64,000 bases of DNA, from positions 1,039,435-1,103,434 of the forward strand of contig NZ_JH584241.1 in NCBI RefSeq assembly GCF_000241485.1, written 5' to 3'. Each line of letters begins with the position of its first letter. Within the stretch, counting starts at the first letter, position 1. Source of the stretch: Sphingomonas sp. PAMC 26605. GTDB lineage: Bacteria; Pseudomonadota; Alphaproteobacteria; Sphingomonadales; Sphingomonadaceae. Under the pieces are notes generated by a model. The model was given only the letters and a program-made list of their open reading frames with translations. It ran no database searches and had not been told where the DNA came from. The position numbers and the translations under genes were made by a program. Positions 1 to 64,000 of the stretch are shown one piece after another.

Positions 1-11
1 CCCCACCCCAA

Positions 12-33
12 CCCCTCCCCTGAAGGGGAGGGG
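12..33. repeat. Short palindromic repeat
   Basis: A perfect 10-bp stem (CCCCTCCCCT / AGGGGAGGGG) with a 2-nt GA loop lies just downstream of the cyclophilin gene. It has no T-run in the minus-strand direction, so it is a poor terminator. It has the same design as the palindrome inside pheS (22256-22283): a C-rich arm, GA loop and G-rich arm. It is probably another member of that repeat type. Confidence 0.7.
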
Positions 34-49
34 CTTTCGGCTCCGCTCG

Positions 50-523
50 TTACTCGGCGTGCGCCTTCAAAATCTTCCCCGGGGTACGCGGCGGCTCGCC
101 CTTCGGCAGCGCGTCGACATGCTCCATGCCCGACGTGACCTGACCCCAGACGGTGTACTGGTTGTCGAGGAAGCGCGCATCGTCGAAGCAGATGAAGAAC
201 TGGCTGTTCGCCGAGTTCGGATCCTGCGCCCGTGCCATCGACGCGGTGCCGCGGACGTGCGGCTCCTTCGAGAATTCGGCGGGCAGGTTCGCATGGTTCT
301 TCGAGCCGTGCATGCCGGTGCCCGTGGGATCGCCGCCCTGCGCCATGAAGCCCGGGATCACGCGGTGGAACACGACGCCGTCATAGAAGCCGGCATTGGC
401 GAGCTCGGCAATCCGCGCGACGTGCTGCGGCGCGAGATCGCCGCGCAGCTTGATGACGACGTCGCCGCCCCCACCATTGCCGGTGTCGAGCGTCAGCGTG
501 AGGGTTTCGGGAAGATCGGCCAT
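50..523 (-). CDS. Peptidylprolyl cis-trans isomerase, cyclophilin type
   Basis: 157-residue single-domain cyclophilin that catalyses proline cis-trans isomerisation during protein folding. The core FHRVIPGFMAQGGD is at residues 52-65, with the catalytic arginine expected at about R54, and ANSQFFI is at 105-111. Both are cyclophilin signatures. There is no signal peptide, so it is probably cytoplasmic (PpiB-like). The ATG start is supported by the full domain beginning at once. It is divergent from mgtE and appears monocistronic. The C-terminus ends shortly after the domain, as is usual for bacterial cytosolic cyclophilins. Confidence 0.95.
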   Translation of the reverse strand: MADLPETLTLTLDTGNGGGGDVVIKLRGDLAPQHVARIAELANAGFYDGVVFHRVIPGFMAQGGDPTGTGMHGSKNHANLPAEFSKEPHVRGTASMARAQDPNSANSQFFICFDDARFLDNQYTVWGQVTSGMEHVDALPKGEPPRTPGKILKAHAE

Positions 524-671
524 CGGGACACTCCTGGATTGGGGGACGCGCCGCCCTAACGAGGTGGCGCACGGCTGGCAAATCGCCCGCCGCCGCCAAG
601 CCCAACGAAGCGGCGTTGGCTTTGTTGCCGCACGCCGCTAGACCGCCCCCGATAACAGGCCAAGGAGGTCC

Positions 672-2075
672 ATGGTGAGCGAGACCGACCTGACCGAGCC
701 CGAGCTCGAGACCACCCAGCTCGATGAAGACGATCGCCTGAAGCCCGAATTCGTCCGCGCGGTGCTCGACGCGGTCGAGGCGGGCGACGCCGCCGCGGCG
801 CGCGCTTTGGTCGAGCCGCTCCACCCCGCCGACATCGCCGATCTGTTCGAGCTGACGCCGCACGAGGACCGCGCCGCGCTCGCCACCGCGATCACCGACC
901 TGCTCGACGGCGACGTCTTCGCCGAGATGAACGATTATGTCCGCGAGGATCTGATCGACGCGCTCTCGGCGACGCAGGTCGCGGACATCGCCTCCGAGCT
1001 CGATACCGACGATGCGGTCGCGATCATCGAGGACATGGAGCCCGCCGATCAGCGCGAAGTGCTCCGCGCGCTCGACCCCGACGATCGTGCCGCGATCGAA
1101 GAGGCGCTGAGCTATGACGAGGAGACCGCCGGTCGCCTGATGCAGCGCGAGCTGATCGCGGTGCCCGAGCATTGGTCGGTCGGCGACGTGCTCGACTATC
1201 TGCGCCAGCATGACGAGCTGACCACCGATTTCTGGGAGATCTTCGTCGTCGATCCCGCGCACAAGCCGGTCGGGACGGTCGCTTTGTCGTGGATTCTGCG
1301 CACGCCCCGCGGCATCGCGATCAGCGACGTGATGCAGCGCGAGCAGACGCTGATCCCGGTCGACATGGACCAGGAAGAGGTCGCTTTGCGCTTCCAGAAA
1401 TACGCGCTGATCTCGGCCGCGGTGGTCGATCCGGTCGGGCGGCTGGTCGGGATGATCACCGTCGACGACGTGGTCCATATCATCTCCGAAGAGGCGGGCG
1501 AGGATATTCTCCGCCTGTCGGGCGCCGGCGACGGCGACATCAATGAGCCGATTCACCTCACTGTACGGACGCGAATCACCTGGCTCGTCGTCAATCTCGG
1601 CACCGCGATGCTCGCCGCTTCGGTCGTCGGGCTGTTCCAGGGCGAGATCGGGCGCTTCGCCCTGCTCGCGGTGCTGATGCCGATCGTTTCCGGCATGGGC
1701 GGCAACGCCGGCACGCAGACGCTCGCGGTGATGGTGCGCGCGCTCGCCACTAACCAGCTGACCAGCTCGAACACCGGCCGCATGATCTACCGCGAGTTCC
1801 GCATCGCCGCCGCCAACGGCGCGATGCTCGGTGTGTTGATCGGGCTCGGCACCTTCCTGATCTTCGGCAACGCGCACCTCGCGATCGTGATCGCGATGGC
1901 GATGGTGATCAACAATCTCATCGCCGGCCTTTCGGGGGTGCTGATCCCGGTGACGCTCGACCGGTTCGATATCGATCCCGCCGTGTCGTCGGCAGTGTTC
2001 GTGACGATGATGACCGATGTGATGGGCTTCTTCTCGTTCCTCGGCCTCGCGACGCTGTTCGGGCTCGGCAGCTAG
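672..2075 (+). CDS. mgtE: Magnesium transporter MgtE
   Basis: 467-residue MgtE-family divalent cation channel of the inner membrane. The first ~130 residues form the acidic MgtE N domain, followed by a CBS pair at about 140-265 that senses cytosolic Mg2+. About five membrane helices follow from about residue 295. The pore signature GMGGNAGTQT is near 341-350, and TMMTDVMGFF near 443 carries the conserved pore aspartate. An AAGGAGG ribosome-binding site lies about 5 nt before the ATG, which fixes the start. Length is normal for the family (~450). The next gene starts 5 nt after the stop, so the two are probably cotranscribed. Confidence 0.96.
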   Translation: MVSETDLTEPELETTQLDEDDRLKPEFVRAVLDAVEAGDAAAARALVEPLHPADIADLFELTPHEDRAALATAITDLLDGDVFAEMNDYVREDLIDALSATQVADIASELDTDDAVAIIEDMEPADQREVLRALDPDDRAAIEEALSYDEETAGRLMQRELIAVPEHWSVGDVLDYLRQHDELTTDFWEIFVVDPAHKPVGTVALSWILRTPRGIAISDVMQREQTLIPVDMDQEEVALRFQKYALISAAVVDPVGRLVGMITVDDVVHIISEEAGEDILRLSGAGDGDINEPIHLTVRTRITWLVVNLGTAMLAASVVGLFQGEIGRFALLAVLMPIVSGMGGNAGTQTLAVMVRALATNQLTSSNTGRMIYREFRIAAANGAMLGVLIGLGTFLIFGNAHLAIVIAMAMVINNLIAGLSGVLIPVTLDRFDIDPAVSSAVFVTMMTDVMGFFSFLGLATLFGLGS

Positions 2076-2079
2076 GCCC

Positions 2080-2403
2080 ATGTGGAATCACCTGCCGGTA
2101 TCGATCGGGGTTCAGCTCGTCTGCTGGGCGCTGGGGCGCTGGCTCGCGGTGCCGACGCGCGGCGCGATCTGGCTCGGCTGCTTCGCGGGGTCGGCGGTGT
2201 GCATCATGCGCGAGATCACGCAGAATGAATATCAGTGGATCGAGCAGTTCGGCGCGGGGCGGCGGGCCAACATGCCGGGCTATGCCGGGCTCGAAGTATG
2301 GGCGTGGAACGCGCATTCGCTGTCCGAGACCGCGGTCGCCATCATCGGGTCGGTCCTTGTCGCGCTCGTCGTGAGCCATTACGCCGCCGATCGCGACGCT
2401 TGA
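2080..2403 (+). CDS. Small membrane protein of unknown function
   Basis: 107 residues, not recognised. Two hydrophobic segments are visible, one in the N-terminal third (about residues 8-40) and one near residues 82-100 (TAVAIIGSVLVALVVSHY). They are separated by a polar stretch containing QNEYQWIEQFG. It is probably an inner-membrane protein. It starts 5 nt after mgtE and is followed by the DUF1489 gene, so it sits in an apparent mgtE operon. A role linked to ion transport would be inference from position only. Confidence 0.7.
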   Translation: MWNHLPVSIGVQLVCWALGRWLAVPTRGAIWLGCFAGSAVCIMREITQNEYQWIEQFGAGRRANMPGYAGLEVWAWNAHSLSETAVAIIGSVLVALVVSHYAADRDA

Positions 2404-2450
2404 GCCTTTCGGGGGTTGGCGGAGCGCGCGCGCTGCCCCATCTGGCGGGG

Positions 2451-2873
2451 GTGCCGCTTCATCTCACCAAGGTCGCGTTCGGCGCGACCAGCCTCGATCA
2501 TCTCGCCGAACGCCTGCGCGACCGCGCCGCCGACGGCCCGGTCTTCCTGACGACGCGCTATCTGCCCAAGCGGCACGAGGAGATCGTCGGCGAGGCCAGC
2601 GGTGCGGGCGGCGGCTCACTCTACTGGATCATCAAGCACACGCTCGTCGCGCGCTCGCCGATCCTCGGCTTCGGCGAGGCCGAGGGCGGGCGCGTCGCGA
2701 TCCATATCGACCCCGCGCTGGTACTGACCGAAGGCCGCCCGAAGCGCGCGCATCAGGGCTGGCGCTATCTCGAAGCCGCCGACGCGCCGGCCGATCTCGG
2801 CGCGGGGATGATCGCGGGCGATGCCATGCCGACCGCGCTTATCGCCAAACTGTCGGCGCTGGGGCTGATCTAG
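2451..2873 (+). CDS. DUF1489 family protein
   Basis: 140-residue cytoplasmic protein of the alphaproteobacterial DUF1489 family, of unknown function. The N-terminus PLHLTKVAFGATS and the central GGSLYWIIKHTLVARSPIL match the family pattern. The GTG at 2451 is chosen because it gives the usual family N-terminus and length. A TTG at 2400 overlapping the upstream stop would add 17 residues and cannot be excluded. It ends facing the minus-strand head-GIN gene, with a 4-nt overlap of coding ends. Confidence 0.85.
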   Translation: MPLHLTKVAFGATSLDHLAERLRDRAADGPVFLTTRYLPKRHEEIVGEASGAGGGSLYWIIKHTLVARSPILGFGEAEGGRVAIHIDPALVLTEGRPKRAHQGWRYLEAADAPADLGAGMIAGDAMPTALIAKLSALGLI

Positions 2874-3565
2874 CGCGCCTCGGGCGCGGGGCTGCCGCAC
2901 GTCACCGGCGCGCCGGCGGGCGCCTTGACCTTGCATTTCGGGCTGCCCGAGATCGTCACCGCGCCGAGCCCGGTGGTCACGACATCGGCGCTGTAGCGCG
3001 CATCGGCCTGCGTCGCGCCCGCGCCGTCGAGCCGCAGCAGCGCCTCGTCGGCGTGAAGCGCGCTCGCGTCGATCGAGCCCGCCCCGCTGCTGAGCAGCCG
3101 CAGCCGCGCGGTGCGGCCGCCGAGCGTCATCGCCCCCGCGCCGACGAGCGTCACCGAGACCTGGTCGGCGGCGAGTTCGGGGGCGACGATCGATCCGCTC
3201 CCCGTGACCTGCAGGTCGACGCGCGGCCCGCGCAACGGTCCACTGACGGTCAGCTTGCCGCCGCCGACCACCGCGGCGGCGTGCAGATCGATCGTCCGCA
3301 CGAAGATCGTCGCGGGTTCGCTCGCGCGCGGCGCCGCCGAGTCGCGCGCGGCGGCGCGGACCGTAAGCACGCCCGCATCGACGTGCAGGTCGAGCCCGTC
3401 GGTCGCGCCGGTCACCCGCGCCGCCGGCGTACCGCGGGTCGCGAGGCGGACGTCGAACGGCCCCTCGATGCGGATGCGATCGAAATCGCCGATGAAATAG
3501 CTCCGCTCGGCCGCCTGCGCGGAGGCGAGCGTGACGAGCAAGGCGAGGGTCAGGAAACGCAGCAT
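2870..3565 (-). CDS. Head-GIN (DUF2807) domain protein, secreted
   Basis: 231 residues beginning with a clear signal peptide (MLRFLTLALLVTLASAQA). The rest is a DUF2807 beta-helical domain, seen as repeated short strands with Gly-Ser turns (VTGSGSIV, LVGAGAMTL, LSSGAGSI). Proteins of this type are periplasmic or surface-exposed and their biochemical role is not established. An ATG at 3565 is preferred to an upstream TTG because it places the signal peptide at the N-terminus. It is followed upstream (same strand) by a second DUF2807 gene 56 nt away, suggesting a duplication and an operon. A late Cys pair (PKCKV...VTCGS) could form a disulphide. Confidence 0.85.
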   Translation of the reverse strand: MLRFLTLALLVTLASAQAAERSYFIGDFDRIRIEGPFDVRLATRGTPAARVTGATDGLDLHVDAGVLTVRAAARDSAAPRASEPATIFVRTIDLHAAAVVGGGKLTVSGPLRGPRVDLQVTGSGSIVAPELAADQVSVTLVGAGAMTLGGRTARLRLLSSGAGSIDASALHADEALLRLDGAGATQADARYSADVVTTGLGAVTISGSPKCKVKAPAGAPVTCGSPAPEAR

Positions 3566-3621
3566 CGCCGCGACCATCCGCGCAACCGCGCGCCCGCGCA
3601 AGCCCGATCACCCGCCCCGTA

Positions 3622-4350
3622 TCACCCGCCGCAGCGCACCTCGCCCGAGCCGACCTTGCTCGTCGTGCAATGCGCCGCCTTGCCGAGATCGACAGTGCCC
3701 GAGCCAACGAGCGACACGTCCGCCGCACCGTTTACATCGGCGACGACATCGCCCGACCCGACAAGCGAGACCGTCGCACCGCGCGCCCTGAGCCCGCGCG
3801 CGGCGACATTCCCCGATGCGGCGGATTCGATCGTCAGCCGCTCGACCGAGCCGGCAGCGGCGATATTGCCCGACCCGGCGATCGCCAGCTTGGCCTGCGG
3901 GACGACAAGCGCAGCGATCGACAGATTGCCCGAGCCCGCCGCGGTGCCGTCGAAACGACTCCCGTCGGTCCGGTCGATCGCCATGTTGCCCGAACCGACG
4001 ATCTGCGCCGCGACGATCCGCGGCATCGTCACGAACACCTTGACGGGGTCATGTTTCCCGCTCCAGCCGTAGCCGGGGGTCTGCTTGCGGTCGATGCGCA
4101 GCGTGTTGCCCTCGCGCACGATGTCGAGCCGGTCGAGTTCGGCACGCGGCCCGGTGGCACGCACCGAAAAGCCGGTTCCGATGCGCACATCGACATCGTC
4201 CGAACCGCGCAGCGCGACAGTGGTGAAATCGGTGATCGCGAAGCTGCGCGTGGTGCTCGGACCCGATTCCTTGCCGCTCGGCGGCGACGCGTCGCTTTGA
4301 AACGAGCAGGCGGCGAGCGGAAGGACGACGAGAAGCGAAAGGGTGCGCAT
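3622..4350 (-). CDS. Head-GIN (DUF2807) domain lipoprotein
   Basis: 242 residues. The N-terminus MRTLSLLVVLPLAACS carries a lipobox (LAAC), so it is predicted to be a lipoprotein. The mature part is a DUF2807 repeat domain with at least six regularly spaced GSGN/GSGD/GSGT turns, typical of a right-handed beta-helix. Two C-terminal cysteines (HCTTSKVGSGEVRCGG) may be bridged. It is paralogous to the gene at 2870-3565, which has the same fold and the same Cys pair but a cleavable signal peptide. Function unknown; probably an envelope protein. Confidence 0.88.
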   Translation of the reverse strand: MRTLSLLVVLPLAACSFQSDASPPSGKESGPSTTRSFAITDFTTVALRGSDDVDVRIGTGFSVRATGPRAELDRLDIVREGNTLRIDRKQTPGYGWSGKHDPVKVFVTMPRIVAAQIVGSGNMAIDRTDGSRFDGTAAGSGNLSIAALVVPQAKLAIAGSGNIAAAGSVERLTIESAASGNVAARGLRARGATVSLVGSGDVVADVNGAADVSLVGSGTVDLGKAAHCTTSKVGSGEVRCGG

Positions 4351-4404
4351 GACGGGGCTCCTGTGTGTTGCTCTATCAATACACCCAGGCGCAGCTCGCG
4401 CAAC

Positions 4405-4434
4405 AAAAAAGGGGCGACCGTTGCCGGCCGCCCC
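4405..4434 (-). terminator. Rho-independent terminator of carD
   Basis: On the minus strand a 10-bp GC-rich stem (4411-4420 with 4425-4434, one G-U pair, 4-nt loop) is followed directly by six T residues. It lies 28 nt after the carD stop codon. Confidence 0.85.
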
Positions 4435-4461
4435 CTGTTTGCACGGTTGTCGCGATCAGGA

Positions 4462-4995
4462 TCAGACCGTAGCCTTGTCCTTGTTGTGGATCGCGGCGGC
4501 CTTGCGCAGGATTTCGAGGATCTTTTCCTGTGCGGTCGGCTCGTCGACCTGCTCCATCGCGGCGAGTTCGCGCGCGAGGCGGCTGGTCGCGCCTTCGAAG
4601 ATCTGCCGCTCCGAATAGCTCTGCTCGGGCTGGTCGTCGGCGCGGAACAGGTCGCGGACCACTTCGGCGATCGACACGAGGTCGCCCGAATTGATCTTGG
4701 CTTCATATTCCTGCGCGCGGCGCGACCACATGGTGCGCTTGACGCGCGGCTTGCCGGTCAGCGTTTCGAGCGCTTCGCGCAGCGTCTTGTCGCTGGAAAG
4801 CTTGCGCATCCCGACGCTTTCCGCCTTGTTGGTGGGAACGCGCAGCGTCATGCGCTCTTTTTCGAACCGCAGGACATAGAGTTCGAGCTGCATCCCGGCG
4901 ATTTCCTGCCGTTGAAGCTCGATCACACGGCCGACACCGTGCTTGGGATAAACGACATAATCGCCGACGTCGAAGGACAGCGCCTTGGCAGCCAT
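4462..4995 (-). CDS. carD: CarD family transcriptional regulator
   Basis: 177 residues. The N-terminal CarD/TRCF RNA-polymerase interaction domain begins FDVGDYVVYPKHGVGRVIEL, followed by a helical C-terminal domain with the basic stretch MWSRRAQEYEAKINSG and a conserved RDL. CarD binds the RNA polymerase beta subunit and stabilises open promoter complexes. Length is typical for alphaproteobacterial CarD (~165-180). The gene stands alone between its own terminator and fdxA, a common arrangement in sphingomonads. Confidence 0.95.
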   Translation of the reverse strand: MAAKALSFDVGDYVVYPKHGVGRVIELQRQEIAGMQLELYVLRFEKERMTLRVPTNKAESVGMRKLSSDKTLREALETLTGKPRVKRTMWSRRAQEYEAKINSGDLVSIAEVVRDLFRADDQPEQSYSERQIFEGATSRLARELAAMEQVDEPTAQEKILEILRKAAAIHNKDKATV

Positions 4996-5248
4996 TCCGT
5001 AAGACCTTTCTGTGGACCGGGTATCCGGTGCAACGCATCCGCGGCAGAAAAGCTGCAGAGCACGTGCGGATGTGGGTGTTGTTGTACGTCTCCGTGCCGA
5101 AAGCGCGCGCGGTGGCGCTTGCGTCCCTGTCCATTTAACAGAGTCGTAATAAAATTACCAGCTAAACGTCGTACTCGCGACGCAATTGCGGATTGCTTTC
5201 GTTCGCAATCGCGAATCGAGACGCAGTTCCGCCCCGATTCGCGACACT

Positions 5249-5587
5249 TCAGTCGCCGGCGCCGGGCTCGGGCGAGAAGAACTCCATCTTGCCGGGCTTG
5301 CCCTTCCACGCATCGGCGTCGGCCGGCGTCTGGTTGGCGTTGCGCGTCACGTTGGGCCACTGGCCCGAGAAGGTCGTGTTGAGCTCGAGCCACTGCTCGA
5401 GGCCCGATTCGGTATCGGGCAGGATCGCTTCCGCCGGGCATTCGGGCTCGCACACGCCGCAGTCGATGCACTCGCTGGGATTGATCACCAGCATGTTCTC
5501 GCCTTCGTAGAAGCAGTCGACCGGGCACACCTCGACGCAGTCCATGTACTTGCACTTGATGCAGGCATCGGTGACGACGTAGGTCAT
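5249..5587 (-). CDS. fdxA: Ferredoxin FdxA (7Fe-8S type)
   Basis: 112-residue ferredoxin. The cluster ligands are visible in [17 protein letters not shown] (Cys 9-25) and [12 protein letters not shown] (Cys 40-50). This is the pattern of FdxA proteins, which bind one 3Fe-4S and one 4Fe-4S cluster. The C-terminal extension after residue 55 is also characteristic. It is a cytoplasmic electron carrier whose partner cannot be told from context. It lies upstream of carD on the same strand but about 250 nt away, and downstream of the S4 gene. Confidence 0.95.
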
Positions 5588-5620
5588 TAAAACACTCCCG
5601 GAGTACGAACGCTTGTGCTG

Positions 5621-5923
5621 CTATGCCCGAGCGCCACCGCCGTCAACGCTTGCGCGCTCCGATCGGCCATTTTCGAGCAGCTCGTCATAACAGGCGCGCC
5701 CTTCCTCGGGCGGGCCGCGCCGCTGCGGCAGCAGCGTGACGCGCAGCGCGCGGACATGCCCCGCGGGCGTGGCGAAGGCGACGACGCTGCCGACGCGGAC
5801 AGAGGCGGCAGGCTTGTCGACCGCGCGACCGTCGATCCGGACGCGCCCGCTCGCCGCCATGTCGTGCGCGATGCCGCGCGTCTTGACGATCCGCGCGAAC
5901 CACAGGAAGCGGTCGAGCCGCAT
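5621..5923 (-). CDS. RNA-binding S4 domain protein (Hsp15-like)
   Basis: 100 residues. The N-terminus MRLDRFLWFARIVKTRG and GRVRIDGRAVDKPAASVRVG form an S4 RNA-binding domain like that of heat-shock protein 15, which recycles stalled 50S subunits. The C-terminal ~35 residues are polar and basic. The ATG at 5923 gives the usual family start; a TTG seven codons upstream is possible. It follows the helicase gene by only a few bases, so they are probably cotranscribed as an RNA-metabolism pair. Confidence 0.88.
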   Translation of the reverse strand: MRLDRFLWFARIVKTRGIAHDMAASGRVRIDGRAVDKPAASVRVGSVVAFATPAGHVRALRVTLLPQRRGPPEEGRACYDELLENGRSERASVDGGGARA

Positions 5924-5947
5924 CGTCTGCTCGGAGCCGCCCAAGCG

Positions 5948-8464
5948 CTACCCCGCTTGCCCCGCCAGCGCGGCGAACGCGCCCGCCATCGCGGTATCGC
6001 GCGGCGGCGGTGCAGTCCGCACCGGCGGGCGGCCGCGCCAGCTCCAGCGCAGCGCGTCGTCCGCGCTCGGCGCGGGGCGGAAACCGAAGCCGCCCATCAA
6101 TTGCTCGAGCGTCGCGCGCGTCAGCCCCATCGACAAAGCGAGCGCGGGATCGAGCACGAACGGTTTGCGCCCCTGGCTGCCGCGCGCGTCGTGCGCCGCG
6201 CGCGCGATCCGTTCGATCAGGTCGATCCGCACCGCCTGCGCGCCGACCGGGCGATAGCCATGCGCGAGCGTCGCGCCGGACGCGGCGCGGTCGAGCACCG
6301 TTGCCCCTTCGCGCGGCCCCGCACTCACCGGCTGCGTATTGCGCGCCGCGAGCAGCACCCGCCGCCAGCGCGCCGCGCCGGGCTTGAGCAGGCGGGGATC
6401 GAACAGGTCGAGCGCACCGATCGTGAACCCCGCCCCGCGAAACGCCTTCCGCGCAACGGAATCGAGCCCGTCGACCGCCACTGCGATGTCGGCGCGCGCG
6501 ACGATCCCGCCATGCGCGACGAGCGCCGCCGCGACGGCGCGCGACGCCGGGCTCGCCGCCGGATCACGCTGCACGCCGTCGAGCACGACCAGCCCCGGCA
6601 CGCTGCGCTTGAGCTGTCCGCCGAGCCACAGCCGCAGTCGCGCGTCGATCTTGCCGCGCGCCTCGACCGACAGGCAGTCGAGCGCGCGATCGAGCAGCAC
6701 CCGCGGGCGCAGCAGCGTCGGCCCGGGCGCGAGCGTCGCCACCGCGAGCTCGCCCCACAGCAAGGTCGGCACCGCGCCGACCTCGGCGGACAGCGCGAGC
6801 GCGTCATCCTCCGCTTCCGCCAGCGCAACACCACGCCGCGCCCGCTCATCGCCGAGGCGGCGCTCGGCGGCGGCGAGCAGCAGGCGCTTGTCGGTCGCGC
6901 GCGCATCGGGTGCGACGACGAAGCGGAAGCCGTCGAGCCGGCCGATCGGATGGTCCTCGACCATCACCTCGCCCTGCTCGCCGATCGTGACCGGAAGCGC
7001 GCGCGGATCGGCACCGATCTGCCGCATCAGCAGCGTCGTCCGCTTATCGACGAAGCGCTGCGTCAAGCTCAGGTGGAGCGCATCGGACAGCCGTTCCTCG
7101 ACCGCCCCCGCCCGCGCGGACCAATGCGCCGGATCGGCGAGCCAGTCGGCGCGGTTGGCGATGTACGACCAGCTCCGCGCCGCCGCGATCCGCCCGGCGA
7201 GCGTCTCGACATCGCCCGCGACATTGTCGAGCCGCGCGATCTCGGCCGCGAACCAGTCGTGCGGAATGGTGCCGTTGCCCTCGCTCAGATAGCCGAACAG
7301 TCTTGCCACGAAGCGCGTATGCGGATCGACCCCGAGCTTGCGGAAATCGGGCACCCCGCACGCCGCCCACAACCGCGCGACCATCGCCGGCGAGCGACAG
7401 CGCCCGCGCACGCCGGGCTCGTCGGCCATCCGCTTCAACACCGCGAGATCGGTCGATTGCGGCGCCGCCCACAGCACGCGGTGCTCGGGCCGCTGCTCGA
7501 GGCTTTCGATCAGCGCGTCGACGCTCGAATAATCGGGCTCGCCCTGCCGCCAATAGAGCTGCTCGAGCGGCGGGAAGCGATGCTCCTCGATCGCGAACAC
7601 TTCCTCGGGGGTGAACGCCCCCGGACCTTCCTCGACCAGCGCGCCGAAGGTCCCGTCGCGCTGATGCCGCCCGGCGCGCCCGGCGATCTGCGCCATTTCG
7701 GCGACGCGCAGCCGCCGCTGGCGATGGCCGTCGAACTTGTTGAGGCTGGCAAAGGCGACGTGCGCGACGTCCATGTTGAGCCCCATCCCGATCGCGTCGG
7801 TCGCGACGAGATAATCGACCTCGCCCGCCTGGAACATCGCGACCTGCGCGTTGCGCGTGCGCGGCGACAAAGCGCCCATCACCACCGCTGCGCCACCGCG
7901 CAAGCGCCGCAGCATCTCGGCGACCGCGTACACTTCCTCGGCGCTGAACGCGACGATCGCCGAGCGCTTGGGCAGCCGGCTGATCTTCTTCGCACCGGCA
8001 TAGCTGAGCGTCGAGAAGCGCGGCCGGTTGATGATCTCGATTCCGGGCACGAGCGCCTTGAGCATCGGCCGCAGCGACTCCGAGCCGAGCAGCATCGTCT
8101 CCTCACGCCCGCGTGCACGCAGAATGCGGTCGGTGAAGACATGGCCGCGCTCGGGATCGGCACCCAGTTGCGCCTCGTCGAGCGCGACGAAGGCGAGGTC
8201 CTTGTCGAGCGGCATCGACTCTGCGGTGCACAGGAACCAGCGCGCGTCCTTGGGGACGATCTTCTCCTCGCCGGTGATCAGCGCGACGCGGCTCTCGCCC
8301 TTGAGCTTGACGACGCGGTCATAGACCTCGCGCGCGAGCAGCCGCAGCGGGAAGCCGATCATGCCGCTCGAATGCCCGCACATCCGCTCGACCGCGAGAT
8401 GCGTCTTGCCGGTATTGGTCGGCCCCAGGACCGCCGTGACGGCGTGTTCTGCGTTACGCTGCAT
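5948..8464 (-). CDS. Suv3-like DExH RNA/DNA helicase
   Basis: About 838 residues. It has a Walker A GPTNTGKTH near the N-terminus, motif II LDEAQ about 80 residues on, and motif VI QIAGRAGRHQRDG, as in the mitochondrial degradosome helicase SUV3 and its alphaproteobacterial relatives. The C-terminal ~450 residues are the family-specific region, ending in WSWRGRPP and a low-complexity tail. The ATG at 8464 places the Walker A 15-20 residues in, as in homologues; an upstream GTG at 8506 would add 14 residues. It probably unwinds structured RNA. The S4 gene follows directly. Confidence 0.92.
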   Translation of the reverse strand: MQRNAEHAVTAVLGPTNTGKTHLAVERMCGHSSGMIGFPLRLLAREVYDRVVKLKGESRVALITGEEKIVPKDARWFLCTAESMPLDKDLAFVALDEAQLGADPERGHVFTDRILRARGREETMLLGSESLRPMLKALVPGIEIINRPRFSTLSYAGAKKISRLPKRSAIVAFSAEEVYAVAEMLRRLRGGAAVVMGALSPRTRNAQVAMFQAGEVDYLVATDAIGMGLNMDVAHVAFASLNKFDGHRQRRLRVAEMAQIAGRAGRHQRDGTFGALVEEGPGAFTPEEVFAIEEHRFPPLEQLYWRQGEPDYSSVDALIESLEQRPEHRVLWAAPQSTDLAVLKRMADEPGVRGRCRSPAMVARLWAACGVPDFRKLGVDPHTRFVARLFGYLSEGNGTIPHDWFAAEIARLDNVAGDVETLAGRIAAARSWSYIANRADWLADPAHWSARAGAVEERLSDALHLSLTQRFVDKRTTLLMRQIGADPRALPVTIGEQGEVMVEDHPIGRLDGFRFVVAPDARATDKRLLLAAAERRLGDERARRGVALAEAEDDALALSAEVGAVPTLLWGELAVATLAPGPTLLRPRVLLDRALDCLSVEARGKIDARLRLWLGGQLKRSVPGLVVLDGVQRDPAASPASRAVAAALVAHGGIVARADIAVAVDGLDSVARKAFRGAGFTIGALDLFDPRLLKPGAARWRRVLLAARNTQPVSAGPREGATVLDRAASGATLAHGYRPVGAQAVRIDLIERIARAAHDARGSQGRKPFVLDPALALSMGLTRATLEQLMGGFGFRPAPSADDALRWSWRGRPPVRTAPPPRDTAMAGAFAALAGQAG

Positions 8465-8660
8465 GACGGATGCAACATCGCGTGCCGTGGAGCGGAGTGC
8501 AACCACTAGGGAAAAATACGATCTGCAATGCGCGGATTAACCACGCTAAAGCAGGCCGCAAGAAACCGTTCCACCACCCCGTCGCAGCAGGGCAACAGTC
8601 TGGCGTAACCTCCATGTCAGGCGTGCGGGGTTAATTTGACTTTAGGCTTTTGCCACCACA

Positions 8661-10193
8661 GTGATTCGGCTCCATGCTGCGGGGCGGAACGAGCAGCGTG
8701 TATCCATATTTCGGGGGCGCCGATCCTTGTTCTTGCGTAACGACCTTGGGCTCGACCAGGCTGGCGGCACCACCGCAGTCTCGTTCGGTCGCGCGATCGT
8801 CCCCAACCCCGAACTCTCCCGCTTCGAGAAACTGCGCGCCGCCGCGCTGAAGGTCGATTGGGTTCCCGATCTCGGCTCGCGGATCGGCACGCTCGACTGG
8901 TGGCGTGGCGCCGCGACCTGCGCCGGCTTGTGCGCATCCGCGATCGCGATCGCCCCGCCGATCACCCGCCCGATCCCCGGCGCGGTCCCCGCCCCGCTCG
9001 ACGGCGCCGAGCGCGACGAAGCGCGCGCGCAGGCGATCCTGCCGCTCGCGCTTGGCGCGAACAGCGGACGCCACATGGCGTCGAACGATCTCGTCGTCCC
9101 GCTCGCCGAAGCCCCCGAACGCCCGATCGAGGAGCGCACGGCGACCGTCGGCCAGGGCGACAGCTTCGGCGACATGCTCCAGCGCGCCGGCGTGTCCGAA
9201 CGCGATGCGCAGAACGCGGTCGCCTTGATCGCCGGCGCGGTGCCGCTCGGCGAGCTCAAGCCCGGCACGCAAGTCCCGATGACGCTCGGCCGCCGCCCCG
9301 ACCGCAGCGTCGCGCGCCCGCTCGAGGCGCTCGCGCTGCGCGCGCGCTTCGACGAGGAGCTCACCCTCAAGCGCGTCGGCGACCAGCTGACGCTCGTCAA
9401 ACAGGCGATCGCGATCGACAATACCCCCTTGCGCATCCAGGGCCCGGTCGGCGGCAGCCTCTACCGCTCGGCGCGCGCCGCGGGCGTTCCGGTCAAGCTG
9501 GTCGAGACCTATATCAAGGCGATCGCCAGCAAATATGCGATCGGCCAGGTCGGCCGCGACGATTCGTACGATCTGGTGATCGAGCGCAAGCGCGCCGCGA
9601 CCGGCGAGACGCAGCTCGGCAACCTCCTCTTCGCCGGGCTCGACCACGGCGCGACCAAGACCCAGCTCGTGCAATGGACCGACGGCACCTGGTACGAAGC
9701 GAGCGGCCAGGCCGAACGGCAGGGCATGTTCACCATGCCGGTGTCGATGGCGCGGGTGACCTCGTCGTTCGGGATGCGCTTCCACCCGCTGCTCGGCTTC
9801 ACGCGGATGCACAAGGGGATCGACATCGGCACGCCGTGGGGCACCCCGGTGCACGCGCCGGCCGACGGGACGATCGTCTATGCCGGCCGCGCCGGCGGCT
9901 ATGGCAATCTCATCAAGATGGCGCATGGCGGCAATATCGTCACCTGCTACGGCCATCTCAGCCGCTTCGCGACGCGCGCCGGCCAGCATGTGTCGCGCGG
10001 CGAAGTGATCGGCTATTCGGGCAATAGCGGCATGTCGACCGGCCCGCATCTCCACTGGGAGGTGATCCGCGGCGGCGTCGCGGTCAATCCGCGCGGCTTC
10101 TCCTTCTCGAGCATCGCCACGCTGTCGGGCGAGCAGTTGCGCGCCTTCAAGGCGAAGGTGGCGAGCCTGCTCGCGGTGCGCCCGGGGGCGTAA
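8661..10193 (+). CDS. M23 family metallopeptidase (cell-wall endopeptidase)
   Basis: About 510 residues. A hydrophobic segment near residues 85-100 (AATCAGLCASAIAIAPP) probably anchors it in the inner membrane. A LysM/OapA-like middle region follows. The C-terminal LytM domain carries zinc ligands in MHKGIDIG (about 380) and HLHWEV (about 463), plus the GYGNLI and YGHLS motifs. It is predicted to cleave peptidoglycan cross-bridges in the periplasm. The start is uncertain: GTG at 8661 opens the frame without an obvious ribosome-binding site, and TTG codons at 8727 or 8733 would remove 22-24 residues. Confidence 0.9.
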   Translation: MIRLHAAGRNEQRVSIFRGRRSLFLRNDLGLDQAGGTTAVSFGRAIVPNPELSRFEKLRAAALKVDWVPDLGSRIGTLDWWRGAATCAGLCASAIAIAPPITRPIPGAVPAPLDGAERDEARAQAILPLALGANSGRHMASNDLVVPLAEAPERPIEERTATVGQGDSFGDMLQRAGVSERDAQNAVALIAGAVPLGELKPGTQVPMTLGRRPDRSVARPLEALALRARFDEELTLKRVGDQLTLVKQAIAIDNTPLRIQGPVGGSLYRSARAAGVPVKLVETYIKAIASKYAIGQVGRDDSYDLVIERKRAATGETQLGNLLFAGLDHGATKTQLVQWTDGTWYEASGQAERQGMFTMPVSMARVTSSFGMRFHPLLGFTRMHKGIDIGTPWGTPVHAPADGTIVYAGRAGGYGNLIKMAHGGNIVTCYGHLSRFATRAGQHVSRGEVIGYSGNSGMSTGPHLHWEVIRGGVAVNPRGFSFSSIATLSGEQLRAFKAKVASLLAVRPGA

Positions 10194-10226
10194 GCGCCTC
10201 CCTTTTCCCTGCGCGTTGATGCAGCG

Positions 10227-11873
10227 CTAGCGACCCTGCGCGCGCCAGCGCTTCAACGTGCGCGCGATGATCTCGCCCTCGCCGCCGGTCTCGCGCCACA
10301 ATTGCGAGAAGAGCGGATCGGCCGACGCCGGGCGCTTCTCCTCGGCGAGCGAATCGAACGAGACGCGGATCGGGATCGCCACGCCCTCCCCGCAGATGAT
10401 GCACTCGCGGTTGCGCAAGGCAGGGATCGAATCGAGGAAGCCGCGCGCGCCCTCGGGCATCGCCGCGCGGACGAACGCCTGGTCGCGATCGTTGTTGAGC
10501 CGCATCGCGATGATCGTGCCGCATTGCGACAGCACGCCCTCGGCGAGATCCGACGGCCGCTGCGTGATCAGCCCGAGCGAGACGCCGTATTTGCGGCCCT
10601 CCTTGGCGATTCGCGAGAGGATTCTCCCGACGCTCGAGCCCTGGTCGTCGCCCGCCGGAATGTAGCGATGCGCCTCCTCGCAGACGAGCAGGATCGGCCG
10701 CTGCGGCTCGCCGCGCGACCAGATCGCGAAATCGAACACCATCCGGCTGAGCACCGCGACCACCACCGACGTGATCTCGGACGGCACGCCCGACACGTCG
10801 ATGATCGAGATCGGCTTGCCGTCGCCGGGCAGGCGGAAGATCCGCTCGATGAAGCCCGCCATCGTATCGGCGACGAGCATCCCTGAGAACATGAAGCCGT
10901 AGCGCGGATCGGCCTTGACCTCGTCGATCTTGGTGCGCAGCCGCAGATACGGCGCGGTGTCGCCGGCGCGGTCCATCTTGCCCATTTCGAGGCTGATCAG
11001 ATTGGTCAGGTCGCTCAGCAGATACGGCACCGGCGCATCGACGGTGAGCTTGCCGATCTCCTGCCCGAGCCGGCCCTTGGCGCGCGCCATCAGCAGGCAT
11101 TTGGCGAGGATGTCGGCGTCGATCTGCTGTTCCGACCCCGACGAGGTGACGAACACCTCGCAATGTTCCTCGAAGTTCATCAGCCAATACGGCATCTGCA
11201 GGTTCGATACGTCGTAGATCGCGCCATTGCCCTTGAACGCCGCGGCATATTCGCCGTGCGGATCGACCATCACGATATGCCCCTGCGGGCTGAGCTCGCA
11301 GATCCGGTGGAGGATCAAGGCGGCGCTGGTCGACTTGCCCGTGCCGGTGCTGCCGAGCAAAGCGAAATGCTTGCCGAGCATCGCATCGACATACAGCGCG
11401 GCGCGGATGTCCTTGGTCGGATAGACCGTGCCGATCTCGATATGCGCGCGGTCGTCGGCGGAATAGATCTGCCGCAGGTCGCCGGTCGAGACCGGATACA
11501 CCAGGCAGCCCGGCGTCGGATAGCGCGTCACGCCGCGGCGGAACTTGTAGAGCTTGCCGGTCAGTTTCTCCTCGTCGCCCTCGCCGAGAAAATCGATCAC
11601 CGCGGCGATGCGGTCCTCATGCCCGTCGACGAGCTTGAGCGAGCGCACATTGGCGATCAGCCAGCTGCCGCCGACGCGCATCTTGATCTGGCTGCCGACC
11701 GAGCCCGCGGTCGCGACGACCGGATCTGGGTCTCCCATCGTCGCGTCGAGCGCGAAGGGATCGAGCATCACCAGGCTGCTCGATCCGGCGATTTCGAATA
11801 CCATGCCGATACTCTTGATCGCCGCCAGCGGGGCGGTGGGCGCAAAGACGTGTGCGCTCGACATTTCGGTCAT
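10227..11873 (-). CDS. HerA-like DUF87 ATPase
   Basis: 548 residues. The Walker A GSTGTGKST is at about 173-181 and the Walker B-like MVDPHGEY at about 200-207, the arrangement of HerA/DUF87 hexameric ATPases. Downstream motifs LVCEEAHRYIP and GLITQRPSDL are also typical. HerA proteins act with nucleases in DNA end processing or, in other branches, in defence. No nuclease partner is adjacent here, so the exact role is open. The ATG at 11873 begins MTEMSSAHVFAPT; a second ATG lies three codons on. It faces the M23 gene convergently. Confidence 0.88.
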   Translation of the reverse strand: MTEMSSAHVFAPTAPLAAIKSIGMVFEIAGSSSLVMLDPFALDATMGDPDPVVATAGSVGSQIKMRVGGSWLIANVRSLKLVDGHEDRIAAVIDFLGEGDEEKLTGKLYKFRRGVTRYPTPGCLVYPVSTGDLRQIYSADDRAHIEIGTVYPTKDIRAALYVDAMLGKHFALLGSTGTGKSTSAALILHRICELSPQGHIVMVDPHGEYAAAFKGNGAIYDVSNLQMPYWLMNFEEHCEVFVTSSGSEQQIDADILAKCLLMARAKGRLGQEIGKLTVDAPVPYLLSDLTNLISLEMGKMDRAGDTAPYLRLRTKIDEVKADPRYGFMFSGMLVADTMAGFIERIFRLPGDGKPISIIDVSGVPSEITSVVVAVLSRMVFDFAIWSRGEPQRPILLVCEEAHRYIPAGDDQGSSVGRILSRIAKEGRKYGVSLGLITQRPSDLAEGVLSQCGTIIAMRLNNDRDQAFVRAAMPEGARGFLDSIPALRNRECIICGEGVAIPIRVSFDSLAEEKRPASADPLFSQLWRETGGEGEIIARTLKRWRAQGR

Positions 11874-12025
11874 GGTGCGGCGGGTCCCCGGTGTCAGACG
11901 ACCGCCATGCATGGAAATCCGTAAATATGTTATGAGGATGCCGATCGATACGGGGCGCCCGGCGGCACTTTGCGCTTGCCGACGGGCAGCTTCGGGCAGA
12001 GGATCGCCCGACATCGGGGGGCGCG

Positions 12026-12870
12026 ATGCAACACCGAAACATGGCGGCATGGACCGCGGGGATCCTTGCCGCGAGCGCGGCGCTCGCGCAGGACCATGTC
12101 GCGCCCAACGCCTGGGGCTATGATTTCCCGGCGCGCTACGACGCCGAGATCGCCGCGCCCGCAGTCCACCGCATCCGCTATGCCGACGATCACATCCTGC
12201 TGATGGAAGTCGCCAACCCGCCGGGTTACGCGATGCAGCTCCACGGCCATCGCTATCCCTCGATCTTCGCGCGCGTGTCGGGGACGACGCACCTCGGCGG
12301 AGGCGGGCCGGGCGACCAATATCTCGAACCGGACGGCGGCCGCAACGGCGAGCATTGGCACAGCGCGCCCCCGCCCGCGCACACGCCCGAGCTCGAATGC
12401 ACCGCCGCCGATCCGCAGGCGCCGCACCGCCCGGTCAATCGCGGCGCCGTGCCGCAACATTTCTATCGAATCGAATTCCGCCGCTTCGACGAATCACCTC
12501 CACGCGACACGGGTTCGCGCGAAACGCTGCGCTACGCCGACGCCGTCGTGCGGCTCGTCGAGGTCCGCATCGCGCCCGGCCGGTCGAGCCGCCCGACCGT
12601 CACGCGCCATCCCGCGATCCTCGCGATCGATACGCAGCGCGCGTTCGACGCGCTCGACGCGGTCGCCGGGCCCGCCGCCGGGCGATCGCTGCCGCCGAGC
12701 GGGCTGACGATGCCGCGCTGCATCACCCTCGACGCCGGCGCGCGCTCGCGCTCGACAATCCGGGGAGCGCCGCGATTCATTACTATCGGCTCGAGTTCAA
12801 GCGAATCGAAGGCGCCGCGCTGAAAGACCATTGGCGCGACTGGTACCCCGCCATGACCAGGATCCGCTGA
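12026..12870 (+). pseudogene. Secreted cupin-like double-repeat protein, frameshifted
   Basis: A signal peptide (MAAWTAGILAASAALA) is followed by two similar halves. The first has a cupin-like PGYAMQLHGHRYPSIF and ends with HFYRIEFRRFDE. The second runs LRYADAVVRLVEVRIAPG but then leaves frame and stops at 12823. The expected ending IHYYRLEFKRIEG...DHWRDWYP is present in another frame and ends at 12870. The switch lies in a GC-repeat tract near 12739-12748. Removing one GC dinucleotide restores DAGALALDNPG and joins the halves, giving about 280 residues. Function is unknown. It may be a real lesion or a sequencing slip. Confidence 0.75.
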
Positions 12871-12873
12871 TCC

Positions 12874-13311
12874 TCACCCCGCCGGCACCGCGCTCACCGC
12901 CGGCACGCTGTGCACCGCCGGCGCGAGGAACGGCAGCGTCACCGCATAGCCGCCCAGCGCGAGCAGCAACGCGAAGGTCACCCGCGTCCCCGCCGCGCGG
13001 CCGAATCGCACCCCGTCCATCCCGACCGCGTGGGCGATGCGCGCGAGCACGAATAGCACGCTCGCCCCCCACAGCCAGAGACTCGAGCCCGTGGTGATTT
13101 CGATCAGCGCGATCAGGATCACGATGAAGGGCGCCGCTTCGATGAAATTGGCGTGCGCGCGCATCCGGCGAATCAGCGCTTCGTTGCCGCCGTCGCCGAT
13201 GCCAATCCCGGTCTGACGGCGGATCGCGCTGGTGCGCAGCGCCAGCCACACATTGAGAATCGCGGCGGCCCCGGCGCTCACCAGCGCGATCGGCAGCAAA
13301 ATCGGTCCCAT
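12874..13311 (-). CDS. MAPEG family membrane protein
   Basis: 145 residues with four hydrophobic helices and the MAPEG features NVWLALRTSAIRRQTG and RRMRAHANFIEAAPF (the conserved Arg/His/Asn/Glu region). MAPEG proteins include microsomal glutathione transferases; bacterial members are poorly characterised. The inner membrane is the likely location. The ATG at 13311 (MGPILLPIALVSAG) is chosen because it begins the first helix; codons upstream are not conserved-looking. It ends 3 nt from the cupin-like gene, convergently. Confidence 0.88.
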   Translation of the reverse strand: MGPILLPIALVSAGAAAILNVWLALRTSAIRRQTGIGIGDGGNEALIRRMRAHANFIEAAPFIVILIALIEITTGSSLWLWGASVLFVLARIAHAVGMDGVRFGRAAGTRVTFALLLALGGYAVTLPFLAPAVHSVPAVSAVPAG

Positions 13312-13361
13312 CGATACCCCCAAAATGTCAGCCCAGCGACCCTGGCAGGCGATGCGCAAGC

Positions 13362-13389
13362 TTGCAACGCCGCGCAGAATCGCTATAGG
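13362..13389 (+). promoter_or_regulatory. Predicted sigma70-type promoter for rpmF
   Basis: TTGCAA at 13362-13367 and TATAGG at 13384-13389 with a 16-nt spacer lie about 120 nt upstream of rpmF and read towards it. The match to the -35/-10 consensus is good for a high-GC genome, but no transcript evidence is available. Confidence 0.45.
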
Positions 13390-13511
13390 CCGCCATCTTC
13401 GCGATTTGTCTGGCATCGGTGCCGCTTGCGCGGCCAACCTCAGGCGTTGGTTGCGTAGGAGCCCCGACCGGGCGTATCGCACCTGTCAGACACGAATAAG
13501 GTTTCGCCAAA

Positions 13512-13691
13512 ATGGCCGTCCCCAAAAGAAAAACCACGCCGTCGAAGCGCGGCATGCGTCGCAGCCACGATTCGCTGACGGTCGCCTCGTTCCAGGAATG
13601 CCCGAACTGCGGCGAACTCAAGCGCCCGCACAATCTGTGCCCGTCGTGCGGTCACTATAACGGCCGCGAGATCCTCTCGGTCGAAGGCTGA
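13512..13691 (+). CDS. rpmF: 50S ribosomal protein L32
   Basis: 59 residues beginning [20 protein letters not shown], the classic L32 N-terminus. Cys30-X2-Cys33 and Cys43-X2-Cys46 form a zinc ribbon, so this is the zinc-binding form. It is the first gene of the rpmF-plsX-fabH-ihfA-merR group, which joins ribosome and lipid synthesis genes in many alphaproteobacteria. The intergenic gap to plsX is 55 nt. Confidence 0.98.
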
Positions 13692-13746
13692 TTCGACGCA
13701 TCGCCCGGCCAGGTGAACCCGGCCCGTTGAACAGGGAGCGACCAGC

Positions 13747-14778
13747 GTGACGAACAGCTCCCGGATCGCGATCGATGCGATGGGCGGCGATGAAGGCCTG
13801 GCTGTGATGCTCGCCGGCGTTGCGCGTGCGCGCCGCCGGTTCGAGGACATGCGCTTCATCCTCGTCGGGGATGAGGCCGCGATCGCGGCTGGGCTCAAGA
13901 CTCATCCCAATCTCAGCGCGCATTCCGAAATCGTCCATGCCGCCGACGTGATCGGCTCGGCCGAAAAGCCGAGCCAGGCGCTGCGCCGTGCCAAGACGAC
14001 GTCGATGGGAATCGCGATCGACATGGTCAAGCAGGGCCGCGCCGCCGCGTGCGTCTCGTCGGGCAATACCGGTGCGCTGATGGCGATGTCGAAGCTGTCG
14101 CTCCGCATGATCCCCGGAATCGACCGCCCCGCGCTCGCCGGGCTGATGCCCTCGCTCGGCGACAACGACACCGTCGTGCTCGATCTCGGCGCCAATACCG
14201 AGTGCGATTCGCGCAACCTCATCCAGTTCGCGGTGATGGGCGCGGCGTACGCGCGCACCACGCTCGACCTCGCACGCCCGCGCGTCGCGCTGCTCAACAT
14301 CGGCAGCGAGGACCAGAAGGGCACCGAGACGATTCGCGACGCCGCGACGGCGCTGCGCGCCGCGACGCACCTGCCGCTCGATTTCACCGGCTTCATCGAG
14401 GGCGACAAGCTCTCGCGCGGCGATGTCGACGTGATCGTCTGCGACGGCTTCTCGGGCAACATCGCGCTGAAGACCGCCGAGGGCACCGCGCGCTTCGTCG
14501 CCGATCTGCTCAAGCGCGCGTTCCGCTCCTCGACGCGCTCGAAGATCGGTTTCCTGATCTCGCGTCCGGCGACCGAATTGCTGCGCCATCATCTCGACCC
14601 GAACAACCATAATGGTGCCGTCTTTCTCGGGCTCAACGGGCTGGTGGTCAAAAGCCATGGCGGCGCCAACGAGGTCGGCGTGTGCACCGCGATCGCCGCC
14701 GCGGCGAAGATGGTACGCGACGACCTGACTCGGCGGATCGCCGAGGATTTGGGCGATTTCGAGAAAAAGGCAGCGTAA
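13747..14778 (+). CDS. plsX: Phosphate acyltransferase PlsX
   Basis: 343 residues. It converts acyl-ACP to acyl-phosphate, the first step of phospholipid synthesis in the PlsX/PlsY route. IAIDAMGGD near the N-terminus, [12 protein letters not shown] and the C-terminal [13 protein letters not shown] are family signatures. The start is a GTG in a GGAGCGACCAGC-GTG context. The stop codon overlaps the fabH start (TAATG), indicating translational coupling. Confidence 0.97.
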
Positions 14779-15764
14779 TGCCCCCTATGTCAGTTCGTAG
14801 CGTCATCATCGGCACCGGCTCCGCATTGCCCGCGCGCCGCGTCTCCAATGCCGAGCTGGCCGAGACCGTCGATACCTCGGACGAATGGATCGTCGAGCGG
14901 ACCGGCATCCGTTTCCGCCACATCGCCGGCCCCGACGAGACGACCGCGACGCTCGCCGCCGACGCGTGCCGTGCAGCGCTCGGCGCGGCGGGCATCTCGG
15001 CGCACGAGATCGACCTGATCGTGCTCGCCACCGCGACGCCCGACCAGACCTTCCCGTCGAGCGCGACCAAGGTGCAGGCAATGCTCGGCATCGACGATTG
15101 CGTCGCGTTCGATGTCGCGGCGGTGTGCTCGGGCTTCCTCTACGCGCTCCAGGTCGCCGACAGCATGCTGCGCAGCGGGGCTGCCAAGCGGGCGCTGGTG
15201 ATCGGTGCGGAAACCTTCAGCCGGATCCTCGACTGGGAGGATCGCGCGACCTGCGTGCTGTTCGGCGATGGCGCCGGCGCGGTCGTGCTCGAGGCGCAGG
15301 ACACGCACGATACCGGCAATGTCGGGCGCGGCATCCTCGCGATGCGGCTCCATGCCGATGGCCGTCACAACGACATGCTCTATGTCGATGGCGGTCCCTC
15401 GACCACGGGGACGGTCGGCAAGGTCCGCATGAAGGGCCGCGAGGTGTTCCGCCACGCCGTCGTCAATCTCGCCGCGGTGATGACCGAGACGCTCGAACGC
15501 GCCGAGCTCACCGCCGCCGACGTCGATTGGGTCGTGCCGCACCAGGCCAATGCACGCATCCTCGACGCGACCGCGCGCAAGCTCCACCTCGCCCCCGAGC
15601 GTGTTATCGTTACCGTCGATCAGCATGCCAATACTTCGGCTGCGTCGGTTCCACTCGCGCTCGATACCGCGGTCAAGGACGGCCGGATCAAGCGCGGCGA
15701 CCTGATCGTGCTCGAGGCAATGGGCGGCGGCTTTACCTGGGGCGCCGCGGTCGTCCGGTTCTAA
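14778..15764 (+). CDS. fabH: Beta-ketoacyl-ACP synthase III
   Basis: 328 residues. It condenses acetyl-CoA with malonyl-ACP to start fatty acid synthesis. The catalytic triad is visible: Cys in DVAAVCSGF (about 116), His in VPHQANARI (about 254) and Asn in HANTSAAS (about 284). The N-terminal [12 protein letters not shown] is a family signature. The ATG overlapping the plsX stop is chosen; a second ATG three codons on is possible. Neighbouring plsX and ihfA are in the standard alphaproteobacterial order. Confidence 0.97.
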
Positions 15765-15853
15765 TTATTGTTAAACGCCCGGACCAAAGAGCTTTTCGCA
15801 CCTGCTTTGTTATGGTAGCGTAAGGTTTCCAAAAATGTTGCGGGAGCGTATCG

Positions 15854-16153
15854 ATGGAAAGTGCGGGAACATTGACGCGTGCCGATCTGGCCGAAGCGTT
15901 GCACCATAATGTCGGTCTGTCGCGTACCGACTCGTCGAAAATGGTCGAGCGAATCCTCCACCACATGTGCAGCGCGCTCGCCAACGGCGACAACGTCAAG
16001 ATTTCCGGCTTTGGCACCTTCGTCCTGCGCGACAAGGGCGAACGCGTCGGCCGCAACCCCAAGACCGGCATCGAAGTGCCGATCGCGCCGCGCCGCGTGC
16101 TGACCTTCCGCGCCAGCCAGATGATGCGCGACCGCATCGTCGAAGCGGACTGA
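15854..16153 (+). CDS. ihfA: Integration host factor subunit alpha
   Basis: 99-residue DNA-bending protein of the HU/IHF family. [22 protein letters not shown] contains the flexible DNA-binding arm, and [12 protein letters not shown] follows. The N-terminal [12 protein letters not shown] and its place after fabH and before a MerR gene match ihfA rather than hup. A GGGAG ribosome-binding site precedes the ATG. It pairs with IHF-beta encoded elsewhere. Confidence 0.95.
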
Positions 16154-16161
16154 TCTAGCGG

Positions 16162-16569
16162 ATGGCCGTGCCGCCCGCGCGCGCCGGCGACACGGCGATG
16201 GACAGGCCGACCGATCAGGCCTCCGACAAGGCCACGAACAAGGCAACCGGGGCCTATCGCACGATCGGCGAGCTCGCGCGCGACACGGGCTTGCCGCCGC
16301 ATATCCTGCGCTATTGGGAAACGCGCTTCCCGCAGTTGCGCCCGCTCCAGCGTGCCGGCAACCGGCGCTACTATCGGCCCGAGGACGTCGCGCTGGTCGA
16401 GCGGATCGCCAGGATGCTCAACCAGGACGGCTATACGATCCGCGGCGTGCAACAGGCGCTCGCCGCCGGGGGGCCATCGACCGACGCGCCGCCGCGCGCG
16501 ATGACGGCCGCCGTGCGCACCGTACGCGACGCGCTGGCCGCGGCGCTCGACGCCGATCGCGCGGGGTAG
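16162..16569 (+). CDS. MerR family transcriptional regulator
   Basis: 135 residues. After a polar lead of ~30 residues comes a MerR helix-turn-helix: YRTIGELARDTGLPPHILRY followed by WETRF. RRYYRPEDVALVERI and GYTIRGVQQAL complete the domain. The C-terminal tail is short and has no metal-binding cysteines, so the inducer is unknown. It starts 8 nt after ihfA and is the usual last gene of this cluster. A later ATG at 16198 is a possible alternative start. Confidence 0.92.
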   Translation: MAVPPARAGDTAMDRPTDQASDKATNKATGAYRTIGELARDTGLPPHILRYWETRFPQLRPLQRAGNRRYYRPEDVALVERIARMLNQDGYTIRGVQQALAAGGPSTDAPPRAMTAAVRTVRDALAAALDADRAG

Positions 16570-16576
16570 AGCGCGC

Positions 16577-18148
16577 CTACCGCTCGCGCGTCGCGGCGAA
16601 GCTGACCTTGGGATAGCGATCGGCGACATAGCTGACGTCCCACGCGGTCTTCGCGAGATAGACCGGATTGTTGTCGCGATCCTTCGCCATCGACGTGCGG
16701 TTGAGGTCCATGAACGCCTTGAGGTCGGCCGGATCCGCTGCAGACACCCAGCGCGCGGTGTCGTACGGCGCCATTTCGAGCCCCGCATCGACCTTATATT
16801 CCGCCTCGAGCCGGCTCAGCAGCACTTCGAGCTGGAGCTGACCGACCACGCCGATGATCCAGTTCGAGCCGATCTCGGGATAGAAGACCTGCGTCACGCC
16901 CTCCTCGGCCATGTCGTCGAGCGCTTTGCGCAACTGCTTGGTCTTGGTCGGATCCTTGAGCGCGACGCGCCGCAGGATTTCGGGCGCGAAGTTCGGCAGC
17001 CCGGTGAAGCGCACGTCGGCACGCTCTGACAGCGTATCCCCCACCCGCAGCGTGCCGTGGTTGGGGATGCCGATGATGTCGCCCGGAAACGCCTCGTCCG
17101 CCAGCTCGCGTTCGCGCGCGAAGAACAGGATCGGCGAGTGGATCGCGATCGGCTTGCCATGCCCCGTCGGCGTCAGCTTCATGCCGCGCTTGAAGGTGCC
17201 CGAGCACAGCCGCATGAACGCGATGCGATCGCGGTGGTTGGGGTCCATGTTCGCCTGGACCTTGAACACGAAGCCGGTGACGTCGGCGCGGTCGGGCAGC
17301 ACTTCGGCGGGCTCGGCCGGCTGCGGCCGCGGGCCCGGCGCATGGCGGCCGAGCGCGTCGATCAGCTCGGCGACGCCGAATTCCTTGAGCGCGGAGCCGA
17401 AATAGACCGGCGTCTGGTCGCCGCCGCGATACGCCTCGACATCGAACGCCCCATAGCCGCCGAGCGCGAGTTCGGATTCGTCCTGGAGCAGCTTCAGGCC
17501 CGCCGGGCTGAGCGTCTCGGCGAGTTTGGGATCGTCGAGCCCGGTGAAGCTCAACGCCTTGCCCATGAACTCGCGGCTCGGCCCTTCGGGCTGGCTCAGG
17601 CTGTTGGCGTGGAGATCGTACACCCCCTCGAAATCGCTGCCCATGCCGACCGGCCAGCTCATCGGCGTGACGTCGAGCTGGAGCATCTCGGCGATCTCGT
17701 CGAGCAGGTCGAACGGCGGGCGGCCCTCGCGATCGACCTTGTTGACGAAGGTGATGATCGGCACCGAGCGCAACCGGCACACCTCGAACAGTTTGCGCGT
17801 CTGCGCCTCGATGCCGCGCGCGGCGTCGATCACCATCACCGCCGAATCGACCGCGGTCAGCGTGCGATAGGTGTCCTCCGAAAAGTCCTCGTGGCCCGGC
17901 GTGTCGAGCAGGTTGAAGGTGAGACCGCCCCGCTCGAAGGTCATCACCGACGAGGTGACCGAGATGCCGCGCTGCTGCTCGATCTTCATCCAGTCCGAGC
18001 GCGCACGGCGATTCTGGCCGCGCGCCTTCACTTCCCCCGCCAGATGGATCGCGCCGCCGAACAGCAGCAGCTTTTCGGTCAGCGTGGTCTTGCCGGCGTC
18101 GGGGTGGGAGATGATCGCGAAGGTGCGGCGGTCGGACGTGTGATTCAT
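16577..18148 (-). CDS. prfC: Peptide chain release factor 3
   Basis: 523-residue GTPase that removes RF1/RF2 from the ribosome after termination. G1 SHPDAGKTTLTEK is near residues 15-27, G3 DTPGHEDFSEDTYR near 84 and G4 NKVDRE near 140. The Arg-rich segment KARGQNRRARSDWM is typical of RF3. The ATG at 18148 (MNHTSDRRTFAIISHPDAG) gives the standard N-terminus. The length is normal (~525). It lies 17 nt downstream of the aldose epimerase gene on the same strand. Confidence 0.97.
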   Translation of the reverse strand: MNHTSDRRTFAIISHPDAGKTTLTEKLLLFGGAIHLAGEVKARGQNRRARSDWMKIEQQRGISVTSSVMTFERGGLTFNLLDTPGHEDFSEDTYRTLTAVDSAVMVIDAARGIEAQTRKLFEVCRLRSVPIITFVNKVDREGRPPFDLLDEIAEMLQLDVTPMSWPVGMGSDFEGVYDLHANSLSQPEGPSREFMGKALSFTGLDDPKLAETLSPAGLKLLQDESELALGGYGAFDVEAYRGGDQTPVYFGSALKEFGVAELIDALGRHAPGPRPQPAEPAEVLPDRADVTGFVFKVQANMDPNHRDRIAFMRLCSGTFKRGMKLTPTGHGKPIAIHSPILFFARERELADEAFPGDIIGIPNHGTLRVGDTLSERADVRFTGLPNFAPEILRRVALKDPTKTKQLRKALDDMAEEGVTQVFYPEIGSNWIIGVVGQLQLEVLLSRLEAEYKVDAGLEMAPYDTARWVSAADPADLKAFMDLNRTSMAKDRDNNPVYLAKTAWDVSYVADRYPKVSFAATRER

Positions 18149-18165
18149 GCGGGGGCGATAGCGGT

Positions 18166-19053
18166 TTAACGCTCCAGCGTCACCTGGATCGCGCAGGTCT
18201 TCGATTCGCCGGGCGCGACCTCGAATACGCCGGGCTTGGCGGTGAAGACGCCGGTGAAGCCCTCGGGGTCGGCGATGCCGTGCCACGGCTCGATGCAGAC
18301 GTACGCCGCGCCGGGCTTGGTCCAGATGCCGAGCATCGGCGTATCGGCGAAATCGACGCGCAGCTGCGGACCGGTCTCGGCGCCGTAGCGCACGCTCTGC
18401 GACCGGACGGCGTCCCAGATCAGCGCGTCCTGCTCGAACAAAGCGTCGCGCAGACGCAGCGTGCGACCGTCCTCGAGCGGCGACGGCCGCTCCTGCGCGA
18501 CGATCAGCCCGCCAGGGGTGAGTTCGCGCAACGGCTCGGGCTCGTCGACGGCGAAGACGATGCGATGCTCGGCGCGGGGCTTGCCATAGGGCAGCGGCCA
18601 GGCGAACGCCGGGTGGAAGCCGAAGCTCGCCGGCAGCGTGCGATCGCTCTCGCGATTCTCGATCTCGGCGTTGATCGCCAGCGTCGCGCCCTCGATCGAA
18701 TAAGTCAGCCGCAGCGCGAACTTGCGTGGGTACACGGCAAGCGTCTCAGCGCTGTCTTCCAGCAGGAACACCGCGCGTGCGGCGCTATGCTCAACCACCG
18801 CAAAGCTGCTGCGACGCGCGAAGCCGTGCTTGCCCATCGTATAGTGCGCGCCATCCAGGCGCAGCGTGTCGCCATTGAGCCCGCCGACGATCGGGAACAG
18901 GATCGGCGCATGCCCCGTCCAGAACGCCGGGTCGGCATTCGTCATCAGCTCGCGCCCCTCGGCATCGCGGAGATGCGTGAGCTCGGCGCCGTAGGGGTTG
19001 ATCGCGGCCGTCAGCTCGGGCGAGCCGATTTCGATCAGGGCAGCTTCCGTCAT
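18166..19053 (-). CDS. Aldose 1-epimerase family protein
   Basis: 295 residues of the galactose mutarotase-like fold. Family features include YGAELTHLRD, ILFPIVGGLNGD, GKHGFAR, SFGFHPAFAWP and CIEPWHGIADPEG. It is likely a cytoplasmic epimerase of a hexose or hexose phosphate (LacX/YeaD-like branch); the substrate is not evident. The ATG at 19053 is preferred to a GTG immediately upstream. It probably shares a transcript with prfC. Confidence 0.9.
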   Translation of the reverse strand: MTEAALIEIGSPELTAAINPYGAELTHLRDAEGRELMTNADPAFWTGHAPILFPIVGGLNGDTLRLDGAHYTMGKHGFARRSSFAVVEHSAARAVFLLEDSAETLAVYPRKFALRLTYSIEGATLAINAEIENRESDRTLPASFGFHPAFAWPLPYGKPRAEHRIVFAVDEPEPLRELTPGGLIVAQERPSPLEDGRTLRLRDALFEQDALIWDAVRSQSVRYGAETGPQLRVDFADTPMLGIWTKPGAAYVCIEPWHGIADPEGFTGVFTAKPGVFEVAPGESKTCAIQVTLER

Positions 19054-19091
19054 CACATATCCTCAATCAAGCACGCACCACATCCCCCACG

Positions 19092-19185
19092 CCGTCACCC
19101 CGGCCTTGTGCCGGGGCCCACCGCGCCGCGAACGAAGCAGGGCGTTCGCACGACGGTGGGCCCCGGCACAAGGCCGGGGTGACGG
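19092..19185. repeat. Perfect 32-nt inverted repeat (REP-like)
   Basis: Arms 19092-19123 and 19154-19185 are exact reverse complements over 32 nt, separated by 30 nt. The arm begins CCGTCACCCCGGCCTTGTGC. The right arm ends 6 nt before the pheT stop. Each arm is itself partly palindromic (CCCCGGC...GCCGGGG), as in REP/BIME elements. No T-run follows, so it is unlikely to be only a terminator. Confidence 0.9.
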
Positions 19186-19191
19186 TTGGGG

Positions 19192-21555
19192 TCAGCCGCG
19201 CAGGCTCGCCCCAAGCTTGGCAGCCGCGGCAACCACCTTGTCGGCGATCGCCTTCAGATCAGCTTCGGCAAAGCTCTTTTCGCCCGGCTGGAGCGTCACT
19301 TCGACACCGAGGCTCTTATGCCCCAGCTCGACCCCCGCGCCGGTAAAGACGTCGAACAGGCGCGCCGCGACGATGTTCGCCTTGTCGGCGCCCTTGACCG
19401 CACGCACCAGTGTTTCGGCGGCGAGCGCCTCGGGCACCAGAAACGCGAAGTCGCGCCGCACCGCCTGCAACGCCGGCGGCGCATACGCCGCGCGCGCGAA
19501 GCCGGTCGAGCGCTTGGCGGGGAGCGCATCAAGATACAGCTCGACCGCCGCGACCGGGCCATCGAGATCGAACGCGCGCAGCGTCAGCGGATGGACCATG
19601 CCGAAGGTGGCGAGCACCGTCTTCGGCCCGAGCCGCAGCGTGCCCGACTGCCCCGGATGCCACGCCTCGCCGGCATCCCCCATCACCTGCAAATTCTCGA
19701 CCGGCGCGCCGATCGCGGCGAGCAGGGCGAGCGCCTCGGCCTTGGCGTCGAACGCATCGAACGGCTTCGCCTTGCCCTCCTGCCAGCCGCGCGCGCGGTT
19801 CTCGCCGGCGAGCACGACGCCGAGCGTCGGATGCTCGCCACCGCTGAGGTAGCGGCGCCCGATCTCGAACAGCCGCACGCCCGCCGCGCCGCGCTTCATG
19901 TTGCGCTCGGCCGCCGAGAACAGGCCGGGCAGCAGCGACGGCCGCATGACCTTCAGCTCCTCGCTGATCGGGTTGGCGAGCGTCCACGCGCCGCCACCGA
20001 TCGCCGCCGCCTGCGCGTCCGACAGGAAGCTCCAGGTCAGCGTCTCGTTGAGCCCACGCGCGGCGGCGGCGCGGCGCGCGCGGCTTTCGAGGCGCTGCTC
20101 GGGGGTAGCGGTCGGCTTGGCGACGCCCGCCGCGCGCGGGAGCGGGACGGGGGCGACCGAATCGATGCCCTCGATGCGGATGATTTCCTCGACCAGATCG
20201 GCCGGGCCGTCGACGTCGCGGCGCGCCGGCGGCGGCAACACGGTCCAGTCGCTCTCGACGGTGAAGCCGAGCGCGGTCAGGATCGCACGCTGGCGATCTT
20301 CCGCCACCGCTAGACCACCGAGCGTCTCCGCGAGCGCCGGATCATAGGCGATCCGCTTGCGCTCGAGCGGCGGCGTGCCCGAATAGGTCGGCGCGCTGGC
20401 GCTGCCGCCGCACAGGTCGAGTACCAACCGCGTCGCGATCGCCAGCCCCTCCTCGAGGAACGCCGGATCGACGCCGCGCTCGAAGCGCGAGCGTGCGTCC
20501 GAGGTCAGCATCAGCGCCTGGCCGGTGCGCGCGATGCTTTCCGGGTCGAAATAGGCGCATTCGATGATGACGTCGGTGGTCTCGGGCGAAACGCCCGAAT
20601 CCTCGCCGCCCATGATGCCGCCGATGTCGTGGACGTGCGCCGCGTCGGCGATCACTGTCATCGTCTCGGCAAGCGTATAGGTCTTGCCGTTGAGCGCGAC
20701 GACCTGTTCGCCCGCGGTCGCCCTGCGCGCGACGAGGCCGCCCGAAAGCTTGGCGCGATCATAGACGTGCAAGGGCCGCCCGAGATCGAACATCACGTAA
20801 TTGGTGATGTCGACCAGCGTCGAGATCGGACGCTGGCCGATCGCGGTGAGGCGGCGGCGCATCCATTCGGGCGCCTCGCCGTTGGTCAGGCCGCTCACCC
20901 CCTGCGCGAAGAAGGCCGGGCAGCCCGCCGCATCGTCGGTGCGCACGTCGGGGCCCTCGCCTGCGCCCTCGACCGGCGCAAAGGCGAGCGGCTTGGCGGT
21001 GCCGAGCCCTGCGACGACCAGATCGAGCGCGATCCCGCGCACGCTCATGCAGTCGGGCCGGTTGGGGAGCACGTTGATGTCGATCACCGGATCGTTCAGC
21101 CCGGCATAATCGGGATAGGCCATGCCGATCGGCGCATCGGCGGGCAGCTCGATGATGCCGTCATGGTCCTCGCCGAGCTCGAGCTCGCGCGTCGAGCACA
21201 TCATGCCGTTCGATTCCACCCCGCGGATCGCCGCGACCTTGAGCACCATCCCGTTCGACGGCACCGTCGCGCCGGGCGCGCCGAACACGCCGACGAGCCC
21301 CGCGCGCGCATTGGGCGCGCCGCAGACGACCTGGAGCGGGCCGTCGCCGGCATCGACCGAGAGCACCTGCAATTTGTCCGCCTGCGGATGCGGCGCGGCG
21401 CTGAGCACCTTCGCCACCCTGAACGCGGCGAGGCTGGCGCCGGGGTTCTCGACGCCTTCGACCTCGAGGCCGATGCGGGTCAGCGTCTCAACGATCTCGT
21501 CGAGCGAGGCGTCGGTGTCGATATGCTGCTTGAGCCAGTCGAGCGTGGTCTTCAT
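19192..21555 (-). CDS. pheT: Phenylalanyl-tRNA synthetase subunit beta
   Basis: 787 residues, normal length. The N-terminal tRNA-binding EMAP-like domain contains HPQADKLQVLSVDAGDG, followed by B3/B4 editing domains (LPNRPDCMSVRGIALDL, ITNYVMFDLGRPLHVYD), the B5 domain, and a C-terminal FDX-ACB domain. It binds PheS to form the alpha2-beta2 enzyme that charges tRNA-Phe. Nothing in it looks damaged, although its partner gene upstream is interrupted. It is flanked on both sides by palindromic repeats (19092-19185 and 21567-21650). Confidence 0.97.
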   Translation of the reverse strand: MKTTLDWLKQHIDTDASLDEIVETLTRIGLEVEGVENPGASLAAFRVAKVLSAAPHPQADKLQVLSVDAGDGPLQVVCGAPNARAGLVGVFGAPGATVPSNGMVLKVAAIRGVESNGMMCSTRELELGEDHDGIIELPADAPIGMAYPDYAGLNDPVIDINVLPNRPDCMSVRGIALDLVVAGLGTAKPLAFAPVEGAGEGPDVRTDDAAGCPAFFAQGVSGLTNGEAPEWMRRRLTAIGQRPISTLVDITNYVMFDLGRPLHVYDRAKLSGGLVARRATAGEQVVALNGKTYTLAETMTVIADAAHVHDIGGIMGGEDSGVSPETTDVIIECAYFDPESIARTGQALMLTSDARSRFERGVDPAFLEEGLAIATRLVLDLCGGSASAPTYSGTPPLERKRIAYDPALAETLGGLAVAEDRQRAILTALGFTVESDWTVLPPPARRDVDGPADLVEEIIRIEGIDSVAPVPLPRAAGVAKPTATPEQRLESRARRAAAARGLNETLTWSFLSDAQAAAIGGGAWTLANPISEELKVMRPSLLPGLFSAAERNMKRGAAGVRLFEIGRRYLSGGEHPTLGVVLAGENRARGWQEGKAKPFDAFDAKAEALALLAAIGAPVENLQVMGDAGEAWHPGQSGTLRLGPKTVLATFGMVHPLTLRAFDLDGPVAAVELYLDALPAKRSTGFARAAYAPPALQAVRRDFAFLVPEALAAETLVRAVKGADKANIVAARLFDVFTGAGVELGHKSLGVEVTLQPGEKSFAEADLKAIADKVVAAAAKLGASLRG

Positions 21556-21566
21556 TTCACACCGTC

Positions 21567-21650
21567 CGTCACCCCAGCGAAAGCTGGGGTCTTTGTGGGG
21601 CTGGGCGCGCGCGCGCCAATCTGGAGACCCCAGCTTGCGCTGGGGTGACG
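21567..21650. repeat. Inverted repeat between pheS and pheT (REP-like)
   Basis: Arms 21567-21592 and 21625-21650 match in 25 of 26 positions as inverted repeats. The arm begins CGTCACCCCAGCGAAAGCTG. The related arm at 23698-23723 is nearly identical. It lies in the gap between pheS and pheT, where operon genes are usually tightly packed. Confidence 0.88.
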
Positions 21651-21679
21651 ATGGTGGGTGGGGCGGCGCGATACGAGGA

Positions 21680-22255
21680 TCATGCCCCCACTCCCTGGCT
21701 GAGCGTCGGCACGTCGAGTGCCGAGAAGCCGTAATGCTTCAACCAGCGCGCATCGCCTTCGAAGAATGGCCGCAGATCGTCCATTCCGTACTTGAGCATC
21801 GCGAGCCGATCGACCCCGACCCCGAAGGCGAAGCCCTGCCATTCCTTGGGGTCGAGCCCGCACGCCTCGATCACCTTGGGATGGACCATCCCGCTGCCGA
21901 GCAGCTCCATCCACCCTTCCGACCCACCGAGCGTGCGGCGGCCCTTGACCGTGGTGTAGCCGACATCGACCTCCGCCGACGGTTCGGTGAAGGGGAAGTA
22001 GCTCGGGCGCAGGCGGAGCACGATGTCGTCGCGCTCGAAGAACGCCTTGAGGAAGGTCTCGAGCGTCCATTTGAGATGACCGAGCGTGATGCCCTTGTCG
22101 ATCACCAGCCCCTCGATCTGGTGGAACATCGGCGTGTGCGTCGCGTCCCAGTCCGAGCGATAGACGCGGCCCGGCGCGATGATGCGGATCGGCGGCTCCT
22201 GCGCCATCATCGTGCGGATCTGGACGGGCGAGGTATGCGTGCGCAAAACAAACAT
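21680..22255 (-). CDS. pheS: Phenylalanyl-tRNA synthetase alpha, C-terminal part (split)
   Basis: 191 residues carrying the catalytic core of PheS downstream of motif 1. [20 protein letters not shown], the motif 2 region [34 protein letters not shown] and the motif 3 region [18 protein letters not shown] all match intact PheS. The ATG at 22255 directly abuts a 13-bp palindrome whose arm provides AGGGGAG 6 nt upstream. The frame overlaps the N-terminal reading frame by 49 nt in a different phase. The frame also stays open upstream to 22366, so ribosomal frameshifting is an alternative to re-initiation. All catalytic residues of the class II fold appear present across the two pieces. Confidence 0.85.
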
Positions 22256-22776
22256 CTCCCTCTCCCCTTCAGGGGAGAGGGAGAAGAAGGCGACACGTAG
22301 AAGGTGTCGTGCATCGCACGCGCGGGATGGCTCTCGGGCATGTTGAGCGCGGTGAAATTGTGCCACTGATCCTCGATCTCGGGACCGGTCGCGACCGCGA
22401 AGCCGAGGTCGGCGAAGATCTCGGCGAGTTCGTCCATCACCTGGCTGACCGGATGCACCGATCCTTGCGGCGCGGCCTCGGCGGGGAGCGTCATGTCGAG
22501 CGTCTCGCTGGCGAGCCGCGCGTCGAGCTCGGCGCGGTCGAGCGCGGCCTTGCGCGTCGCGATCGCGGTAGTGACCGCCTCGCGTAAGCCCTGGATCCGC
22601 GGCCCCTGCACCTGCCGCTCGTCGGGCGACATGCCACCCAGGGTCTTGAGCAGCGCGGTCACGCTCCCCGCCTTGCCGAGCAGGGCGACGCGCTGCGTCT
22701 CCAGGCTATCGAGCGTTTCCGCTGCGGTGATCGCGCCGAGCGCATCTTCGCGCAGCTGGTCAAGGTCCGTGGTCAT
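22207..22776 (-). CDS. pheS: Phenylalanyl-tRNA synthetase alpha, N-terminal part (split)
   Basis: 189 residues. It starts [16 protein letters not shown] (coiled-coil tRNA-binding arm) and runs through [38 protein letters not shown] and motif 1 [13 protein letters not shown]. Homology ends there. The next ~28 codons ([13 protein letters not shown] and a tail) are encoded by a palindrome and out-of-frame downstream DNA, stopping at 22207. An intact PheS is about 350-360 residues; this piece contributes ~160. Located after rplT, but separated from it by a terminator. Confidence 0.85.
22256..22283. repeat. Palindrome interrupting pheS
   Basis: A perfect 13-bp stem (CTCCCTCTCCCCT with AGGGGAGAGGGAG) and 2-nt loop lies exactly at the junction of the two pheS frames, directly next to the ATG of the second frame. 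It resembles the palindrome at 12-33. It is absent from pheS genes in general, where this position is a short variable loop before LRTHTS. Confidence 0.92.
22262..22268 (-). promoter_or_regulatory. Ribosome-binding site inside the pheS palindrome
   Basis: AGGGGAG on the minus strand ends 6 nt before the ATG at 22255. It lies within the 3' arm of the palindrome, so it would be masked in a hairpin until a ribosome translating the first pheS frame opens the stem. This is an arrangement expected for translational coupling; it is inferred, not shown. Confidence 0.5.
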
Positions 22777-22810
22777 CGTCTTCCCGTCCAATTCGCCGTA
22801 GCCGATAACG

Positions 22811-22844
22811 AAAAGGGCGCGGGTGGCCTAGACCACCCGCGCCC
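22811..22844 (-). terminator. Rho-independent terminator after rplT
   Basis: A perfect 12-bp stem (22815-22826 with 22833-22844), 6-nt loop, followed on the minus strand by TTTT (22811-22814). It separates rpmI-rplT from pheS-pheT, which would otherwise look like one operon. Confidence 0.85.
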
Positions 22845-22870
22845 CAAATCGCGTTTGCCTGCAGGTCGCC

Positions 22871-23236
22871 TTAGGCGGCCTGGGGCAGAGCCGCCTTTGC
22901 CTGCGCGATGATGACGCTAAACGCGGCAGCCTCGTGCATCGCCAGATCGGCGAGGACTTTGCGGTCGAGTTCGACGCCGGCGAGCTTCAGGCCGTGCATG
23001 AACACGCCGTAAGTGAGGCCCTCGACGCGGACAGCTGCGTTGATGCGCTGGATCCAGAGCGCGCGGAAGTTGCGCTTCTTAACCTTGCGATCGCGGTAAG
23101 CGTACTGGCCGGCCTTCTCGACGGCCTGACGGGCGATACGGATCGTGTTCTTGCGACGGCCATAATAGCCCTTCGCCAGATTGAGGATCCGCTTGTGCTT
23201 TGCGTGGGTGGTTACACCCCGTTTTACGCGTGCCAT
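22871..23236 (-). CDS. rplT: 50S ribosomal protein L20
   Basis: 121 residues, highly basic. [40 protein letters not shown], and [10 protein letters not shown]-like [14 protein letters not shown] are L20 signatures. It binds 23S rRNA early in 50S assembly. It follows rpmI by 17 nt and is followed by a terminator, so rpmI-rplT is a two-gene unit. infC, often next to rpmI, is not in the window. Confidence 0.98.
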
Positions 23237-23253
23237 TCTCTAATTCCTTCCGC

Positions 23254-23457
23254 TCAGCCGAGACCGTAAGGCGCCCACGCCTTGACGGTTGCCGTATCGG
23301 CCTTGGACAGCAGCTTGGTGCCGCGGTTCTGACGGATGTACTTGCTGTTGTGGCTCATCAGTCGGTGACGCTTGCCGGCGACGCCATGCTTGAGCAGGCC
23401 GGTTGCGGTGAGCTTGAAGCGCTTCTTGACGCCGCTCTTCGTCTTGAGTTTGGGCAT
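23254..23457 (-). CDS. rpmI: 50S ribosomal protein L35
   Basis: 67 residues starting MPKLKTKSGVKKRFKLTATG, the universal L35 N-terminus, with KHGVAGKRHRL following. The ATG at 23457 has a GGAAAGGA ribosome-binding site and is preferred to an upstream ATG five codons earlier. Cotranscribed with rplT. Confidence 0.97.
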   Translation of the reverse strand: MPKLKTKSGVKKRFKLTATGLLKHGVAGKRHRLMSHNSKYIRQNRGTKLLSKADTATVKAWAPYGLG

Positions 23458-23881
23458 TTTCGTCCTTTCCAAATATGCGACGATCTATGAACGGCCACGG
23501 CAGCCCATACCGGCCGGGCAGTTCTTCTTACGCGCAGGAGGAGGGGCGCTTAAGCGAGAGTCGCGCGAAACGCAAGGCGGCAATGCGCGGGCGCTGTCCT
23601 ACATGCGGCGAATCTGCTAGGGTGGCATCCGCTCTTTGAAATGGTCGAGAACCGAAGTGCCGCGCGGCCTGCCGGGCGCAGACGTCTGCCCAACACCCGT
23701 CACCCCAGCGAAAGCTGGCGTCTCACGCCGCGAGCGCGCTGCCCGCGGCGCGAGATCCCAGCTTGCACTGGGAGGACGAAGGGCCGCCGTTCGCGCATTG
23801 GCACACAATCAGAAACGATCGCGCAGGTCGAATTCCGTCCGGGGGTCAATCGAGTCAACCACCGCACGGTTCGTCGCAACC
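23458..23881. other. Intergenic region upstream of rpmI with a degenerate palindrome
   Basis: 424 nt without a convincing gene. It should hold the rpmI-rplT promoter on the minus strand, but I could not assign -35/-10 boxes with confidence. The right half contains the repeat at 23698-23778. No protein motif is visible in the short open frames here. Confidence 0.6.
23698..23778. repeat. Degenerate inverted repeat of the pheS-pheT family
   Basis: The left arm (23698-23723) differs by one base from the left arm at 21567-21592. The right arm (23753-23778) is a decayed reverse complement (AGATCCCAGCTTGCACTGGG). The spacer is different and carries its own GC-rich inverted repeat. An ageing copy of the same element. 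Confidence 0.8.
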
Positions 23882-24664
23882 TCAATGCCCGCGGCAGGCG
23901 AGCGACTCGAGAATCTCCTCGATCCGCGCCGGATCGCCCGCCGCGACGACCTCGCCGACCGAATCGGCGGTGAGCGGGTCGCCCTGCCAGTCGCACATCC
24001 GCCCGCCCGCGCCCTCGACCACGGGCACCAAGGCGGCAAAATCGTGGAGCTTCAACTGCGCCTCGACCACCACGTCGAGCCAGCCACTCGCGACGCAGCC
24101 GTAATTATAGCAATCGCCGCCGAGCACGGTGCTCATCACCGCACCGTCGAGATGCTCGAACGCGTGGAGCTGCGAATCGTCGAAATGCGCCGGCGAGGTC
24201 GTCGCGAGCAACGCCTTGCCGAGATCGGCACAGCGCCGCGTCGCCGCGGGCTTGCCGTTGAACAAGGTCGGCTTGCCCATCACGCCCGTCCAGCGCTCGC
24301 GCAGGATCGGCTGGTCGATCACCCCCATCATCGGCCAGCCCTCGATCACCAAGGCGATCAGCGTCCCGAAGATCGGCCGCCCGGAGATGAACGCGCGCGT
24401 CCCGTCGATCGGATCGAGCACCCAGGCGCGCCCGCTCGTGCCTTCCTTGACGCCATATTCCTCGCCGATGATCGCGTCCGCCGGGTAGGCGCGCTCGATC
24501 AGGCTGCGCATCGCGGCTTCCGCAGCGCGATCGGCCAGCGTCACGGGCGAAGCGTCGTCCTTCGCCTCGAGCCCGTGCTCGGCACGGTAATAGGGTCGGA
24601 TCGCGGCGCCCGCGGCATCGGCGAGGGCGGCGGCTAGGGCGAGGTCGGTGTCGGTAACGCGCAT
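23882..24664 (-). CDS. Inositol monophosphatase-family phosphatase (HisN-type histidinol phosphatase)
   Basis: 260 residues. The metal-binding motifs GEEYG (67-71) and WVLDPIDGTRAFI (81-93) define the inositol monophosphatase family, and GGDCYNYG and a late ASG..D region complete the fold. The FISGRPIFGTLIAL segment resembles alphaproteobacterial HisN histidinol-phosphate phosphatases, which complete histidine synthesis. Assignment to histidinol phosphate is by family resemblance; inositol phosphate or a related ester is possible. Monocistronic and divergent from the PldA-like gene. Confidence 0.88.
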   Translation of the reverse strand: MRVTDTDLALAAALADAAGAAIRPYYRAEHGLEAKDDASPVTLADRAAEAAMRSLIERAYPADAIIGEEYGVKEGTSGRAWVLDPIDGTRAFISGRPIFGTLIALVIEGWPMMGVIDQPILRERWTGVMGKPTLFNGKPAATRRCADLGKALLATTSPAHFDDSQLHAFEHLDGAVMSTVLGGDCYNYGCVASGWLDVVVEAQLKLHDFAALVPVVEGAGGRMCDWQGDPLTADSVGEVVAAGDPARIEEILESLACRGH

Positions 24665-24759
24665 TGCCTCTGCCTAGAGCGACTGGCATGCTTTCGCCAG
24701 CCCGACCCGCGGGGGAACGCGCCGGGTTTGGGTTCGCCGTTGGTTTGGGGGAAATCCTG

Positions 24760-25833
24760 ATGTCTCGTCCTTTGCTGCTGGTAGCAGGCGCAGCGGTCGC
24801 GTGCGCCAGCCCGGCGGCGGCACAAGTGCGACCGCTGGTCGACCCGCCGGCCTCGGCCGACGCAGCGCGCGCCGGCGTCGTCGTGTTCCTGCTCAACGAA
24901 GGGGCAAGCGCAACGCCGGCACAGGGTCCCGCCGAAATCGAAACGGTCGCGCGCGACGGGACCAGGCTGCGGCTGGTCGCGCTTCCTGCCGCCGCGTCGA
25001 GCGTCGCTGCCGGCGGCTTCGCCCGCGTCCGCTACCGGCTCGCCGACGCTGCGCCCGTCGCGCTCGCGGCGACGCCGCCCGACGCGGCACCGCCCCGAGC
25101 GCCGGCCGCGGCGATCGGCGAGAGCGTGGTCACCACCTCGCGCGGCGGATCGGGCGCGTTCCTCGACCGGCTGCACCCGTATGCGCCGATCTACGGCGTG
25201 TTCGGCGCCGGCGACTCGGGCGCAAAACTCCAGGTCAGCTTCGATTTCCGCGTGCTCGGCCGCGACGACGGGCCGCGGCTCGACGTCGCGTACACGCATA
25301 CGATGTTCTGGGCGGTCGACCGGGCCTCGACCCCGGTCCGCGCGCAAGGCTACAGCCCCGAGGTGTTCGTCGATGTGCCGGTTTCGCCCTCGCTGCTGAT
25401 CGGCGGTGGGTTTCGCGAAGATTCGAACGGCGGTGGCGTTACCAACTCGATCGACGTCAATCGTCTGTATCTGCGCGCGCACAAGACGTTCGATCTGGGC
25501 GACCGCTGGCGGCTGGCGCTGGCTCCGATGGTATGGGGCTATTTCGGCGATCAGGGGCTCGCGCCCGATCTCGACCGCTATTGGGGCTATACCTCGCTCG
25601 GCATGACGCTTGGCCAGCGCGACGGGTGGAAGCTCGCGGTCACCGGGCGCGGCAATCCCGGCACCGGCAAAGGGAGCGCCGAAGCTTTCCTCTCCTATCC
25701 GCTGGTGCGGATCGACGATCGCCTGCCGCGTCTCTATCTCTTCAGCCAATTCTTCACCGGCTATGGCGAGACGCTGGTCGAGTATAACCGCAACGTTAGC
25801 CATGCGCGCTTCGGCATCGCGCTGACCCGGTGA
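24760..25833 (+). CDS. Outer-membrane phospholipase A-like protein, catalytic His replaced
   Basis: 357 residues with a signal peptide (LLLVAGAAVACASPAAAQ), an N-terminal ~100-residue accessory region, and a C-terminal beta-barrel of the PldA type (YTHTMFWAVDR, YSPEVFVDVPVS). The active-site segment reads EDSNGGGVTNSIDVNRLY from residue 220. Aligned to E. coli PldA (HQSNGR...SWNRLY), Ser144 is S222 and Asn156 is N234, but His142 is E220. It may be catalytically dead or altered. The ATG at 24760 is chosen for the signal peptide. Confidence 0.75.
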   Translation: MSRPLLLVAGAAVACASPAAAQVRPLVDPPASADAARAGVVVFLLNEGASATPAQGPAEIETVARDGTRLRLVALPAAASSVAAGGFARVRYRLADAAPVALAATPPDAAPPRAPAAAIGESVVTTSRGGSGAFLDRLHPYAPIYGVFGAGDSGAKLQVSFDFRVLGRDDGPRLDVAYTHTMFWAVDRASTPVRAQGYSPEVFVDVPVSPSLLIGGGFREDSNGGGVTNSIDVNRLYLRAHKTFDLGDRWRLALAPMVWGYFGDQGLAPDLDRYWGYTSLGMTLGQRDGWKLAVTGRGNPGTGKGSAEAFLSYPLVRIDDRLPRLYLFSQFFTGYGETLVEYNRNVSHARFGIALTR

Positions 25834-25940
25834 GCGCCTCGCGGGGTCGCCGACCCGGTCACCCAATTTTAGCAGTTCGCGGGTAAGCGGACGAAACGGC
25901 CGGCTCATCCGGCACACGATGCTGGGGGGATTCGACGGCG

Positions 25941-26945
25941 ATGGGTCTAGCGAGGAGCACACGGCTCGTGACCGCCGATGACCGGGCCGGGCAGATCTTC
26001 GATTGCGTCCGCGCCTTTCTGACGCTGCACCGGCTGAGCGCGGATCCGATCCATTACGCCTTCGCGTACGAGGTGGTGTGCAATCCGACCGGGGGTCTCG
26101 CGCAATCGGTTGCGACGATGACCGAGGGCGGCATCCGCCTGTCGGCGCGCGATATCGTGACGCTCGGCGGGGGCACGCCAGGGGCACCGGCAGACCAGGC
26201 CCAATCCGACGGGCTGGTTGCGCAGACGCAGATGCAGGTCGAGGGCTTCACCGACATGGTCCGCTCGATCCGCGCCGAGACCGCCGATTTCGGCCGCGAT
26301 CTGGCGGCGAGCGCGACCGCGATGCGCGCCGGCACGGGCGGCGGCGAAGTGGCACGGTTGACCGCGGTGATGCTCGATCGCGTTCGCTCGGCCGAGGCGC
26401 GCCTCCACGCCGCGACCTCGGAGGCCGACCAGCTGCGCGCCAAGCTCGAGGAGGCTCGCGGTGATGCGCGCCGCGACCCGCTGACCGGCCTGCCCAATCG
26501 CCGCGCGTTCGAAGAGGCGTTCGCCGAGCAGAGCGCCCGCGGAACGCGGCTGTGTCTCGCCGTGTGCGACGTCGATCGCTTCAAGCGCGTCAACGACCAG
26601 TTCGGCCATTCGGTCGGCGACCGGGTACTCAAGGCGATCGCCGAGGCGTTGAGCGCGGCGTGCGACGGGCATTTCGTCGCGCGCTACGGCGGCGAGGAAT
26701 TCGTCATTCTGTTCTCGAACGTCGATCTGTCGCACGCGCATCTGACGCTCGAATCGGCGCGATGCACGGTCGATGCCAAACGCTATCGGCTGCGCGAGAC
26801 CGACATGCCGCTCGGCGCGGTGACCTTCTCCGCGGGCCTCGCGTCGGCCGAGCCGGGCGAGACGCTGGGCGCTACGTTCGGCCGCGCCGACAAATTGCTG
26901 TACGCGGCGAAAGATAGCGGACGGAACCAGGTCCGGTGTCCGTAG
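25941..26945 (+). CDS. GGDEF-domain diguanylate cyclase
   Basis: 334 residues. The N-terminal ~165 residues are helical with no recognised sensor (YAFAYEVVCNP... and a coiled stretch SEADQLRAKLEEA). The C-terminal GGDEF domain begins RDPLTGLPNRRAFEEAF and has the active-site RYGGEEFVILF at about 246-256. It should make cyclic di-GMP. No RXXD inhibitory site precedes GGEEF. No membrane segment is visible, so it is probably cytoplasmic. Closing residues DKLLYAAKDSGRNQV are standard. Confidence 0.93.
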   Translation: MGLARSTRLVTADDRAGQIFDCVRAFLTLHRLSADPIHYAFAYEVVCNPTGGLAQSVATMTEGGIRLSARDIVTLGGGTPGAPADQAQSDGLVAQTQMQVEGFTDMVRSIRAETADFGRDLAASATAMRAGTGGGEVARLTAVMLDRVRSAEARLHAATSEADQLRAKLEEARGDARRDPLTGLPNRRAFEEAFAEQSARGTRLCLAVCDVDRFKRVNDQFGHSVGDRVLKAIAEALSAACDGHFVARYGGEEFVILFSNVDLSHAHLTLESARCTVDAKRYRLRETDMPLGAVTFSAGLASAEPGETLGATFGRADKLLYAAKDSGRNQVRCP

Positions 26946-27010
26946 CAATTTGCACTGATCCTTGGCGAAAATTCCCATTCTGCGCCATGTCCTCAACCGG
27001 GCAATCACTA

Positions 27011-27025
27011 TTTTACGCCGTAAAA
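27011..27025. promoter_or_regulatory. AT-rich perfect palindrome, possible operator
   Basis: TTTTACGCCGTAAAA is a perfect 7-bp palindrome around a central C in otherwise GC-rich DNA, 93 nt upstream of the small ORF at 27118 and 66 nt after the GGDEF gene. The shape suits a dimeric repressor site. No cognate regulator is visible nearby. Confidence 0.35.
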
Positions 27026-27041
27026 CAACTGCTTAATCAAA

Positions 27042-27057
27042 TGGCACGACGCATGCA
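27042..27057 (+). promoter_or_regulatory. Sigma54-like -24/-12 element
   Basis: TGGCACGACGCATGCA matches the sigma54 consensus TGGCACG-N4-TTGCA except for one base in the -12 box. It lies 61 nt upstream of the ATG at 27118. Chance occurrence is possible and no activator site was identified. Confidence 0.3.
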
Positions 27058-27117
27058 ACGCTCCTGGCATAGACGCTTCGGATGGTCCGGAGCGCTAGAT
27101 GACACAGGGAATGCATC

Positions 27118-27228
27118 ATGACCGTCCGTTTCGAATCGCTTCAGCGCGTCGCCGTTTCGCTCGTCGCTGCGCTCATGCTTACCGTCGTTCTGGCTTCGAC
27201 CGCCGTTTCGCTCGCCCCGATCGCCTGA
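27118..27228 (+). CDS. Small single-helix membrane peptide
   Basis: 36 residues: a polar N-terminus (MTVRFESLQRVAV) and one strongly hydrophobic helix (SLVAALMLTVVLASTAVSLA). It could be a small membrane peptide or a signal-peptide-like exported peptide. Supported by a GGGAA ribosome-binding site, biased codon use and a palindrome plus sigma54-like box upstream. Function unknown. Confidence 0.5.
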   Translation: MTVRFESLQRVAVSLVAALMLTVVLASTAVSLAPIA

Positions 27229-27979
27229 TCGGGAGCGGGCGGCTCGCCCCAACAACCGGAAGATCCTGACTGAAAAGGTCCGACACGGCGGCGGGGCGAG
27301 CGGATCGCCCGGCGCCTGGTCGCTTCGAACCCGACATTGACACCGACGCCCCCCCAACAGCGGAGTGCTCGCTGCGCGAACCGCAGAAGTGGGCGGCGGT
27401 GCAGCTTCGCAAATGGTATCCCTTCACCGCCACCCTACCCCCCCCGCTCGAACCGACGCCTCATACGACAGCGGGACGCGCGCGGGCTTCGGCTCGCCTA
27501 CGATCGGGGCGACCCCGCGCCGCGCGTTGAGCGCCACAAGCCTCGAGGGTATCGGCGCTCGCCGCGGGGATCGACCGCAGCACCTCGCGACCGACACGAA
27601 GACGGCGGGTCTACAGACGCTCGATCCAATCATCGCGACGCGAGCGGTCTCGGCGAGCGATCCGCTCGGCATCAACACCGCCGGCACCGCGGTTGTTGCG
27701 GATCACCGATACGGCCTGGCTGCGGCTGAGGACGCCCGACCGTCCCGACCGGGCTCATCACGAGGCTCCGCGGTCGTATTGATCGACTTGTAGGGGGTGC
27801 CGGGCGCGAAGGGGGGCACGCCCGGCACAGACTGAACGGACCGCCGCTACAATGGTTGCCTCGGTCTAAAGTTTGGGGGTGCGCGCGCGAGATCCGGCCG
27901 CGCCTGCGAATTGATGCGGCTCCCGCCGCGCTTTGGCGCTAGGATGAAGCGGGGCCTTTCGCCCCGGTCAGGAACCGTG
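27229..27979. other. 751-nt stretch with no convincing gene
   Basis: The stretch between the small peptide and the next small basic protein has no domain-bearing frame. A 142-codon open frame from about 27365 to 27793 (plus strand) has more A/T-ending and rare codons (CGA, CCA, TCA) than neighbours and no ribosome-binding site. GGCTCGCCCC near 27240 and GGGGCGAGC near 27293 can pair, and a hairpin lies at 27797-27828. It may hold an untranslated RNA or be gene remnants. Confidence 0.5.
27797..27828. repeat. GC-rich hairpin
   Basis: A perfect 10-bp stem GTGCCGGGCG / CGCCCGGCAC with a 12-nt G-rich loop. No T-run follows on either side, so it is not a typical terminator. Confidence 0.6.
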
Positions 27980-28108
27980 ATGGCGAAGAGCCAGAAGAAA
28001 TCGAACAAGGAAGTGCGCAAGCCCAAGGCCGAGAAGGCGCCCAAGGCCAATGCCTCGAACCCGACCAGCAAGGGTCAGCCGGTCCCGATGGTCACGATCA
28101 AGAGCTGA
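27980..28108 (+). CDS. Small basic hypothetical protein
   Basis: 42 residues, lysine-rich (MAKSQKKSNKEVRKPKAEKA...), ending VPMVTIKS. AGGAA sits 6 nt before the ATG. It lies 2 nt before the PhnA-like gene, so they are probably cotranslated. The composition suggests a disordered nucleic-acid or ribosome-associated peptide; that is inference. Confidence 0.7.
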   Translation: MAKSQKKSNKEVRKPKAEKAPKANASNPTSKGQPVPMVTIKS

Positions 28109-28110
28109 GC

Positions 28111-28413
28111 ATGAGCGACACCGACAGTTATGTCTATGACGAGGCCAGCGGCGAATGGGTCGCCGCCGCCGACGCCCCGGCCGCCGCGGCCGACGCTGCC
28201 GTCGTCGTGCGCGACTCGGTCGGCAACGTGCTCGCCGATGGCGACCAGGTCACGCTGATCAAGGACCTGACGGTCAAGGGCGCGGGGCAGACGCTCAAGC
28301 GCGGGACGCTGATCAAGGCGATCCGGCTGACCGGCGACGCGCAGGAAATCGATTGCCGGTACGACGGCATCAAGGGTCTCGTGCTGCGCGCCGAGTTCGT
28401 CCGCAAGCGCTGA
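28111..28413 (+). CDS. PhnA-like protein lacking the zinc ribbon
   Basis: 100 residues. The C-terminal half [20 protein letters not shown] to [14 protein letters not shown] matches the PhnA/YjdM domain. The N-terminal zinc ribbon (four Cys) of E. coli YjdM is replaced by a cysteine-free acidic Ala-rich lead ([20 protein letters not shown]). The function of the family is not settled despite the phosphonate name. It precedes ung by 11 nt. Confidence 0.82.
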
Positions 28414-28424
28414 CGGTTCGAGGC

Positions 28425-29117
28425 ATGCAGCCGTTGCCATCGCCATGGCGCGACGCCTTGGCGGATGAGGTCGCGCAGCCGTATATGCAGGCGCTCGATG
28501 CGTTTCTCGCTGCCGAACACGTGGCCGGAACGACGATCTTCCCCCCGCGCGCGGACTGGTTTCGCGCGCTCGAGCTGACGCCGCCCGACGCGGTGCGCGT
28601 CGTCATCCTCGGGCAGGACCCCTATCACGGTCCGGGCCAAGCGCATGGATTGAGCTTCTCGGTGCAGGACGGCGTGCGGATCCCGCCGAGCTTGCGCAAC
28701 GTCTACAAGGAGCTCGAGACCGATCTCGGCATCGCACCGGCGCGGCACGGCCTGCTCGAACATTGGGCGAAGCAAGGCGTGCTGCTGCTCAACGCGGTGT
28801 TGACGGTGCGGATGGGGGCAGCCGCGTCGCACCAGAAGCGCGGGTGGGAACGCTTCACCGACGCCGTGATCCGAGTCGTGGCCGAATCGCCCGAACCGAC
28901 CGTCTTCCTGCTGTGGGGGGCGCACGCGCAGAAGAAGGCGGCGTTCGTCGAGGACGTGACGCAAGGCGGCCGGCATCTCGTGCTGAAGGCGGCGCATCCC
29001 TCGCCGCTGTCGGCCTATAACGGGTTCTTCGGCAGCCGCCCCTTCTCCGCCGCAAATGCTTTCCTCGTGGCGCATGGCCGCGGCGCGATCGACTGGGCCT
29101 TGCCGCCGCGCGCCTAG
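28425..29117 (+). CDS. ung: Uracil-DNA glycosylase
   Basis: 230 residues, family 1 UNG, which removes uracil from DNA. The catalytic water-activating loop [20 protein letters not shown], with its conserved Asp, lies near 65-84, and the Leu-insertion/His motif [19 protein letters not shown] near 188. The ATG at 28425 gives the usual N-terminus. It overlaps the 3' end of holA, which runs the other way, by 4 nt. Confidence 0.97.
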
Positions 29118-30130
29118 CCGCGCTGCCGCGCCGCCATCCGCGCAACGCCGAGCATCGCCGCATCCGACAGCACGGTGCCGGCATTGGACGGCGCCATCGT
29201 CGCGCGCTCGGCGCGGCGGACGCGGTCGACCGCGTCGCTGATCTTGGCCGCCGACCAGATTCGCAGCGCGGCCGCGGTCGTCGCGCGTTCGCGGAAGAAG
29301 ACGCGCTCGATCACGCTGTTGATGTTCGCGCCATTGTCGATCTCGGCGCGCAGTTCGGCAAGGCTCATCAGACGGCGGACGAGCTGGCGCAGCAACGGGA
29401 TCGGCGAGACCCCCGCAACCGCAAGGCGCGCGAGCTCGTCGCCGAGCACGACCGGGCCACCGCCGATCGCCGCATCGATCGCGCGCGACATTTCCGAATC
29501 GCCGAGATCCGCCCCGATCGCATCGAGCGCGGCATCGTCGAGCTCGCGCGGCCGCTCGGGCGCGGCGTCGAGATAGAGCGCGATCTTCTCGAGCTCGCGC
29601 GTCATCACCGCGCGGTCACCCGCCGCGGCGAGCGCGATCCGCGCGGCGGTGCCGCCCATCGTGCGCAGGCCCTGCTCGCGTGCGATGCTCGTCGCGATCT
29701 TGTCGGCCTCGCCGCCTTCGGGAACGTAGAACACGCACGACATCGCGCGCGGATCGCTCGTCGCGAGCTTGACCAGCGCCGAGGTCGCCTTGGCATTGGG
29801 CGCGAGCAGCACCACCGGATTGCCGGCGCGCTCGGCCGACAGCAGCAAGGTCGCCGCCGCAACGCTTTCCTCGCCCGCACCCGCGACGCGGATATGGCGC
29901 GCGGTGCCGAACAGCGACATCGACGCCGCCTCGTCGGCGAGTCGCCCGGGATTGGCCTTGAGCAATGCCGGCTCGAGGTCGACGCGCTCGGCATCGGGCC
30001 CGAGCGCGCGTGCGACACGCGCGGCTATGTCGCGTGCGCCCGCCTCATCGGGGCCGTAGAGCACGTAAAGCCGGATGTCGGGATTGCCGCTCTCGATCGC
30101 GCGCGTCAGCTGGTTGAGATTGGCTTTCAC
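29114..30130 (-). CDS. holA: DNA polymerase III subunit delta
   Basis: 338 residues. The clamp-loader delta subunit opens the beta sliding clamp. [20 protein letters not shown] and [20 protein letters not shown] at the N-terminus and the degenerate AAA+ fold match HolA. The start is a GTG. It follows lptE on the same strand; lptE-holA adjacency is common in alphaproteobacteria and downstream of leuS also in E. coli. Confidence 0.93.
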
Positions 30131-30151
30131 GACGCCCGCCCGCGGGGCATG

Positions 30152-30655
30152 TCAGCGCGGCTCGGGCGCGGTACGCTGGACATAGGTGGCGACGCGCGCG
30201 ACGATCTGGTCGGCGACGATCTGCGACAGCCGCTCGAGCGCGGTGTCCTCGGCGGCAATCGTCGCATATTCCGAATTGACCGCGTCGATGCCCGCGTCCG
30301 ACCCGGCGGTGGCGTCGAGCAGCACCGACCCGTTCGACAGGTCGACCAGCTGATAGCGCGCGCGCAACGTCCGGCGCTCGCGCGAGATGGAGTTGTCGCG
30401 ATTGACGCCGAGCCCGGTGATCTGGTCGTCGAGCTTGATCTCGAGCCGGTAGCGCGGCGTCGCCTGCGCGTGGAGCCGGTCGCGCAGCGCGTTGCCCATC
30501 ATCCAGCCCGATTTGCCTTCGATCGGCCCGACTTCGATCTGCGTCAGCCCGCTGGCGACGGTGCCCGAACCGCCGCCCGAATAGAGCGGATGCAGGCCGC
30601 AGCCCGCCAGCGCGAGCGCGGAGAACGGCACGAGCAAGGCAAGCCGCCGCATCAT
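30152..30655 (-). CDS. lptE: LPS-assembly lipoprotein LptE
   Basis: 167 residues. The signal peptide [19 protein letters not shown] has a lipobox (LAGC) followed by the GLHPLYSG typical of LptE. It plugs the LptD barrel in the outer membrane for LPS export. Its ATG overlaps the leuS stop (ATGA), so leuS-lptE-holA form a coupled operon as in E. coli. Confidence 0.93.
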
Positions 30656-33378
30656 GCGACGATGTTCACGAGACGATCGGGCACGACGATGACCTTCCGG
30701 GGGGCTTTGCCTTCGAGGATGCGGACGATCTTGTCCGAGGCGAGCGCTGCGGCCTCGACCGCATCGCTCGGATGGCCCTTGGGCATGGTGAGCGTGTCGC
30801 GCAGCTTGCCGTTGACCTGCACCGCGATGGTGACCTCGTCCTCGACCAGCAGCGCGGCATCGACCGCGGGCCAGGGCGCGTCGGCGATCAGGCCTTCGTT
30901 CCCCGCCGCGGCCCAGGCCTCTTCGGCAAGGTGCGGCGCCATCGGCGCGACGAGCCGCATCAGCGTGGCGATCGCGGTGTCGCGCGAGGCCGAGGGCTCG
31001 GCGCGTTCGATCGCGGCGGTCAGCTCGTACAATTTGGCGACCGCCTTGTTGAAGCTCAAAGCCTCGATATCGAGCGCGATGCCGGCGATGCTCTGGTGGA
31101 GCTTGCGGTCGAGCGCGGCGTTCTTCGCACCGCCTTCGCCTGCACGCTCGCCGTCGAACAGCCGCCACAGCCGCTGGATGAAGCGCCACGAGCCTTCGAT
31201 CCCGCTCTCGCTCCACGGCAGATCGCGCTCGGGCGGCGAATCAGACAGCATGAACCAGCGCGTCGCGTCGGCGCCGTACTGATCGACGATGCCGGTCGGG
31301 TCGACTGTGTTCTTCTTCGACTTCGACATCTTCTCGACGCGGCCGACGGTGACCGCTTCGCCGGTCGCCTTCTCGGTCCAGCCGTCGCCGCTGCGGACGA
31401 TATCGTCGAGCGAGAGCCAGAGCGGCTTGGTGATGCTGTCGACGCCGTCGCTGCCGAGCTCGGTGACCTGGCGGCTATAGGTCTCGTGCGTGACCATGCC
31501 TTGCGTGAACAGGCCGGCGAAGGGCTCGGCCACGTCGAGCAGCCCGATATGCTTCAGCGCACGCGTCCAGAAGCGCGCGTAGAGCAGGTGCAGGATCGCA
31601 TGCTCGACGCCGCCGATATATTGCGCCACCGGCAGCCACTTTTCCGCGACGGCGCGGTCGAACGGCTTGTCCTTCGGCTGGCTGGCGAAGCGGATGAAAT
31701 ACCACGACGAATCGACGAAGGTGTCGAGCGTATCGGTCTCGCGCCGTGCCTGCCCGCCACACGACGGGCACGCGACATGCTTCCACGTCGGATGCCGATC
31801 GAGCGGGTTGCCGGGGATGTCGAACGACACGTCCTCGGGCAGCACGACGGGGAGCTGGTCCTTGGGCACCGGCACCGCGCCGCACGCGTCGCAATGGATG
31901 ATCGGGATCGGCGTGCCCCAATAGCGCTGGCGGCTGACGCCCCAATCGCGCAGGCGGAACACGGTCGAGCCCGTGCCCCAGCCCTCGCCTTCGGCACGCT
32001 GGATGACCGCGCGCTTGGCGTCCTCGACGTCCATGCCGTCGAGGAAGTGCGAGTTGACGAGCGTGCCGGGGCCGGTCGCGGCCTCAGTGCCTTCGAACAC
32101 GGGGTCCGTCACGTCACCGTCAGAGACGACGCGGCGCACCGGCAGATCGTATTTCCGCGCGAAATCGAGATCGCGCTGGTCGTGCGCGGGAACGCCGAAC
32201 ACCGCGCCAGTGCCGTATTCCATCAGCACGAAGTTCGCGATGTAGACCGGCAGCTGCCAGTTCGGATCGAACGGATGCGACGCGGTGATGCCGGTGTCGA
32301 AGCCGAGCTTCTCCTGCGTATCGAGCTCGGCCGCGGTGGTGCCGCCGCGCTTGCACAGCGCTATGAACTCGGCCGCGGCGGGGTTCGTGGCGGCGAGTGC
32401 CTGCGCGATCGGGTGATCGGCGGCGACAGCCACGAAGCTGGCACCGAAGATCGTGTCGGGGCGGGTGGTGAACACCTCGACCGACGCAATCCCCCTCCCG
32501 CTTGCGGGAGGGGTTAGGGGTGGGCTCGCGCTATCCGCGTCAGCTTCCGTTGAAAGCGCGCGCCCACCCCCGGCCCAGTTCGGGGTCGGATGTGCCCCCG
32601 GCACATCCTCGACAGCGCGGGGCGCTGTCGACCCCGAACTCGCGAGCGGGAGGGGAGCAGAAGAAGAAGACAGCGAGAACCGGAACGTCAGCCCGCGGCT
32701 GCGCCCGATCCAATTCTCCTGCATCAATTTGACCTTGTCGGGCCAATGCTCGAGCCCATCCAGGCCCTCGAGCAATTCATCGGCAAAGTCGGTGATCTTG
32801 AGGAACCATTGCGACAGCTTGCGCCGCTCGACCAGCGCGCCCGAGCGCCAGCCGCGCCCGTCGATGACCTGCTCGTTGGCGAGCACGGTCATGTCGACCG
32901 GATCCCAATTGACCGAGCTTTCCTTGCGATAGACCAGGCCCGCCGCGAACAAATCGAGGAACAGCGCCTGCTCGTGCCCGTAATAGTCGGGCTCGCAGGT
33001 CGCGAGCTCGCGGCTCCAGTCGAGCGCGAAGCCCAGCCGCTTGAGCTGCGCCTTCATCGTCGCGATATTGTCGCGCGTCCAGCCGCCGGGGTGGACATGC
33101 TTTTCCATCGCGGCATTCTCGGCGGGCATGCCGAAGGCGTCCCACCCCATCGGGTGGAGCACTTCCATCCCCGTCATCCGCCGATAGCGCGCGAGCACGT
33201 CGCCCATCGTGTAATTGCGGACATGGCCCATATGGATCTTCCCCGACGGATAGGGGAACATCTCGAGCACATAAGAGCGCGGCTTGGTCGAGTGATCGTC
33301 AGCGGCAAAGGTGGCGCGGTCGTCCCAAACCTTCTGCCAAGCCGCGTCCGCCTTCAGCGCATTGAAGCGTGACGCCAT
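30652..33378 (-). CDS. leuS: Leucyl-tRNA synthetase with an in-frame repeat insertion
   Basis: 908 residues, about 50-60 longer than usual. Class I signature [12 protein letters not shown] is at 43-54 and KMSKSKKN near 684. The editing CP1 domain has [13 protein letters not shown], and the zinc-type insert [11 protein letters not shown] and CPSCGG. Residues ~242-296 ([20 protein letters not shown] onwards to TPPASGRG) have no counterpart in the family. They are encoded by a structured palindromic element at 32492-32655. The insertion falls in the loop between the strands LTFRFSL and [10 protein letters not shown] at the entrance to the editing domain, where extra residues are likely tolerated. 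Confidence 0.95.
32492..32655. repeat. Composite palindromic element inserted in leuS
   Basis: Terminal inverted repeats CCCCTCCCGCT (32492-32502) and AGCGGGAGGGG (32645-32655). Inside are a 10-bp hairpin at 32492-32513, a 9-bp pair 32517-32525 with 32562-32570, and a 12-bp stem 32577-32588 with 32629-32640. The 12-bp stem encloses two hairpins, at 32589-32607 (8 bp) and 32610-32630 (9 bp). Such nested structure is typical of a mobile non-coding element, not of coding sequence, yet all of it is translated. Confidence 0.88.
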
Positions 33379-33390
33379 AAGAGTGCTGCC

Positions 33391-33852
33391 TCAGCCCGCG
33401 ACGGCGGCGCGACGCAGATCACGCGCCTTGGTCAGGATGATGTCCTCGAGCTTCTGGACGGTCGCCGCCTGGACCGGCGCCGCGACCCATTGCCCGCCCT
33501 GGTTGACCTGGCGAAGCGCCGCGACGCGCAGGCCGTCGGCGCGCAGATCCTGGTCGAGGATCGTCACCGTCACCTTGACGCGTTCCGAAGGCGCTGCCGG
33601 GTTGATGTACCAGTCGGTGACGATCACGCCGCCGTTCGAATCGGTCTGCAGCAGCGGCATGAAGCTCAGCGTGTCGAGGCTCGCGCGCCACAGATAGGCG
33701 TTGACGCCGATCGTGGTGACCTTCGATGCAGCGAGATCGGGATTGGCGATACGCGCGCCCTTGTGCGCGCAGGCGCCGAGCGACAGCGTTGCGGCAAGCG
33801 CACAGGAGAGCACGACAAGGGTGCGGGGCGCGGTGCCTGGGCGGCGGATCAT
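33391..33852 (-). CDS. DUF3576 lipoprotein
   Basis: 153 residues. The signal peptide TLVVLSCALAATLSLGACAH has a lipobox (LGAC). The DUF3576 domain is seen in IGVNAYLWRASLDTLSFMPL and GGVIVTDWYINP. Envelope protein of unknown function, widespread in alphaproteobacteria. It sits 12 nt upstream of leuS, so it heads the DUF3576-leuS-lptE-holA operon. Confidence 0.88.
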   Translation of the reverse strand: MIRRPGTAPRTLVVLSCALAATLSLGACAHKGARIANPDLAASKVTTIGVNAYLWRASLDTLSFMPLLQTDSNGGVIVTDWYINPAAPSERVKVTVTILDQDLRADGLRVAALRQVNQGGQWVAAPVQAATVQKLEDIILTKARDLRRAAVAG

Positions 33853-34112
33853 CGGCGGTTCCTGAGCAAACGGGGACTTGAGAGTGGCGGTATCTATAGA
33901 ATGTTGCACGTTCGCCGCAAGCAACACCTCGGGCCTCCCGTCGGCAGGGATCCAAGCCGCCTCAGCGCCGTTTAGCCTCGCCTGTCGCCAAGGTGTGTCC
34001 TTCGTGACACTCTTCGAGGAAATTGCGCCGTTACAGTGGCACGACGGAATTGAATCGTGATAGGCGCGTTGTCAGATAAGGGGTGCCGAAGCGGCACGCA
34101 GAGGGGTTGCAC

Positions 34113-34841
34113 GTGTTGTCTGCTCGTTGGTTGTCCGGGATTGCTGTGGGGTCGCTTGTCGCCCTCGGCTTCGCCGTGGCCCCGGCACTTGGCGCGAGCG
34201 ATACGCCGACGGCACGCTTCGCCGCCAAGCGCCCCGTATTCGTGCGGGGCATCGGCTCGTTCACCCCGGCATCGGCCGACCCTCGGCTCGCTGCGATCTT
34301 CGCGCGCGGCGGTCTCGATACCAGCGGCTTCCGCTTCACGCCGTCCGACGCGCGCGGCGACGCTGCGCATCCGGTGACGGTGGCGATTCGCGCCCGCTCG
34401 GCGCGCGGCATCGCCGTGGTCGATCGCACCGCGCCGCTTCCGGCCTCGACCACCAGCCTGACGCCGATCGCCTACAATCTCGGTGTTGCGGTCGGCTGGA
34501 AGCGCTTCGCCGTATCGGGCGACGTCTCGAAGGTCGATCTCGCCGGCCTGCCCGGCGGTCGCGAGGCGGCCGATCTCGGCGTCAGCTATACCGGCAACCG
34601 CTTCACCGGCCGCGTGAAAGCCGCGACCGACCGTCCGCTCGCGGGTGCGCCCAAGCTGATCGAGGATGCACCGGCCTATTCGATCGACGTCGGCGGCTCG
34701 TACGCGCTGACGCGGCGGATCGATGTCACCGCGGGCGTGCGCTACAAGGCCGAGCGCGAACGGCTGATCGAACAGCCCGCCGCCGATGCGACGCGCCGCG
34801 ACAGCCAGGCCGTCTATGTCGGGACCGCGTTCCGCTTCTGA
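34113..34841 (+). CDS. Predicted outer-membrane beta-barrel protein
   Basis: 242 residues. The GTG at 34113 has GAGGGG about 7 nt upstream. Signal peptide LSGIAVGSLVALGFAVAPAL is followed by a ~110-residue N-terminal part and alternating strands (LGVAVGWKRFAVSGDVSKVD, ADLGVSYTGNRF, RIDVTAGVRYKAE). The last residues VYVGTAFRF end in Phe, the usual C-terminal signal for outer-membrane insertion. It resembles small porin-like proteins, but no specific family was recognised. Confidence 0.75.
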   Translation: MLSARWLSGIAVGSLVALGFAVAPALGASDTPTARFAAKRPVFVRGIGSFTPASADPRLAAIFARGGLDTSGFRFTPSDARGDAAHPVTVAIRARSARGIAVVDRTAPLPASTTSLTPIAYNLGVAVGWKRFAVSGDVSKVDLAGLPGGREAADLGVSYTGNRFTGRVKAATDRPLAGAPKLIEDAPAYSIDVGGSYALTRRIDVTAGVRYKAERERLIEQPAADATRRDSQAVYVGTAFRF

Positions 34842-34847
34842 TGCGGT

Positions 34848-35348
34848 TCAGGGCGTAAGCCCATCGATCGCTGCCCAGCCGACAAAGCCCAGCGCCTTGA
34901 TTCGCATGAACCGCCTCCGCGTCATCCCGCCGAGCGCGATCGCAGGAAGCCGCGCCGCGCGCGCGATCGCAGCAGCGCGCAGCGGGCCAAGCGCGCGCGC
35001 GCCGATATGCGTCCGCGTCGGATAGACCGGCGAGACCAGAACCAGCGCCGCCCCGGCACGACGCGCGGCGATCGCCTCGCGAATCGTATGCGCCGGGTGC
35101 AGGAGGCGGCGTTGCGCGGCGCCTCCGCCCTCGATCAAGACCAGCCCGCGCGATCGCGCCATCCGAGCGATGCGCGCGTACAGCGCCGCGCGCTCGGGTG
35201 GCGGGGTTCCGAAATGCCGGAATACGACCCCGCTACCGCGGGGAAGACCTGCCAGTGCGGGCCATAAGGCGGCACCCATGCGTTCGTCGGTCATCAGCCA
35301 CAGCGTCGGGACCGGGAACCTACGGCTATTGGGGTGACGCGGGGGCAT
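34848..35348 (-). CDS. Thiamine phosphate synthase-like protein
   Basis: 166 residues. TLWLMTDERMG, GVVFRHFG, LVLIEGG and the phosphate-binding LVLVSPVYPTRTHIGARALG match the ThiE/TenI TIM barrel, and LPAIALGGMT is the second phosphate site. It is shorter than ThiE (~210) and lacks the usual diphosphate-binding Asp pair, so it may be a TenI-like paralogue or a diverged ThiE. The ATG at 35348 is chosen because the upstream codons antisense the YggS gene. Confidence 0.78.
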   Translation of the reverse strand: MPPRHPNSRRFPVPTLWLMTDERMGAALWPALAGLPRGSGVVFRHFGTPPPERAALYARIARMARSRGLVLIEGGGAAQRRLLHPAHTIREAIAARRAGAALVLVSPVYPTRTHIGARALGPLRAAAIARAARLPAIALGGMTRRRFMRIKALGFVGWAAIDGLTP

Positions 35349-35370
35349 AGTCCCGCCTATAGCGCCGCCA

Positions 35371-36048
35371 ATGTCCAGCGACGACCCTCTCCCACCCGCC
35401 GCCGCGCTCGCCGCGGTCCAAGCCAAGATCGCCCACGCCGCCGCGCTCGCCGACCGCAAGGCCGGGTCGGTGACGCTGATCGCGGTTTCGAAGACCAAGC
35501 CCGCCGAGGCGATCGCGCCGCTGCTCGCTGCCGGCCAGCGCGCGTTCGGCGAGAATCGCGTCCAGGAAGCGCAAGGCAAATGGCCAGCGCTGCGCGAGAC
35601 CTACCCCGATGTGGCGCTGCATCTCGTCGGTCAGCTGCAATCGAACAAGGCCGACGATGCGGTCACGCTGTTCGACGTGATCCATTCGGTCGACCGCCTT
35701 TCGCTCGTCACCGCGCTCGGCCGCGCGATAGACAAGCACGGCCGGCGGCCCGACTGCTTCCTTCAGGTCGATATCGGCGACGAGCCACAAAAGGGCGGTT
35801 GCCCGATCGCCGACTTGCCCGCGCTGCTCGCCGGGGCACGCGCGGCAGCGCTGCCGGTTATCGGGCTGATGGCCGTCCCCCCGGTCGAGACCGAGGCCGC
35901 CCCCTATTTCGCGCTGCTCGCCAAGCTCGCCCGCGACAACGGGCTCGACGCGCTCAGCATGGGCATGTCGAGCGATTACGAAACCGCCGTGATGCTCGGC
36001 GCGACGCATATCCGCGTCGGCACCGCTCTGTTTGGAAGCCGTTCATGA
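35371..36048 (+). CDS. YggS family pyridoxal phosphate-binding protein
   Basis: 225 residues. The PLP lysine lies in IAVSKTKPAEAI, followed by FGENRVQEAQGKW, LHLVGQLQSNKAD, LQVDIGDEPQKGG and LSMGMSSDYETAV, all YggS/PROSC signatures. It keeps free PLP low and influences amino-acid balance. The gene overlaps the HAD gene by ATGA. Confidence 0.95.
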   Translation: MSSDDPLPPAAALAAVQAKIAHAAALADRKAGSVTLIAVSKTKPAEAIAPLLAAGQRAFGENRVQEAQGKWPALRETYPDVALHLVGQLQSNKADDAVTLFDVIHSVDRLSLVTALGRAIDKHGRRPDCFLQVDIGDEPQKGGCPIADLPALLAGARAAALPVIGLMAVPPVETEAAPYFALLAKLARDNGLDALSMGMSSDYETAVMLGATHIRVGTALFGSRS

Positions 36049-36707
36049 CCTTCGACGCGATCATCTTCGATTTCGACGGCGTACTGATCGAGAGCGAGGC
36101 CGTCGGCAATCGCCAGATCGCCGCTTATCTGACGAGCATCGGCCATCCCACCACACCGGCCGATTCGTTCGCCAACTTCATGGGCCTGTCAGGCGCGTCG
36201 TTCATCGGCGCGGTCGAGGATTGGATCGGGCGCCCGCTGCCCGACGATTTCCATACCGCGCGTCGCACCGAGGATGACCGCGTCATGCGCGAGGGCATCG
36301 ATGCGGTCGAAGGCGCGGTCGCGTTCGTACTCGACCTGCCCGTCGGCCTGCCCAAGGCGATCGCCTCGTCGAGCTCGACCGCGTGGATCGCGCGGCATCT
36401 CGAGCATATCGGCCTGCGCGAGGCATTCGGCGACCGCTTGTTCTCGGGCAAGGAGCATGTCGTCAACGGCAAGCCAGCACCCGATATCTATCTCCATGCC
36501 GCCGCCGCGCTCGGGGTCGATATCGCGCGCTGCGTGATCGTCGAGGATTCGCCCGTCGGCGCGACCGGTGCGGTGGCATCGGGCGCGCACGTCATCGGCT
36601 TCGTCGGCGCGACGCATTGCGGGCCCGACCATGCCGACAAGCTGCGCGCGATCGGTGTGCACGACGTCGCCGAAGACTTCGCGACCGTCCGGCGCCTGCT
36701 CGGCTAG
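36045..36707 (+). CDS. HAD superfamily phosphatase (subfamily IA)
   Basis: 220 residues. Motif [14 protein letters not shown] holds the nucleophile Asp; motif II ASSSST; motif [14 protein letters not shown]; motif [11 protein letters not shown]. The helical cap is residues ~18-85. Likely a sugar-phosphate or beta-phosphoglucomutase-like hydrolase; substrate unknown. Start overlaps the yggS stop. Its TAG stop shares a CTAG with the ribA stop on the other strand. Confidence 0.93.
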
Positions 36708-37780
36708 AATTGATGCCCGGTGCGGTCGCGCTTGGTCGCGAGATAGCGCTCGTTGTGCGGGTTGGCGGGGAGGATGTGCGGCACGCGCTCGACCACGCCG
36801 ATCCCGGCCGCCTCGAGCTGCGCGACCTTCTGCGGATTGTTGGTGAGCAACCGGACCGAGGTCTGGCCGAGCAGCTCGAGCATCCGCGCGGCAACCGCGA
36901 AATTGCGTGAATCGACGGCGAAGCCGAGCCGCGTGTTGGCGTCGACCGTGTCGAACCCCTTGTCCTGCAGCGCATAGGCGCGCAGCTTGTTGATCAGCCC
37001 GATCCCGCGCCCTTCCTGACGCAGGTAGAGCACGATCCCCCACCCGCTCACCGCAATCGCGTCGATTGCGGCATGGAGCTGCGGGCCGCAGTCGCATTTG
37101 AGGCTGCCGAGCATGTCGCCGGTCAGGCATTCGCTGTGCAGCCGCACCAGCGGCGGTCCGCCGTCGGGGGTACCGATCAGCAGCGCGATATGCTCGCCCG
37201 GCATCTCGGGGGTGCGGAACGCAACGATCTCGGCATTCTCGGCGCCGACCACCGGGAGATGCGCCCGCGTCGCGATCGTCAGCCGCGCGGCATCTTCATG
37301 CGCGTCGATATCGCCCGGCGTCAGCACAAGCGCGGCGTCGCCGTCGGCTATCGCGAAGAAAGCGGGAAGCACACCACCGATCCGTGCCAGACGCAGCGCT
37401 GCCGCGCCCGCGTCGCACGCGTCGAGGTGGATCGCACGGAACGGCCCCTTGAGCGGCGTGTCGAGATCGAATTGCGGATCGGCCAGCGCGGTCGCCATCG
37501 CAAAGTCGATCCACGGCACGCGCTCGACCAGAACCGGCGCATCGGGCGCCGCCGCTTCGAGCTGGTTGGTGAGCTTGAGCGTCGCCGATCGCCCTGCCGA
37601 GAGCAGCAGCGGCGCGCGGGCCTCCGGATCGAACGCAGCGAGCCGCGCCAGGTCGGCGGTCTCGATCGGCAACAGCGCGAGCGTGCCGTCGGCTCCGGCG
37701 ATCGCGACTGGCCAGCCGCGGCGCAGCGCGTCGATCGCGAGCGCGGTCTTGTGTGCATCGCCACAGATCGGGTGGCTCAT
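36704..37780 (-). CDS. ribA: GTP cyclohydrolase II with N-terminal extension
   Basis: 358 residues. The C-terminal ~200 residues are a complete Rib[21 protein letters not shown] holds the three zinc cysteines, followed by [11 protein letters not shown] and LLTNNP. It opens the GTP ring for riboflavin synthesis. The N-terminal ~150 residues look like a degenerate RibB-like domain lacking the acidic DHBP synthase loop. This is the only intact GTP cyclohydrolase II here, as the RibB fusion at 48246-49394 lacks the zinc site. It overlaps xthA by ATGA. Confidence 0.94.
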
Positions 37781-38571
37781 ATCGCGAATTCAGTCATGAT
37801 CGGCACATGGTCGGAGGGTTTGAGCCAGCTGCGGCATTCCTCATAGACATGGTGCCGCGTCGCCTTGGCCGCAACGTCGGCGGTCGCCCACATATGGTCG
37901 AGCCGCCGGCCGCGATCGTTGACCGTCCAATCGACCGACCGATAGCTCCACCAGGTGTGCAACCGCGCCGGCGCCGGGAAGAAATGCCGCCCGAGATCGA
38001 CCCAGCTGTTCGACGCCTTGAGCCGGTCCATCGCCGCGACCTCGATCGGTGTATGGCTGACGGTCTTGAGCAGCTGCTTGTGGCTCCACACGTCCGATTC
38101 GAGCGGGGCGATGTTGAGGTCGCCGACGAGCAGCGTCGGCACATTCAGCCCCTGCGACCACTGCGTCATGCGCTCGAGGAAATCGAGCTTCTGGCCGAAC
38201 TTCGGATTCGCCTCGCGGTCGGGCACGTCGCCACCCGCCGGCACATAGACATTCTCGATCCGCATCCCCGATTCGAGCCGCACGCCGACATGGCGCGCCT
38301 CCTGATTGGCCTGCCAGTCGAAGCGGTCATCCGCGACCAGCGGGACTTTCGACAGGATCGCGACGCCGTGGTGCATCTTCTGCCCGTGCAGCACGATGTG
38401 GCGATACCCGAGCGCGCGGAATGCCGCGGTCGGGAAGTCGTGATCGACGACCTTGGTTTCCTGCAGACAGAGGATGTCGGGTGCCATCTCGCGCAAGAAT
38501 TTCTCGACGATGTCGAGGCGGAAGCGGACCGAATTGATGTTCCACGATACGATCTTGAGCGGTGTCGTCAT
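37777..38571 (-). CDS. xthA: Exodeoxyribonuclease III
   Basis: 264 residues. [20 protein letters not shown] (metal Glu), [24 protein letters not shown] and SDHVPI (catalytic Asp-His) are the endonuclease/exonuclease/phosphatase family motifs of XthA. It acts on abasic sites and 3' ends in base excision repair. The ATG at 38571 gives the usual N-terminus. Downstream ribA starts within its stop codon. Confidence 0.96.
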
Positions 38572-38639
38572 GCGAGCGCTGTAACCATCGCGGCCGTCCC
38601 ACGCCACCCGTCGCTACCGGACCCCGGTACCGGACATGG

Positions 38640-38674
38640 AAAGGCCCTCGCTCCGGGGGCATGGAGCGAGGGCC
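38640..38674 (-). terminator. Probable terminator downstream of lolA
   Basis: A perfect 12-bp stem (38643-38654 with 38663-38674) with an 8-nt loop, followed on the minus strand by TTTCC. It lies 135 nt after the lolA stop and upstream of xthA. The short T-run makes it weaker than the carD one. Confidence 0.5.
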
Positions 38675-38809
38675 GACCTAGCGTTCGTCACGCAGGCGGG
38701 AAGCAAGGGTCCGGGCAACAGGGGGAAAAATCCCGGTAGCACCTCACATCCGCGATTTGAGTGTTAGGCCTGCAAACCTGTCGCCAATATGAACCGATCC
38801 TAGCCCAGG

Positions 38810-39421
38810 TTATTTTCTGCCCGATGCGGGCGTCGGATCGCGCCATTGGAACGCCGAGTTGCTGACGGGCGCGTTGAACCGCTGGTTCGACAGGCGAATC
38901 GTGGTGCGATTGTTCTGCGAATCGAGCGCGACCCAGCCTTGCAACATCAACCCGCCCGGTGCGGTCGCATTGCGCACGAACACCAGGCTGATCCGGCCGT
39001 ATTCGGGATGCTTGGGGTCGGCGGCGTCGACCGCGACGGTCTCGGGGTTGCCCGTCGGCACGACGCTGGCGATCCCGCGCATGTCGCGCGACGGGTCGAG
39101 CAGAATCCCGAGCGGCGAGCCGCCGATCGGCCAGCGCTGCTTCTGCCCAACCGAGTAATCGAGGAACCACAGCGACTTGCCATCGCCGACGATGAGGATC
39201 GGCACGCCCTTTTCATATTGGAAGCGGATCTTGCCGGGCTTCTTGAGCGTCAGCACGCCGGTCAGCACTTTTCCCGCGCGATCGGTCTGGGTGAACGACG
39301 CGGTCATGCTCTCGACCGATTGCAGGTGCTTCTGCACCAGCGACAGGTCGGCGACGGGCGCGGCCGACACCAGGGCCGGCGCGGCGAGCGCGGCAAGAAG
39401 CGATGGGTAACGAAGGGACAC
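38810..39421 (-). CDS. lolA: Outer-membrane lipoprotein carrier LolA
   Basis: 203 residues. A signal peptide (SLLAALAAPALVSA) precedes the LolA fold: MTASFTQTDRAGKVLTGVLT, KPGKIRFQYEKG and DGKSLWFLDYSVGQ. It ferries lipoproteins across the periplasm. The start is a GTG at 39421 with AGGAG about 7 nt upstream. It lies 64 nt downstream of ftsK, an order conserved in alphaproteobacteria. Confidence 0.94.
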   Translation of the reverse strand: MSLRYPSLLAALAAPALVSAAPVADLSLVQKHLQSVESMTASFTQTDRAGKVLTGVLTLKKPGKIRFQYEKGVPILIVGDGKSLWFLDYSVGQKQRWPIGGSPLGILLDPSRDMRGIASVVPTGNPETVAVDAADPKHPEYGRISLVFVRNATAPGGLMLQGWVALDSQNNRTTIRLSNQRFNAPVSNSAFQWRDPTPASGRK

Positions 39422-39485
39422 GAATAATCTCCTGACGCGGCCGCTTAAGCCCGCAGCGGCTTGAACCCGCTCTGAACCAAAGGCC

Positions 39486-41801
39486 TTACACCGGGTTCCC
39501 GTCGCGGTCGCGCAACACTTCGCGGCGCCCGACATGATCGGGGCGGCCGACGATACCGTCCTTCTCCATCCGCTCGATCAGCCGCGCCGCGCTGTTATAG
39601 CCGACACGCAGCTGGCGCTGGAGCCACGAGGTCGAGGCTTTCTGGCTTTCGACGACGAGCTGGATGGCGGTGCGATATTGCTGGTCTTCGGCGGTATCCT
39701 CGCCGGTCGGCGCGCCGTCCATCGCGAAGCCGTCCTCGGGCTCCTCGGTGATCGCCTGGTTGTAATCGGGCTGCCCCTGTGCGCGCCAGTGATCGGTGAC
39801 GGCGCGGACCTCGTCGTCCGACACGAACGGACCGTGGACGCGGACGATGCCCTTGCCGCCGGGCATGTAGAGCATGTCGCCCTTGCCGAGCAGCTGCTCG
39901 GCGCCCTGCTCGCCCAGAATCGTGCGCGAATCGATCTTCGACGTGACGTGGAAGCTGATTCGCGTCGGCAGGTTCGCCTTGATCACGCCGGTGATGACGT
40001 CGACCGACGGGCGCTGCGTCGCCATGATCAGATGGATGCCCGCCGCGCGTGCCTTCTGCGCCAAACGCTGGATGAGGAATTCGACTTCCTTGCCAGCGGT
40101 CATCATCAGATCGGCGAGCTCGTCGATGATCACGACGATCTGCGGCAGCACCTGATAGTCGAGCGTCTCTTCCTCATAGATCGGCGCGCCAGTACCGGGC
40201 TCGTACCCCGTCTGCACCTTGCGCCCGAGCGGCTGGCCCTTGGCCTTGGCCGCGCGCACCTTGTCGTTGAAGCTCGCCAGCGAGCGCACGCCGAGCGAGG
40301 ACATCTGGCGATAGCGATCCTCCATCTGCTCGACGGTCCATTTCAGCGCGCGTACCGCCTTCGACGGATCGGTCACCACCGGCGCGTAGAGATGCGGGAT
40401 GTCCTCGTACATGCTCAGTTCGAGCATCTTGGGATCGATCATGATCATCCGGCACTCTTCGGGCTTGAGCCGGTAGAGCAAAGACAGGATCATGCAGTTG
40501 AGCCCGACCGACTTGCCCGACCCGGTCGTCCCCGCGACGAGCAGATGCGGCATCGGCGCGAGATCGGCGATCACCGGGTCCCCCGCGATATTCTTGCCGA
40601 GCACCAGCGACAGCGAACCCGGCTGGTCGTCGAGCGAATCGATCAGTTCGCGCAAGCCCACCGTCTCGCGCTTGGCGTTGGGCAGCTCGATGCCGATCAC
40701 GGTGCGCCCCGGGATCGTCGCAACGCGCGCCGACACGGCCGACATGTTGCGCGCGATATCGTCGGCGAGCTGGATCACGCGGCTTGCCTTGATGCCGGGA
40801 GCCGGCTCGAGTTCGTACATCGTCACGACCGGGCCGGGCCGCACGTTGATGATCGATCCCTTGACGTGGAAGTCGCTCAGCACCGTCTCGAGGAGGCGCG
40901 CATTGCGGTCGAGCGCGACCTTGTCGACCGGGCCGCCGACTGCCGGGGGCGCGGGGTTGAGCAGGTCGAGCGAGGGCAGGTTCGAGGCATCGCCGAAATC
41001 CATCGAGGTCTGTTTCGCGCGCGGTTTGGCGATCGTCACCGGGGTCATCGCGCGATCGGCGATCACCGGGCCGGGGCGGACGTCGGGGCTGGCGAGCGCG
41101 CGCGGCATCGAAAGCTTGCGCGGGCTCGGCTCGGGCGGAAGCACGTCATCCTCCATGTCGACGATATCGCGGTCGCGGCGCTGGTCGCTCAGCCGCTTGG
41201 GTTCGCGCGCGATGCGCGGCGCGCGGTCGCTGACGTCGATCGTGAAGCTATAGCCCCAGGCCGCGAGGCCAGCGAGCCCGAGGCCGGCGGCGATTCCGCG
41301 CGTCGTCCACAATTGTGCGTTCGCGTCTGGAAGCAAGCCGATCAGTGCGCGCACCGCGTCGCCAAGGCCGAGCCCGAGCGCACCGCCATAGCCCGCCGCC
41401 AGCGAAGGCACCGCCGCGCTCCAGATCAACGCGAACGCCGTCCCGATCAGCGCGATGCCGCCGAGCGACGCCCCGAGCATCAGCCGCCAGCGGCCGACCG
41501 GCACCGCACGCCACAGCCGCAGCGCAATCAGCGACACCGTCGGCAGGAGCGCCACGACCCCCGGCCCGAGCAGCCAGAACGCCGCATCGGCGACGAGCGC
41601 GCCGGGCCGACCGAGCCAGTTGCGCGCCGCAGCGCCCGAAGCGGTGTTGAGCGACGGGTCGCTGGCATGATAGCTCGCGACCGCGACGACGAACAATGCG
41701 ACCAGCACGACAAGCGCGATCGCGGTGATCAGCGCGCCGCTGCGCACCGCGCCGGCCTTGACGGTCTCACGCCATAAGGGTGGCTGCGCGCGGCTCGCCA
41801 T
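39486..41801 (-). CDS. ftsK: DNA translocase FtsK
   Basis: 771 residues. Four N-terminal membrane helices (residues ~20-190), a short linker, then the FtsK/SpoIIIE motor with Walker [15 protein letters not shown] near 420, Walker [13 protein letters not shown] and [13 protein letters not shown]. The C-terminal gamma winged helix ([20 protein letters not shown] onwards) reads KOPS sequences. It segregates chromosome ends at the septum. The linker is short relative to E. coli, as in most alphaproteobacteria. Confidence 0.97.
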
Positions 41802-41935
41802 GATCTGTGTCCCGATGTTCGCTGTCTGTGCCGAGATTCATCGCGCGCGGCGGGTTCGACGTCAAGGCTTTGCGCATAGGCCTTCGAGGCTATGCGGGCT
41901 GGCGAGCGGCCGGACGAGGCGCTACAGCAGACGGC

Positions 41936-43153
41936 ATGGACACAGCAGACGTCATCATCCTCGGCGGCGGACTCGTCGGCAGCGCGCTCGCCGTGGCGCT
42001 CGACACGCATGGGCTCAGCGCGATCGTCATCGACATTGCCGATCCGGCGGTGATTCTTGCCGCAGGCTTCGACGGCCGCGCCTCGGCGATCGCCGGCGCG
42101 CCGTGGCGGATGCTGCAGGCGATCGGCGTCGCCGACCGGCTGACCGAATTCGCCTGCCCGATCCAGGGGATCCGCGTCAGCGACGGGCTGGAGCCCGGCG
42201 CGCTCGATTTCGAGCCCGAGCCGGGCGACGGTGCGCTCGGCCATATGGTCGAGAATCGCAAGCTGCGCGCGGCGCTGTTCGAGGCGGCGTCGGCCGCGCG
42301 CAATGTCGACGTGCGGATGCAAACGCGCGCGGTGTCAGTCGAGCGCGGCGCGGCCGGTGTCACGCTCACGCTCGATTCGGGTGCGGTGATCAAGGCGCCG
42401 CTGCTGATCGCTGCCGAGGGCCGAAACTCGCCGACGCGCGAGGCGGCGGGGCTGCGCGTCGCGCGCTGGAGCTATGACAATGCCGCGATCGTTACGTCGC
42501 TGCACCACGAATACAGCCACGAGAACATCGCGTTCGAGATCTTCTACCCCGACGGCCCGTTCGCGATCCTGCCGCTCAACGACGACGAACAGGGGCATCG
42601 CTCGTGCATCGTCTGGTCGGTGACGCACGACCAGGCGCCCGGGATGATGAAACTGTCCGATCGCGGCTGGCTCGCCGAGGCCGACAAGCGCATCGGCGGC
42701 TTCCTTGGCAAGCTCGGGCCGCTCGGCGCGCGGATGAGCTATCCGCTCGGCTTCCACCATGCCGCCAGGATCGTGTCGGACCGGCTCGCGTTGGTCGGCG
42801 ACGCGGCGCACGGCATCCATCCGATCGCGGGCCAGGGCGTCAATGTCGGCTTCCGCGACGTGGCGACGCTGGTCGAGGTGCTGGTCGACGGCAAGCGCAC
42901 CGGGCTCGACCTCGGCGACCCGCAACTGCTCGCGCGCTACGACCGCTGGCGCAGCCTCGACACCTTCATGGTGGCGGCGGCGACCGACGGCCTGACGCGG
43001 CTGTTCGGCATTCCCGGCAAGACCGCCAATGCGGTGCGGCGGATGGGGCTGTCGACGGTGCAGCGCGTGCCGCCGCTCAAACGCCGCTTTATCGCCGAGG
43101 CGCGCGGCGAGAGCGGGGATGTGCCGAAACTGTTGCAGGGGATAACGGTTTAG
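41936..43153 (+). CDS. UbiH/UbiF/COQ6 family FAD monooxygenase
   Basis: 405 residues. The FAD-binding VIILGGGLVGSALAVAL is at the N-terminus, LLIAAEGRNSPTRE is the GD-like segment, and LALVGDAAHGIHPIAGQGVN is the second FAD motif. It hydroxylates the ubiquinone ring; which position cannot be told from sequence alone. The ATG at 41936 is chosen for the standard N-terminus. It is followed by a repeat-filled intergenic region. Confidence 0.92.
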   Translation: MDTADVIILGGGLVGSALAVALDTHGLSAIVIDIADPAVILAAGFDGRASAIAGAPWRMLQAIGVADRLTEFACPIQGIRVSDGLEPGALDFEPEPGDGALGHMVENRKLRAALFEAASAARNVDVRMQTRAVSVERGAAGVTLTLDSGAVIKAPLLIAAEGRNSPTREAAGLRVARWSYDNAAIVTSLHHEYSHENIAFEIFYPDGPFAILPLNDDEQGHRSCIVWSVTHDQAPGMMKLSDRGWLAEADKRIGGFLGKLGPLGARMSYPLGFHHAARIVSDRLALVGDAAHGIHPIAGQGVNVGFRDVATLVEVLVDGKRTGLDLGDPQLLARYDRWRSLDTFMVAAATDGLTRLFGIPGKTANAVRRMGLSTVQRVPPLKRRFIAEARGESGDVPKLLQGITV

Positions 43154-43478
43154 GCTCGCGACGGCAGCGCTCGCGTCAGCGTCGATTGGGTTCGCGCAGA
43201 GGCGCGGAGGACGCAGAGGCGAGTGTTGCGAGGTACGCGCCCGACTCGCATAGCGCTTCCCCGGCGACGGCCGGGGCCCAGTCGAGATGGCCGCGCGGAT
43301 CGAACGCACCGGGAGACCAGGAAGTGTTGCGCTCCTGGGCCCTGGGCCCCGGCCTTCGCCGGGGAAGCGCTTCCAAAAGTGCGATAGGGGTGTTGCCCAA
43401 GAGGCTAGGCGCAACCGCTCTGCGTCCTCCGCGCCTCTGCGCGAACCGATCTACCGCAGAACCGCCTGGCGCGCCCGA
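43154..43478. other. Intergenic region filled by nested palindromes
   Basis: 325 nt between convergent genes with no gene. Most of it is taken up by the nested inverted repeats at 43189-43447. Open frames crossing it are low-complexity products of the repeats. Confidence 0.7.
43189..43447. repeat. Nested inverted repeats
   Basis: Outer arms 43189-43218 and 43418-43447 are perfect over 30 nt (GGTTCGCGCAGAGGCGCGGA start). Inner arms 43253-43281 and 43342-43370 match in 28 of 29 positions (GCGCTTCCCCGGCGACGGCC start). The inner pair appears inserted within the outer one. The inner arm resembles the other CCCCGGC-type repeats in this window. Confidence 0.9.
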
Positions 43479-43688
43479 TCAGTCGCGCACCTGCCGCGGA
43501 TCTGCGGGAGGCGCACTCGCCGCCGCCGCGATCCGCTCGGCCTCGCTGCCGATTCGCCGCTGCGTATCGATCTGCACCACCGCCGCCGCCTTTTTCGGGT
43601 CGAACAGCGTCGCAAAGAACATCCCGATCATCATCGCGGCACCGCCGACGCGCCCCTTGCGCTTCGCTTTGTCCGCGCGCGGCGTCAT
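43479..43688 (-). CDS. Small hypothetical membrane protein
   Basis: 69 residues: a basic N-terminus (MTPRADKAKRKGRVGG), one hydrophobic helix (AAMMIGMFFATLF) and an Ala-rich tail. It starts within the stop of the LON-domain gene (ATGA), so it is translationally coupled. Not recognised. Confidence 0.6.
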   Translation of the reverse strand: MTPRADKAKRKGRVGGAAMMIGMFFATLFDPKKAAAVVQIDTQRRIGSEAERIAAAASAPPADPRQVRD

Positions 43689-44311
43689 TGCAGCGTGACC
43701 GAATCCTCGCCGTCGTGGCGACCGAAGAATTGCATCAGCTGGATGATCAGCTCGGCGCGATCCTCGATTCGCGGCGCTTCGAGCAGCGCCTGCTTCGCCG
43801 CGACGTCGAACGGCGCGATCTGCGCGATGCCGTTGACCAAGGCCTCGTCGTCGAGCCGGGTCACCGCGTCCCAATCGACCGCATAGCCTTGCGCATCGGC
43901 AAAGGCGCGCGATTCGCTCTCGAGCGCAGACCGCCGCGACAGTGACAGGATCTCGGGCTCGCTCGGTCCGGGAATCAGTTCCGCCTCGACCTGACGGAAG
44001 GCAGTGGTGACATCGAGCTCGCGCACGATCCGGAACAGCGAAAGCCCCTCGAGGATCAGATTGTAGCGCCCGTCCTCGCTCGCCTCGAACTCCGAAATCT
44101 TGCCGACACAGCCGACCTCGAACAACGGCGGCCGCTCGGGCCGCACCGGCACGTTGGGCCGCGGCTGGACCATGCCGATTCGGCGATCGCGCGCCATCGC
44201 GTCCGAGATCATCGCCCGATAGCGCGGCTCGAAGATATGCAGCGGCAGATGCATGCCCGGGAACAGCAACGCCCCCGGCAAGGGGAAGATCGAGAGCCGC
44301 GTGACCGTCAT
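43685..44311 (-). CDS. LON substrate-binding domain protein
   Basis: 208 residues. LSIFPLPGALLFPGMHLPLH, IFEPRYRAMI, GCVGKI and GRYNLILEGLSLFRIV form a Lon N-terminal (LAN/PUA-like) domain without the ATPase or protease parts. Stand-alone LON-domain proteins are common in proteobacteria; the role is unknown. It overlaps the thioredoxin gene upstream and the small protein downstream by ATGA, giving a three-gene coupled unit. Confidence 0.9.
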   Translation of the reverse strand: MTVTRLSIFPLPGALLFPGMHLPLHIFEPRYRAMISDAMARDRRIGMVQPRPNVPVRPERPPLFEVGCVGKISEFEASEDGRYNLILEGLSLFRIVRELDVTTAFRQVEAELIPGPSEPEILSLSRRSALESESRAFADAQGYAVDWDAVTRLDDEALVNGIAQIAPFDVAAKQALLEAPRIEDRAELIIQLMQFFGRHDGEDSVTLQ

Positions 44312-45219
44312 CCGAACAGGATCGCCGAGAGCTTGCGCCGTTGCGCCGAAACCCACGGATCCTCGAGCCCGACCACCTCGAAGATCTTGAGCAATTGCGC
44401 GCGCGCCGCGCCGTCGTTCCACGTGCGATCGGCGGCGATCATCGCGAGCAGCGTGTCGGCCGCGGCATCGCGGTCGCCCGCCGCCATCTGCCCGCCGGCG
44501 AGTTCGAAGCGTTTCTCGTGATTCTCGGGGTTCGCAGCGACTTCGGCGGCAAGTCCGGCCAGATCGTCGACCGGCTGGACTTCGCGCGCGAGCGCCAGCG
44601 CGGTCCGCGCGCGTTCGATCTCGGGGAGCTTGGCGATCTCTTCGGGAAGCGCGGCAATCGCCGCCTCGGCCTCGTCGGTCTGCCCGGCGGCGACCAAAGC
44701 GCGCACCATGCCCGAGAGCACCGCAGGATGCTCGGGCGCCATTTCACTCAATTGCGCGAACACGCTCACCGCACGTTCGGCATCGCCCTCGACGAGGACC
44801 TGCTCGCCCATCGCGATCAGCGGCTCGAGCTCGGCCTCGAATCCGGCGGCTTCGCTCTCGATCGGCAATTGCTTGAGCAACTGGTCGAGCATCGTGCGCA
44901 ATTGCGTCTCGGTGCGTGCGGGGGTCAGGTCGGCGACGAGCTGGCCCTGGAACATCGCATAGACCGTCGGGATCGACTTGATCTGGAACTGCGCGGCGAT
45001 GAACTGATTCTTGTCGGTGTCGATCTTGGCGAGCAGCACGCCCTTGTCGGCATAGGCTGCCGCGACCCTTTCGAGCAGCGGCGTCAGCGCCTTGCACGGA
45101 CCGCACCATTCGGCCCAGAAATCGATCACGACGAGCTTGGTCATCGACGGCTCGACGACGTCGCGGCGGAAGCTCTCGACGGCCTCGCGTTCGGCGGCGC
45201 TCATTCCCAGGGTGGCCAA
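44308..45219 (-). CDS. Thioredoxin-TPR protein (CnoX/YbbN-like)
   Basis: 303 residues. An N-terminal thioredoxin domain with the intact active site WAEWCGPCK (Cys39, Cys42) is followed by a ~190-residue TPR-like helical region. This is the layout of CnoX/YbbN, a chaperone-redox protein; the complete CXXC differs from E. coli CnoX, which lacks one Cys. The start is TTG at 45219 with GGAG 6 nt upstream, giving MATLGMSAAE, preferred to a TTG four codons earlier. Confidence 0.9.
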   Translation of the reverse strand: MATLGMSAAEREAVESFRRDVVEPSMTKLVVIDFWAEWCGPCKALTPLLERVAAAYADKGVLLAKIDTDKNQFIAAQFQIKSIPTVYAMFQGQLVADLTPARTETQLRTMLDQLLKQLPIESEAAGFEAELEPLIAMGEQVLVEGDAERAVSVFAQLSEMAPEHPAVLSGMVRALVAAGQTDEAEAAIAALPEEIAKLPEIERARTALALAREVQPVDDLAGLAAEVAANPENHEKRFELAGGQMAAGDRDAAADTLLAMIAADRTWNDGAARAQLLKIFEVVGLEDPWVSAQRRKLSAILFG

Positions 45220-45397
45220 GTGGTGCTCCAATCTTCTGTGCTGTGCGTCTTATGTGGGCGCTCAGCCTGCGAAGCCAACCCTTTTCTGAACGATCTGCAC
45301 GCGACCCGCGATAAGGGGTTGCCGAGGGCGAAGGTCGCTGTTAGAGCCCGCCACCTTACCCGCCCAGTCAGCCACTGACCGGGCCGTAAACGCCAGA

Positions 45398-45472
45398 GCG
45401 GGCGTAGCTCAGGGGTAGAGCACAACCTTGCCAAGGTTGGGGTCGAGGGTTCGAATCCCTTCGCCCGCTCCA
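45398..45472 (+). tRNA. tRNA-Gly (GCC)
   Basis: Complete cloverleaf: acceptor stem GCGGGCG with CGCCCGC (45462-45468), D arm GCTCAGGGGTAGAGC, anticodon stem CAACC/GGTTG with loop TTGCCAA (anticodon GCC at 45430-45432), and T arm with TTCGAAT. Discriminator T at 45469 and an encoded CCA at 45470-45472. Decodes GGC/GGU, fitting a GC-rich genome. Confidence 0.97.
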
Positions 45473-45490
45473 GTTTTCCTAAGGGAAAAC
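45473..45490 (+). terminator. Small hairpin after tRNA-Gly
   Basis: GTTTTCC (45473-45479) pairs with GGAAAAC (45484-45490), directly after the tRNA CCA. There is no T-run beyond the stem. It may end the tRNA transcript or protect its 3' side before processing. Confidence 0.4.
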
Positions 45491-45574
45491 AGTGCGTAGG
45501 CCATGGTGCCGAGCGCCGATTGATTCGATGATTTCACGGTGATGCCGGGGCGCGATCGCGACGATCGGCGTCGC

Positions 45575-46948
45575 TCATTCCAGCGGAACGAAACGGAGCG
45601 GCAGCCCGTCCTTCGGCCGCGGGATCGGCCAGGCTTGCCACGTCTCACCCGCCCCCGCATCGAGCTCGATACGATAGCGGCTGAGCAGATGCGCGATCAG
45701 GATCCGCACCTGCATCGTCGCGAAATGCAGCCCCAGGCACATATGCGCGCCCCCGCCGAACGGCACCCAGGCATATTTATGCCGCGCGCGCACCGCATCG
45801 GGGGTAAAGCGAAACGGATCGAAGCGCTGCGGATCGGGCCACAATTCGGGCATGGTGTGGGTGTAGGCAACGCTGACGCTCACCGTCGTCCCCGCCGGAA
45901 TGTGAAAACCGCCGAAATCGAACGGCTTGATCGCGCGACGCGGCAGCGATGGCACCGGCGGGATCAGCCGCAGCGCTTCCTTGAACGCCATGTCGGTCAG
46001 CACCAGCCGGTCGAGCTGCCCGGGCGGCAGCCCACCCGTGTCGTTGCGCCCGAGATCGGCGATCTCAGCGCGCAACTTCTCCTGCCATTCGGGATTGCGG
46101 CCGAGCAGCATGACGAGGCTCGTCGCCGACGAGGTGATCGTGTCGTGCGCGGCCATCATCAGGAAGTTCATGTGATCGGCGATCGCATCGGCGGCGAGCG
46201 GTTTTCCATCGTCGTCGGTCGCGCGGCAGAATTGCGAGAAGAAGTCCTGGCCGCCAGCCGCGCGCCGCGCCGGAATCTCGCGCTCGAACAGATCAATTAG
46301 ATAGGCGCGCGCGCGGACCCCTTTGCGCATCTGCGAGCCTGGTAGCGGCACACGGATCGGCGTGATTGAAGCCTGCACCTCATCGACAAACGCCTGGTTG
46401 ATCCGCGTCGCCTCGGGCCCGAGCGGCATGCCAAGAAAGCTCTCGGCAGCGAGATCGAGCGTCAGTTGCTTGATCGCGTCGTAGAAGCGTATCGGCCGGT
46501 TGCCCCAGCCCGCGACGGCGCGCGCGATACCGGCGTCGAGCGTCTCGGCATAATGCCGCATCGGCTCGGGCTTGAACGCGACCGCCATCACGCGGCGGTC
46601 GGCGCGGTGCTTGTCGAAATCCATCAGCATCAATCCGCGCGGAAACAGCAGGTTGAGCAACGGCCCCCAGCCCTGCTCGGACGAGAAGATCCGGTCGCGA
46701 TCGAACAGCACGAGCTCGTTGGCCTCGGGGCCGATCAAGCTGACCGTCGGACCGCCAAACGCATTGTTGCGGAACACCGGGCCATAGCTGTCGATCATGT
46801 GGCGCCCGAAGCGCACCGGATCCTTGAGCATGCGGAAGGTGTTGCCGACGAAGGGCAATCCGTCCTCCCCCGGAATGGCGCGGATGGCGCTTTGCTTCTG
46901 ACGCGGCAGCCAATGCGGATTGGCCTTGAAGGTGTGGGCGTACGCCAT
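45575..46948 (-). CDS. Cytochrome P450
   Basis: 457 residues. Oxygen-binding I-helix MMAAHDTITSSATS, the K-helix E-X-X-R (KEALRLIPP), and the heme loop FGGGAHMCLG with the cysteine ligand about 50 residues from the end. A soluble bacterial P450; no membrane anchor. The ATG at 46948 has AGGAG 7 nt upstream and is preferred to an ATG 8 codons earlier. No ferredoxin partner is adjacent; FdxA at 5.2 kb is not specifically linked. The substrate is unknown. Confidence 0.94.
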   Translation of the reverse strand: MAYAHTFKANPHWLPRQKQSAIRAIPGEDGLPFVGNTFRMLKDPVRFGRHMIDSYGPVFRNNAFGGPTVSLIGPEANELVLFDRDRIFSSEQGWGPLLNLLFPRGLMLMDFDKHRADRRVMAVAFKPEPMRHYAETLDAGIARAVAGWGNRPIRFYDAIKQLTLDLAAESFLGMPLGPEATRINQAFVDEVQASITPIRVPLPGSQMRKGVRARAYLIDLFEREIPARRAAGGQDFFSQFCRATDDDGKPLAADAIADHMNFLMMAAHDTITSSATSLVMLLGRNPEWQEKLRAEIADLGRNDTGGLPPGQLDRLVLTDMAFKEALRLIPPVPSLPRRAIKPFDFGGFHIPAGTTVSVSVAYTHTMPELWPDPQRFDPFRFTPDAVRARHKYAWVPFGGGAHMCLGLHFATMQVRILIAHLLSRYRIELDAGAGETWQAWPIPRPKDGLPLRFVPLE

Positions 46949-47006
46949 CGTCGCGCTCCTGCTTACTGACATCGGTATAAGTAAGGAGTCGAGCGCTGGG
47001 AAGAGC

Positions 47007-47459
47007 TTAGCGCGGCGTCTCCTGGCCGAGCGAGTCGAGCCAGCTTGTGACCATGCTGGTGCGGCTGCTCGAGACCGCGCCGGCCAGTACCACTGCGACG
47101 ACGCAGATCGGCATCAGCATGTCTAAATCGATCAGCGCCACCAGCAGCAGCACGAGCGTCACGCCGATGCTCAGCAGACCGAGCGCGGCGATGCGGCGTT
47201 CGCCCGGGGGCAACAGCGCGATGACGCGCGGACCTTTGCGGTCCCAATTCGGCGACGTCGTCAGCAACCGGCGCCCGTCCGCGTCGCGCACGCGGAACAA
47301 GGCGGCGACCAGCGGCGCGCCGAGGGCGTCGCCCGGGGCGATCGGGTCGGCGCGCCGTTGAAGCGGCGCGGCCGGCGGCTGTTCGGCCCATGTGTCGATC
47401 GTGTGGAGCCGCCCGCCGCGTTCGACGATCTTGTAGCGCGGCGGCGGAGGCTTGCTCAT
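47007..47459 (-). CDS. Hypothetical membrane protein
   Basis: 150 residues, not recognised. A ~75-residue polar N-terminal part (RYKIVERGGRLHTIDTWAEQ) is followed by two membrane helices (ALGLLSIGVTLVLLLVALI and MLMPICVVAVVLAGAVSSS) and a short polar end. It overlaps the GNAT remnant upstream by 4 nt. Confidence 0.7.
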   Translation of the reverse strand: MSKPPPPRYKIVERGGRLHTIDTWAEQPPAAPLQRRADPIAPGDALGAPLVAALFRVRDADGRRLLTTSPNWDRKGPRVIALLPPGERRIAALGLLSIGVTLVLLLVALIDLDMLMPICVVAVVLAGAVSSSRTSMVTSWLDSLGQETPR

Positions 47460-47821
47460 CCGCCGCGCCGCGCCCGCCACTGCTGGGCACTCTGCCCCTG
47501 CGCATAGCGCTTGCCGGCAAAGGCCGCCGCGACGCCCCAGCCGACCTCGGTGCCGGGCCAGCCTTCGGGCTGCCACGGGCCGATCCGCCCGACCCACGCA
47601 CCTGTCTTTCGCTCGATCACCGAGAACATCGAGAAGCCGCGCGTCATTCACGCACCGGCGCGCACCGAAGAGTCGCGCCAGGCGACCGCACGCGGCATCG
47701 CGCCACCGAGGTGCGCCATCGTCTCGCGATCCGCGGCGAAGGCGGCATAGGCTTCGAAATCCGCCGGCTCGGGGAGCCTTAGGATCAACCGCTCGGTGAA
47801 CAGGATCGGCCCGCTCACCAT
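47456..47821 (-). pseudogene. GNAT acetyltransferase remnant
   Basis: An N-terminal frame from ATG 47821 reads MVSGPILFTERLILRLPEPA, a standard GNAT start. A TGA at 47648-47650 interrupts it, and the same frame continues MTRGFSMFSVIERKTGAWVG, GPWQPEGWPGTEVGWGVAAA and then leaves homology (GKRYAQGQSAQQWRARRGG). The stop falls where relatives usually have Trp (GAW-M-RGFSMFSV), so a TGG-to-TGA change fits. The acetyl-CoA-binding C-terminus is missing. Non-functional in all likelihood. Confidence 0.8.
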
Positions 47822-47826
47822 CAGCG

Positions 47827-48246
47827 TCAGCCGAAGCGCGCTTTCAGCACCATCATCGCGAGTGCCGCCTTGGCCGCCTCGCCGCCCTTGTCCTTTTCCG
47901 ACTTGCGCGCGCGCGTCAGCGCTTGAGCCTCGTCCTCGGTCGTGAGGATGCCGTTGCCGATCGCCAGGCCGTCCATCGACAGCGCCATCAGCCCGCGTGC
48001 GCTCTCGCCCGCGACGATCTCGAAATGATAGGTCTCGCCGCGGATCACCACGCCGAGCGCGACGAAACCGTCATACAGGCCACTTTCCGCCGCGAGCGCG
48101 ACCGCACCGGGAATCTCGAGCGCACCCGGAACGGTGATCGTCTCATGCTTATGGCCCGCGGCCTCAATCGCGGCGCGCGCGCCTTCTAGCAGCAGGTCGT
48201 TGAGATGGTCGTAAAAACGCGCTTCGACGATGAGCAATTTGGCCAT
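47827..48246 (-). CDS. ribH: 6,7-dimethyl-8-ribityllumazine synthase
   Basis: 139 residues. It joins the RibB and RibD/A products into lumazine. [48 protein letters not shown] and [15 protein letters not shown] are signatures, including the active-site His. The ATG overlaps the ribB stop (TAATG). Last functional gene of ribD-ribE-ribB-ribH. Confidence 0.96.
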
Positions 48247-49394
48247 TATTCGCCCCCGGTACCGGAAATGGGTCGCTCGTCGACGATCGACAGGCCATAG
48301 CCCTCGAGCCCGACCAAAGCGTGATGCGTATTGGTGAGCAGAATCATTTCCTCGACGCCGAGCTCGGCGAGGATCTGCGCGCCGACGCCGTAATCGCGCA
48401 ATTCCTCGACCTCGGGCGCGCCCGCGCCCTTGCCCTCGCCGCGCAGCTTGATGAAGCGCGTCACCGAATCCTTCATCGGGCGGTTTATCACCACGATGAC
48501 GCCGGCGCCTTCGGCAGCGATCGCTTCCATCGCGCCCGACAGCAGGCCGGAACGCTCGGATTGCTCGCCGAACATGTCGACGAAATAGGAGGCTGTGTGC
48601 ATCCGGACCAGGGTCGGCTTGGTCGGGTCGATCCGCCCCTTGACCAGCGCGATCGTCTCGTCGCCGGTCGCCTTGTTGTGAAAGGTCATCGCCTTCCATT
48701 GGCCGCCCCATTTCGAGTCGAACGGCATCTCGGCCCGCTTCTCGACGAGATGGTCGTGGCGGCGGCGATACGCGATCAGGTCGCGGATCGTGCCGATCTT
48801 GAGATTGTGGAGCTGCGCGAACGAGACGAGATCGTCGAGCCGGCTCATAGTGCCGTCCTCGTTCATGATCTCGCAGATCACGCCCGACGGGTTGAGTCCG
48901 GCGAGCCGCGAGACGTCGACCGCAGCCTCGGTATGGCCAGCGCGGACCAGCACGCCGCCATCGCGCGCGACGAGCGGGAAGACATGGCCAGGCGTGACGA
49001 TCTCTTCCTTGCCCTTCGACGAATCGATCGCGACCGCGATGGTGCGCGCCCGGTCGGCGGCGGAAATCCCGGTGGTGACGCCGTCGCGCGCCTCGATCGA
49101 GGTGGTGAAGGCCGTTTCGTGCCGTGTGCCGTTGTGGCGGCTCATCAGCCCGAGCCCGAGCTCCTCGACCCGCTTCTTGGTCATCGCGAGGCAGATCAGC
49201 CCGCGGCCGTGCTTGGCCATGAAGTTGATCTTCTCCGGCGTCGCCATCTGCGCGGGGATGACCAGATCGCCCTCATTCTCGCGATCCTCGTCATCGACCA
49301 GGATGAACATCCGGCCGTTCTTGGCCTCGTCGATCAACTCCTCGGGCGAGGACAGGAACCCATGGCGCAGCCGCGCGACTTCAGGCTTTGGCAC
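48246..49394 (-). CDS. ribB: DHBP synthase with degenerate GTP cyclohydrolase II domain
   Basis: 382 residues. The N-terminal RibB domain is intact: acidic loop [15 protein letters not shown] (about 30-44), [30 protein letters not shown] and [14 protein letters not shown]. The C-terminal half has the RibA fold but where RibA has HSECLTGD...KCDCG it reads [20 protein letters not shown], with no zinc cysteines. Only the ribulose-5-phosphate reaction should remain. GTG at 49394 with GGAG 7 nt upstream, overlapping the ribE stop by 14 nt. Confidence 0.93.
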
Positions 49395-49992
49395 GATAAT
49401 GCTCCATGCGTTGCAGATAGCGGGCGAGGACGTCGATCTCGATATTGACGCTGCTGCCCATGCGCAGGTCACCGAGCGTCGTCATCGCCCGGGTGTGGGG
49501 AATGACGTTAACCGCGAAACGGGTGGTGCCGTCATCATGGTCGTCGATCGCGTTGACGGTCAGGGATACACCGTCGACGGTGATCGAGCCCTTGGACGCG
49601 ACGAACGGTGCGAGCGCGGCGGGTAATTCGATCGTGATTTTGTGCGAATCGCCCTCGGGCTCGATCGAAGCGACGGTGGCGACGCCATCGACATGCCCCG
49701 TGACGATATGGCCGCCCAGCTCCTCGCCGAGTTTCAGCGCGCGTTCGAGATTGAGCCGGCGACCGGCGGTCCATTGCTCGGCGGGCGTGCGCGAAACGGT
49801 CTCGCCCGAAACATCGGCAGCGAACCAGCCTGACGCCTTGTCGATGACGGTGAGGCACACGCCCGAACAAGCGATCGACGCGCCGAGATCGACGCTCACC
49901 ATGTCATATCCGGTGGTCACGAAGATGCGCCGGTCGCCACGCCCCTCGATCCGGTCGATCGTGCCGATGTCGGTAATGATGCCGGTGAACAT
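49381..49992 (-). CDS. ribE: Riboflavin synthase alpha subunit
   Basis: 203 residues with two lumazine-binding repeats, [15 protein letters not shown]...[13 protein letters not shown] and [14 protein letters not shown]...[17 protein letters not shown]. It dismutates two lumazines to riboflavin. The ATG at 49992 gives the canonical MFTGII start, 5 nt after ribD. Confidence 0.96.
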
Positions 49993-49996
49993 GGCG

Positions 49997-50998
49997 CTAC
50001 TCCCTGACGCGCTCGTAAACCTCGAGCCGGTCGCTGCCAAGGGTGCGCGCATCGGTCATCGCCCAGCGGCCGTGCGCGTCGGTAAGATCAGCGAGGCCGA
50101 TGTCGGGCAAGGTGCGGCCGTCACCGACGAGAATCGGCGCGCGATAGAGCAATAGACGATCGACCAGATCGGTGGCGAGGAAGGCCGCCGCGGTGGTCGG
50201 GCCGCCTTCGACCAGCAGATGATTGACCGCCTCGAGCCCGGCAATGTCTTCGGGCGACGCGATATTTTCCCAATCCCCGGCGGCGGCACCCGCGGGATGC
50301 ACAAAGTCGGGCGTGCGCGACAAGATCACGCGGCGCGGCGAGCGTTGTCCGAGCCCGGGCAAGCGCACGTCCAGCGTCGGATCGTCGCAGTCGATGGTCG
50401 CACGGCCGACCAGGATCGCTTCGTGGCGGCTGCGCTCGAGATGCGCGTGCGCCCGCGCCGCGGGGCCGGTGATCCACTGGCTCGCCCCCGATCCCAACGC
50501 GGTCGCACCATCGAGCGACATCGCCAGCTTGAGCGTCACCGCCGGGCGTCCCCGGCGCTGTCGGAGGAGGAACCCGGCCATTGCCGAGCGCGCGGCATCA
50601 GCACCGGTGCCAAGCTCGACCTCGATCCCCGCCGCCCGCAGCCGAGCGACGCCTGCCCCATTGGTGCGCAGATCGGGATCCCCAAGCGCGATCACGACCC
50701 GCGCGACACCTGCCAGCTCGAGCAGGTCGCTGCACGCGGGGCCCCGCGTCGATATGTGCGCGCACGGCTCGAGCGTGACATAGACGGTCGCGCCGCGCGC
50801 TTTTTCTCCCGCTTGGGCGAGCGCCATCGCCTCGGCATGGGGGCGCCCGCCGGGCTGGGTCCAGCCCCGGCCGACCACCGCGCCATCGGCGACGATCACG
50901 CAGCCGACATTGGGGTTGGGCGCGGTCCGCCCGCGTCCGCGCTCGCCGAGCGCGAGCGCCGCGCCCATCCAGCGCGAATCGTCCGACATCCTGGCCAT
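49997..50998 (-). CDS. ribD: Bifunctional riboflavin deaminase/reductase RibD
   Basis: 333 residues. The deaminase domain has the zinc site HAEAMAL (54-60) and LEPCAHISTRGPACSDLL; the reductase domain begins PAVTLKLAMSLDGATA and ends LLVEGGPTTAAAFL. Steps two and three of riboflavin synthesis from GTP. It follows a small membrane protein gene by 2 nt. I saw no FMN riboswitch upstream. Confidence 0.95.
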   Translation of the reverse strand: MARMSDDSRWMGAALALGERGRGRTAPNPNVGCVIVADGAVVGRGWTQPGGRPHAEAMALAQAGEKARGATVYVTLEPCAHISTRGPACSDLLELAGVARVVIALGDPDLRTNGAGVARLRAAGIEVELGTGADAARSAMAGFLLRQRRGRPAVTLKLAMSLDGATALGSGASQWITGPAARAHAHLERSRHEAILVGRATIDCDDPTLDVRLPGLGQRSPRRVILSRTPDFVHPAGAAAGDWENIASPEDIAGLEAVNHLLVEGGPTTAAAFLATDLVDRLLLYRAPILVGDGRTLPDIGLADLTDAHGRWAMTDARTLGSDRLEVYERVRE

Positions 50999-51000
50999 GC

Positions 51001-51351
51001 CTAGATTCCGTAGGCCTTGAGCCCGTCATTGACCTTCTTAAACTGCGCGCGCCGCTCGGCCTCGAGTCGCTTGAGTTCGTTGGCCTGGCGGGTCTGTTCG
51101 ACCCCGTCGATCTTCTGCTGCGCGACGATCTCGGCATCGGTGCGGTCGGCGCGCCATTGCTGCACATAGATGATGTCGCGGTGATACGGCTTGGGCGGGA
51201 TCTTCGATTCGTAGATCACGCCCATGATCATCACATAGGTCAGCGCGAGCGCGACGCCCATGAAGCCCAATTGGTGCGGCCGCCGGGTCACGATGTAAGT
51301 GCGCATATCGCGCCAGGCGCGCAGCGGGGATATGTAGCGCAGAAAATTCAT
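51001..51351 (-). CDS. Small membrane protein upstream of ribD
   Basis: 116 residues. One membrane helix (LGFMGVALALTYVMIMGVIY) followed by a periplasmic or cytoplasmic helical tail (EIVAQQKIDGVEQTRQANEL onwards) that looks like a coiled coil. Not recognised, but strongly coupled to ribD (stop-to-start 2 nt). A link to riboflavin transport or synthesis is inference only. Confidence 0.75.
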   Translation of the reverse strand: MNFLRYISPLRAWRDMRTYIVTRRPHQLGFMGVALALTYVMIMGVIYESKIPPKPYHRDIIYVQQWRADRTDAEIVAQQKIDGVEQTRQANELKRLEAERRAQFKKVNDGLKAYGI

Positions 51352-51411
51352 GAGACCGAGATAGGCGCGACAGGGAAGCGATGCCAGCCCTGCCGCGCCT
51401 GCCCTCGCCCG

Positions 51412-52080
51412 CTATTCTTCGTCGAGCACGAAGCGGACCGCCATCGTCTGCCACGCCTCGATCGCCACGCCGTCGCGCGTGCCGGGCACGAAGCGCCATT
51501 TCTCAAGTGCGCGCTTGCGCGTCGCCTCGAAGAAGGCGGGGCTCGACGCGCTGACCTGCTCGACCTGCTTCACGCGCCCGTCGGTGCCGATCAGCACGCG
51601 CACCACGACGCGTCCCGCGCGCCCGGCGAGGCGCTCGTCGCTCGGATAGGTCGGCTGGAACGCGCCGAGATAGCGCGAGTCGAGCTTTGGAATGGTGATG
51701 ACCGGCGCGGGCGGTTTGACGATCATGCCCACATCACCCGTGCCGCCGGCGAACGGTTGAACCGGCGGCGGATCAACGTGTGTGGCGATCGGGCCGCTCG
51801 GGATGCCCGGCAATACGGGTTTGGTCAGGTCGAGCGACTCGGGCGGCGGCTTCACCGGCTGCGCGGCGTGCTGGATCTGCGGGACGGGCTTTGGTTCGGG
51901 CTTGGGCGGGGGTGGCGGATCGAGCGGGATGTTGGTCGCGGTGATCGTCGGCACGATATCGCGAACGAAATGCGGCGCGGTCAGCGAAAGCCCGAACAGC
52001 AACACGCCGCACGCACCGAGCGCAAAGGCGACTCCGCCGGGGTTAAAACCCTGGCGGCTGGCATAACGATCTGCATGCAT
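51412..52080 (-). CDS. TonB family protein
   Basis: 222 residues. An N-terminal anchor helix (GGVAFALGACGVLLFGLSL), a Pro/Lys-rich periplasmic linker (DPPPPPKPEPKPVPQIQH), and a TonB C-terminal domain (YPSDERLAGRAGRVVVRVLI). It passes proton-motive energy to outer-membrane receptors. The ATG at 52080 with GGAG upstream is preferred to one 14 codons earlier. ExbB/ExbD and a receptor are not in the window. Confidence 0.9.
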   Translation of the reverse strand: MHADRYASRQGFNPGGVAFALGACGVLLFGLSLTAPHFVRDIVPTITATNIPLDPPPPPKPEPKPVPQIQHAAQPVKPPPESLDLTKPVLPGIPSGPIATHVDPPPVQPFAGGTGDVGMIVKPPAPVITIPKLDSRYLGAFQPTYPSDERLAGRAGRVVVRVLIGTDGRVKQVEQVSASSPAFFEATRKRALEKWRFVPGTRDGVAIEAWQTMAVRFVLDEE

Positions 52081-52178
52081 CGTCCCGTCTCCATCTTTGC
52101 CGTCCGATTCTGCGCCGGACATGGAGAGGATGTTACATCATACCATTATGTTGGCAAGAGACATTGTATCCTGCCGCT

Positions 52179-53507
52179 TCAAGCCGGAGAAAGGCGGGCG
52201 ATCGTGCGCTCGCGCCCGATGAGCGGGAGGAGCGCCTTCATGTCGGGACCATGGTCGCGCCCGGTCAGCGCACGGCGCAAGGGCAAGAACAGCGCCTTGC
52301 CGCTGCGTCCGGTCTCGGCCTTCAGCGCGCCGGCCAGCGCGTGCCACGGGTCCGCTGCCCAGTCGAGCGACTCCGCAGTCCGCGCGGCGGCAGCGAGGAA
52401 GTCGGCATCGGCGGGGTCGCGATCGGCGACGATCGGGCCCTCGATCACGCCCCACCAGTCGGCCGCTTCGGCGATCGTCTGGAGATTGGGCCGCACCGCC
52501 GCCCATTCCGCCGCGCCCATCCCGGCGGGAAGCCGGCCGGCGACGTGCGCGAAATCGAGCTGGTGGACGATCTTGGCGTTCAATCCCGCAAGCTCGGCCT
52601 CGTCGAAACGCGCCGGCGCGCGACCGAATTTGGCGAAATCGAAGCTCTCGATCAGCGTCGCGGTCTCGACCAGCGGTTCGACCGGCAAACTCGTCCCGAT
52701 CCGTGCGAGCAAGGCGCGCACCGCCTCGGGTTCGATCCCGACCTCGCGGAAATGCGCGACACCGAGCGAGCCGAGCCGCTTCGACAATTTGCCTTCCGAG
52801 CCGACCAGCAGCGCTTCATGTGCGAACGCGGGCGGCGCGACGCCCATCGCGTCGAACATCTGCAACTGCAGCGCGGTGTTCGAGACATGGTCCTCGCCAC
52901 GCACGACATGCGTGATGCCCATCTCCATATCGTCGATCGCCGAGGGCAGCATGTAGAGCCACGATCCGTCGGCGCGGCGGATCACCGGGTCGCTCATCGT
53001 CGCGGCATCGAATCTCTGCGGACCGCGGATCAGATCGTCCCACACGATCGGCGCGGCATGATCGAGCTTGAAGCGCCAGTGCGGCTTGACGCCGGCCGCC
53101 TCGAAGCTCGCCCGCTCGGCGTCGCTCAGCGCGAGCGCAGCACGATCATAGACCGGCGGGAGCCCACGCCCGGCGGCAATCTTGCGCTTGAGATCGAGCT
53201 CCTGCGCGGTCTCATACGCCGGGTAGACACGGCCGGCTTCGCGCAACGCCGCAAAACGCGCATCATAGAGCGCGAAGCGCGCCGACTGCCGTTCCTCACC
53301 CGCAATCGTCAGCCCGAGCCAGGCGAGGTCGGCACGGATCGCCTCGACGAAGCGCTCATCGCTGCGCTCGGCATCGGTATCGTCGATCCGCAGCCAGAAT
53401 TCGCCACCTTGCGCTTCCGCCCACAGCCAATTGTGGAGTGCGGTGCGGATGTTGCCGACGTGCAGCATGCCGGTCGGCGAAGGGGCGAAGCGAGTGCGGA
53501 TCGTCAT
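52179..53507 (-). CDS. gltX: Glutamyl-tRNA synthetase
   Basis: 442 residues. Class I signature [20 protein letters not shown] at the N-terminus and [12 protein letters not shown] (KMSKS equivalent) near residue 240. Length is at the short end of GluRS (~440-490). Alphaproteobacteria often have two GltX copies, one charging tRNA-Gln; the discriminating role cannot be told here. ATG at 53507; divergent from prs. No repeat insertion is visible, unlike leuS and pheS. Confidence 0.95.
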
Positions 53508-53667
53508 GCGACGAGCGGTAGAGGACGCCGCGCCCTTTCGACAAGCCCGCGCATACTCCCGCGCTTTGCGGCACGCCCCGCGGCGTCGCACGGCACGCGG
53601 TCCCTTTCCCCCGGCGGAGGACGCTCCTAAGGAGGCTGCAAATCGGCAAGCACAAGGGGCGGCCCAT

Positions 53668-54603
53668 ATGAAACTTCTCACCGGCAATTCGAACCTGCCG
53701 CTCGCGCGCGATGTCGCCGCCTATCTTCAGCTGCCGCTGACCGACGCGCAGGTCCGCCGCTTCGCCGACGAGGAGATCTTCGTCGAGATCCAGGAGAATG
53801 TCCGCGGCGAGGACGTCTTCGTGCTGCAGTCGACCGGCTATCCGGCGAACGACAATCTGATGGAGCTGCTGATCTGCATCGACGCGCTGAAACGCGCTTC
53901 GGCGCGGCGGATCACCGCCGTGATCCCCTATTTCGGCTATGCCCGGCAAGACCGCAAGCCGGGGCCGCGGACGCCGATCTCGGCCAAGCTCGTCGCCAAT
54001 CTGATCACCGTCGCCGGCGCCGACCGCGTCCTCTCGGTCGATCTCCACGCCGGGCAGATCCAGGGCTTCTTCGACATTCCAACCGACAATCTGTTCGCCG
54101 CGCCGGTGATGTCGGCCGACATTCTTACGCGCTACGGCAACCGCAATCTGATGGTCGTCTCGCCCGACGTCGGCGGCGTGGTGCGCGCGCGCGCGCTCGC
54201 CAAGCGGCTCAATAACGCGCCGCTCGCGATCGTCGACAAGCGCCGCGAGCGCGCGGGCGAGTCGGAGGTGATGAACATCATCGGCGAGGTCGAAGGGCGC
54301 TTCTGCATCCTGATCGACGACATCGTCGATTCGGGCGGCACGCTGTGCAACGCTGCCGCCGCGCTCCGGCAGGCGGGCGCCGCAGGCGTTGCGGCATACA
54401 TCACGCACGGCGTGCTGTCGGGCGGCGCGGTAGCGCGCGTCGAAAGCTCGGCGCTCGAGGAACTGGTGATAACCGATTCGCTCGGCAGCCACGATATCGT
54501 CGCCTCGGCCAATAAGATCCGCCATCTGACGATCGCGCCACTGCTCGCAGAGGCGATTCGCCGGATCGCCGACGAATCGTCGGTTTCGTCGTTGTTCGAC
54601 TGA
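53668..54603 (+). CDS. prs: Ribose-phosphate pyrophosphokinase
   Basis: 311 residues. It makes PRPP from ribose-5-phosphate and [41 protein letters not shown] (flexible loop), [18 protein letters not shown] and the PRPP loop [14 protein letters not shown] are all present. ATG at 53668 after a GGGGCGG stretch. Followed by a promoter-hairpin-terminator array. Confidence 0.97.
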
Positions 54604-54614
54604 CGCTTGGTTGA

Positions 54615-54643
54615 TTGACAACGATTCAAGTCGTCTATAGATA
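54615..54643 (+). promoter_or_regulatory. Predicted sigma70 promoter after prs
   Basis: A perfect TTGACA (54615-54620), 17-nt spacer and TAGATA (54638-54643) point to a start near 54650. An exact -35 box is rare in this GC-rich window. It could drive the small RNA and/or the NYN gene. Confidence 0.5.
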
Positions 54644-54648
54644 GGAGC

Positions 54649-54709
54649 AAGCGCGTGGGCTATTAATCGCACGCGCTTCTAGCTAAGGGTCCCTGCGGGG
54701 GCCCTTTTT
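54649..54709 (+). ncRNA. Candidate small RNA
   Basis: About 60 nt predicted to start at the promoter above. It forms a 9-bp hairpin (54649-54657 with 54670-54678, 12-nt AU-containing loop), a short linker, and a terminator hairpin ending in five T. It does not match a family I recognise. The same structure could instead be the prs terminator plus a stray hairpin. Confidence 0.4.
54685..54709 (+). terminator. Rho-independent terminator
   Basis: A 9-bp stem with one G-U pair (54685-54693 with 54698-54706), 4-nt loop TGCG, then a T-run to 54709. Ends the prs transcript or the candidate small RNA, 15 nt before the NYN gene. Confidence 0.75.
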
Positions 54710-54723
54710 CGTATCGGTGACAT

Positions 54724-55539
54724 ATGCTGCAAATGGCTGTCTTCGTCGATGCGGGGTATCTTTATGCCCAAGGCTCTGTGCTCCTCGCTGGCAGCAAGCA
54801 GGCACGCACAAAGATACGACTTAACGTCGCAGCGTTACTCGCAGACTTGGTATCCTTGGCAAAAGCGGCAGAGCCTAACGCCCGGCTTCTGCGAATCTAC
54901 TGGTATGACGGTGTCGCTCGAGGCGGCATTCTCAGTCACGAACAAAAGGCGGTTTCCGAGTCGGAGAACGTCAAATGCAGATTTGGAACGATCAATGGCA
55001 GAGGAGAGCAAAAAGGCGTCGACTCACTAATTGTTACCGACTTAATCGAGCTTGCGCGGACGCAAGCGATCTCAGATGCTCTGATCGTTTCGGGCGATGA
55101 AGATATTCGCGTTGGCGTCCAGGTAGCCCAGACATATGGCATTCGCGTCCACCTTTTAGGCCTGCATCCCGCACGAAGTTCGCAATCACCCGATCTAATT
55201 GCGGAATCTGACACCTTGCAGGAATGGGGTCAAGACACGGTCGAGAAGTGGTTGACCATTGTACCCGATCGCACGCCGGAAAACCCGGTCGTCGCTGGGG
55301 CAGCGGATTCGATCGATGCTACGATCGACCAGTATATGAGCGACGTCGAGCCACCCGAAGCCAACGGTATTCTCCAGTACATGGACGACAATCGCAATCA
55401 GTTGCCAGCTGATTTCGACCGACCCGCGCTTGCTCGTGCTCGCACAAGCCTGGGACGCGACCTTGATCCCGAACAGCGGAAGGAATTCCGCGCAAAGTTA
55501 CGCGAGGCTGTCAGGCAGAAGGCTGCGACTGCGCCGTAG
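54724..55539 (+). CDS. NYN (LabA/DUF88) domain ribonuclease-like protein
   Basis: 271 residues. The PIN-like NYN fold has acidic residues in AVFVDAGYLY (Asp9), KGVDSLIVTDLIELA (about 97) and IVSGDEDI (about 126), the expected metal site. The C-terminal ~100 residues (after VEKWLTI) are unassigned. Codon use is visibly more A/T-rich than neighbours (for example AAT, CTT, ATA), suggesting transfer. LabA-type NYN proteins can cleave RNA; some act in defence. No partner gene is adjacent. Confidence 0.82.
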   Translation: MLQMAVFVDAGYLYAQGSVLLAGSKQARTKIRLNVAALLADLVSLAKAAEPNARLLRIYWYDGVARGGILSHEQKAVSESENVKCRFGTINGRGEQKGVDSLIVTDLIELARTQAISDALIVSGDEDIRVGVQVAQTYGIRVHLLGLHPARSSQSPDLIAESDTLQEWGQDTVEKWLTIVPDRTPENPVVAGAADSIDATIDQYMSDVEPPEANGILQYMDDNRNQLPADFDRPALARARTSLGRDLDPEQRKEFRAKLREAVRQKAATAP

Positions 55540-56026
55540 GCGCGCGCACCCCGGCGCGCTTGCGCCGCTTGAGTTCGGCTTTCAGATCCTCGGGCTTGGG
55601 CGCAACCAGGAAGCCGAAGCTGACCGTCCCATCCTTGGTCTCGACCACATGATGCAACCGGTGCGCCTGGATGATCCGCTTCATATAGGCCGACTTGGGC
55701 AGATAGCGCGTCGGGATCCGGCGGTGGACGATGATGTCGTGAAAGCCGAAATAGATCGCGCCATAGGCGGCAATACCCGCGCCGATCCAGGTGAAGCCCT
55801 GCCACCAACCGAGCTGGACGCCGAACACCAGCATCGTGATCGACGGCAGTGCGAAGATCACCGCATACAGGTCGTTGAGCTCCCAATTTCCGGTGCGCGG
55901 GCGGTGGTGGCTCTCGTGCAGGAACCAGCCGAAGCCGTGCATCACCCAGCGGTGCGCAGCATAAGCGAACAGCTCCATCCCCGCGACGGTGGCAAGAAAG
56001 AGCAACAAACCCGAGATCAGCGACAT
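55511..56026 (-). CDS. crtZ: Beta-carotene hydroxylase CrtZ-type
   Basis: 171 residues of the fatty-acid-hydroxylase superfamily. Di-iron histidines are in HRWVMHGFGWFLHESHHR (25-42), HDIIVHRR and HRLHH. Three to four membrane helices. It adds 3-hydroxyl groups to carotenoid rings, giving zeaxanthin or nostoxanthin precursors in sphingomonads. No other crt gene is adjacent. Its 3' end overlaps that of the NYN gene by 29 nt (convergent). Confidence 0.93.
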   Translation of the reverse strand: MSLISGLLLFLATVAGMELFAYAAHRWVMHGFGWFLHESHHRPRTGNWELNDLYAVIFALPSITMLVFGVQLGWWQGFTWIGAGIAAYGAIYFGFHDIIVHRRIPTRYLPKSAYMKRIIQAHRLHHVVETKDGTVSFGFLVAPKPEDLKAELKRRKRAGVRAPTAQSQPSA

Positions 56027-56147
56027 GCGTGCGATATAGCGTGCCACGGCCGTGATAGCGAGTGTTCGCAACTGCGAAGGGGTGGATTCGCGCCCCCGTG
56101 TGTGCTTAAGCCCCCCGCAAACCCGACCCTTGGAAAGGCACGCGCTC

Positions 56148-57347
<1,200 letters not shown>

Positions 57348-57379
57348 CCGCCCGACGCTACGCTTTGGCGCCAAAGCAG

Positions 57380-57409
57380 GGGCCCGGACGGAAACGCCCG
57401 GGCCCTTTT
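57380..57409 (+). terminator. Rho-independent terminator after sucC
   Basis: An 8-bp stem GGGCCCGG (57380-57387) with CCGGGCCC (57398-57405), 10-nt loop, then TTTT. It lies 33 nt after the sucC stop and separates it from etfBA. Confidence 0.85.
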
Positions 57410-57549
57410 GCGTTTGGTCCTGTATTCGAGTCGCGCGCGGTGCCGCTACGGCAACCGCGGATGACATACCGGACTTGCGAAAACCGCGCAAAACCGCCAT
57501 TTGACCACCAGATGCTGCCGAGCAAGAAACTGTCCTGGAAGGAATCCCG

Positions 57550-58296
57550 ATGAGAGTGCTGGTGCCGGTCAAGCGTGTGCTTGATTACAATGTGAAGCCC
57601 CGCGTGAAGGCGGACGGAAGCGGGGTCGACCTCGCCAACGTCAAGATGAGCATGAACCCGTTCGACGAGATCGCGGTCGAAGAAGCGATCCGCTTGAAGG
57701 ACAAGGGCGTCACCGAAATCGTGGTCGTCTCGATCGGCGAGCAGAAGGCGCAGGAAACGCTGCGCACCGCGCTCGCGATGGGCGCCGACCGCGCGATACT
57801 GATCGTCTCGGAGACCAAGGTCGAGCCGCTCGGCGTCGCCAAGCTGCTCGCCAAGATCGTCGAGGAGGAAAAGCCCGACCTCGTCATCCTCGGCAAGCAG
57901 GCGATCGACGACGACAACAACCAGACCGGCCAGATGCTGGCGGGGCTGCTCGGCGTCGGTCAGGCGACCTTCGCCTCGAAGGTCGAGCTCGCCACCGACA
58001 GCGTCACCGTGACGCGCGAAGTCGATGGCGGCTCGGAGACCGAGACGCTCAAATTGCCCGCGATCATTACCGTCGACCTGCGCCTCAACGAGCCGCGCTA
58101 CGCCTCACTGCCCAACATCATGAAGGCCAAGTCGAAGCCGATGGCGCAGAAGACCGCCGCTGATTACGGCGTCGATGTCAGCCCGCGCCACACCACGCTG
58201 AAAGTGGTCGAGCCGGGCAAGCGTTCGGCCGGCGTCAAGGTCGCCGATGTCGACGAACTGGTGATGAAGCTCTCAGCCATGGGGATCAGCAAGTGA
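57550..58296 (+). CDS. etfB: Electron transfer flavoprotein subunit beta
   Basis: 248 residues. [40 protein letters not shown] and [20 protein letters not shown] are EtfB signatures. It binds AMP and forms the ETF heterodimer that takes electrons from acyl-CoA dehydrogenases. The stop overlaps the etfA GTG start. Confidence 0.97.
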
Positions 58297-59222
58297 AGAC
58301 GCTCGTCTGGGTCGAACATGATGGTACGTCCGTGAAGGACGCAACCCTCTCCACCGTCACCGCGGCTTCGAAGCTCGGTGAAGTCCACCTCCTCGTCGCC
58401 GGCCAAGGCGTCGGCGCGGTCGCCGAAGCCGCGACCAAGCTCGCCGGCGTCGGCAAGGTCCATGTCGCCGACGATGCGGCCTATGCGCATGCATTGGCCG
58501 AAAACGTCGCGCCGCTGGTCGTCAAGCTGATGGAGACGCACGACGCCTTCCTCGTGCCCGCGACGACCAACGGCAAGAACATCGCGCCGCGCGTCGCCGC
58601 CCTGCTCGACGTGATGCAGATTTCGGACATCCTGTCGGTCGAGGGTGAAGATACCTTCACGCGTCCGATCTACGCCGGCAATGCGATCGCCACCGTCCAG
58701 ACCAAGGATGCCAAGAAGGTGATCTCGGTCCGCGGCACCGCGTTCGACAAGGTCGCCACCGAAGGCGGTTCGGGCACGATCGAAGCCGTCGACACCACCG
58801 GCGATACCGGCCTCTCCACCTATGTCGGCTCGGAAATCGCCGCTTCGGAACGCCCCGAACTGACCTCGGCCAAGATCATCGTCTCGGGCGGTCGGGCGCT
58901 CGGCTCGGCCGAGAAGTTCCACGAACTGATCGACCCGCTCGCCGACAAGCTCGGCGCGGGCGTCGGCGCATCGCGCGCCGCCGTCGATGCGGGTTATGCG
59001 CCGAACGACTATCAGGTCGGTCAGACCGGCAAGATCGTCGCACCCGCCGTCTATGTCGCAGTCGGTATCTCGGGCGCGATCCAGCATCTCGCCGGGATGA
59101 AGGACTCGAAGGTCATCATCGCGATCAACAAGGACGAGGACGCGCCGATCTTCCAGGTCGCTGATCTCGGCCTGGTCGGCGATCTGTTCAAGCTCGTGCC
59201 CGAACTGACCGAAAAGCTCTGA
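58293..59222 (+). CDS. etfA: Electron transfer flavoprotein subunit alpha
   Basis: 309 residues. The C-terminal FAD domain has [33 protein letters not shown] and [15 protein letters not shown]. Start is GTG overlapping etfB (GTGA), so the pair is cotranslated. Followed by a terminator. Confidence 0.97.
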
Positions 59223-59273
59223 GTCCCGGAACGGGCGAGCAACCAGTCGTCAGCCTCGGTTGATCAGAAAGAA

Positions 59274-59308
59274 GGGGCGGCGCGACGCGGTCGCGGCGCC
59301 CCTTTCGT
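59274..59308 (+). terminator. Rho-independent terminator after etfA
   Basis: A 13-nt arm (59274-59286) pairs with 59290-59302 with one mismatch and a tight loop, followed by a T-rich run (TTTCGTTT). Confidence 0.75.
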
Positions 59309-59323
59309 TTGCGCCTCGAAAGC

Positions 59324-61114
59324 TCAGTTCGCCAATTCGAGCCGGTTCCGCCCCGCATCCTTTGCGCGGTACAATGCCTCGTCGGCGTGGCGCAGCACGT
59401 GCTGGCGCGATCGTCCAGCGCCGATCGGTGCCAGCCCCCCGCTGAAGGTAAAGCGTACGTCCTCACCGAAACCCGTCGCAACCGACAGGTCGGCGATCTC
59501 GCGCCGCAACCGCTCGCAAATCGCCTGTGCCTCGAACAAATCGGCGTTCCAGATGATCAGGGCGAACTCCTCGCCCCCCAGCCGTGCGAGGACATCCTCG
59601 GGACGCAGCGAGCGCCGCGCGACGTCGGCGAAGGCGCAGAGCACCCGGTCGCCGGCGGCGTGGCCATGCGCATCGTTGACGCGCTTGAAGAAATCGAGAT
59701 CGAGCACCGCGCACACCCCGATGCCGCGCCCCGCCGCGACATCGGCAAGGCGCTGATCGAGCATAAGGTCGAATGCGCGGCGGTTGACGATCCCGGTCAA
59801 CGGGTCGGTCTGCGCTGCGTGCACCAGCTCGGCCTGCAGGCTCTTGTGCCGCGAGATGTCGCGAACCACGCTCACCGCGCCGACGACGGCGCCGTCCTCG
59901 TCGATGATCCCGCGGGTATGGCTCTCGCACCACAAGCGTGCGCCGTCGACCTTCACCCCGCGATATTCGACGATGAAGGTCCTGGTCGGCTCGGCCATCG
60001 CCTGGCGATGGATCTGGGCAACGCTCGCACGGTCCTCGGGAAGGATCAGCAATTGCGCCTCGCGTCCGACCAGGCTCGCCGGATCATAGCCGCCGAGCGC
60101 CGCGATCGAGGGCGACGCATAGTCGATCCGGCCATCGACCGTCAGCGTCAGGATCACGTCGGTCGAGCCGTCGGCGATCAGCCGATAGCGCGCTTCGCTG
60201 GCGCGCAGTGCCACCATCAGCCGCTTGCGCTGCGCGAGCTCGGCCGAGATCAGCAGCGTCATGACGACCGCGGTCGCCAGATAGAGTTGCAGGAACAGCG
60301 CGCGCTCGTGCGTCGTACCGGCAATCAGATGGACTGGTCCGCCGCCGCCGATCGTAAAGGCCCCGCCGATCACGGCGACGATCGCGATCGCGATCGCGCC
60401 GCCGATCCGGTCGAAGCGGAACGCGGCGATCGTCAAAGGCAGCAGCGGCAGGAACAGCAGCGGGAAGCGCGCCTGGCCGAAGACGAACCGCGAGACCGCG
60501 ATCGTCAGCAGGATCAGCGCCGCGCCTTCGAGCTTGCGCGCCCGGCGCAGCTTGGCGATGCCCGCGAACATGTCCCCGCTCCGCGCGAGCAGAGCGATCG
60601 GCGCGACCGTAATCGTCCCGAGCGCATGGCCGAGATACCAGCTCAGCCAATTGATGGTGAAGCCGGTGTGCGTCACCAGCGAGATCGTCGCGGCGCCGCC
60701 AAGCCCCGACAGCGCCGGAGCGATGATCGCCGCCGCGACGATGAACAGCATCACGCCGCGCAACGATCCGAGGTCGGCCCCCGTCCCGCTCCAGCGCTGC
60801 AGGAGCCACGCCGCGACGATTGCCTCCGCGACGATGAACAGCGTCAGCAGCGGCGCCCCCGCGAGGCCGATCCCGAACAGCGCGGTGGCGAGGATCCCGC
60901 CGACGAGCGCAGCAGCCGCTGGCAATGCCCAATAGCGCTGGGGCCGCAGGACGATTTCGGCGAGGAGCAGGGGGGTCGCAAACCACAGACACGCCGCGCC
61001 TCCGCCGAAACGCGTGAAGCGAATCGCGACGGCGGAGGCACCGAAATAGAGCAAGCCGAACAGGCATGCGCGGAGGGCCGACCGGACAGGAGCAGATACA
61101 CGCTCATTTAACAT
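59324..61114 (-). CDS. MASE1-PAS-GGDEF diguanylate cyclase
   Basis: 596 residues. About eight membrane helices of a MASE1 sensor (residues 10-290), a PAS domain (about 305-420, ARYRLIADGSTDVILTLTVD), and a GGDEF domain starting TDPLTGIVNRRAFDLML. Active site RLGGEEFALII, with an RXXD inhibitory site (RPED) five residues before GGEEF, so product feedback is likely. Inner-membrane c-di-GMP synthase. Confidence 0.94.
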   Translation of the reverse strand: MLNERVSAPVRSALRACLFGLLYFGASAVAIRFTRFGGGAACLWFATPLLLAEIVLRPQRYWALPAAAALVGGILATALFGIGLAGAPLLTLFIVAEAIVAAWLLQRWSGTGADLGSLRGVMLFIVAAAIIAPALSGLGGAATISLVTHTGFTINWLSWYLGHALGTITVAPIALLARSGDMFAGIAKLRRARKLEGAALILLTIAVSRFVFGQARFPLLFLPLLPLTIAAFRFDRIGGAIAIAIVAVIGGAFTIGGGGPVHLIAGTTHERALFLQLYLATAVVMTLLISAELAQRKRLMVALRASEARYRLIADGSTDVILTLTVDGRIDYASPSIAALGGYDPASLVGREAQLLILPEDRASVAQIHRQAMAEPTRTFIVEYRGVKVDGARLWCESHTRGIIDEDGAVVGAVSVVRDISRHKSLQAELVHAAQTDPLTGIVNRRAFDLMLDQRLADVAAGRGIGVCAVLDLDFFKRVNDAHGHAAGDRVLCAFADVARRSLRPEDVLARLGGEEFALIIWNADLFEAQAICERLRREIADLSVATGFGEDVRFTFSGGLAPIGAGRSRQHVLRHADEALYRAKDAGRNRLELAN

Positions 61115-61163
61115 AGATCAGTCCATACCCAATGTCGGGTTAACAAGACACCGGCAATCTCGC

Positions 61164-62168
61164 TCAAAATCCTTCGAGCAGGCTGGCAACGTTCGCGCCG
61201 AGCGTTTCGATCGCATAGCCCCCTTCCATTGCAACAACACACGGCCAGCCGCAGGCGGCGATATCGCGCGCGAGCCCGCTATAATCGGCGGTGGTCAACT
61301 TGAAATGCGAGATCGGGTCGCCCTCCCACGTATCCGCACCGAAGCTCAGGACAAGCAGGTCGGGCGCGAAGCGCTCGATCGCATCGAGCGCGCGGGCTTG
61401 CGCCCGTCGGAACGGATCGAGCATCGTACCGTGCGGCAGCGGCAGGTTGAGCGTGGTTCCGCGCCCCGCCCCCTCGCCGACTTCATCGGCATGCCCCCAA
61501 TAAAACGGATAGTCGCGCACCGGATCGGCATGGACGCTGGCGTAGAATACGTCGCCGCGCTCCCAGAAGATGTCCTGCGTGCCGTTGCCGTGATGATAGT
61601 CGATGTCGAGGATCGCAACGCGCCGCGCGCCCGCGTCGCGCGCCGCCTGTGCGGCGATCGCGGCGGTGTTGAGGTAGCAATAGCCACCATAATAATCCGC
61701 GCCGGCATGATGGCCGGGCGGGCGACACAGCGCGAAGGCGGCGCGGTCTCCGCCCAGCACGGCGTGCGTCGCGGCAAGCACGCTCTGCGCGCTCCAATAG
61801 GCGGCCTCCCACGTCTGCGCGGTAAGCGGGGTCGAGGCGTCGAAGCTGTAGCGCCCGATCTGCCCGTCGATCCGCTCGAGCCGCAACGGCCTGCGCCCGA
61901 CCACCGGCCAGACATAGCCGATCGCGTCGCCCGGCCGGCCCGCTGCACTCCAGCGGGCCGGCGCCTCGCGCAGGAAAGCAAGATAGTCGGCGCTGTGGAC
62001 TGCCGCGATCGCCGCCATGCCGTGATCGATCGGGACTTCGGCGCCGCCGATCGCCGCGACGATGTGCTGCGCGCGCGCCGGGGTTTCGGCATAAGCCGTG
62101 AAACCGCCGTTGTGCAGCTCGCGCGCCGGCGCGTGCGCAAGCTGGGCGGGGGAGAAGAATTTACGCAT
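61164..62168 (-). CDS. Histone deacetylase-like amidohydrolase
   Basis: 334 residues. CRPPGHHAGADYYGGYCYLN, ILDIDYHHGNGTQDIFWERG (zinc Asp/His) and LSFGADTWEGDPIS match bacterial class II HDAC/acetylpolyamine amidohydrolases. It removes acetyl groups from polyamines or proteins; substrate unknown. The ATG at 62168 has GGAGG 5 nt upstream. Overlaps nhaA by 8 nt. Confidence 0.93.
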   Translation of the reverse strand: MRKFFSPAQLAHAPARELHNGGFTAYAETPARAQHIVAAIGGAEVPIDHGMAAIAAVHSADYLAFLREAPARWSAAGRPGDAIGYVWPVVGRRPLRLERIDGQIGRYSFDASTPLTAQTWEAAYWSAQSVLAATHAVLGGDRAAFALCRPPGHHAGADYYGGYCYLNTAAIAAQAARDAGARRVAILDIDYHHGNGTQDIFWERGDVFYASVHADPVRDYPFYWGHADEVGEGAGRGTTLNLPLPHGTMLDPFRRAQARALDAIERFAPDLLVLSFGADTWEGDPISHFKLTTADYSGLARDIAACGWPCVVAMEGGYAIETLGANVASLLEGF

Positions 62169-63381
62169 GCGGCCTCCGTGCTGGGCAATAGCGCAGGACA
62201 AGATAGCCCGCGATCGCCGAAACGATCGACCCTGCCAGCACCCCGATCTTGACCTGGTCCTGCACAGACGGGCTGCCAGGAAAGCCGAGCCCGCCGATGA
62301 ACAGACTCATCGTGAAGCCGACCCCCGCGATCAGCGCCACGCCATAGAGCTGGATCCAGCGCATCCCCTTGGGCCGCCGCGCGATCCCGAGCCGCTCCGC
62401 CAGCGCGACGCCGCCCATGATTCCCGCCTGCTTGCCGAGGAACAGCCCGCCGGCGATGCCGAGCACGAGCGGATTGCCAAGCGTGGCGAGGCTCGCACCG
62501 CCAAGCGACACGCCGGCATTGGCGAGCGCGAACAGCGGCACGATACCGAACGCGACCCACGGGCTGAGCGCATGTTCGAGCCGGTGGAGCGGCGAGTGCA
62601 CGTCGTCGGGCGCGCCGGGCGAGCGCGTGATCGGGATCGTCGTCGCGGCCAGCACCCCGGCGATCGTGGCATGCACGCCCGACAGCAAGACCAGCCACCA
62701 CAGGGCTGCAAAGCCGATCAGATACGGCCACAACACCCACACCCGGCGCTGCTTCAGCGTGAACATCAGCAGCAATACGCCGAACGCGCCACCGAGCGCG
62801 ATCCAGTCGATGCCGTGGCTGTAGACGAGCGCGATAATAGCGACTGCGCCGCAATCGTCGACGATCGCGACCGTCGTCAGGAACAGTTTCAGCGCGGGTG
62901 GCACGCGGCTGCCGAGCAAGGCGAGCACGCCGATCGCGAAGGCGATGTCGGTCGCCGCCGGGATCGCCCAGCCCGGGCGCAAGTCCGCGGCGCCACCGGT
63001 GATGGCAAGATAGACCATCGCCGGCGCCGCCATCCCTGCCGCGGCGGCGATGATCGGCAAGCGCCGCCGCGCGGGGCTCGCCAATTGCCCGTCGATCAGT
63101 TCGCGCTTGATCTCGAGCCCGACGAGCAGGAAGAAGATCGCCATCAGACCGTCGTTGATCCACAGATCGACCGTCATAGCGCCGATTGCCGGCGCGAGCG
63201 TCGGACCCGTCGCGTAATGGAGCAGCGCGAAATAGGAGCCGGCGAGCGGCGAATTGGCAAGGATCAGCGCGAGCGCCGCGGCCGCCATCAAGACGATCCC
63301 GCCTGCGGCTTCTTGGCGCAGGAAAGTACGGAGCGCCGACCGCACGCGGCGGAACGGCGCAGACGGGCTGCGCTCGATCAT
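62161..63381 (-). CDS. nhaA: Na+/H+ antiporter NhaA
   Basis: 406 residues with about 12 membrane helices. LWINDGLMAIFFLLVGLEIK (helix II), TDIAFAIGVLALLG (the TDIAFA helix IV motif) and VDDCGAVAIIALVY (ion-binding Asp pair) are diagnostic. It exports Na+ at alkaline pH. Normal length (~390-450). First gene of the nhaA-HDAC pair. Confidence 0.97.
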   Translation of the reverse strand: MIERSPSAPFRRVRSALRTFLRQEAAGGIVLMAAAALALILANSPLAGSYFALLHYATGPTLAPAIGAMTVDLWINDGLMAIFFLLVGLEIKRELIDGQLASPARRRLPIIAAAAGMAAPAMVYLAITGGAADLRPGWAIPAATDIAFAIGVLALLGSRVPPALKLFLTTVAIVDDCGAVAIIALVYSHGIDWIALGGAFGVLLLMFTLKQRRVWVLWPYLIGFAALWWLVLLSGVHATIAGVLAATTIPITRSPGAPDDVHSPLHRLEHALSPWVAFGIVPLFALANAGVSLGGASLATLGNPLVLGIAGGLFLGKQAGIMGGVALAERLGIARRPKGMRWIQLYGVALIAGVGFTMSLFIGGLGFPGSPSVQDQVKIGVLAGSIVSAIAGYLVLRYCPARRPHA

Positions 63382-63455
63382 AGCCCTACCCTATCGCCGC
63401 GCGACACAAAGACCAGCATGATCGGCGCGCCGACCTCCGATGGCCGCAAGGTCGC

Positions 63456-64000
63456 CTAGCGCGCCAGCGCCTCGGCGATCAGCTTGCGCGAGTTCTCGAC
63501 CCCGTAGAGCGCGATGAAGCTCCCCATCCGCGGCCCCTGGCTCGATCCGAGCAGCGTCTCGTATTGCGCCTTGAACCAGTCGCGCAGATTTTCGAAGCCG
63601 CCGGTCTTGCCGATCTCGTAGACGATGTTCTGGATGTCCTCGGCACTCGCGCCTTCGGGCAAGGCCGCGAGTTCGGCGTCGAGCCGCGCCAGCGCCGCCG
63701 CCTCGACCGCGTCGGGCCCACGCTTGACGAGCGTCGGCGCGACGAAATCGCGGCCATAGGCCAGCGCATAGTCGATCAGCCGGTCGAGCTCGGGATAGGC
63801 TTCGGGCGTCGCCTCGGGCAGGTAATTGGCGAGATAGCCCCACACTTGCGGCTTGGTCGCCTCGCCCATCACGCTGACGAGGTTGAGCAGCAGCCCGAAG
63901 GTCACCGGCAGCGTCGCGCTCGGCACCTTGCCGTCATGGATGTGATGGACCGGATTGCCGAGCCGCTCCTTGATCTCCTGCGTCGGCCAGGCGGCGCGGA
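63456..64000 (-). CDS. lysK: Lysyl-tRNA synthetase class I (C-terminal part)
   Basis: Partial gene; the 5' part runs off the window end. The visible 181 residues are the anticodon-binding end of the archaeal-type class I LysRS: GLLLNLVSVMGEATKPQVWG, YALAYGRDFVAPTLVKRG and SSQGPRMGSFIALYGVEN. The catalytic HIGH and KMSKS motifs are outside. Most alphaproteobacteria use this class I form in place of class II LysS. Confidence 0.9.
   Translation of the reverse strand, partial: RAAWPTQEIKERLGNPVHHIHDGKVPSATLPVTFGLLLNLVSVMGEATKPQVWGYLANYLPEATPEAYPELDRLIDYALAYGRDFVAPTLVKRGPDAVEAAALARLDAELAALPEGASAEDIQNIVYEIGKTGGFENLRDWFKAQYETLLGSSQGPRMGSFIALYGVENSRKLIAEALAR

Follow-up and report, generated by a model that had tools for sequence, protein, structure and literature searches.

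In-frame palindromic inserts in the leucyl-tRNA synthetase of Sphingomonas and DUF559 nucleases as candidate agents of their spread

Introduction

In-frame insertion of palindromic elements into protein genes is best known from Rickettsia. A 64,000-nucleotide stretch of the genome of Sphingomonas sp. PAMC 26605 (the window, to which coordinates refer unless a C1 position is given) holds a leuS gene in which such an element is read through as part of leucyl-tRNA synthetase (LeuRS). This locus raises the question of what the element is, how an essential enzyme accommodates it and what could have carried it there. We examined its anatomy, its occurrence in the genome and the genus, and the genes that have the same kind of ends.

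Results

Anatomy of the leuS insert

The features of the locus are as follows.

30652–33378, minus strand: leuS, leucyl-tRNA synthetase, 908 amino acids, the insertion host; a single open frame with Pfam matches to tRNA-synt_1, the LeuRS editing domain and the anticodon domain, and with PDB LeuRS matches
31993–32484, minus strand: Pfam LeuRS editing domain match (PF13603, residues 299–462), starting directly after the insert
32490–32670, ends approximate, minus strand: probable extent of the whole inserted element including a TTCTTC-type tail, from the empty site of the nearest relative (G031), the structure model and tail statistics
32492–32513, no strand assigned: element A, intact terminal hairpin CCCCTCCCGC/GCGGGAGGGG, from an inverted-repeat search and 81 genome-wide hairpins at up to three mismatches
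32517–32570, no strand assigned: centre of element A, comprising linker and central stem (32517–32535/32552–32570), from the inverted-repeat search and matches in other copies
32577–32640, no strand assigned: second palindrome, B, situated within A's second hairpin, from the inverted-repeat search and comparison with C1:527020
32641–32655, no strand assigned: element A, the one arm left of its second terminal hairpin, from the repeat search

A first-pass annotation of the window had proposed a structured palindromic element translated in frame within LeuRS, and this was borne out: the frame is open throughout, and the segment 32492–32655 folds to −74 kcal/mol as single-stranded DNA (z −9.75) and to −127.8 as leuS-sense RNA (z −9.26), values matched by 0 of 200 dinucleotide shuffles in each case. 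The nested hairpins of that description were recovered together with its 12-bp stem, which, as read from the sequence, pairs 32577–32588 with 32629–32640 and closes hairpins at 32588–32608 and 32609–32631 to form palindrome B. The terminal inverted repeats had been put at 11 nt; they are there, but extend over 15 nt at 93% complementarity (32492–32506/32641–32655). The central stem is 19 nt long at 89%. The layout of A is a hairpin, a G-rich linker, a variable centre, a C-rich linker and a second hairpin, and the leuS copy is a composite, with B sitting within one hairpin of A. At C1:527020, PAMC 26605 has A with B, G031 has plain A and a second relative (G022) has nothing, which suggests that B entered a pre-existing A. 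A known RNA family was rejected as an identity for the element: the five Rfam matches with E values of 1 or less all fell below the gathering score.

In the protein, 73 residues replace a 15-residue loop of G031, a gain of 58 amino acids where about 55 had been estimated. In the predicted structure, based on 27 sequences and with a mean pLDDT of 82.7, the encoded residues lie between strands 226–236 and 299–304, residues 239–242 and 244–295 being below pLDDT 50 and modelled as disordered. Alignments with two PDB LeuRS structures end at residue 240 and restart at 300, the insert having no counterpart there. Taken with the start of the editing domain at residue 299, the model and the alignment gap indicate that the insert forms a loop in the turn at the entry to the editing domain, as the first-pass annotation had placed it. 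The loop is probably disordered, to judge from the model, and the turn seems to tolerate it. The closest named LeuRS matches are from Sphingomonas.

Dispersal in the genome and beyond

Copies of the element were sought across the PAMC 26605 genome and were found in number, intergenic sites included. BLAST returned 104 pieces, and the hairpin pattern CCCTCCCGC..GCGGGAGGG occurred 81 times at up to three mismatches, compared with no occurrence of a reversed control pattern. Doublet, tail and tag counts are based on the 75 of these 81 hairpins that were located in the sequence read. Forty-two of the 75 make up 21 opposed pairs, or doublets, spaced 73–90 nt apart. TTCTTC-type tails lie beside 26 of the 75, against 47 of 3000 control positions, and the leuS element with such a tail probably spans about 32490–32670.

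Elements of type A were present in 65 of 101 genomes of the genus. The same A+B composite as in PAMC 26605 lies in leuS of G022, and Sphingomonas sp. TREG-RG-20F-R18-01 also has this composite in leuS. The A hairpin was further found on three plasmid records (Novosphingobium, Qipengyuania and Sphingopyxis), where 18–22% of the query matched.

Three palindromic elements of PAMC 26605 contain runs of N (C1:769380–770266, 788185–788951 and 2697760–2698641), two of these gaps having identical sequence on either side; such repeats seem to be where the assembly breaks. We considered whether distant opposed hairpins delimit an autonomous transposon of about 0.75–0.95 kb and rejected this: of the pairs at 747–1092 nt, four contain N runs and two span separate elements. 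Elsewhere in the window, an intergenic palindrome of about 260 nt (43188–43447), behind the open reading frame at 41807–43153, has an outer 30-nt inverted repeat that encloses two inner inverted hairpins of CCCCGGC type.

In-frame copies in other genes

A codon-usage test of 52 element places in PAMC 26605, three of them without data, flagged six as in frame, one of which was an artefact of an N run. The remaining five were accepted after reading, and their Pfam domains agree: leuS, valS, dnaE, mfd and a gene that we take to be dnaE2. Copies thus occur both in frame in conserved protein genes and between genes. Relatives carry comparable inserts. In carA of two of them (L193 and L204), palindromic inserts with differing peptides lie at the same place between two domains; an RNase R gene of a relative has one as well, and the gene for the glycyl-tRNA synthetase beta subunit in G199 (L201) holds three in one frame. 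At its dnaE site, G022 has a different palindrome in frame, which by reading resembles the CGTC type. The idea that element frames are unusually open was rejected. On average 3.77 of six frames were open, compared with 3.54 in shuffles, a level explained by composition (23 elements, one containing N being set aside), so that survival in frame requires no special design.

We traced the flanks of 24 PAMC 26605 sites in G031 and G022 and examined eleven sites in detail. Element A is missing from valS in both relatives, and from mfd and four intergenic sites (C1:168646, 527020, 567122 and 2109161) in G022. At C1:1283750 the doublet of PAMC 26605 corresponds to a single hairpin in G031. Some sites are filled in relatives too, for example the presumed dnaE2 in G031. 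At C1:1799510 a longer element with a DUF559 gene is missing from G031, while the matching flanks in G022 enclose a DUF559 gene. The empty-site comparisons with G031 and G022, whose flanks have diverged, revealed no clear target-site duplication, and no movement was observed. Beside genes that are presumably trp genes (L248 and L313), PAMC 26605 has a DUF559 element and G031 a different palindrome pair, by reading similar to a CGTC REP.

The leuS turn as a hot spot

Queried with the insert and its flanks, 293 of 295 genomes of the genus gave a match. We read 64 leuS genes, and since these were selected partly for insert matches, the 32 that carry a palindromic insert at the site are a floor for the 295 genomes and 32/64 is not a frequency. 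Thirty of the others have short loops and two (G003 and G145) have long loops, which match no DUF559 end and were left out of the palindromic count. The 32 inserts comprise 19 of family 1, two composites, two of family 1 in another frame or orientation, seven of family 2, one of family 3 and one of family 4, and all keep an open frame. Between them, the genomes have palindromes of at least four families in the leuS turn. Also left out of the 32 was G264, whose leuS (L194 and L225) has a family 1 insert and, in the assembly, a frame broken just before it, through sequencing error or true damage.

These results alter the first-pass picture in several respects. In-protein elements had been called unusual for this group, and the 32 occupied leuS genes, with their four families, contradict this. 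The peptide had been said to have no LeuRS counterpart, which is true of the two solved structures but not right in general, since many LeuRS of the genus carry an insert here. Nor is the insert specific to the strain, G022 having the same composite while the sister genome G031 is empty. The element is neither universally conserved nor confined to leuS, as shown by the empty nearest relative and the copies elsewhere.

In a quickly built tree of these 64 proteins, made with the loop removed and no bootstrap, the distribution of empty and filled sites takes 14 changes, at least nine of them forced by supported branches, and all insert families together take 21. Near-identical LeuRS with differing inserts include the pairs G022/G281, G130/G117 and G034/G082. 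A preference for empty sites that form hairpins was tried as an explanation and rejected, because the turn in 30 empty genomes showed no excess of structure over the remaining leuS (median percentile 0.46).

DUF559 nuclease genes between matching ends

Among the 75 located A hairpins, the sole opposed pair at a spacing of 111–700 nt encloses a DUF559 gene. PAMC 26605 has ten such genes. Inverted repeats with hairpins enclose nine of them, in eight cases at a score of at least 16, and the tenth adjoins a scaffold gap. In the genus, a bracketing repeat of at least this score was found at 35 of 38 DUF559 loci, compared with 1 of 624 control intervals; in the class it was 14 of 26 loci, the other 12 being without, against 0 of 298. 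The loci tested were the best-scoring matches, the 38 usable genus loci include those of PAMC 26605, and L278 (genus), L303 and L309 (class) were dropped because their flanks were cut. Unselected sequence yielded one such arm pair in the 64-kb window and four in 662 kb.

The ends of the leuS inserts were compared with those of the DUF559 elements for 18 of the 34 long-loop leuS genes. Families 1, 2 and 4 gave matches of 26–41 nt, reaching 41/41 nt for family 1, 30/30 for family 2 and 38 nt at 95% for family 4. Only short matches were obtained for family 3 (16–25 nt) and for the composite's 5′ half (17–22 nt). As in the definition of a MITE, a short element with no coding capacity here has inverted ends in common with a longer, putatively mobile coding element, in families 1, 2 and 4.

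Element A occurs in 64 of 93 DUF559-positive genomes and in one of eight DUF559-negative genomes (p 0.003, a guide only, since the genomes are related); G006 has A matches and no DUF559 match. By their flanks, the 49 bracketed loci group into 25 clusters. All 14 A-ended loci belong to a single cluster, located between yqeY and dnaG in PAMC 26605, whose A-ended DUF559 element is at C1:2442637–2442942, and so probably represent one inherited site. Mapped on the nuclease tree, end type changes nine times over the 49 loci, compared with 24.0 in shuffles (0 of 200 as low), a strong fit, most of it coming from shared sites. With one locus per site (25 loci) there are seven changes against 10.2 (3 of 200 as low), a moderate fit of end type to the nuclease tree.

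At the yqeY–dnaG site of G031 (L315), a GIY-YIG nuclease gene (open reading frame 124–666, minus strand) lies within a 31-nt inverted repeat of other sequence. This genome has A elements although the GIY-YIG gene occupies the site, and other nucleases may play the same part as DUF559. In the limited collection of literature that we searched, no report linking DUF559 to palindromic repeats was found.

Discussion

Relation to known palindromic repeats

The first-pass annotation had likened the leuS insert to Rickettsia palindromic elements (RPEs). The comparison holds for behaviour, as the element lies in frame in conserved genes and between genes; its anatomy and the DUF559 genes point to another system. 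RPEs are palindromes of 105–146 bp, intergenic or in frame in conserved protein genes (Ogata et al. 2000, via the available part of PMC2229807), and an RPE-bearing guanylate kinase, described there as the sole product tested, had a changed activity but retained it. By these published descriptions, what sets the sphingomonad element apart is an apparently different sequence, its doublet of GC-rich hairpins and the end-matched DUF559 elements.

GTAG and CGTC REPs have also been found within genes, namely dnaE2 in some species, R. conorii dnaE, repair genes and tRNA synthetases, and recB of two Xanthomonas species has a REP insertion at about the same site (PMC3733652, available sections). The same sections describe the CGTC families as mainly alphaproteobacterial, sphingomonads included, and as having no associated transposase gene. 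The A hairpin differs from these in its long forms that encode DUF559 and in its tags: within 7 nt outside the stem, GTAG was seen at 0 and CGTC at 3 of 75 hairpins.

REPINs are inverted hairpin doublets in many copies, and the RAYTs linked to them are distinct single copies, each with its own hairpin family and with a phylogeny that largely follows the species (PMC3116915, as far as its available text goes). Opposed doublets are the repeat unit here as well, and the single site of the A-ended DUF559 loci recalls RAYT single copies that follow species phylogeny. RAYTs are tyrosine (Y1) transposases, whereas the gene linked to the present repeats encodes a DUF559 nuclease. Caulobacter VsrA is of this same family, being a Vsr-like DUF559 protein of the PD-(D/E)XK type; the available portion of the paper (PMC12907096) connects it with cytosine methylation and the SOS response and does not contain 'inverted repeat' or 'palindrom'.

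Alternative explanations

The likeness to REPINs in hairpin-doublet anatomy (PMC3116915, in part) invites the explanation that a RAYT moved the element and has since been lost from PAMC 26605. We rejected this as very improbable, because Y1_Tnp gave no match in the PAMC 26605 genome, whereas 5 of 14 control genomes were positive; in the genus it is found in 11 of 101 genomes, the element in 65, and the two are unlinked (element in 9 of 11 genomes with Y1_Tnp and 56 of 90 without, p 0.32). The DUF559 genes might instead be bystanders or passengers, around which hairpin repeats collect or which two copies trap, the true mobiliser being another gene or lost. The link is an association, the A-ended loci, all at one site, have the look of vertical inheritance, and G031 retains A elements with no A-ended DUF559 gene at yqeY–dnaG, all of which would fit such a role. 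Against it stand the matched inverted arms at both ends of the genes, in differing end families and at 35/38 and 14/26 loci, set beside the rarity of such arm pairs in unselected sequence. We regard the bystander role as unlikely, if worth keeping in view.

The changes at the leuS site itself could come mainly from recombination of leuS segments among strains after few original insertions. Many insert carriers do belong to one clade, and short tracts would be compatible with the data. Such exchange has to contend with the 14 empty/filled changes, at least nine of them forced, and the 21 over all families on the quick tree; with end families so different that descent from one insertion is impossible without replacement; and with the flanks of seven sister pairs that have different inserts, which are mostly about 82–100% identical per 60-base step and contain no clear divergence block at the insert. 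It is an improbable main source. A selected role for the insert in LeuRS function, for instance in tuning editing, would agree with the open frames of the 32 counted inserts and with the persistence of some forms in several related genomes. We find it hardly credible, given that unrelated palindrome families encode unrelated peptides, close relatives are empty and the loop is modelled as disordered.

A possible route of spread

The reading that we favour, and think probable from the sequence comparisons, is that of a small non-autonomous mobile element lying in frame in a tolerant LeuRS turn and mobilised by a DUF559 protein. Its unit is two opposed hairpins about 73–90 nt apart, and in the leuS copy one of the two contains a second palindrome. 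Insertion would be broad and mostly purged from genes, copies surviving in turns and linkers if the frame stays open. The longer elements with the same hairpin ends encode the candidate mobiliser, a Vsr-like PD-(D/E)XK nuclease of the DUF559 family, which may act at the hairpins and, as has been suggested for RAYTs with REPINs, mobilise the short forms in trans. More generally, Vsr-like DUF559 nucleases that stand alone, perhaps along with GIY-YIG nucleases, could be dedicated mobilisers of palindromic repeat families in Alphaproteobacteria, taking the place of the Y1 transposase; we put this forward tentatively, as a proposal that may well be right or wrong.

In a well-sequenced sphingomonad genus, a single turn of an essential enzyme is occupied by several element families, and because close relatives differ in the leuS insert, its rate, tolerance and effect can be measured. 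Spread by DUF559 would be a route perhaps new for repeats of this kind. If DUF559 nucleases do spread the repeats, a Pfam family of 'unknown function' gains a role and for repeat families with no known transposase there is then a candidate enzyme open to direct testing; such a nuclease system could account for REP families of this kind. Essential proteins would then repeatedly acquire new in-frame loops through a REP-associated nuclease system.
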